A DNA stretch of 26,796 nt from a virus. The translations under genes and the position numbers were made by a program. Of the stretch, positions 1 to 26,796 are shown one piece after another; position 1 is the first letter of the stretch, and every line of letters starts with the position of its first letter. The notes beneath the pieces were generated by a model that made no database searches, had not been told where the DNA came from, and was given only the letters and a program-made list of their open reading frames with translations. The stretch covers positions 1-26,796 of the IMG/VR virus record IMGVR_UViG_3300021599_002224; one strand, written 5' to 3'.

Positions 1-1362
1 TAGCTGTATTCGGGGCTAATCAGGTCGGTAATCAGGTCTGCATCGCCCTGCGGGATAGCTCCGGTCTGCAACCACTCTCGCATCCGCCCCCAAATCTCCG
101 CCCGCTTGTTGTAGTAGGTGTCGCTGTCAGTGGGGCTTGACCCCATCTGCACCTCAATGACCTTGAACCCCCAAGCCTTCAGGTTATCGACCACGCCACC
201 CCCGACACCGTTGCCGTCCACAAACACGGACTGCACCTGGTACTTCGTGGCAAGGTCCGCCACGATGCCTGCAAGTTGAACCGTGTCGATGCCCTTGAAC
301 TTCTGCCATGGGATAGACCGTGCATCGCGTCCCTTGCGAAACGCTATCACCGACTTGTCTTCCCCAAACCGCGCAACGTCCACCCCCATCAACAACGGCG
401 CGCCAGGGTCAGCAATGATGTCCCGTGTCGCCGCGCTGTACGCCTGGTCTTTTCCGATGAACTGGTTCGACCCTTTGTTGGGGAACTCGCCCTTGACCTC
501 CACGCGGGCTTCGTCGCTGTCGTCCCCGTACTGCGCGATGATCTTGTCGAACGTCCCTCTGTCCGTCCCCTCCACCGTCCGCGAGTCGATGTTGCGGCAC
601 CGCCAAAAGTTTCGGTCTTTGTGAAAGCACTCGAAGAACGCACCTGAGTTGCGGCGTGGATTGGAGAACACGAACCAGTACCTGTCAGGGATAGGTTCGG
701 TGAAGAAGCCTTCAGACACTGTCCAAATCGGTTTCGGGATACCGCTGGCCTCGTCCATAATCAGCATCACGCCGTGATGGTTATGGATACCGGCAAAAGC
801 GTCAGGGTTCTCCTCGCTCCACAATTGAGCGGCAGCGTACCAATACCCTGGGTCAATTTTCAAATCGCGTTGAACTGCTGCGCTGAACCACTCTGCGGGA
901 CGCAGCGACATGGCGTGCGTCTCCCACCAGTGCGAATTGATCGCCATCGACACCCACTTGCCCAGCTCGGCCATGGTGCGGGAGCGCAACTGCTGCTCGG
1001 TGTTTGCGGTAACAATCGTTGTGCTGCCGATGCGTGTGGACATGAACCATAGGGTGAGCATCGAAACAAGGGCGGACTTGCCAATGCCTCGGCCTGAGGC
1101 GTCGGCAGATCGCCACATTTCCATCAACGCCCCTTGAGCGCGGCGCATGTCGTTGGCCTGGATGTGCTTCTCCATCTCCTGGAAAGTTTCCAGCTGCCAA
1201 CCCCTCGGTCCCTTGGCGTGTTCAAGGGGTGTGCCTGCCTTGCCCCAGGGAAAAGCGAATAGGGAGAAGTTGAGCGGGGAGTTGTAAATCTCAGGGCTCC
1301 ACAGCTCCAGCATCAACTGTTCTTCGCCTTTGGAGTCGTAGATTGCTTGTTGCTTAGCCATG
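1..1362 (-). CDS. terL: Terminase large subunit (3' end outside window)
   Basis: This is the DNA-packaging motor ATPase and nuclease that translocates phage DNA into the prohead and cuts it. The reverse complement reads from ATG at 1362 and stays open to base 1, about 454 codons, so the C-terminus is missing. A Walker A-like motif SGRGIGKSA lies at about residues 89-97, a Walker B-like MLIMDEASG at about 199-207, and an RNase H-type nuclease start LLMGVDVARFGEDKS at about 323-337. These fit the T4-like large-terminase fold. It lies 128 bp downstream of the small subunit on the same strand, the usual order. No good Shine-Dalgarno sequence is close to the ATG; the nearest purine run (AAAGG) is about 15 nt away, and the space between is filled by the palindrome TGTTACGGTAACA. 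The family call is firm; the packaging strategy (cos or headful) cannot be told. Confidence 0.93.
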
Positions 1363-1374
1363 TTACCGTAACAA
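1362..1374. promoter_or_regulatory. 13-bp palindrome on the terL start codon
   Basis: TGTTACCGTAACA is a near-perfect inverted repeat (TGTTAC/GTAACA around one base). Its last base on the minus strand is the A of the terL ATG, so it covers the expected ribosome-binding region. Six further full copies lie between 4673 and 5417 around the XRE repressor gene, which suggests a repressor operator used at a distance. The binding protein is inferred. Confidence 0.7.
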
Positions 1375-1453
1375 CCTTTCGTGCGAAATTTTTAAAAAAA
1401 TTTGTGCGGCTTAGGTACCCGTTAAAATTGCCCGCCGCGATTTTTTAGGGGTA

Positions 1454-1472
1454 CCCCCCACCCCCACCCCCC
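1454..1472 (-). other. G-run tract in the terS-terL gap
   Basis: On the minus (transcribed) strand this reads G6-T-G5-T-G6. It sits in the 128-bp gap between terS and terL, followed by an A/T-rich stretch. Such a tract could fold into a bulged or two-layer G-quadruplex in DNA or mRNA, but there are only three G-runs, so a standard four-tract quadruplex is not guaranteed. No gene is seen in 1375-1490. Confidence 0.4.
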
Positions 1473-1490
1473 TTCGGCGTTTTTGCCGCC

Positions 1491-1997
1491 CTACGAAAAT
1501 ATATCCGGCGCCGCGTTCTCTTGCGGGTCGTGCGATTGTTTATCGCTTGCGCCGTCTATTATTTTATGTTCAACATCAATGACTTGTGATTGTGCGCTGT
1601 TGTGCTGGTAGCTAACTGGTAGCAGGCGGGCGCGTGCTTCGGCCAGCGTGGTGCCTATATCAATTGTTTGTGTGACGTTTAGATCAATCCTATCACCGTA
1701 CCGCTTGGCGTGCAGTTTTGACGCAAGCCACTGCCTAACCTGAATCTGATTGCGCGCCTTGGCCGCATCGTTCTCCGTGTCGGCTATGGTAAGCGCCTCA
1801 TCAGCTAGAATATCGGCGCGAATTTCGACGGCCCGGGCGTAAGCAATTGCCGCCTGCTTATCACCTCGCAACAGGTGGTGGAATTTACTAATCGTTATAT
1901 CGCATTGTTTTACGGCGTCTTTTAGCGAACTGCCCGCAAGGATGCATTCGATCACGCGATCAACAGTGGTTGTTTTAAGTGTGATTGCCGTATCCAT
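1491..1997 (-). CDS. terS: Terminase small subunit
   Basis: This is the DNA-recognition subunit of the packaging terminase, which binds the pac or cos site and recruits the large subunit. From the ATG at 1997 it has 168 residues. It carries an N-terminal helix-turn-helix-like part (VDRVIECILAGSSLKDAVKQ) and the typical small-terminase run with YARAVEIRADILADEAL, QVRQWLASKLHAKRYGDR and a C-terminal polar tail. A TTG start at 2033 would add 12 residues, but the ATG is preferred because a promoter with a perfect TATAAT ends seven bases before it, implying a leaderless or nearly leaderless message. It is followed by terL on the same strand and is divergent from the gene at 2121. The stretch 1605-1623 inside the gene resembles the integrase arm repeat. 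Confidence 0.85.
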   Translation of the reverse strand: MDTAITLKTTTVDRVIECILAGSSLKDAVKQCDITISKFHHLLRGDKQAAIAYARAVEIRADILADEALTIADTENDAAKARNQIQVRQWLASKLHAKRYGDRIDLNVTQTIDIGTTLAEARARLLPVSYQHNSAQSQVIDVEHKIIDGASDKQSHDPQENAAPDIFS

Positions 1998-2004
1998 AAT
2001 GGGT

Positions 2005-2033
2005 ATTATAACAATTTGTGCGCCGCAAAACAA
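2005..2033 (-). promoter_or_regulatory. Late promoter of terS-terL
   Basis: On the minus strand a -35 TTGTTT (2028-2033) is followed after exactly 17 bp by TATAAT (2005-2010). The predicted transcription start falls on or next to the terS ATG at 1997, so the message would be leaderless. The -10 is consensus; the -35 matches only at TTG. Confidence 0.6.
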
Positions 2034-2046
2034 CGTTGCATTTTGT

Positions 2047-2077
2047 TGTTGCGTTCAGCGCAACATGAGGGTATATT
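2047..2077 (+). promoter_or_regulatory. Rightward promoter with overlapping inverted repeat
   Basis: A -35 TTGCGT (2049-2054), a 17-bp spacer and a -10 TATATT (2072-2077) point toward the gene at 2121. The -35 lies inside an inverted repeat, TGTTGCG (2047-2053) and CGCAACA (2059-2065). A second short inverted repeat (ACCGC/GCGGT) follows the -10. The first repeat could be an operator for a protein different from the one reading TGTTACCGTAACA. Confidence 0.55.
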
Positions 2078-2120
2078 GTAAACATACCGCAACAACGCGG
2101 TTGTAAATGGAGAACACACC

Positions 2121-2477
2121 ATGGCAAAAGAATTATTATTTTGCGGACACGTTGAAAGCGCACACAGCGCTATCACCAGAGGGTATGGCATAGATAGCGA
2201 TGGCAACAAACATTGCTATGACTGTTGTTTAGCTATAGAGGTTGCGGCAATGCGGCGAGATAAAAAGGCGATCCTGTATCTAATCGACAACAACAGGGTA
2301 ACTAATTGGATAGGGAACCTTTCTATAAAGATAGGAACAATTAAAAAATCTTCTCACAACATAGCTAGGAATAGGTATGATTTTTGGTTTGTTTTTGATG
2401 GCCACGTATGGCACGGCGTGCAATATGGCGCCAACACGCAAATCGCCCATTGCAAGCAAACAAAAACCCTAGCCTAA
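2121..2477 (+). CDS. Small phage protein with Cys-rich N-terminus
   Basis: This is a 118-residue protein of unknown function. The N-terminal half has CGHVESA at residue 8 and HCYDCC at about 31-36, a possible zinc site. The C-terminal half, with RYDFWFVFDGHVWHGVQYGANTQIAHCK split over two strands, resembles a small family that I recall as frequent in proteobacterial phages, always annotated as hypothetical. The start is set by GGAGA eight bases upstream and by the promoter at 2049-2077. It is the first gene of a rightward cassette that ends at the terminator at 4014. Confidence 0.75.
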   Translation: MAKELLFCGHVESAHSAITRGYGIDSDGNKHCYDCCLAIEVAAMRRDKKAILYLIDNNRVTNWIGNLSIKIGTIKKSSHNIARNRYDFWFVFDGHVWHGVQYGANTQIAHCKQTKTLA

Positions 2478-2505
2478 CACCAACAACACTAAAGGATCAA
2501 ACACC

Positions 2506-3216
2506 ATGACAACAAAACTTGAAAATCTAATTTACGCCATGCTTACAGAAAATACCGGCGCACACCCCCTAGATAGCGGCGGCGCTTGTGGCCGGGGTTG
2601 GCAACGCAACGCCAAAATGACGATTGAGGATTTTAAGCGATCCCCATCCGCAACATTGCATGTTTCAAACTTTGCGGATGACCACGGGGCGACAAAATGG
2701 GATTGTCACCCTACTGTTTCGCTTTTTCACGCTATGGCCAACACGTTAGAATTAGATGATTTTTGCAATCAATTCAACGCGCTACCTTGCCCTGATTGGG
2801 ATGGCGACTATTACGGCGTGAGCCAAAGCCAAAGCGAATGGTTAAGCGATAATGAATTCACCGCCATGGGTGAAGGGTTTAACACCTATAACGACGGCGA
2901 CAACGTGCTATCCCAAATTTTACAGGGGCAATTGATGGATCGGGATCAAGAGACTTACCTATTGCTACAGATCCACAACGGTTGCGACGCGCGCGGGGGT
3001 TACACTGACGCTAAATTGTTTAAGCTGAACAGTGAAGAAACGATTTATAACCTATTAGGCGGCGCCTGTTCCTTTTGGGTTGATGATAAAACCTTGGATT
3101 GGCGCGGTGAATGGATCAATCAAGACGGCAGTTGCGCTAGTGATTCAGAGGTTGCCGCATTTTGCGAAAAAATAGGCGCGGGCACGCATAACGGCGACGC
3201 CTACTTTAGCTATTAG
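2506..3216 (+). CDS. Hypothetical phage protein, 236 aa
   Basis: This soluble protein is acidic and rich in Trp, Asp and Gly; no catalytic motif is recognised. Runs such as CPDWDGDYYGVSQSQSEW and YLLLQIHNGCDARGGYTDAK look like compact beta-rich structure. The start follows AAAGGA at a spacing of 9. It is 28 bp downstream of the previous gene and shares its leader style (AACAACACTAA ... ACACCATGA). The same gene order suggests an early, host-takeover or regulatory role, but nothing in the sequence specifies it. Confidence 0.75.
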   Translation: MTTKLENLIYAMLTENTGAHPLDSGGACGRGWQRNAKMTIEDFKRSPSATLHVSNFADDHGATKWDCHPTVSLFHAMANTLELDDFCNQFNALPCPDWDGDYYGVSQSQSEWLSDNEFTAMGEGFNTYNDGDNVLSQILQGQLMDRDQETYLLLQIHNGCDARGGYTDAKLFKLNSEETIYNLLGGACSFWVDDKTLDWRGEWINQDGSCASDSEVAAFCEKIGAGTHNGDAYFSY

Positions 3217-3266
3217 CTCAATCTGGCCGGGTAGGCCGCCAACACTAACACAAGGGAGAACACACC

Positions 3267-3602
3267 ATGATTAACCAAACCAAAACAATTGAGAAATACC
3301 GCATTTGGTGGAGCACCACCGATATGAAGGGCAAGCCTGCATCATCTTGTGAATGGGATTTTGAGGAAAGCAAATGGCAACATGAAAGTCACAAATCCGA
3401 TCATGTTTTTCACACGGGCGACTATGAAACAGCCCTGGACGTTTTCAATCAAGAGTTTAAGACTCAGAAAGAAAAAGGAACGCCTTTCAAGATGACTTTG
3501 GCCAAAGAGGTTTGCTTGTTTATTTACGACAAAGACGATGATGGGTGGATTTTTGATTCAAGCGAAACTACGCCTCTTATCACAAAAACCCATAAGGATT
3601 AA
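3267..3602 (+). CDS. Hypothetical phage protein, 111 aa
   Basis: This is an unknown soluble protein rich in Lys, Asp and Trp, with IWWSTTDMKGK near the N-terminus and a predicted mixed alpha-beta fold. The start is preceded by GGGAGAACACACC; the 15 bases ending at this ATG are identical to those before the gene at 2121. No signal peptide or membrane segment is seen. It belongs to the 2121-3994 cassette. Confidence 0.7.
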   Translation: MINQTKTIEKYRIWWSTTDMKGKPASSCEWDFEESKWQHESHKSDHVFHTGDYETALDVFNQEFKTQKEKGTPFKMTLAKEVCLFIYDKDDDGWIFDSSETTPLITKTHKD

Positions 3603-3605
3603 ACC

Positions 3606-3784
3606 ATGACAAACCAATTCACCCACAAGCACAGCTGGCCGGCAGATAAGGCCAGGATCGTGGATAACCTAGCCGGCAAGCCATGCTACAGCAGCACATC
3701 GCCAACGGCTTTGATGGAGGGCAAGCCGCTGATACGTTAGCTGCTCTGGCCAAAGTTAACCGCTTAACAACACCGAACCAGTAG
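3606..3784 (+). pseudogene. Short gene split between two frames
   Basis: From ATG 3606 (AAGGA nine bases upstream) the first frame codes 44 residues, starting MTNQFTHKHSWPADKARIVD, and stops at 3740. A second frame from ATG 3683 codes 33 residues (MLQQHIANGFDGGQAADTLA then ALAKVNRLTTPNQ), stopping at 3784 just before the next Shine-Dalgarno. The second part has a natural helical composition and continues smoothly from NLAGKP in the first, so one small protein with a single-base deletion near 3680 is the likely origin. A sequencing error or two overlapping mini-genes are alternatives. Confidence 0.45.
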
Positions 3785-3793
3785 GGGGACACC

Positions 3794-3994
3794 ATGACTG
3801 AAAATCTAAAAACCTGCTACCGCTCAGAATTGATCGACGGCAAAAGATATTATCGTGGCATGGTCAAAGTGACTTGCTCAAAAGATTTTCATTATTTTGT
3901 AAAATCCGATTGCCCCGGGCGCTTAACAAAAAACGACGCTTTGATCGACGCCGAAAACCTAGCCGCTGAATTGGCTGGCAATTCTGATTATTAA
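3794..3994 (+). CDS. Hypothetical phage protein, 66 aa
   Basis: This small basic-acidic protein begins MTENLKTCYRSELIDGKRYY and ends in an acidic helix (DAENLAAELAGNSDY). It has no recognised domain. A strong GGGGGA Shine-Dalgarno precedes the ATG. It is the last gene of the cassette, and a rho-independent terminator follows 20 bp after the stop. Confidence 0.7.
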   Translation: MTENLKTCYRSELIDGKRYYRGMVKVTCSKDFHYFVKSDCPGRLTKNDALIDAENLAAELAGNSDY

Positions 3995-4013
3995 ACCTAC
4001 CCCCCAAAACCCC

Positions 4014-4048
4014 AACCCCCGTTGCCCTTAAAGGCGCGGGGGTTTTTT
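4014..4048 (+). terminator. Rho-independent terminator
   Basis: The stem AACCCCCG (4014-4021) pairs with CGGGGGTT (4037-4044), and the run of T from 4043 to 4048 follows. It closes the 2121-3994 cassette and shields the gene-free region from rightward transcription. Confidence 0.85.
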
Positions 4049-4273
4049 GTATCCCGCACTAAAACCCTCAATAGCCCCTTAATCGAACAGGGGAGCCCGC
4101 TGGTAGCTTTTGCCCTTTGTTTGGGGTGTTGGGTAGGGGGACACCCTCAAACCCTATCCCTTGCCTTTCCCCTGTAGCCCTGCAAACACCTTGACGCGCC
4201 CCGTGCACCGCAACCCCCATCGCGGAGGGAGAGACAGCCCCATAACGCCAACGGGGGTGGATCTGCACATCCT

Positions 4274-4483
4274 TCACCCCACTACCCGGCACCCGTCACC
4301 CCACTACCCGGCATCCTTCACCCCACTACCCGGCACCCGTCACCCCACTACCCGGCATCCTTCACCACACTACCCAACATCCTTCACCGCACTACCCAAC
4401 ATCCTTCACCGCACTACCCGCCCGCCTTCAACCAACGCCAGCCTTCACCACACTACCCGCCCACCTTTAACCACCGCCTGCCC
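4274..4483. repeat. 22-bp tandem repeats, about 8 copies
   Basis: The unit begins TCACCCCACTACCCGGCA and is 22 bp long. Copies start at 4274, 4296, 4318, 4340, 4362, 4384, 4406 and 4445, with 17-bp shortened units at 4428 and 4467. The first four alternate in their last six bases (CACCCG, CATCCT), giving a 44-bp higher-order period; later copies have diverged. 22 is not a multiple of three, so the repeat is not coding, and it is about two turns of DNA. Confidence 0.85.
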
Positions 4484-4518
4484 TCAACCAACCAGTAACA
4501 GGCGATCCACGGCCAAAA

Positions 4519-4817
4519 CGGGCAAATTAGAAATTAGAACCGAAATAGAACCGAAATAGAAAAAAAAAAATCCCTAAAATCATATACTTATCTATATATT
4601 TCTATATTTCTATATTTTATAGAGTAAATCAGTAAAACATAACGTAGTAACATATTCTCCCACATGGTGGTTTGTTACTGTAACACTCTCCCGCACATTT
4701 TTTCACAGCAACTTGAAAATGAATTAGAAAACTAGAAAAATAGAAACGGTCATATTTTACAACCGCTTAGCTCCTCTATTTTGCTTTCCACCAAATTAGA
4801 AAATTAGAAAAATAGAG
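4519..4817. repeat. A/T-rich direct repeats (unwinding-element-like)
   Basis: AATTAGAAAACTAGAAAAAT at 4722 and AATTAGAAAATTAGAAAAAT at 4794 are near-identical, and a related shorter version lies near 4524. Between them is a stretch of repeated TCTATATTT (about 4592-4620). The whole segment is strongly A/T-rich compared with the flanks. It could be the melting site of an origin. Confidence 0.6.
4673..4685. promoter_or_regulatory. 13-bp palindrome, copy 2
   Basis: TGTTACTGTAACA is a perfect-arm copy with T at the centre. It stands alone 163 bp before the main array. Confidence 0.65.
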
Positions 4818-4835
4818 CGAAACGCCCAAAAACCA

Positions 4836-4848
4836 TGTTACCGTAACA
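4836..4848. promoter_or_regulatory. 13-bp palindrome, copy 3 (array)
   Basis: TGTTACCGTAACA. First of four regularly spaced copies; the next begins 32 bp on. Confidence 0.7.
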
Positions 4849-4867
4849 CTTTTTAACCCCTAAACGA

Positions 4868-4880
4868 TGTTACCGTAACA
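4868..4880. promoter_or_regulatory. 13-bp palindrome, copy 4 (array)
   Basis: TGTTACCGTAACA. The following ACTTTT also follows copy 3 in part, so the flanks are loosely repeated. The next copy begins 33 bp on. Confidence 0.7.
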
Positions 4881-4900
4881 ACTTTTCGCCACCGAAATTT

Positions 4901-4913
4901 TGTTACGGTAACA
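4901..4913. promoter_or_regulatory. 13-bp palindrome, copy 5 (array)
   Basis: TGTTACGGTAACA, the reverse-complement centre of the other copies. The next begins 34 bp on. Confidence 0.7.
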
Positions 4914-4934
4914 TGCAACCGACACCAATCGACT

Positions 4935-4960
4935 TGTTACCGTAACACCACAACGTAACA
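4935..4960. promoter_or_regulatory. 13-bp palindrome, copy 6, plus half-site
   Basis: A full TGTTACCGTAACA (4935-4947) is followed by the half-site GTAACA (4955-4960) just before the 3' end of the XRE gene. Confidence 0.7.
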
Positions 4961-4964
4961 ACTT

Positions 4965-5375
4965 TTAATCTGGCACAGCCAGCGCCGTAACAATCGCCGC
5001 AATTCTCTGCGCATCCGCTTTGGTTAATACAGCAGGCAAGCGGAGGTTGGCTATTGCGCCGCCAGCCAATGGGACGGGAATCTCAACATCCCCCTGCCCG
5101 ACGACAATGGTCGTGTCGCCCCGTGGCGTTTCGAGTGAGGAATATAACGGATGCGCCCCTGCGTGGCGCAGTACCTCGTCAACCTCAACCCCGATATAAT
5201 TGGCTATCTCTGCGGCCTCAGCCACACTCATCTTTCTACGACCGCGCAACATCAGGCTCACCGCAGCTGGGTCCAACCGCAATCTGGCCGCAAGCTGGCG
5301 CTGGGACAATTGTTTGTCCGCAAGGCGATCCTGAAACCATCGCGTGTCTATTCTCTCTTGGACATCAGTGTTCAC
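4965..5375 (-). CDS. XRE-family repressor (CI-like)
   Basis: This is a 136-residue DNA-binding regulator, probably the lysogeny repressor. Residues about 25-45 form a lambda-repressor-type helix-turn-helix (SQRQLAARLRLDPAAVSLML), followed by a fourth helix (MSVAEAAEIANYIGVEVDEV). The C-terminal part (DVEIPVPLAGGAIANLRL) is short and beta-rich, a probable dimerisation module; there is no LexA-type Ser-Lys protease, so RecA-driven self-cleavage is not expected. The start is GTG with GAGGGG seven bases upstream. Palindromes TGTTACCGTAACA lie on both sides of the gene and one is 30 bp upstream of the start, so autoregulation through it is likely. It is divergent from the Cro-like gene at 5564. 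Confidence 0.85.
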   Translation of the reverse strand: MNTDVQERIDTRWFQDRLADKQLSQRQLAARLRLDPAAVSLMLRGRRKMSVAEAAEIANYIGVEVDEVLRHAGAHPLYSSLETPRGDTTIVVGQGDVEIPVPLAGGAIANLRLPAVLTKADAQRIAAIVTALAVPD

Positions 5376-5404
5376 GGTTTACCCCTCGGAGTCAACGCTA
5401 CAGT

Positions 5405-5417
5405 TGTTACCGTAACA
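5405..5417. promoter_or_regulatory. 13-bp palindrome between repressor and Cro-like gene
   Basis: TGTTACCGTAACA sits in the divergent intergenic region, where any leftward repressor promoter must overlap it. This is the classical position of an immunity operator. Confidence 0.75.
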
Positions 5418-5497
5418 TCAGGCTGTGGACAAAGCAAGCGCAACTGTCAGATTCTCAATGGTATTTTATAAATACACATAAAATCGCATCAAAGGGG

Positions 5498-5526
5498 TTG
5501 CGGTAATCACAATGTTTTGATAACCT
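5498..5526 (+). promoter_or_regulatory. Weak candidate early rightward promoter
   Basis: TTGCGG (5498-5503), 17 bp, TAACCT (5521-5526), upstream of the gene at 5564. The -10 matches in only three positions. It is offered because the long rightward operon needs a promoter in this gap and no better one was seen. Confidence 0.3.
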
Positions 5527-5563
5527 TAGCTCAACAACACTTAAGATTTGAGAGGAACAAATC

Positions 5564-5896
5564 GTGCCGAAACAGCGCAACCTAGGCCAGTTTGGCCGCC
5601 CCACTTACAATCAAGCCGCCAAGGTAATCGCGCGGTTTGGCTCTGAGGCCAAGCTGGCCAACGCGATTGGCATTAGCAGGATCAGCTGCTTCCGCTGGCA
5701 GTACAAGAGGCCTGCGGGAAGTGACGGGTTAATCCCAACGCTTCAGATCGCCAAGATTAAGGCGGTGGCCAGAGCGGAGGGCATTCTCATCCGCGATGAG
5801 GATTGGGTGCCTGAAATCAACAATTGGGACGGTGAGACGGGCGAGCTGGCCAAGGTTACCCGCAAGCGCAAAACCCTGGCCGAGCTGTTGTCATGA
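5564..5896 (+). CDS. Cro-like helix-turn-helix protein
   Basis: This 110-residue DNA-binding protein begins at GTG with GAGAGGA at good spacing. Residues about 16-46 (AAKVIARFGSEAKLANAIGI, then SRISCFRW) match the small phage Cro/YdaS-like helix-turn-helix pattern, and GLIPTLQIAKIKAVARAEGI follows as in that family. The C-terminal tail is basic. It is the first gene of the rightward replication operon, opposite the XRE repressor, so a Cro or early-switch role is the simplest reading. Its stop overlaps the next start by ATGA. Confidence 0.8.
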   Translation: MPKQRNLGQFGRPTYNQAAKVIARFGSEAKLANAIGISRISCFRWQYKRPAGSDGLIPTLQIAKIKAVARAEGILIRDEDWVPEINNWDGETGELAKVTRKRKTLAELLS

Positions 5897-6402
5897 CCCG
5901 CGTTATTCTGGGTATCGACCCTGGCGTGCAAGGCGGCTTTGCTATCCTGGACGCCGAGACAGGCAAGTTGGTGGACGCGCAACCGTTTCCTTTAACGGAT
6001 TCTTTTTACCGTGGGAAAAGCGCCAAGCGGCTGGATGGGTACAAACTGGCTACGCTGCTGGATCACCACATGGCCTTGGCGGATGGGGAGATGCAGGCCG
6101 TGGTTGAGGCGGTGAGTTCCCGCCCGCGCCAGGCTGGTCAATTTCAGTTCGGCATCAACACCGGCATTATTCATGGCATCCTTTATGCGCATGGCATTCC
6201 ATTCACGCTGGTGGCGCCTGCCACCTGGAAATCGTTTTTCGGGATCAAGCGTGAGGAAGGCGAAACCAAGCAGGATAAGAAGTCGGAGGCCAGGGAGCTT
6301 GCGGCCAGGCTCTACCCCGAACACGCCGACAAGTTCCGCCGCATCAAGGACGATGGGGTGGCGGAGGCGGTGCTTATCGCTTTGTCCCGCGTGGGGCAAT
6401 GA
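5893..6402 (+). CDS. ruvC: RuvC-like Holliday junction resolvase
   Basis: This endonuclease of the RNase H fold should cut four-way DNA junctions formed in phage recombination and replication. The protein has 169 residues, normal for RuvC. Motif I is ILGIDPGVQGG with Asp9, motif II is AVVEAV with Glu72, and the C-terminal acidic motif is IKDDGVAEAVLIAL with Asp153/154 and Glu158, where bacterial RuvC usually has HDxxDA. A basic segment KQDKKSEARE precedes it. It overlaps the Cro-like gene by four bases, so the two are translationally coupled. The resolvase call is solid; the symbol is used by similarity of fold. Confidence 0.88.
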   Translation: MTRVILGIDPGVQGGFAILDAETGKLVDAQPFPLTDSFYRGKSAKRLDGYKLATLLDHHMALADGEMQAVVEAVSSRPRQAGQFQFGINTGIIHGILYAHGIPFTLVAPATWKSFFGIKREEGETKQDKKSEARELAARLYPEHADKFRRIKDDGVAEAVLIALSRVGQ

Positions 6403-6426
6403 CACAACAAACAATGGAGGAAACCA

Positions 6427-6996
6427 ATGACTAAAATTAAAAACATATACGGCGAAGTGATTTTCACCAGTGCCAATCGTAATGACACGTCCAAGGAGTC
6501 TGTGGAGCAAGCTGTGGAAGCCAATGTTAGTTTGATGAAGGCTAAACTGCGGGATGCTAACCTGCAGGAGGCTAACTTGCGGGGGGCTAAACTGCGGGAG
6601 GCTGACCTGCAGAATGCTGACCTGTGGAGGGCTAACCTGCAGAATGCTGACCTGTGGAGGGCTAACCTGCAGAATGCTGACCTGCGGGGGGCTGACCTGC
6701 AGGACGCCCAAATGCAGAGGGCTGACCTGCGGGGGGCTAAACTGCAGGGGGCTAACCTGCGGGGGGCTGACCTGCAGGGGGCTGACCTGGGGGGGGCTAA
6801 ACTGCAGGGGGCTAACCTGCACAATGCAAAAATTACAATAGGAAACAGAGTGTTTACACTTAAGGAGGAAACAAATGTCGCGCCTGAGGTTTGGAAATAC
6901 GGCCCTGTTTTCAGCAAGCTGTACAGAGCGATGCGGGGTTTTGGTGGCCGGCGCATAAAAGCGCCTATTGTAGATTTATTTTTTAGGAAGGACTGA
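6427..6996 (+). CDS. Pentapeptide-repeat protein
   Basis: Residues 39 to about 134 form 19 successive A(D/N/K)LxX pentapeptides, which fold as a right-handed quadrilateral beta-helix. Members of this superfamily include DNA mimics that bind gyrase, but many have no known role. The N-terminus (KIKNIYGEVIFTSANRND) and a C-terminal domain of about 50 residues (FSKLYRAMRGFGGRRIKAPI) are outside the helix. GGAGGA precedes the start. The DNA is a 15-bp repeat, with one 30-bp unit doubled exactly (about 6613-6672), a sign of recent expansion. It is followed by a TGATG-coupled small gene. Confidence 0.9.
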   Translation: MTKIKNIYGEVIFTSANRNDTSKESVEQAVEANVSLMKAKLRDANLQEANLRGAKLREADLQNADLWRANLQNADLWRANLQNADLRGADLQDAQMQRADLRGAKLQGANLRGADLQGADLGGAKLQGANLHNAKITIGNRVFTLKEETNVAPEVWKYGPVFSKLYRAMRGFGGRRIKAPIVDLFFRKD

Positions 6997-7172
6997 TGGG
7001 TAAACTTATTCTTGATTTGTACGAGTCGCTTTGGCTGGATGAAAATGGCGATTTGCATTTTGTTTCAATGAATGGCGGCAGAGCTGGGGCGAATTGGCGG
7101 TTAATAGCAACGAACCCTGACCTTAGAGGCAAATCAATCGAAATTTCACAGGAAAACGGGGAGAACGACTGA
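6996..7172 (+). CDS. Small hypothetical protein, 58 aa
   Basis: The ATG at 6996 shares a base with the stop of the pentapeptide gene, with AGGAAGGA just upstream. The product begins MGKLILDLYESLWLDENGDL and ends NGEND, with no recognised domain. The next gene is coupled by another TGATG-type overlap. Confidence 0.65.
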   Translation: MGKLILDLYESLWLDENGDLHFVSMNGGRAGANWRLIATNPDLRGKSIEISQENGEND

Positions 7173-7411
7173 TGACTGATAAACCAACACCAATGCCCGA
7201 TGAGATGGTGCGTGGTATGATAGAAAATAGCAATGAAACGCTGAAAGCAATAAAGGAAATCCGTGGCGGAGATAATCTACCAATCAGATATTTAGTGGGG
7301 CTTGCACCTGAGGGGTGTCCCAACCCAATGGTACCGATTCTTCCATCTGGAGAATGGGGCGGGATGTGTATTGGTGAATATGAACCACAAAGCACTGAAA
7401 GGACTGATTGA
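7172..7411 (+). CDS. Hypothetical protein, 79 aa
   Basis: This soluble protein begins MTDKPTPMPDEMVRGMIENS and has a Pro/Gly-rich second half (GLAPEGCPNPMVPILPSGEW). No domain is recognised. Its last bases form the Shine-Dalgarno and TGATG junction of the next gene. Confidence 0.65.
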   Translation: MTDKPTPMPDEMVRGMIENSNETLKAIKEIRGGDNLPIRYLVGLAPEGCPNPMVPILPSGEWGGMCIGEYEPQSTERTD

Positions 7412-7716
7412 TGACAATAAAAACTAACTGGAACGAACCTGGTATAAGGCTGGCTAGCGAGGGTATAGCTGGGCTTCTTCACCGACGGGTGGCCTTTACC
7501 CTTCGCGATGCAATCATGGAAGTAAGGGAGCGGCTATCGACCGCACGCGAATTCAACAAACCAAGTAAATTTTATCGGTATATATCACCAGTGGGGCGCA
7601 TTTCAAATCTCAACTCAGATTGTTTGAGGGTTGCTAAAATTGAATTGGTAGAAAAGAAGTTGGTAGAGCTTTTGGTTTTTGTTCTTGATTGGGAAAGGGA
7701 TACGCTTGATGACTAA
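7411..7716 (+). CDS. Hypothetical protein, 101 aa
   Basis: This helical protein of unknown role starts at ATG 7411 (a TTG three bases before is ignored) behind AAAGGA. It contains AFTLRDAIMEVRERLSTARE and a C-terminal LVELLVFVLDWERD helix. The stop overlaps the next start by eight bases. Confidence 0.65.
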   Translation: MTIKTNWNEPGIRLASEGIAGLLHRRVAFTLRDAIMEVRERLSTAREFNKPSKFYRYISPVGRISNLNSDCLRVAKIELVEKKLVELLVFVLDWERDTLDD

Positions 7717-8101
7717 CAAAGAAATGATAGCTACGGAAGTGCGAGCCTATTGGGAAAAATTAAAAAGGCCGACTACCCCCGCAATACCAACGACCGCCGC
7801 CGAAGGCGTTATAATTATTCTTCATAACTCAGCAAGCGGCGCTGAAGCTGTTGTGGCCGAGTTCACCGATAAAAAACTTAGGGTTCTAGCTTTGAAAGAC
7901 GGAGAAGCTAAAATCTTGAAACAGTTCGATACACCTTTTGACTTGGAAGAAATCTTTGACTTAAAAGTTATGATTTGGATGCCCACCGAGTGGACTTTGT
8001 GCGCGGCAATAACCCACCCCGATCACCCCCCTATGATTTTGCATTGGCGCGCAATAATCGGCTGGTCTTTCACATCTTTCGCAAAATTTGGCATTTGTTA
8101 A
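7709..8101 (+). CDS. Hypothetical protein, 130 aa
   Basis: The ATG at 7709, behind AAAGGGA, is preferred over an upstream ATG buried in the previous gene. The sequence reads as alternating beta strands (GVIIILHNSASGAEAVVAEF, KKLRVLALKDGEAKILKQF) with an aromatic C-terminus. No family was recognised. The region is visibly richer in A/T than the replication genes that follow. Confidence 0.65.
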   Translation: MTNKEMIATEVRAYWEKLKRPTTPAIPTTAAEGVIIILHNSASGAEAVVAEFTDKKLRVLALKDGEAKILKQFDTPFDLEEIFDLKVMIWMPTEWTLCAAITHPDHPPMILHWRAIIGWSFTSFAKFGIC

Positions 8102-8119
8102 AAAGAAGAAAGCAAACTT

Positions 8120-8425
8120 ATGACTAACACAAACAACACCCTCGCCGACACGTTAAACGAGCGCGGTAAGCGTTATGGCAATTTTGCTGACCAGGCAGCT
8201 ATCGCACAAGCGATCAAAGCCGCCATGTACAGCGCCTGCGACTCATCCAAACTTGCTCCCGATCAACGGGAAGCCTTGGCCATGATAGCCAACAAGCTCG
8301 GTCGTATCCTGAATGGAGACCCGAACTACGCCGACAGCTGGATGGACATTGCTGGCTACGCGAAGCTGGTGGCAGACAGATTGGAAGCTGTAAGCGGCGA
8401 AAAATCTACAACATCTAATCTGTAA
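8120..8425 (+). CDS. DUF6378-like phage protein
   Basis: This 101-residue helical protein follows the pattern LxERGKRYGxFxDxAxIAQAIK ... REALAMIANKLGRILNGDP ... DSWxDIAGYAKLV, which I recall as DUF6378, common in phage replication regions and without a proven function. The pattern of conserved Asp and Glu in helices is reminiscent of MazG-like all-alpha NTP pyrophosphatases, but that is only a guess. AAGAAGAAAG precedes the start. Confidence 0.75.
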   Translation: MTNTNNTLADTLNERGKRYGNFADQAAIAQAIKAAMYSACDSSKLAPDQREALAMIANKLGRILNGDPNYADSWMDIAGYAKLVADRLEAVSGEKSTTSNL

Positions 8426-8442
8426 AAAGATCATCGAACTTT

Positions 8443-9819
8443 ATGCTTGAAACACCCTTCCCCTATCAGTTAGACGGCGCAGCGTTCCTATCAAAAATGC
8501 CACAGGCCTTGTTGGCCGACGAGATGGGGCTGGGTAAGAGCGCGCAAGCTATCATCGCGTGCGACCTGGTTGACGCAGAGAACATCCTGGTTGTGTGCCC
8601 CGCCGCCGTGCGCATCAATTGGTCGCGGGAGTTTGACCGATTCAGCGACCGCCGCAGGCCGTGCACGCTGATCCTGACAGGTAAAGACGCGCCTGCGCCT
8701 GGCGTTAACGTCGTGTCCTACGACCTGCTGGCCAGCAACGAGAAGCTGCGCAACAATCTGAAGTCGCGGGAGTGGGACGTGCTGGTGATTGACGAGGCGC
8801 ACTTCCTGAAAGAGCGCAGCGCCAAGCGCACGAAGGTTTTGTACGGCCACAACCAGCACCCAGGCTTGATGCACAAAGCCAAGCGCACATGGCGGTTGAC
8901 TGGCACGCCCATGCCAAACAACGCCTCAGAGCTTTACACCCATTTGCGATCAGCGAAAATTGTCAACCAACCCTATTGGGATTTTGTGTACCGATTTTGC
9001 GCAGGCTTCGACAGTGACTACGGCTACAAAATTACAGGCCACAAGAACACTGACGAACTCAAAGCATTGCTAAACCAATTCATGTTGAGACGAAAGAAGG
9101 ATGACGTCATGAAACAATTGCCCCCCATCACCTTTTCAGAAGTGACTGTTGATCGTAGCGAAGTCCAGCTCGACCCGTGGTTCTATGAGAACTGGGTGTC
9201 GATAGGCGTGCCCGCGTTCCTCGATAACCTCAAGAACATTGACGAGAGTCTGAAGACCAGCCTGAACGCAATCAGAAGCGGCCACCACCACACCAGCAAG
9301 GATAGCCTGGAGCTGCTCAAAGCATATTCGAAAAGCACCTCAACGCTGCGGCGCTACATCGGCCTGGCCAAACTCCCCCGCGTCATCGACATCCTGAAGG
9401 AAGAACTTGAGACAGGGCAGATTGATAAGCTGGTCATTTTCGCCGTGCACAAGCAGGTCATTGACGAGACGCGAGACAAACTCCGCAAGTTCAAACCTGT
9501 CACCCTCTACGGCGGCACGCCCACGGCCAAGCGCCAGCAGAACATCGACAAGTTTCAGAACGAGCCAAGTTGCAGGGTGTTCATCGGCCAGATTGTGGCG
9601 GCGGGCACCGGCATCACATTGACCAGTGCGCGGGAGGTGGCCTTTATCGAAGCCGATTGGGTTCCCGCGAACAACGCCCAGGCAGCAATGCGCTGCCACC
9701 GGGTGGGGCAAACCAGACCTGTGCGTGTGAGGTTTTTCACATGCGCTAGTTCCGTGGACGAGGACGTCATGCGCGTCGTTGTCCACAAGACAAGAGAAAT
9801 TGCAAAAATCATGGATTGA
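8443..9819 (+). CDS. SNF2-family DNA helicase/translocase
   Basis: This is a superfamily 2 ATPase that probably remodels replication forks or recombination intermediates, as SMARCAL1-like enzymes do. The length is 458 residues. Motif I is DEMGLGKS (26-33), motif II DEAH (117-120), motif III LTGTPMPN (152-159), motif V GTGITLTSA and motif VI QAAMRCHRVGQTRPV near the C-terminus. No extra nuclease domain is fused. The Shine-Dalgarno is weak (AAAAAGATC). It stands in the rightward replication operon ahead of a methyltransferase and a recombination pair. Confidence 0.92.
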   Translation: MLETPFPYQLDGAAFLSKMPQALLADEMGLGKSAQAIIACDLVDAENILVVCPAAVRINWSREFDRFSDRRRPCTLILTGKDAPAPGVNVVSYDLLASNEKLRNNLKSREWDVLVIDEAHFLKERSAKRTKVLYGHNQHPGLMHKAKRTWRLTGTPMPNNASELYTHLRSAKIVNQPYWDFVYRFCAGFDSDYGYKITGHKNTDELKALLNQFMLRRKKDDVMKQLPPITFSEVTVDRSEVQLDPWFYENWVSIGVPAFLDNLKNIDESLKTSLNAIRSGHHHTSKDSLELLKAYSKSTSTLRRYIGLAKLPRVIDILKEELETGQIDKLVIFAVHKQVIDETRDKLRKFKPVTLYGGTPTAKRQQNIDKFQNEPSCRVFIGQIVAAGTGITLTSAREVAFIEADWVPANNAQAAMRCHRVGQTRPVRVRFFTCASSVDEDVMRVVVHKTREIAKIMD

Positions 9820-9822
9820 CAG

Positions 9823-9851
9823 TTGCGATATTCTCAAGTCATTGTTACACT
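9823..9851 (+). promoter_or_regulatory. Candidate internal promoter
   Basis: TTGCGA (9823-9828), 17 bp, TACACT (9846-9851), in the gap after the helicase and about 27 bp before the next start. Both hexamers match four of six positions. Confidence 0.4.
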
Positions 9852-9877
9852 CTCAACATCACGAAATGGAGATGCAA

Positions 9878-10309
9878 ATGCAAATCACCGTAACCTTCGA
9901 CACCGCTGACCTGACAGACAATAAAATCCTGTCGGTGATGCTTGCCAATCTTGAAAAGTTGGCGAACGACGAGCCGCCTGTGGCCAACGACACCAAGAGC
10001 CGCGCGCGGCGGGTCAAGATACAGACCCAGAAGCCTGAGCCTGTGCAAGCTGAGGTCGTAGAGGAAGAACCCGCAAACGACGACCAGTTGGTTTTGGATT
10101 TGGGCGACGAGCCTCAGCCTCAACCCCAGCTGGACGCGAGCGAGCCTGCCACCTACACGCTGGATGACATCCGCGATGCGTTGCAGACCTACACAGCGGC
10201 CAAGGGCGTACCCGCTGGCGTCGAGCTGCTTAAGAAGTATGGGGCGGTTCGTTCAAGCGAGTTGGCCGAACAGCACTACGCCTCCTTCATCAAGGAGTGC
10301 GCATCATGA
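9878..10309 (+). CDS. Hypothetical phage protein, 143 aa
   Basis: The ATG at 9878 is chosen because GGAG lies six bases before it; ATGs at 9866 and 9872 are alternatives. The protein has a short N-terminal beta segment (MQITVTFDTADLTDNKI), a long acidic Pro/Gln-rich linker and a C-terminal helical domain (YTLDDIRDALQTYTAAKGVP ... LLKKYGAVRSSELAEQHYAS). The same arrangement is seen in unannotated proteins beside phage replication genes. Its stop overlaps the next start (ATGA). Confidence 0.7.
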   Translation: MQITVTFDTADLTDNKILSVMLANLEKLANDEPPVANDTKSRARRVKIQTQKPEPVQAEVVEEEPANDDQLVLDLGDEPQPQPQLDASEPATYTLDDIRDALQTYTAAKGVPAGVELLKKYGAVRSSELAEQHYASFIKECAS

Positions 10310-10929
10310 GCAGCACGTTACGTGGTTACGACAGGCATAAAAGCGACTATTACGTCACGCCTAAATGGATAATCAGGGAGCTGTTTGACGCCCTCCCTGA
10401 ACTGTTCGACGACATGGACGGGAGGCTGGCGTTAGACCCATGCGCAGGTGGCGGTTCAGTCAATCTCAGTGAGGTCTTCACCATGCCTTACCCCGACGTG
10501 TTGGCGGAATACGGGTGGGATGACGTGATTACGCTGGACATAAGAGAAGATTCGCACGCGGACATCAAGGCGGATTTCCTGACCTGGAACAACCCTGACA
10601 ACCTGGACTTCGACCTGATTATCACGAACCCGCCATTCGCTATCGCCGAGGAAATAACCCGGAAGGCGTTGGAACTGGTGGATCAGGAGAGCGGCAAGGT
10701 CATCATGCTGCAACGATTGAACTGGCTGGGCAGTGCGGCGAGGGATGACTTCTTCACCGACTACCCACCCACCACCATCGTGATGCACGCGCGCCGCCCG
10801 TCTTTCGGCGGCACGTCGTCAACAGACAGCGTGGAGTACGCCCATTTCATCTGGGACAACACCGACCGCTCGGGCGTGACAAACTTTGTGCGTGTCCGCG
10901 CTGACAACTCTAGGAGTAAGACGGAGTGA
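10306..10929 (+). CDS. DNA adenine-N6 methyltransferase
   Basis: This is a class I SAM-dependent methyltransferase that should methylate adenine in DNA, either protecting phage DNA from host restriction or marking it for regulation. From ATG 10306 (AAGGAG eight bases upstream) it has 207 residues. The start SDYYVTPKWIIRELF and the SAM motif LALDPCAGGGS (42-51) are followed by LDIRED and the catalytic NPPF (108-111). No partner restriction gene is present, so it is a solitary phage methyltransferase. The target sequence cannot be read from the gene. Confidence 0.88.
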   Translation: MSSTLRGYDRHKSDYYVTPKWIIRELFDALPELFDDMDGRLALDPCAGGGSVNLSEVFTMPYPDVLAEYGWDDVITLDIREDSHADIKADFLTWNNPDNLDFDLIITNPPFAIAEEITRKALELVDQESGKVIMLQRLNWLGSAARDDFFTDYPPTTIVMHARRPSFGGTSSTDSVEYAHFIWDNTDRSGVTNFVRVRADNSRSKTE

Positions 10930-10939
10930 GGATTAACAG

Positions 10940-11206
10940 ATGCTTTGGAAACTGACGCACCGCTTGTTTGGTTACGATTACCTCGCCTGGAAGAGTTTCA
11001 ACTCAGGCGGTGTAGCGCGGATTCGCAGGTCAAGGGACGGTGCGGTCTATTTCATGGACGACCACAACGAGCCGCAGCAGTTGCTTGGGTACCCCGCGTT
11101 CTATCTTCAGGACGGTTTCGGCGGGGTAGTTTTGTACCATGTGTTGTTTCTGACTTGCTCGCCAGAGAAGTATCTACCACGTTGCGATTTTCGCACTTAC
11201 CATTGA
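10940..11206 (+). CDS. Hypothetical phage protein, 88 aa
   Basis: It begins MLWKLTHRLFGYDYLAWKSF and contains GGVARIRRSRDGAVYFMDD and LTCSPEKYLP. The arrangement resembles small unannotated proteins in other phage replication modules. AGGA precedes the start. It sits between the methyltransferase and the recombination nuclease. Confidence 0.6.
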   Translation: MLWKLTHRLFGYDYLAWKSFNSGGVARIRRSRDGAVYFMDDHNEPQQLLGYPAFYLQDGFGGVVLYHVLFLTCSPEKYLPRCDFRTYH

Positions 11207-11220
11207 GGATTTCCAATCTT

Positions 11221-12318
11221 ATGAGCCACGCAAAACTATCGCCAAGCGCCGCAGAGCGTTGGATGACATGCCCAGGCAGCGTTGTGTTGTCGCAAGGTAT
11301 GCCGAACAAATCGAGCGTGTTCGCTGAGGAAGGACGCCAGGCGCACGAGATAGCCGAAGCGTTGTTGCGCGGCGAACTGGTGAACGCTGAACGCGCCACG
11401 CTCGATAACGTCGCCAGTTACGTCAACCACGTTCGTGAACTTGCTGGTGTGCGTCACGTCGAGCAGAAGGTGGAGGTCAACGCCGACATCTACGGCACTG
11501 CCGATGCAGTGGTGTGGCAGGAGGAAGACCGCCACCTACACATCGTTGATCTCAAATACGGCGCGGGCGTGCCTGTCGAAGTCCACGGCAATCTGCAACT
11601 TAAAATCTATGCGCTGGCCACGCTGCTTACGTTTGGCTACCCCGCGCAGCAGGTGACGGCCACCATCGTGCAACCGCGTTGCCCGCACCCCGACGGGCCA
11701 GTGCGCTCGGTCACCTTTGATGTTGTGGACTTGATTGATTTGCACGCCGACCTCAGCGCAGCGGTGTCGGTGGTGGGCGACGCCGAACAGCACGCGCCAG
11801 AGGCGTTGCTGAACGCAGGCTTCCTGGTTCCAAGCGAGAAGGGTTGCCGCTGGTGCCGCGCCGCGTCTGTGTGCCCCGCGCTGAAGCGCAAGGCGCAGAC
11901 CTTGGCCAAGCAGGTGTTCACCAAGGGCGAACCCTACGACCCTAAAGCGTTGGCGGAGACACTCGACTTCCTGCCTATCCTGGAAGGCTGGATCAAGAAC
12001 ACCCGCGAGTTCGCTTACGAAGAAGCGGAGAAGGGTAAGCCCATCCCCAATTGGAAGTTGGTTGAGAAGCGGGCGACTCGCAAGTGGCGCTCTGATGGGG
12101 AGGTTGCCCAGGCGCTGAGCGCTTACATCCCCACCTCTGAATTATACGAGCGGAAAATCATCAGCCCCGCTTCGGCAGAGAAGCTGCTGCCAAAAGAACA
12201 CCGCACGCTGCTCGATGAGCTGTGCGTCAAAGAATCATCAGGGCACACCCTGGTGAGTGAGTCGGACAAACGTCCGGCTATCCGTGTGGATGCCAAGTCG
12301 GCATTTGCGAACTTGTAA
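11221..12318 (+). CDS. DUF2800 Cas4/AddB-like nuclease
   Basis: This is a predicted PD-(D/E)XK exonuclease for phage recombination, 365 residues from ATG 11221 (GAGGA upstream; a longer frame begins at 10945 but lacks a ribosome site). The nuclease core is YGTADAVVW with Asp95 and HIVDLKYG with Asp110 and Lys112. Cys17 (MTCPGS) together with Cys209-x2-Cys212-x5-Cys218 (GCRWCRAASVC) matches the four-cysteine iron-sulfur cluster layout of AddB and Cas4. It is directly followed by the DUF2815 ssDNA-binding protein, its usual partner, making an exonuclease plus annealing/ssDNA-binding pair. Confidence 0.87.
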   Translation: MSHAKLSPSAAERWMTCPGSVVLSQGMPNKSSVFAEEGRQAHEIAEALLRGELVNAERATLDNVASYVNHVRELAGVRHVEQKVEVNADIYGTADAVVWQEEDRHLHIVDLKYGAGVPVEVHGNLQLKIYALATLLTFGYPAQQVTATIVQPRCPHPDGPVRSVTFDVVDLIDLHADLSAAVSVVGDAEQHAPEALLNAGFLVPSEKGCRWCRAASVCPALKRKAQTLAKQVFTKGEPYDPKALAETLDFLPILEGWIKNTREFAYEEAEKGKPIPNWKLVEKRATRKWRSDGEVAQALSAYIPTSELYERKIISPASAEKLLPKEHRTLLDELCVKESSGHTLVSESDKRPAIRVDAKSAFANL

Positions 12319-12338
12319 CTTTGAAGAAGGAAAAAATC

Positions 12339-12896
12339 ATGGCTGACAAGCTAATCACCCCGGAGTTTCGCGCTGCTTACGCAGGGCTTTTCCGTGCAAC
12401 CGCACCTAAGGAGAACCCGAATGGGGCAAAGAAGTACTCCATTCGCGCAGCATTTCCACCTGAGGCTGACATCAAAGACCTAAAGGCGGCGTGCGCACAG
12501 GTAGCTGCCGACAAGTGGGGTAAGAATGTTCCCAAGACGATGCGGTCGCCGTTTCGTTTTAACGAGGAGCTGGACAACCCCATCCCAGGTATCGGCGGCG
12601 ACTGGGTTGTCATGACGTTCAGCGCGAACGAGGATCGTCGCCCTGGCGTCGTTGACGCAACCGTGCAGGACATCATCGACGAGTCCGAAGTGTACAGCGG
12701 GGCATGGTTCCGTGCGCAGGTGCGGCCATACGCCTACGACCAGGCAGGAAACAAGGGCATCGCCTTTGGCCTGGAGAATGTGCAGAAGACACGCGACGAT
12801 GACGCCCTTGGCAGCGGTCGTATCCCCGCAAGCAAAGTGTTCGAGAGCTTCGGCTCGCCGATTGCTGCAAGCAGCGCAGGCGCGCTGTTCGATTAG
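12339..12896 (+). CDS. DUF2815 single-stranded DNA-binding protein
   Basis: This is a T7 gp2.5-like OB-fold ssDNA-binding protein of 185 residues that should coat template strands and help recombination. Family marks are the N-terminal LITPEFRAAYAGLFRATAPK, KKYSIRAAFPP, YSGAWFRAQVRPYAYDQAGN and KGIAFGLENVQKTRDDDALG. The start ATG 12339 has GAAGGA eight bases before; an upstream TTG is not needed. Immediately after the stop is a terminator, so this gene closes a transcription unit shared with the DUF2800 nuclease. Confidence 0.9.
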   Translation: MADKLITPEFRAAYAGLFRATAPKENPNGAKKYSIRAAFPPEADIKDLKAACAQVAADKWGKNVPKTMRSPFRFNEELDNPIPGIGGDWVVMTFSANEDRRPGVVDATVQDIIDESEVYSGAWFRAQVRPYAYDQAGNKGIAFGLENVQKTRDDDALGSGRIPASKVFESFGSPIAASSAGALFD

Positions 12897-12916
12897 ATAA
12901 TACTGCTTCCATTTAT

Positions 12917-12940
12917 GCGACCCTTCGGGGTCGCTTTTTT
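12917..12940 (+). terminator. Strong rho-independent terminator with UUCG loop
   Basis: The stem GCGACCC (12917-12923) and GGGTCGC (12928-12934) closes a TTCG tetraloop and is followed by six T. It lies only 17 bp before the polymerase start, so polymerase expression depends on read-through, antitermination or an unseen promoter. Confidence 0.9.
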
Positions 12941-12956
12941 CTTATCAATGAAAATC

Positions 12957-15809
12957 ATGACTACCCTTCACCTCGACTTTGAAACCTACAGCGCCGCTGA
13001 CTTGCCCGTTGTTGGGCTGGATAATTACGCCAGCGACCCGACAACGGGCGTGCATTGTGTCGCGTGGTGTTTCGGTGATGGTCAGGTGCAGCTCATCGGC
13101 GCGTCCTCGCAAGGTTGGCCGCAGCTACCCGACGAGATAGCGACCCACGTTCGCAACGGCGGCACGGTCGTCGCGCACAACGCGGCCTTTGAGTTGGCGA
13201 TATGGAATAAAGTGTGCGCCCCCAAATACGGTTGGCCGATCCTCAGCCCCAAGCAAATGCGCTGCACAATGGCGCAAGCCTACGCCATGTCGTTGCCAGG
13301 TAGCCTGGAAAAAGCGGCAGCGGCGCTCGGCATTCAGCAGAACAAAGATATGGTCGGCGCCCGCGTGATGATGCAGCTGGCCAGACCAAAACCCGACGGC
13401 ACTTTTTGGACGGCGGAAGACGTGCCTGAAAAATTCCAACGCCTTTACGATTACTGTAAGTCGGACGTCGAGGTAGAACGAGCCATCGACAACCGCATGA
13501 TGCGGCTCTCCGAACAGGAGCAGCACGTCTGGGTTCTTGACCAGTTGATAAACCAACGCGGCATTCGCGTTGACCTGCCCGCCATTCAGAAAGCCATCGC
13601 CATGGTGGAACAAGAGAGGGCGCGGCTCGACAAGGAGATGCTGTGCACCACGGGCGGCGTCGTCGGCAAGTGTTCGGAAGTTCAACTGCTGGTGAAGTGG
13701 ATACGCACGCAGGGCGTGGAGATTAAAGGACTGGCCAAAGCCGACGTTCTCGATGCGCTCACGGGCGAGCTGCCCCAACCTGTGCGCGACGCCCTGGCGC
13801 TGAGGAAAGAGGCGGCCAAGTCTTCGACCGCCAAACTCTTGGCCATGAAGAACCGCGCCAGTCGTGACGGTCGTGTGCGCGGGTGCTTCCAGTATCACGG
13901 CGCATCGACAGGCCGTTGGGCGCATCGCGGTATCCAGCCTGGCAATTTGCCGCGCCCGCGCAAGCTGACCAACGACGACAATCATAACGCACGCCTTGTC
14001 TATCACATCAACGAACTCATCGCCGCAGGTGCGCGTGACGAGCTTGATATTTTGTACGGCCCAGTGATGGACGCTCTGGCTGATAGCGTGCGCGGTATGA
14101 TTATTCCCAACCCAGGCTACGAGCTGGCGGCAGTGGACTTCAGCGCCATTGAAGCGCGGGTGTTGGCGTGGTTGGCGGGGCAGGAAAACGTGCTCGACAT
14201 CTTTCGCACGCACGGCAAGATTTACGAACACGCGGCCAGCGGTATCTATCGCAAGCCTATCGAAGCCGTCACCAAGTCGGAGCGTCAGATAGGTAAGGTC
14301 GCCTGCTTTGGTGCGCAAACGCAAGTGGTGACGAACAACGGCATCAAAGCTATAATCGATGTATTACCGACTGATTTATTGTGGGACGGCGTTGAGTGGG
14401 TAAAGCATTGCGGGGTGGTAGAAAACGGTGTGCAACCGGTTGTTCGTGTGGCAGACACAGAAATGACGCCCGACCATTTGGTGTTGACGGGTCAGGATTG
14501 GACGCCAGCGCAAAGACTTATTTCCAACGCAAGTACCCTCTCCCTAGCATTGGCGACAGGTTCGGAGAACTTACCGTCCTCGGTCTCGATAAGAGGCGCC
14601 GAAACGGACAAACCCGATATTTCATCAAGGTGCAATGCTCCTGCGGCGCAGATCCACACTTTGTTTATGAGGACAATCTGCGAAGGGGCGCGTCAACCCG
14701 GTGCGGCAGATGCGCCAAGAAGAAGGCGGCGCTTTATCGAACGACCCATTACCCATGCGCCAGCATCGTTGCCGATCAGAAGCACAGGAAGCGGCTGCTT
14801 ACTCGCATATCCGCATGTATCAGTCGGTGCCACAATCCCGACAACAAGGGTTACATCCACTACGGGGCGCGGGGAATATCCGTGCACGAGCCGTGGAGGA
14901 AAGACCGAGTGCAATTCCTGGCCTACCTCATCACACTCCCAGGGTGGAACAACCCCGCGCTGGAGTTGGATCGCATCAATGTTGACGCAGGTTATGAACC
15001 TGGAAATCTTAGGTTCATTTCGCGCTCTGCGAACGCTTGCAACAAACGCAAAATCGGAGATTTGCAAGCCAGAATCAGCTGGCTTGAAGCCAGTCTTCGA
15101 CATTGTGAATGCGGGGCCAAGGCACAGGTTCACCATCCTAACTAGCGATGGCCCGCTTATCGTCCACAACTGCCTTGCGCTAGGGTATGGCGGCGGTGTC
15201 GGCGCCTTCCAGTCCATGGCGCGCGCATATGGCGTGAAGGTCGAAGACGCGCTGGCCGACGATATTAAGCGTGCGTGGCGCGACAGCCACCCCCACATCG
15301 TCAGTTACTGGTACGACCTTGAGCGCGCCGCCATTGCTGCTGTCGAGTTGGGCGGTGTGTGCGGAGCAGGTGCGCCTGGACGTGAGGTGCGATTCAAAAA
15401 GAATGGCAGCTTCCTTTGGTGCAAGCTGCCCTCTGGTCGCGTGCTTTGCTACCCGTACCCAGTCATCAAGGAGATTGAAACACCGTGGGGTGAAATGCGC
15501 GGCGCGCTGCATTTCATGTCGGTAAACGGTGTGACCAACAAGTGGGAAGAAACCAAAACCTACGGTGGGTCGTTGGCGGAGAACGTCACACAGGCGGTAG
15601 CCCGCGACCTGTTGGCCGAAGCAATTGTCCGTTTTGAGGAAGAAGGCATCAGCACCGTCATGCACTGTCATGACGAAATCGTTGCCGAAATTAAATCAGG
15701 CTCGATAACATTGGAAGAAATTGAACGCATCATGTGCGTCTCACCGACTTGGGCGGGAGGGCTACCCCTCGCCGCCGAAGGTTACATTGCAACCCGTTAC
15801 CGAAAATAG
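12957..15809 (+). CDS. polA: Family A DNA polymerase with intein
   Basis: This is the phage replicative polymerase with a DEDDy 3'-5' exonuclease. The precursor has 950 residues from ATG 12957 (an ATG at 12948 is also possible; neither has a clear Shine-Dalgarno). Exo I is LHLDFETYS (Asp7, Glu9), Exo II VVAHNAAFE, Exo III YCKSDVE. Polymerase motif A is AVDFSAIEARV at about 390, motif B RQIGKVA joined across the intein to CLALGYGGG, and motif C MHCHDEIV with His905-Asp906. After removal of the 289-residue intein the mature protein is 661 residues, normal for the family. Unspliced protein should be inactive because motif B holds the dNTP-binding Lys and Tyr. Confidence 0.95.
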   Translation: MTTLHLDFETYSAADLPVVGLDNYASDPTTGVHCVAWCFGDGQVQLIGASSQGWPQLPDEIATHVRNGGTVVAHNAAFELAIWNKVCAPKYGWPILSPKQMRCTMAQAYAMSLPGSLEKAAAALGIQQNKDMVGARVMMQLARPKPDGTFWTAEDVPEKFQRLYDYCKSDVEVERAIDNRMMRLSEQEQHVWVLDQLINQRGIRVDLPAIQKAIAMVEQERARLDKEMLCTTGGVVGKCSEVQLLVKWIRTQGVEIKGLAKADVLDALTGELPQPVRDALALRKEAAKSSTAKLLAMKNRASRDGRVRGCFQYHGASTGRWAHRGIQPGNLPRPRKLTNDDNHNARLVYHINELIAAGARDELDILYGPVMDALADSVRGMIIPNPGYELAAVDFSAIEARVLAWLAGQENVLDIFRTHGKIYEHAASGIYRKPIEAVTKSERQIGKVACFGAQTQVVTNNGIKAIIDVLPTDLLWDGVEWVKHCGVVENGVQPVVRVADTEMTPDHLVLTGQDWTPAQRLISNASTLSLALATGSENLPSSVSIRGAETDKPDISSRCNAPAAQIHTLFMRTICEGARQPGAADAPRRRRRFIERPITHAPASLPIRSTGSGCLLAYPHVSVGATIPTTRVTSTTGRGEYPCTSRGGKTECNSWPTSSHSQGGTTPRWSWIASMLTQVMNLEILGSFRALRTLATNAKSEICKPESAGLKPVFDIVNAGPRHRFTILTSDGPLIVHNCLALGYGGGVGAFQSMARAYGVKVEDALADDIKRAWRDSHPHIVSYWYDLERAAIAAVELGGVCGAGAPGREVRFKKNGSFLWCKLPSGRVLCYPYPVIKEIETPWGEMRGALHFMSVNGVTNKWEETKTYGGSLAENVTQAVARDLLAEAIVRFEEEGISTVMHCHDEIVAEIKSGSITLEEIERIMCVSPTWAGGLPLAAEGYIATRYRK
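14304..15170 (+). other. Intein inserted in polymerase motif B
   Basis: This in-frame 289-codon intervening protein element begins at Cys1 (CFGAQTQVV) and ends at HN before Cys+1 (CLALGYGG). Block A is CFGAQTQVVTNNGIKAIIDV, block B DTEMTPDHLVLT with the T-x-x-H motif, block F VFDIVNAGPRHRFTIL and block G GPLIVHN. All residues needed for a standard Cys-type splicing reaction are present. The true Hint halves are only about 72 and 30 residues; the roughly 185 residues between them read as Ser/Thr/Arg/Pro-rich low-quality sequence in this frame, while the DNA there codes an HNH endonuclease in the -1 frame. The Hint call is confident; splicing activity is predicted. Confidence 0.93.
14396..15145 (+). 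CDS. HNH homing endonuclease nested out of frame in the intein
   Basis: The ORF runs 249 codons from a GTG, in the -1 frame relative to the polymerase, wholly inside the intein. Recognisable homology starts at about residue 47: YPLPSIGDRFGELTVLGLDK is the usual N-terminal module of phage HNH enzymes, with a zinc-ribbon pattern CSCG (81-84) and CGRC (103-106). The HNH core is RISACISRCHNPDNKGYIHY, GARGISVHEPW and LELDRINVDAGYEPGNLRFI, then SRSANACNKR. The C-terminal helix IGDLQARISWLEASLRHCEC completes it and stops at 15145. The real start is unclear: GTG 14396 or TTG 14498, both weak. It probably cuts intein-less polA alleles near motif B to drive homing. A frameshift from the polymerase frame is the alternative route of expression; no classical slippery heptamer was seen. 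Confidence 0.85.
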   Translation: MGKALRGGRKRCATGCSCGRHRNDARPFGVDGSGLDASAKTYFQRKYPLPSIGDRFGELTVLGLDKRRRNGQTRYFIKVQCSCGADPHFVYEDNLRRGASTRCGRCAKKKAALYRTTHYPCASIVADQKHRKRLLTRISACISRCHNPDNKGYIHYGARGISVHEPWRKDRVQFLAYLITLPGWNNPALELDRINVDAGYEPGNLRFISRSANACNKRKIGDLQARISWLEASLRHCECGAKAQVHHPN

Positions 15810-15826
15810 GATTTGGAGGATTCATT

Positions 15827-16015
15827 ATGAGCGACGAAATCGACATTGCATCTGAGCGTGAAGAAATGCTGCGCAGTCACGCGCTGCGCTATCGCAAGAG
15901 AGCTGGCCCCCCGTGGACGGGACGCTGCGCGAATTGCGACGACCCTGTGGAGATACCGTTGCGTTGGTGTAACGCGGATTGCAGGGATGAATGGGATGGT
16001 AGAGGAAAGAAATGA
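15827..16015 (+). CDS. Small DksA-type zinc-finger protein
   Basis: This 62-residue protein has GRCANCDDPVEIPLRWCNAD followed by C, a C-x2-C-x10-C-x3-C zinc finger like that of DksA/TraR and of many phage proteins with this exact layout. GGAGGA precedes ATG 15827. The stop overlaps the primase start (ATGA). It may modulate host RNA polymerase, but the coiled-coil tip typical of DksA is absent, so the role is open. Confidence 0.8.
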   Translation: MSDEIDIASEREEMLRSHALRYRKRAGPPWTGRCANCDDPVEIPLRWCNADCRDEWDGRGKK

Positions 16016-18171
16016 GCAAATTAGAAGCAGCACTGTCGTTGGCGCATCGCGGGTTCCATGTTTTTCCGTGCGAAGCCAACAGCAAAATACCTTTGATTAA
16101 GGATTTTCCCAACCGCGCTACCCGCGATGCGGATCAAATCCATAAGTGGTTTGCGGGTAACGATTGCAACATCGGTATCAGCACGTCGAAATTTGGCGAT
16201 GACCTGGCGCTTTGCGTCATTGATATAGACACGAAGGGGAACAAGGATGGGTACGCACAGATCCTCGAACTCGAACTTAAAGGGTATGAATTTCCCGCCA
16301 GCATCGAACAAGAAACCCCCAGCGGTGGGCGACACATCATCTACACCACCGAGCATCCCCTCAAGCAAGGGGTCAACGTCCTCGGAGCTGGCCTCGATAT
16401 TCGGTCAAGAGGAGGATACATCGTTGGAGAAGGAAGCCAGATTGACGGGAAGCCGTACCGACAAATCGACACCCACCGCCCACTGGCGTCAGCGCCAGAG
16501 TGGCTTGTCAGCCGATTGGGTCAAGACAAGTTTGAGGTGGCTCGCGCTTCTGTCGTTCTTGCTGGCGTGGATGCTGATAGGGCATCTAACCGCGCTGTTT
16601 CTTACCTGACCAACGCGCCGCTATCTGTCGAAGGCGAAGGTGGAGACCTGACCGCGTACAAGGTGGCGGCCAATCTGAAAGACCTTGGGTGTTCTGTCGA
16701 ACAGGCCTACGAGCTGATGCTCGAACATTGGAACGAGCGCTGCGACCCGCCATGGTCGGGGGACGAACTTCTCAGCAAGGTGCGCCACGCTTTCAAGTAT
16801 GGCCGTGACCCGCAGGGAATCTCCGCACCAGAAGCGGTGTTTATGGCGGCAACCCCCGCAAACGATTTCGACGACAAGCAGCATCCTGTTGAGGCGCTCA
16901 ACGCCGAATACGCTTTCATCAAGGACGGGGCGTTTGTGTTGCAGGAGACGACCGACTTCAAAGGCCGCTTCACCACACTGCGTCTGTCGCCGCCCGCGCT
17001 GCACGCATGGTTCGCCAACAAGGTGCTGCCAATGGGAGACAAGGCGGTGCCGTTGTCAAAACTTTGGATGACAGACCCTGGTCGCCGTGAATACGACAGC
17101 GTGGTGTTCTCACCTTTGAACCAGGTGCAGGCACGGTTCTACAATCTGTGGCGTGGGTTCTCTGTTGAACCTGCCGCCACCAACGACCACCCATCGGTGG
17201 CAGCGTTTCGTGAACACGCATTGCACAACGTGTGCAACGGCGACGAAGCGTTGTGCCGTTGGTTGCTGGGGTATTTCGCGCACATGATCCAGCGCCCTGG
17301 CGAGAAGCCGTTGGTGGCGTTGGTGTTCAAAGGCGACAAAGGGACGGGGAAGAACGCCCTGGTCGAACGTGTCGGGCATTTGCTTGGCCCGCACTTCCTG
17401 GTTGCTGATGACGAGCGCTACCTGCTGTCGAACTTCAACAGCCACCTGGAGAGCAATCTGTTCTTCGTCCTGGACGAGGCGAGCTGGGCTGGCGACAAGC
17501 GCGCTGAAGGCAAGCTCAAAGGATTGATTACAGGTTCGGAGCATCTCATCGAGCGCAAAGGCGCGGAACCCTACAAGATGGATAACCTTGTCAGGGTCGC
17601 CATCATCGGCAACGAGAAGTGGTTGGTGCCTGCCACCGTGGACGAGCGCAGGTTCGCGGTGTTCAACGTCGGCGGTGGCCGCAAGCAGGATCGAAAATTC
17701 TTCGAAGACATGCGGGTGGGCATGGAGCGCGGCGGCTACGCCTGCCTACTGCGCTTCCTGCTGGACTACGACTTGACCGGCATCGACGTGAATGCCGCGC
17801 CGAACACCCAGGGGTTGATAGACCAGAAGCACGCCAGCCTGCAACCAGAGCAGGAGTGGTGGCTTGACTGCCTGTCCTCGAACTCCCTGGTCGGCAGCGA
17901 TTGGGACGGCGTGCTGCCAGACCTGATCCCGACCAACCGCGTGCGGTCGTCATTCGAGAGTTGGGCGCGGGGGCGGAACATCCGGTCGCGTCTGCCTGGC
18001 CGCAACGACTTCAGCCGAGCATTGCTGGCCATGGCGCCTAGCATGGAAAAGCTCAAGACCAAGCCAGATGAACCTGAGGACAGCACCTATTCCTACAAGA
18101 ACCCAGGGATAGGGAAGCTGCGGGACGACTGGGACAAATTCATTGGAGGGAAAAATGAGTGGAACGATTGA
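16012..18171 (+). CDS. Primase-polymerase/helicase fusion
   Basis: This 719-residue protein primes and unwinds phage DNA. The N-terminal 170 residues are a bifunctional primase-polymerase (AEP) domain: LAHRGFHVFPCEANSKIPLI, VIDIDTKG with Asp71-x-Asp73, and TPSGGRHIIY with His108, then GLDIRSRGGYIVGEGS. The C-terminal half is a DUF5906/D5-like superfamily 3 helicase with Walker A FKGDKGTGKNAL at about 440, Walker B NLFFVLDEASWAG at about 485 and a sensor segment VAIIGNEKW. AGAGGAAAGAA precedes the start. It is the last large gene of the replication operon. Confidence 0.92.
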   Translation: MSKLEAALSLAHRGFHVFPCEANSKIPLIKDFPNRATRDADQIHKWFAGNDCNIGISTSKFGDDLALCVIDIDTKGNKDGYAQILELELKGYEFPASIEQETPSGGRHIIYTTEHPLKQGVNVLGAGLDIRSRGGYIVGEGSQIDGKPYRQIDTHRPLASAPEWLVSRLGQDKFEVARASVVLAGVDADRASNRAVSYLTNAPLSVEGEGGDLTAYKVAANLKDLGCSVEQAYELMLEHWNERCDPPWSGDELLSKVRHAFKYGRDPQGISAPEAVFMAATPANDFDDKQHPVEALNAEYAFIKDGAFVLQETTDFKGRFTTLRLSPPALHAWFANKVLPMGDKAVPLSKLWMTDPGRREYDSVVFSPLNQVQARFYNLWRGFSVEPAATNDHPSVAAFREHALHNVCNGDEALCRWLLGYFAHMIQRPGEKPLVALVFKGDKGTGKNALVERVGHLLGPHFLVADDERYLLSNFNSHLESNLFFVLDEASWAGDKRAEGKLKGLITGSEHLIERKGAEPYKMDNLVRVAIIGNEKWLVPATVDERRFAVFNVGGGRKQDRKFFEDMRVGMERGGYACLLRFLLDYDLTGIDVNAAPNTQGLIDQKHASLQPEQEWWLDCLSSNSLVGSDWDGVLPDLIPTNRVRSSFESWARGRNIRSRLPGRNDFSRALLAMAPSMEKLKTKPDEPEDSTYSYKNPGIGKLRDDWDKFIGGKNEWND

Positions 18172-18202
18172 ACAAACCTATCTATTGGAAAGGAAAGATA
18201 GC

Positions 18203-18397
18203 ATGAACTTGACTACACAAGAAGCCGCAGACCGTATGCGACTAACCGTCAGAACCCTGGCCAACTGGCGTGTAAGGGGAGACGGCCCCCGCTTCATCAA
18301 GATGGGGCACAAGGTTCTTTACCCTGTGACTGAGATCGAGGCGTTCGAGCAGCGCCAGCTTCGGGACAGCACGGCTCATAAAAGAAAGCGCCCGTGA
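18203..18397 (+). CDS. AlpA/excisionase-like helix-turn-helix protein
   Basis: A winged-helix MerR/AlpA-type DNA-binding protein of 64 residues from ATG 18203 (GGAAAGGA upstream): MNLTTQEAADRMRLTVRTLA, NWRVRGDGPRFIKMGHKVLY and a C-terminal basic tail. An ATG at 18155 with GGAGGG would add 16 residues and overlap the primase end. Its place beside the attP region and the integrase makes an excisionase or directionality factor the best guess. Confidence 0.8.
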   Translation: MNLTTQEAADRMRLTVRTLANWRVRGDGPRFIKMGHKVLYPVTEIEAFEQRQLRDSTAHKRKRP

Positions 18398-18528
18398 CCG
18401 CAGGCTGATGCTGAGACTCCAACGCGTCCGTTCATCCTACCAACACCAGCGGCGGCGCAGAACTCATGATTTCTGCCGGGCTAACCCCATAGTACCCGAA
18501 ACCGCCGTGCGGTACAAGCGGGAACGGT

Positions 18529-18550
18529 TTGCTACCAGTGTGCTACCAGC
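18529..18550. repeat. attP arm repeat, left copy
   Basis: A 22-bp sequence containing GCTACCAGTGTGCTACCAG, that is, two GCTACCAG units 11 bp apart. It is identical to 18739-18760. Positions on both sides of the core suggest integrase or excisionase arm-binding sites. Confidence 0.7.
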
Positions 18551-18596
18551 GGCTTTCTTGCTACCCGGAAATTTCACCGTAACTTGTTGGAAAAAT

Positions 18597-18643
18597 TGGC
18601 TCCCCGAGTAGGACTCGAACCTACGACCTAGCGATTAACAGTC
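18597..18643 (-). other. attP: attP core: 3' half of tRNA-Asn(GTT)
   Basis: On the minus strand these 47 bases give the anticodon loop CTGTTAA with anticodon GTT, TCGCT for the stem, the T-arm GTAGG-TTCGAGT-CCTAC, the acceptor strand TCGGGGA, discriminator G and CCA. The 5' half of a tRNA is absent; the flank beyond 18643 does not pair. This is the hallmark of a phage att core that restores a host tRNA-Asn gene after integration. The acceptor stem implies a host tRNA beginning TCCCCGA, as in betaproteobacteria. Confidence 0.88.
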
Positions 18644-18687
18644 ATTTTCAAGGGGATAATTGAGGGTACCCGGGCATCACAAACCTA

Positions 18688-18715
18688 TTGCAAACAAAGG
18701 AAATTGTGTTATTCT
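18688..18715 (+). promoter_or_regulatory. Candidate integrase promoter
   Basis: TTGCAA (18688-18693), 16 bp, TATTCT (18710-18715). The right arm repeat lies just downstream of the -10, so arm-bound integrase could repress its own gene. Confidence 0.45.
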
Positions 18716-18738
18716 ACATACCTGAACATCACTGATTG

Positions 18739-18760
18739 TTGCTACCAGTGTGCTACCAGC
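18739..18760. repeat. attP arm repeat, right copy
   Basis: Identical 22-bp copy of 18529-18550, on the other side of the core and 32 bp before the integrase start. Confidence 0.7.
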
Positions 18761-18791
18761 AAACAACCATCCACGGAGCGAGGCGCGCCTC

Positions 18792-19904
18792 ATGTCTGAG
18801 CTGAACGAACGGAACATCAAAGCCGCCAAGCCTGGCGAGACGTTGTGGGACGCCAACGTCAAGGGGCTGCATCTGCGCAGCTTTGAAGGCGGCAAGGCGT
18901 TCTACCTTTACTACCGCACCAAGACCGCCGCGCAGCGCAAACCAAAGCTGGGCGAGTACGGCGCCATCACCTTGGCGCAGGCGCGCAAGGTGGCGCAGGA
19001 GATGCTCAGCGAGGTGGCCGCTGGCCGTGACCCCGCAGCCAGTCGTGCTGAGGCCAAGGCCGAGCCTACGGTGCAGGACTTGTGGAACGAATACTGGAAG
19101 CGCCACGGCAGCAAGAAGAAGACGGGCGAGTCCGACGAGCGCCGTTGGCGGCTGCACATCGCGCCGCACTTTTCCCGCAAGAGGTTGTCCGAGATTAGCT
19201 ACGGCATGGTGGCGGATATGCACGAGGCCATATCGCAGACCGCGCCTATCGAGGCCAACCGCGTGCTGGCGCAGCTTTCCAAGATGTTCAACTTTGCCAA
19301 CCGCCCATTGGAGTGGATGGAGCGCAACCCTGCCAAGGGGGTCAAGCGCAACAAAGAGAACAAGCGCGAGCGCTACATGAAGGGGGAGGAAGCGGCAAAG
19401 ATTGCAGAGCTTCTGCACTCCCACGCCGAGTCGCACCCCGCTTCTGTGGCGTTCCTGTATCTGTTGATATTGACTGGGGCGCGCAAGGGCGAGATTGCCA
19501 AGGCCAGCTGGTCGCAATTGGACGGGACAAAGTTGGTGCTGTTCGCGCACAAGACAGACCACACGGGTGACAAGCGGGTGATCCACCTGCCCCAGCCCGC
19601 TATGGAGGTGTTGGATCGTCTGCCCAAGACTAGCGCCACCATCACGGGCGTGCAGTCCCCTAAGAAGCTGTGGGACAAAATAAGGGTTGAGGCGGGTTGC
19701 CCTGATTTACGGATGCACGACCTCAGGCATTCATTCGCCAGCGCAGCTATCGCTGCGGGCTTGTCGTTAGCGCAGATAGGAGAACTGCTTGGGCACAAGT
19801 CCACGCAGACCACCAAGCGCTACGCTCACCTTATGGACGAGGTGGCCTCTGCTGCCGCCACCGCGACCGCTGATCGTATCCTGGCAGCTATGGAGATTTC
19901 ATGA
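18792..19904 (+). CDS. int: Tyrosine integrase
   Basis: This site-specific recombinase integrates the phage at the host tRNA-Asn gene. From ATG 18792 it has 370 residues (a GTG at 18750 lies within the arm repeat and is unlikely). It has an N-terminal DUF4102-like arm-binding domain (LWDANVKGLHLRSFEGGKAF), a SAM-like core-binding domain and the catalytic domain: Arg in LTGARKGE at about 230, Lys in LFAHKTDHTG, HDLRHSF with His309-x2-Arg312, LGHKS at about 335, and nucleophile Tyr344 in KRYAHL. All catalytic residues are present, so it should be active. Confidence 0.93.
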   Translation: MSELNERNIKAAKPGETLWDANVKGLHLRSFEGGKAFYLYYRTKTAAQRKPKLGEYGAITLAQARKVAQEMLSEVAAGRDPAASRAEAKAEPTVQDLWNEYWKRHGSKKKTGESDERRWRLHIAPHFSRKRLSEISYGMVADMHEAISQTAPIEANRVLAQLSKMFNFANRPLEWMERNPAKGVKRNKENKRERYMKGEEAAKIAELLHSHAESHPASVAFLYLLILTGARKGEIAKASWSQLDGTKLVLFAHKTDHTGDKRVIHLPQPAMEVLDRLPKTSATITGVQSPKKLWDKIRVEAGCPDLRMHDLRHSFASAAIAAGLSLAQIGELLGHKSTQTTKRYAHLMDEVASAAATATADRILAAMEIS

Positions 19905-20083
19905 TGACAAACTTTATCAAGCAGGCGTTGTTGCGCCTGTTGCCTGGCCTTATCCTAGGCGTGCTGTTTATAGGTGGCATCGCTGCCATTCCCGACAGCA
20001 AGGTCAAGCGGGCGCAGGAGAGCTGGCGCATCCTGGATTTTCCAGCCGAGAATGAAGACTACTACCCACCACAGGATTTTTAG
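19901..20083 (+). CDS. Small single-pass membrane protein
   Basis: This 60-residue protein has one hydrophobic helix (LLPGLILGVLFIGGIAAI) at about 12-29, a short basic N-terminus and an acidic, aromatic C-terminus. It overlaps the integrase stop by ATGA. The role is unknown; as an accessory gene beside int it could act in lysogeny. Confidence 0.6.
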   Translation: MMTNFIKQALLRLLPGLILGVLFIGGIAAIPDSKVKRAQESWRILDFPAENEDYYPPQDF

Positions 20084-20085
20084 AT

Positions 20086-20304
20086 ATGAACCCATTATTA
20101 GCTAGCTGGCATGAACTTGATATTTTAATAGATTTTGTTGGTAAAGCAGTGGAAATGTGGGGATGGGTTTTTGATGATTTTACTAGGATTTTGGGGGCTT
20201 TTTGGGAGGAAAACGGTTTCTTAGGATGGCAAAGCGACATTGATGATGGCAACATGCCAACCCACTGGTGCTATCCGCCAACAGAGGAGAAGGTAGATGA
20301 CTGA
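20086..20304 (+). CDS. Hypothetical protein, 72 aa
   Basis: This acidic, tryptophan-rich protein begins MNPLLASWHELDILIDFVGK and contains WGWVFDDFTRILGAFWEENG. AGGA precedes the start. It overlaps the next gene by eight bases. The region is A/T-richer than the integrase, pointing to a separate origin. Confidence 0.6.
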   Translation: MNPLLASWHELDILIDFVGKAVEMWGWVFDDFTRILGAFWEENGFLGWQSDIDDGNMPTHWCYPPTEEKVDD

Positions 20305-20731
20305 CAATGTTAGCCTCATAAATATACGCAGTGATGCCGAATTTTGGAGGGTTTATACTCAATCTATAGAAGAATCAAGAAAGGCGGTTGAAAAAAACAG
20401 AAAAGAAGAACTTACTTTTAGGCAAGAGCTTGACACAATAAGGGGCAGCCTTTCTTGTAAAAAATGTAGGGAAAACCCAACTTGGGAATACTTCTCGGTT
20501 GTGGATACTTTCGATACAATACAATTGAGTTTTTTCTGCCCAAACAGTTGCCAATTAGATAGTTGCAAAATAAAATTGCGTTCGATGATGTCGAATTATC
20601 ATGTGTTTGACTATATTAAGGACTTTATAAAAGATTTAATAAAAAAGGAGATGTATGAATATGATATGGAAAAATACTATCAAATACAAGAAAAATTTAA
20701 GGAATTTAATGCAGAGAAAAGGACTGATTGA
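20297..20731 (+). CDS. Hypothetical protein with Cys cluster, 144 aa
   Basis: The N-terminal third is a charged helix (WRVYTQSIEESRKAVEKNRK); the middle has SCKKC (residues 53-57) and later CPNSCQLDSC, a possible zinc site; the C-terminal third is a Lys/Tyr-rich helix. GAGGAGAAGG precedes the start. A/T-rich codon use sets it apart from the replication genes. No known family was recognised. It is coupled to the next gene by the same 16-base junction seen at 7398. Confidence 0.65.
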   Translation: MTDNVSLINIRSDAEFWRVYTQSIEESRKAVEKNRKEELTFRQELDTIRGSLSCKKCRENPTWEYFSVVDTFDTIQLSFFCPNSCQLDSCKIKLRSMMSNYHVFDYIKDFIKDLIKKEMYEYDMEKYYQIQEKFKEFNAEKRTD

Positions 20732-20964
20732 TGGCGCAACTGGTAAAATACGAAATCCCCATGCGAAGCATTTATTGGCGTATCGCGGCAACGATTGCAT
20801 TGTGCTTTTCAGTGTTACAGATAAACGACACTGATTTTTGGCTGTATTTTTTTTATGGGGTAGGAAAAACTTCCTTTGTAGCATTTGTTGGGCGGCTTTT
20901 ATGGCGAAGTTTGCCATGCAAAAAAACATTGGTTCATAGAAAGGGCGATAACGATGTACACTAG
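20731..20964 (+). CDS. Small membrane protein, 77 aa
   Basis: From ATG 20731 it has two hydrophobic stretches (IYWRIAATIALCFSVLQI and FWLYFFYGVGKTSFVAFVG) and a basic C-terminus. No family was recognised. As a membrane protein in a small accessory block next to int it could be an exclusion or conversion factor, but this is speculation. Confidence 0.6.
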   Translation: MAQLVKYEIPMRSIYWRIAATIALCFSVLQINDTDFWLYFFYGVGKTSFVAFVGRLLWRSLPCKKTLVHRKGDNDVH

Positions 20965-21220
20965 AGAAAAATACCGTGCATTGCTAGATGAAGCACTGCG
21001 TGAAGCTAAGGATAAACGCATAGTTAGCAAGGAAGTTTCAAGCAAAACACTGGCCAATGCCAATGATTTTATTGACAACCAAAGTTGCTTAGAATTGTTT
21101 GACTTTCCAAGTATTTCCGTAGGGTGCGACATATCAATTTTGTTTGAATGGCTTTTCCTATTGGTTCAAAGTGTTCTTGGATACGCCTTTGACTTTCTCA
21201 ACAGTACGCATTCCACCTAA
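20954..21220 (+). CDS. Hypothetical protein, 88 aa
   Basis: ATG 20954 behind AAGGGCG gives MYTREKYRALLDEALREAKD and a hydrophobic C-terminal helix (ILFEWLFLLVQSVLGYAFDF). It overlaps the previous gene by 11 bases, and its last 63 bases overlap the 3' end of the convergent holin gene on the other strand. Longer readings begin at 20885 but lack a ribosome site. Confidence 0.6.
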   Translation: MYTREKYRALLDEALREAKDKRIVSKEVSSKTLANANDFIDNQSCLELFDFPSISVGCDISILFEWLFLLVQSVLGYAFDFLNSTHST

Positions 21221-21592
21221 TCCAAGAATACCGCCCAATGCCCACCCTAGCAAGTCTGTATCTATGTTGGGCAAAGTCGGGATTACTTTGTTGAACAGCG
21301 CACAAAGGAAAAGCAAAAATGGCTGAAGAATAAGAATGTACGCAAATGAAAAACAGCATACCCACCCGACCGCTGGCCGCCATCCCGACACAAATAGATT
21401 GCTGCTGGCCGCCTCAATTTTATTTATTTCAAGCTGGCCAGTGGCTAATTGTGTTGCCGAGGCCAATTCAGCAAGCTCACCACGTTGTTCCAATTCTTGT
21501 AGTTTTAATATGGCTTCAGCTTTAGTCGCAGGGTCAGGCCATATCTTATTTATGACTGTGCTGGCCAGATTAAATACGCTATCAACTACCAT
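21158..21592 (-). CDS. Holin of the 3-TM (GTA-like) family
   Basis: This 144-residue membrane protein should form lesions in the inner membrane for lysis. The N-terminal half is an amphipathic helix (PATKAEAILKLQELEQRGEL), followed by SGWRPAVGWVCCFSFAYILI, a second hydrophobic helix (LQPFLLFLCALFNKVI) and LLGWALGGILGLGGMRTVEK, the diagnostic C-terminal pattern of the 3-TM holin family. It is the last gene of the leftward late block and converges with the gene at 20954. No endolysin gene is in the window. Confidence 0.82.
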   Translation of the reverse strand: MVVDSVFNLASTVINKIWPDPATKAEAILKLQELEQRGELAELASATQLATGQLEINKIEAASSNLFVSGWRPAVGWVCCFSFAYILILQPFLLFLCALFNKVIPTLPNIDTDLLGWALGGILGLGGMRTVEKVKGVSKNTLNQ

Positions 21593-21813
21593 TACTTATC
21601 GGCTTTCGAATCCAGTTTGTCGAAGATCTGACGGAGAAACATTTTCACCTCATCAATGTCGGCGCGGTAGTCATCCTTCTGCACATAGATCATGGGCAGC
21701 TCTGACATCTTGTCTTCCAATTTTTGGATGGTGCGTGTGAGATTGGTGGCGACATAGACCGCCAGAAACCCTGCCACGCTGACAATGAGATTAAAAAGCT
21801 GTTGGTTGTCCAT
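21592..21813 (-). CDS. Small membrane/coiled-coil protein of the lysis block
   Basis: 73 residues: an N-terminal transmembrane helix (LFNLIVSVAGFLAVYVA) and a long charged helix (TRTIQKLEDKMSELP ... DEVKMFLRQIFDKLDSKADK). The layout resembles XhlA-like or antiholin-like proteins. It is coupled to the holin by TAATG. Confidence 0.7.
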   Translation of the reverse strand: MDNQQLFNLIVSVAGFLAVYVATNLTRTIQKLEDKMSELPMIYVQKDDYRADIDEVKMFLRQIFDKLDSKADK

Positions 21814-21818
21814 GGCTT

Positions 21819-22451
21819 TTACTCGTAAAGGATGTTGATAGAACCCGCGTCGAAGGTGTCAGTGCCGTTCGAAGTCGTGACAGCCAGCTGTGTCAGCGTG
21901 CCAGAGAGAGGCACCACACCCGCAACGGTATGTGTCCACGCGACCGAGCTTGTGGCAAACACACCTTTCGCCGCCCAGATGTTATTCGCCGCGTCTACCA
22001 GCGTGAAGATTATCGAACCATGGTAGACGTAAGCCGCACTAGGCACGTTGGTGTAGATGTCGAAGCCAGCGGTCTGGTTGACTGTGGCCGCGCCGCTGCT
22101 GATCACCGAACCCGCGCCCAAATAGCCTGATGTAGCCAAGCCACCGGCTGGCCCCAGCCTAAAACGGATAAGAGCGCTGCCACTCAGACTGACACCATTC
22201 AATGAAACGGTGATGCGCTTGACCCAATTGGGAATGCCCGTAAACGGAATTGACGTGCCGCTGGTGCTGTTCTGCACGGTACCTAGCGTCAAAGGTTGAG
22301 ACAATTTCGCTGGGGTCACATTCGCGTCCGTTATCTTCGCCGTGGTGACGGCGTTGTTGGCGAGTTTGGCTGCGGTCACAGAGCTGTCAGCAAGCGCCTG
22401 GGTGTTTAAGTTACCGTCGGCGATGACGTCTGAAGTTACTTGGGTAGGCAT
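21819..22451 (-). CDS. Tail-fibre-associated beta-rich protein
   Basis: From ATG 22451 (GGGAGG eight bases upstream) it has 210 residues. The N-terminus carries tail-fibre-type repeats (VTAAKLANNAVTTAKITDAN), shared with the main tail fibre at 23432; the rest is beta-rich (WVKRITVSLNGVSLSGSALI, SAAYVYHGSIIFTLVDAANN) like a fibre tip or a capsid-decoration domain. It is coupled to the upstream membrane protein by TAATG. A receptor-binding or accessory fibre protein is likely. Confidence 0.75.
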   Translation of the reverse strand: MPTQVTSDVIADGNLNTQALADSSVTAAKLANNAVTTAKITDANVTPAKLSQPLTLGTVQNSTSGTSIPFTGIPNWVKRITVSLNGVSLSGSALIRFRLGPAGGLATSGYLGAGSVISSGAATVNQTAGFDIYTNVPSAAYVYHGSIIFTLVDAANNIWAAKGVFATSSVAWTHTVAGVVPLSGTLTQLAVTTSNGTDTFDAGSINILYE

Positions 22452-22867
22452 TACGCGGCCTCCCGCAATTTCTTGTACGCACGGATGGCGCGTGGCCAGA
22501 TACCAGAAGCCGCCAGCCCTATCACTAACCCAACGGCCACGGAGAATAGCACCAGGTTGTTGTAGAATACCGCGATGGCGAGAAGGCTGCCCGACAACCA
22601 AAAGGCAAAGTCTTGAATGCTGTCGCGTAGAGTGCGCCAGCCATCCTGTGGCACGCTCGTCAGATCCCACGTCTCGATAGCCCCTGAAACAATGACGTTA
22701 AGTGTTAGCGCCCAGAACCAACCTCCGCCCAACAACAGCGCCAGTCCGCCAATGAAAACCCCCAGTAATGCGTGGGCGAATTGGTTGGTGATCCAACCGT
22801 ACCAATCTTCCCCCTGATCGTCAGGGGTAGCCAAACTGGATACAACCAAAGCCCAAACATTAACCAT
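22451..22867 (-). CDS. Multi-pass membrane protein
   Basis: 138 residues from ATG 22867 (GAGGTGA upstream; a GTG at 22879 would add four). Three hydrophobic segments are visible: FAHALLGVFIGGLALLLGGG, FAFWLSGSLLAIAVFYNNLV and FSVAVGLVIGLAASGIW. It lies between fibre and lysis genes, so a lysis-related function is possible. It overlaps the upstream gene by eight bases. Confidence 0.7.
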   Translation of the reverse strand: MVNVWALVVSSLATPDDQGEDWYGWITNQFAHALLGVFIGGLALLLGGGWFWALTLNVIVSGAIETWDLTSVPQDGWRTLRDSIQDFAFWLSGSLLAIAVFYNNLVLFSVAVGLVIGLAASGIWPRAIRAYKKLREAA

Positions 22868-23429
22868 TATTGAAATCACCTCGTGTTAAAAATAATTGAT
22901 CCATAAGCACATCGGGGATTCCAAGCACCATTTGTAATTGCGCGATGATGGGATAATCACGGCCAACCTGCACCATCGTCACCCAAGTGAAGGTGATCTT
23001 GTCGCGCTCAGCCGCTGTCAGAGTTAGGCCGCCAGCGATAGCTTGGGCAACGCCTGCTGCTAAAGGAGCGGGCAGGTTATAAGGCGCAGTTTGCAACTGC
23101 GCGGCTGTGGGCGTTCCCCCCGCAACCGCTGCCTCAACAATCTGTTTGAGGGGATAGGGCAATTCCGCCTGTTTTGCCGCAGCCAAAATGCCAGCATAGG
23201 TCAAAACACCCATGTTGACCAAGCCTTGCTGAAACTCGCCAGGTGTTAGGATGGGGAAGGAAGGGGGTTGTTGGATAGCCGAAAACAACGCCTCAATCTC
23301 ACTATTTGTCAAATGAGGGTTGCCAGCAAAATCAATCACGATGCTAGAGCCATCGTCGTCAACCCGCCATCCTTGGTATCCCAGGCTCTCTAAAACTTTA
23401 GTTATTTCAGGTAATGTCAACATATTCAT
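22860..23429 (-). CDS. Hypothetical virion-region protein, 189 aa
   Basis: This protein begins MNMLTLPEITKVLESLGYQG; the second ATG (23423) has better-spaced AGGA. An N-terminal alpha-beta part is followed by Pro/Ala-rich linkers (QQPPSFPILTPGEFQQGLVN) and helical repeats. It stands just after the tail fibre, in the place of fibre chaperones or baseplate accessory proteins, but no such motif was seen. Confidence 0.65.
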   Translation of the reverse strand: MNMLTLPEITKVLESLGYQGWRVDDDGSSIVIDFAGNPHLTNSEIEALFSAIQQPPSFPILTPGEFQQGLVNMGVLTYAGILAAAKQAELPYPLKQIVEAAVAGGTPTAAQLQTAPYNLPAPLAAGVAQAIAGGLTLTAAERDKITFTWVTMVQVGRDYPIIAQLQMVLGIPDVLMDQLFLTRGDFNNG

Positions 23430-23431
23430 TC

Positions 23432-24950
23432 CTATGGTGTGTATTCATAAACAATAAGAGTGCATTTGCTTGCACCCCCGTATATACGGCCGCCAGAATT
23501 TCCATTGACATATATAGTACCCCCACTTTCACCAACTCTGACCCTATAAGTCCTGGCTGACGTGCTACCAGCAACCTCATCATGAGAAACGGAAGTATTC
23601 TGCACATATACAGTATTTGATCCTGACCCCCCCACCGCTAAAGCGTTTGCCGCTGAATCCCGGAAGATTGCCGCACATGGCCTCCCCCCGCTGCTGCCAT
23701 TAAGCTGGCAGACGCTCAATACGGCGATTCGATTGGTTGAGCTTAACGGAGTAATAGCTTGGGTCATAATCTCAACACCCTCCGTAATTTGCGGTATTGT
23801 GTCATCAAAAGGAATTTGAGTGGCGGAGCTTGTGTAGGTTGTGTACTCAACATAAAAATATTGTACTATTTTATTTGATGCTATCTCACTAAAATTAACA
23901 GCTCGGACATCACCAGTTGCCCCGCGTCCAACTACTTGCGAGGCTGAAAGTGCTAGGTCGCTTGCAACACCAGAAGATGCGGCAGCTCTAACTTTTACAG
24001 TGTTAGCTGCCATGTCTGCTAGCAAGGTGTTACTGACCGCGCTATTGGCGATCTTTGCCGTGGTAACTGCACCATCAGCAATCTTTGCAGTGGTGGCCGC
24101 GTTGTCTGCAATTTTAGCAGATGTAACCGCGCCATCCGCGATCTTTGCTGTGGTTACGCTGGTGTCGCTGGGGACGCCGATACCCAACGTTGTCCCCCAA
24201 CGCACAAAGATGTTACCTGTGCCGGCGGCAGGAGCGCCGCTCACGAAGGTGAGCGTGCTGCCCGACAACGTGTAGTCTGTTGTGGGTCGCTGGCGCACAC
24301 CAGAGATAAACACTTCCAGGTTTGCGATAGCGCCAGGTGACGTGGACAATGTGAACGCCGTCTGCGCGCCCGTACCATTGAACGTCTGTGTGGAGAACCC
24401 GCTTGAACCCGCAACAGTTAGCAGACTGGTCGGATCGTAAGTGGTCAACGCACTGCCCGCAGCGTTGAACCCCAACAGTTGCAACGGCTGCGCTGTGGGC
24501 AGGCTGGTTGAGATGCCCGTTGTGGCGGCAGGCAACGCAATGGAGCGGCTGAGGTTTTCGTTGACCTGCTGCGCCAGCATCGTCAACTGATCGAGCGCCC
24601 TCTCGTGTGACTCCGCAGGAAACGGGTCGTTGGGAACGTAGTCGGTTAACTGGGTGAAGGGTACGTTACGAAGGATGCTGATCTTCTGCGAAGGGTACGT
24701 TACGAAGGATGCTGATCTTCTGCGCAGCCGTAGGAGCCACGGTGCAGGTAACAGTGCCGCCAGCAGGGACACCCGCCCCTGTAACCGTGTAATCCGTCCC
24801 CAAAGCCAAGGTGGTGCTGACCCCTGTGGCAATCACAGTGCGCAACACGGTCAGGTGAGTGTTGTCTAGAAAATAGAAAGGTACGGTAAAGGCCGTGGTT
24901 ACGCCGTTACCAGTATAATCTGCTCTTGATGTCGTTGTGTTGACGGTCAC
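23432..24950 (-). pseudogene. Tail fibre, frameshifted by a 34-bp duplication
   Basis: The frame from GTG 24950 (GAGG upstream) codes the phage tail-fibre N-terminal domain (MTVNTTTSRADYTGNGVTTA ... AAQKISILRNVPF) but then runs into AEDQHPS and a stop at 24666. The remainder (FTQLTDYVPNDPFPAESHER onward) continues in another frame to 23432. The cause is an exact 34-bp tandem duplication at 24656-24723; without it the gene is one open frame of 494 residues. The middle carries VTTAKIADGAVTSAKIADNA-type repeats and the C-terminus is Gly/Ser-rich, as in receptor-binding fibres. It could be phase-variable, broken, or an assembly artefact. Confidence 0.82.
24656..24723. repeat. Perfect 34-bp tandem duplication
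   Basis: Copies at 24656-24689 and 24690-24723 are identical. 34 is not a multiple of three, so the number of copies decides whether the tail fibre is in frame: one copy in frame, two copies shifted. Confidence 0.95.
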
Positions 24951-24989
24951 GGCGGCCTCTCAATTGGTGTGATTATCGCATCATTTGGG

Positions 24990-25394
24990 TTATTGTGGAA
25001 GGGTTTTGGTTTGCAGTCGCTTCTCCAATTCAGTGCTGATTTGGAGCGCCTTCTGCATAATCTGTTCAGGAGGAACCGCAAACGCCTTTCCTACCTTACG
25101 GCTCTGCTCAAACACTTTTTCAATTGCAATGCGTTGCGCCATATCAGGCATGGTGTCCCACCAAGGGGAATTGACCATCAACTGAATGCCTTCGTACGCG
25201 ACCTTGCCGGACTTCTCTGCAAAAATATCACGTTGTTCGGGCGTCAATTCTATTTTACCCAGTTTGGGATCGCGCCCCGCAGGCAGTTCAATGTTGTCGG
25301 GCGCTTTAGACACACCGACACCCAGGCGCGCAACCTCAGTGCGAACTTTGTCGGTGCTTTCTGTGGAAACCGTGATGGGGCTGATACCTGCCAA
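24990..25394 (-). pseudogene. Detached C-terminal part of the large virion protein
   Basis: The frame reads ISPITVSTESTDKVRTEVAR ... ALQISTELEKRLQTKTLPQ and stays open further upstream as NPKRDPFGEPIPAKDRLAG. It looks like the natural C-terminus of the large protein at 25250-26796, but in a different frame. The ATG at 25394 lies within the continuous sequence and is not a real start. A frameshift plus a missing middle segment separates it from the N-terminal part. Confidence 0.65.
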
Positions 25395-26796
25395 ACGATC
25401 CTTTGCGGGGATTGGCTCGCCAAACGGATCACGTTTGGGGTTGCCGCGACAACGTTCGACAGTCCTTGTAAGAAAGTTTGGTTGGTTATTGAATTGGCAA
25501 AAGCGATTGAAATAATTTTTGGTATTTTATCTCTCTCCTCTTCTCCCATATATTCCCAAGCCGCTGCTGCGTCAGCCGCCATGCCGACTAACGTGCCTAC
25601 TGGCTGGAGACGTTGGTAATTGTACCATGTGTTTCCGATTTTTTTTGAATAAGGCTGCCAACCACTTGCCAATTGCGCGGCGCGCTTACGTGTGTCTGGA
25701 TCGCCTTGACCCGATATGTTTCCAGACAGCGCCATGGCGAATACAGTTGAGAAAAGAGCGGTACCGACGACCAACTCAGCCGCAGCTTTGTCCGCTTCGA
25801 CACCACCTTTACTAATGGCGTTCCGCCAGTCCTTCATGATTGGCGCAGCAGGGCTTAATCTGAATGTTTCTTTGAACACGTTAATAGGTGATTGTGTGAA
25901 AGGAACCGCCCATTCCAAATAATACTCTTTTATAAGTCTTTGAACTGCGCGGCCCTTCGACCCCAGCGGTGCGTTAAATGTGAAGCGTTCGCCCGCAGCA
26001 TCAATCTGCTCCACCATTTTGTCGGTCGGGCTAGCTGCAATACTTGCAACACGTTCACGGAACTCACGGGTGGCGGGGTTATACCCTTCTTGCGCAGCCT
26101 GCCGTGTAGCCAAAGTAAAAGCCTCGCCACGTTCGTTGAGAGTGCGAAAGAACGCGTCGGCGGCTGATAAAGTCCGAAGAGGAAATCGTATAGCCTCACC
26201 CAGCTTACCCTCAATCGCTTTACGGTGAGATTCTGTTTTACCCGACATGTTTTCGCCTGTTTTCAACACGGAGAGCATGGATTTCGCGCCGTCGATGGTG
26301 CCGTGGATGTTTCCAACAACGCGCGCTAAAGGCTCTATCGCCGACATAGCTTCGGGGGCGCCACGGGCGCGGTTAATCGCCACTGCCGTTGCGTCAACCA
26401 AAGGCCGCGTAGCCATAAAAGTCAGGTTGCCCATGATGTTGGCAACTTGAGTTACCGGCCCCGACACAAGCCCCGATTTCCACGCCTCAATGACTTTTTC
26501 CCATAAGGACGCTTTGGACGCCTTGACAGCGAAGGTGCTGAGTTGAGTAACATCGCCTAGTTCGCCGACCATCTGCGCGAGTTTTTGCGGGTCATCCCGA
26601 TACTTGGTCAACAATTCAGACGCTTCTTTCCCTAGTGCGTTGACGTTTTGCGCAGCTTTGCGGGCGTTAAGCGCGCGAGCAATCGCCGCGCCATTGCCTT
26701 GGTCAATAGCGTGCAACATGGCCAGCGTCTCGATAGCCTGCGCTTGGCGCGCCGCCATCTCTGGTGTAACGCCAAGCTCGCCCGCAGCACGAATCT
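25250..26796 (-). pseudogene. Large virion-associated protein, 5' end outside window, 3' end frameshifted
   Basis: The frame is open from the right edge (IRAAGELGVTPEMAARQAQA) to a stop at 25250. It has helical segments, a membrane-tropic part (DKAAAELVVGTALFSTVFAM) and GSKGRAVQRLIKEYYLEWAV, which resemble C-terminal regions of very large phage polyvalent or internal virion proteins. Up to NQTFLQGLSNVVAA (about 25450) the reading is natural; after this it becomes arbitrary (PNVIRLASQSPQRIVWQVSA), while the true continuation lies in the other frame. In relatives as I remember them a segment of some 50 residues follows LSNVVAA; it is missing here, so a deletion with frameshift is likely. DNA injection is a possible role. 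Confidence 0.7.

Follow-up and report, generated by a model that had tools for sequence, protein, structure and literature searches.

The window, i.e. the whole 26.8-kb virus record analysed here, comes, judging by its sequence, from a temperate podovirus related to epsilon15. One end holds the 5' part of terL, which matches epsilon15-type terL in tblastn searches and whose start codon (ATG at 1361..1359, minus strand) is backed by an N-terminus conserved in relatives. The terS-terL gap, terS and the genes of an XRE-type repressor and a Cro-like protein are also present (Table 1), and the other genes include those for a RuvC-like resolvase, a helicase, a family A DNA polymerase, a primase and an integrase. 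A 13-bp palindrome, whose symmetry is that of a perfect 6-1-6 dyad, lies at the start of terL.

Table 1. Features of the terminase and repressor regions of the window
Feature	Position	Strand	Basis
terL, large terminase subunit, 5' part, runs off the window	1..1361	-	PHROG 2, E 6e-37
13-bp palindromic operator TGTTACCGTAACA	1361..1373	.	exact match, kept in relatives
Shine-Dalgarno-like GAAAGG of terL	1375..1380	-	sequence
Conserved A/T tract AAATTTTTTTAAAAATTT, possible -10 region	1386..1403	-	comparison with relatives
GGG-NN-CC box GGGTACCTAA (GGG-NN-CCC form; GGGGTCCCTACG in many relatives)	1411..1420	-	comparison with relatives
G-run of terS-terL gap	1454..1472	-	sequence, comparison with relatives
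terS, small terminase subunit, Sf6 type	1491..1997	-	Pfam PF20901, E 1e-18
Putative terS promoter TTGTTT-17-TATAAT	2005..2033	-	read from sequence
19-bp second-class operator TGTTGC-N7-GCAACA	2047..2065	.	half-site pair count
13-bp operator copy, T centre	4673..4685	.	motif match
Cluster of four 13-bp operators (4836, 4868, 4901, 4935)	4836..4947	.	motif match
XRE-type repressor, 136 aa	4965..5375	-	Pfam HTH_3, E 2e-7; PHROG transcriptional repressors
13-bp operator upstream of repressor gene, repressor-cro gap	5405..5417	.	motif match
Cro-like DNA-binding protein, divergent from repressor	5564..5896	+	Pfam P22_Cro, E 8e-5, below curated cut-off

Architecture of the terminase locus

The original prediction had put the palindrome at 1362-1374, overlapping the terL ATG and filling its ribosome site. 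The palindrome is there, one base further left, and the overlap is borne out, the A of the ATG being the only base that the two have in common. However, GAAAGG (1380-1375) lies one base beyond the palindrome, so that what is filled is the spacer between GAAAGG and the terL ATG, not the ribosome site. The string AAAGGTTGTTAC is also found before terL in three relatives (L091, L018 and G015).

Read on the terL strand, the gap contains a module with the order G-run, box, five to eight bases, A/T tract and palindrome, in which the combination of box and A/T tract occurs a single time in each genome that matched the pattern. The distance from AAAAT to TGTTAC, counted on the sequences, is 14 bp in 7 of 10 genomes (11, 12 and 16 bp in the rest), and the 14-bp spacing holds whether the next ORF is terL or, as in G003 and G004, an inserted ORF. 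Since the spacing is fixed even across an inserted ORF, the operator belongs to the module rather than to the terL start codon or ribosome site, so that the proposed action through the latter is not supported, and its overlap with the ATG is a by-product in genomes where no ORF is inserted. The module itself looks older than the operator because recognisable forms of it remain in operator-less distant relatives (terL 52-61% identical). It is possibly a late promoter or a cos/pac packaging site. No promoter was listed for the gap in a sigma70 consensus scan, the total for the region being close to that of shuffles, and no canonical -35 was seen there, so that a promoter at this place would need an activator.

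Two further observations concern this region. Some of the G-runs of the module (1386-1472 and the gaps of relatives) would be able to form a G-quadruplex. In addition, nuclease-like ORFs were noticed between module and terL, in the gaps of L011 (G004) and L012 (G005) and just before terL in L014 and L190, two of them PD-(D/E)XK-like and two HNH-like by eye.

On the other side of terS, the putative promoter was missed by the consensus scan owing to its weak -35, and an operator of a second class sits between terS and a divergent gene (2121-2477). When TGTTRC...GYAACA half-site pairs were counted over the genomes, peaks were found at a gap of 1 (28 cases) and a gap of 7 (21 cases), the half-site TGTTRC being common to both operator classes. 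The 19-bp class (TGTTRC-N7-GYAACA) precedes terS by 49-121 bp in 11 of 13 genomes, and several genomes also have it at the cro promoter. On these counts, two related operator types seem to control the terminase genes.

Copies of the motif in the window and in relatives

The motif TGTTACNGTAACA is found seven times in the window, six times at the XRE repressor gene (4673-5417) and once at terL. The identity with a repressor-side palindrome more than 3 kb away, which had been claimed from the start, is thus correct, the nearest such copy being 3.3 kb from the terL site. The six repressor-side copies (starting at 4673, 4836, 4868, 4901, 4935 and 5405) all lie within 750 bp around the repressor. 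Four of them, spaced by 32-34 bp, are immediately past its stop codon, while the copy in the repressor-cro gap is at a place that is likewise occupied in G009, G010, G011, G015, L091 and L189. The number of exact copies expected by chance in the window is 0.0008 (order-1 model), the 16 matches with up to three mismatches were reached by none of 100 dinucleotide shuffles, and a perfect site was never seen in 2000 shuffled terS-terL gaps. The window lacks the head/tail part, which could be read piecewise from three contigs (L008, L273 and L278, 97-100% identity over overlaps). These near-identical contigs contain no further copies in the head/tail region, and thus none at the late genes outside the window where the original prediction had suggested looking, the sole near match (two mismatches) being within the portal coding sequence. 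In this species there is exactly one copy away from the repressor region.

Among relatives with a terL 79-85% identical, the motif recurs to different degrees at the homologous place in the terS-terL gap. The site is perfect in G003 and G004, has one mismatch in L091/G016, two in L018/G011 and L189, and three in G015, G009 and G010, the last two being individually weak (p about 0.04). In the others of this group, it is degraded in L188, replaced by longer variants in G008 and G005, and absent in G006. Presence in the gap follows the repressor side: of the seven genomes (window included) that have the 13-bp site beside the repressor, every one has a related gap 13-mer, and the homologous place lacks it in each of the four whose repressor-side sequence is another (Fisher 0.003, uncorrected for kinship). 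A more distant relative (L191:1-92) has a different inverted repeat, ACTTAC-N6-GTAAGT, at the same place before terL, which is perhaps an operator of another specificity; the contig of this relative does not include its repressor.

As for the candidate ligands, the only solved structure matched by the repressor was ClgR, and weakly (E 0.002), and the Cro-like protein, which is 62-66% identical across the clade, matched none. A search with nine relatives detected no repressor gene beside cro in G003 and G004.

Proposed repressor control of terL and competing explanations

In textbook lambdoid phages, late genes are under repressor control only indirectly, via an antiterminator. In the phage studied here, the palindrome is probably an operator of its own XRE repressor, through which terL transcription would be shut off in the lysogen. 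The direct silencing originally predicted stands, for terL in a lysogen, as the likeliest role of the site, in view of the same motif at the repressor and its recurrence in relatives. That the phage repressor binds this late-gene operator, and so affects terL, we infer from co-occurrence. The repressor would have a single distant operator, at the point from which terL is expressed and 14 bp past the -10-like AAAAT. Once bound there in the lysogen, the repressor would keep polymerase from initiating at, or escaping from, a putative terL (late) promoter in the A/T module, where the operator would cover about +9 to +21 if transcription starts about 7 bases after AAAAT, and it could also halt polymerase coming from the putative terS promoter (2033-2005). 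The outcome would be that no packaging ATPase is made in the lysogen. The weakest step of this proposal is the activator-dependent promoter in the gap. A conserved repressor-type operator on terL would put the packaging ATPase under direct silencing by the immunity system, and would provide a simple late-gene switch in the large, mostly uncultured epsilon15-like group.

The main contrary fact is the perfect gap site in G003 and G004, genomes with no detectable repressor, which disfavours the repressor as sole ligand. The three mismatches in the sites of G009, G010 and G015, like the lack of a canonical -35 and of a listed consensus promoter in the gap, also speak against the proposal. The Cro-like protein, which is conserved in all genomes, could be an additional ligand. 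It could also be the main one, damping or timing terL in lytic growth rather than in the lysogen, and both the persistence of the gap site in these two genomes and the TGTTRC half-site common to the two operator classes would fit such a role. We nevertheless regard Cro as an unlikely main ligand, since the usual class near cro is the 19-bp one, while the 13-bp class adjoins the start of the repressor and its presence in the gap tracks its presence on the repressor side.

A different role for the locus, which we hold to be rather unlikely, would have the terS-terL module as the packaging start (cos or pac) and the palindrome as the site of an accessory protein, any effect on terL being secondary. 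The single occurrence of box and A/T tract per genome, the persistence of the module in operator-less relatives and the insertion of nuclease-like ORFs between module and terL would all be in keeping with this, but contig ends show no pile-up at the module and the motif is identical to the repressor operators. Moreover, an Sf6-type terS suggests headful packaging, for which pac is commonly in or near terS. A combination of packaging and immunity can also be imagined, in which the two operator types with their common half-site (the 19-bp one at the terS promoter and TGTTACNGTAACA on a module that is the packaging start) wire the terminase locus of this phage clade directly into the lysis-lysogeny switch. 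This is similarly doubtful and, if true, immunity proteins would gate the making of terminase as well as the initial cut of packaging.

The proposed direct control of terL by the repressor has also to be set against the stoperators of L5 and other Cluster A phages, of which there are 20-30 per genome, each 13-14 bp long, without dyad symmetry, oriented with transcription and bound by a monomer (PMC6550527). The original prediction had seen a likeness to these sites. On an L5-like reading, the terL site would mainly stop polymerase elongating from the terS promoter and would be part of a dispersed set. Such a function would suit its position within what is likely a terS-terL operon, after a plausible terS promoter and without a canonical promoter immediately ahead of it, and as in L5 there are repressor-type sites outside the immunity region, one of them within a late operon. 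However, the sites are only seven here, six of them clustered around the repressor, and are perfect dyads instead of asymmetric oriented sequences, and there is a single distant copy in the whole species. An L5-like array was rejected because no more sites were found in the contigs from which the remainder of the species was read, and the L5 picture does not fit a phage with one copy off the repressor region, which makes this explanation quite improbable.

That the site acts as a hairpin in the mRNA where terL starts, or is a product of chance, can practically be dismissed: in predicted folds of several relatives GUUGUU does pair with an AACAAC that belongs to the first codons, but the hairpin was rejected since folds are no better than shuffles (z-scores near zero: 0.23, -1.2, -0.2 and -0.2), the site is also found away from terL codons (G003 and G004), and its chance expectation is the very low one given above. 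Rfam and tRNA scans of the window returned nothing.

Precedents in other phages and further features of the window

Repressor sites at several operons, and with them direct repressor control beyond the immunity region, are found in phage P1 (dispersed C1 operators) and phiC31 (conserved inverted repeats), which differ from the present case by their motifs, their repressor families and their larger number of sites. The closest precedent is epsilon15, a Salmonella phage (Uetakevirus) whose terL is 38% identical to that of the window and whose record (AY150271) annotates palindromic repressor sites. One of these annotated sites (12-27) is 20 bp before the terS ATG (at 47), and others precede the portal operon and the tailspike operon or surround the repressor gene. 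The two phages thus resemble each other in having a palindromic site common to the repressor region and the terminase genes. They differ in the motif (ATTACC-N5-GGTAAT in epsilon15, TGTTACNGTAACA here), in the position of the terminase site (before terS, and between terS and terL here) and in the late operons covered, no site being found here before portal or tailspike in the head/tail contigs. In addition, the epsilon15 repressor (198 aa) has no clear similarity to the present one. Given the epsilon15 annotations, having repressor sites directly at packaging genes is not new in kind. The novelty here lies in where the site is (between terS and terL), in its motif, in its attachment to a conserved module and in the presence of a second class of operator at terS.

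Several other features of the window are worth recording. Adjoining the operator cluster is an A/T-rich stretch (4530-4810) with TTAGAAAA/AATAGAAA iterons and, at 4260-4440, there are tandem CCTTCACCCCACTACCCGGCA-like repeats; together these are a possible replication origin. In G003 and G004, both without a detected repressor, iterons of a similar kind lie directly beside cro. The family A DNA polymerase (12957-15809, plus strand) has an insertion at about residues 456-740 that is missing in relatives, starts with CFGAQTQVVT, ends with VHN before C and looks like an intein. Nested in it, out of frame, is an ORF (14396-15145, plus strand) with HNH-like motifs (CHNPDNKGYIHYGARGI), for which Pfam gave no match. 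Finally, a pentapeptide-repeat-like protein built of ADLxxANLxxA units is encoded at 6427-6996 (plus strand).
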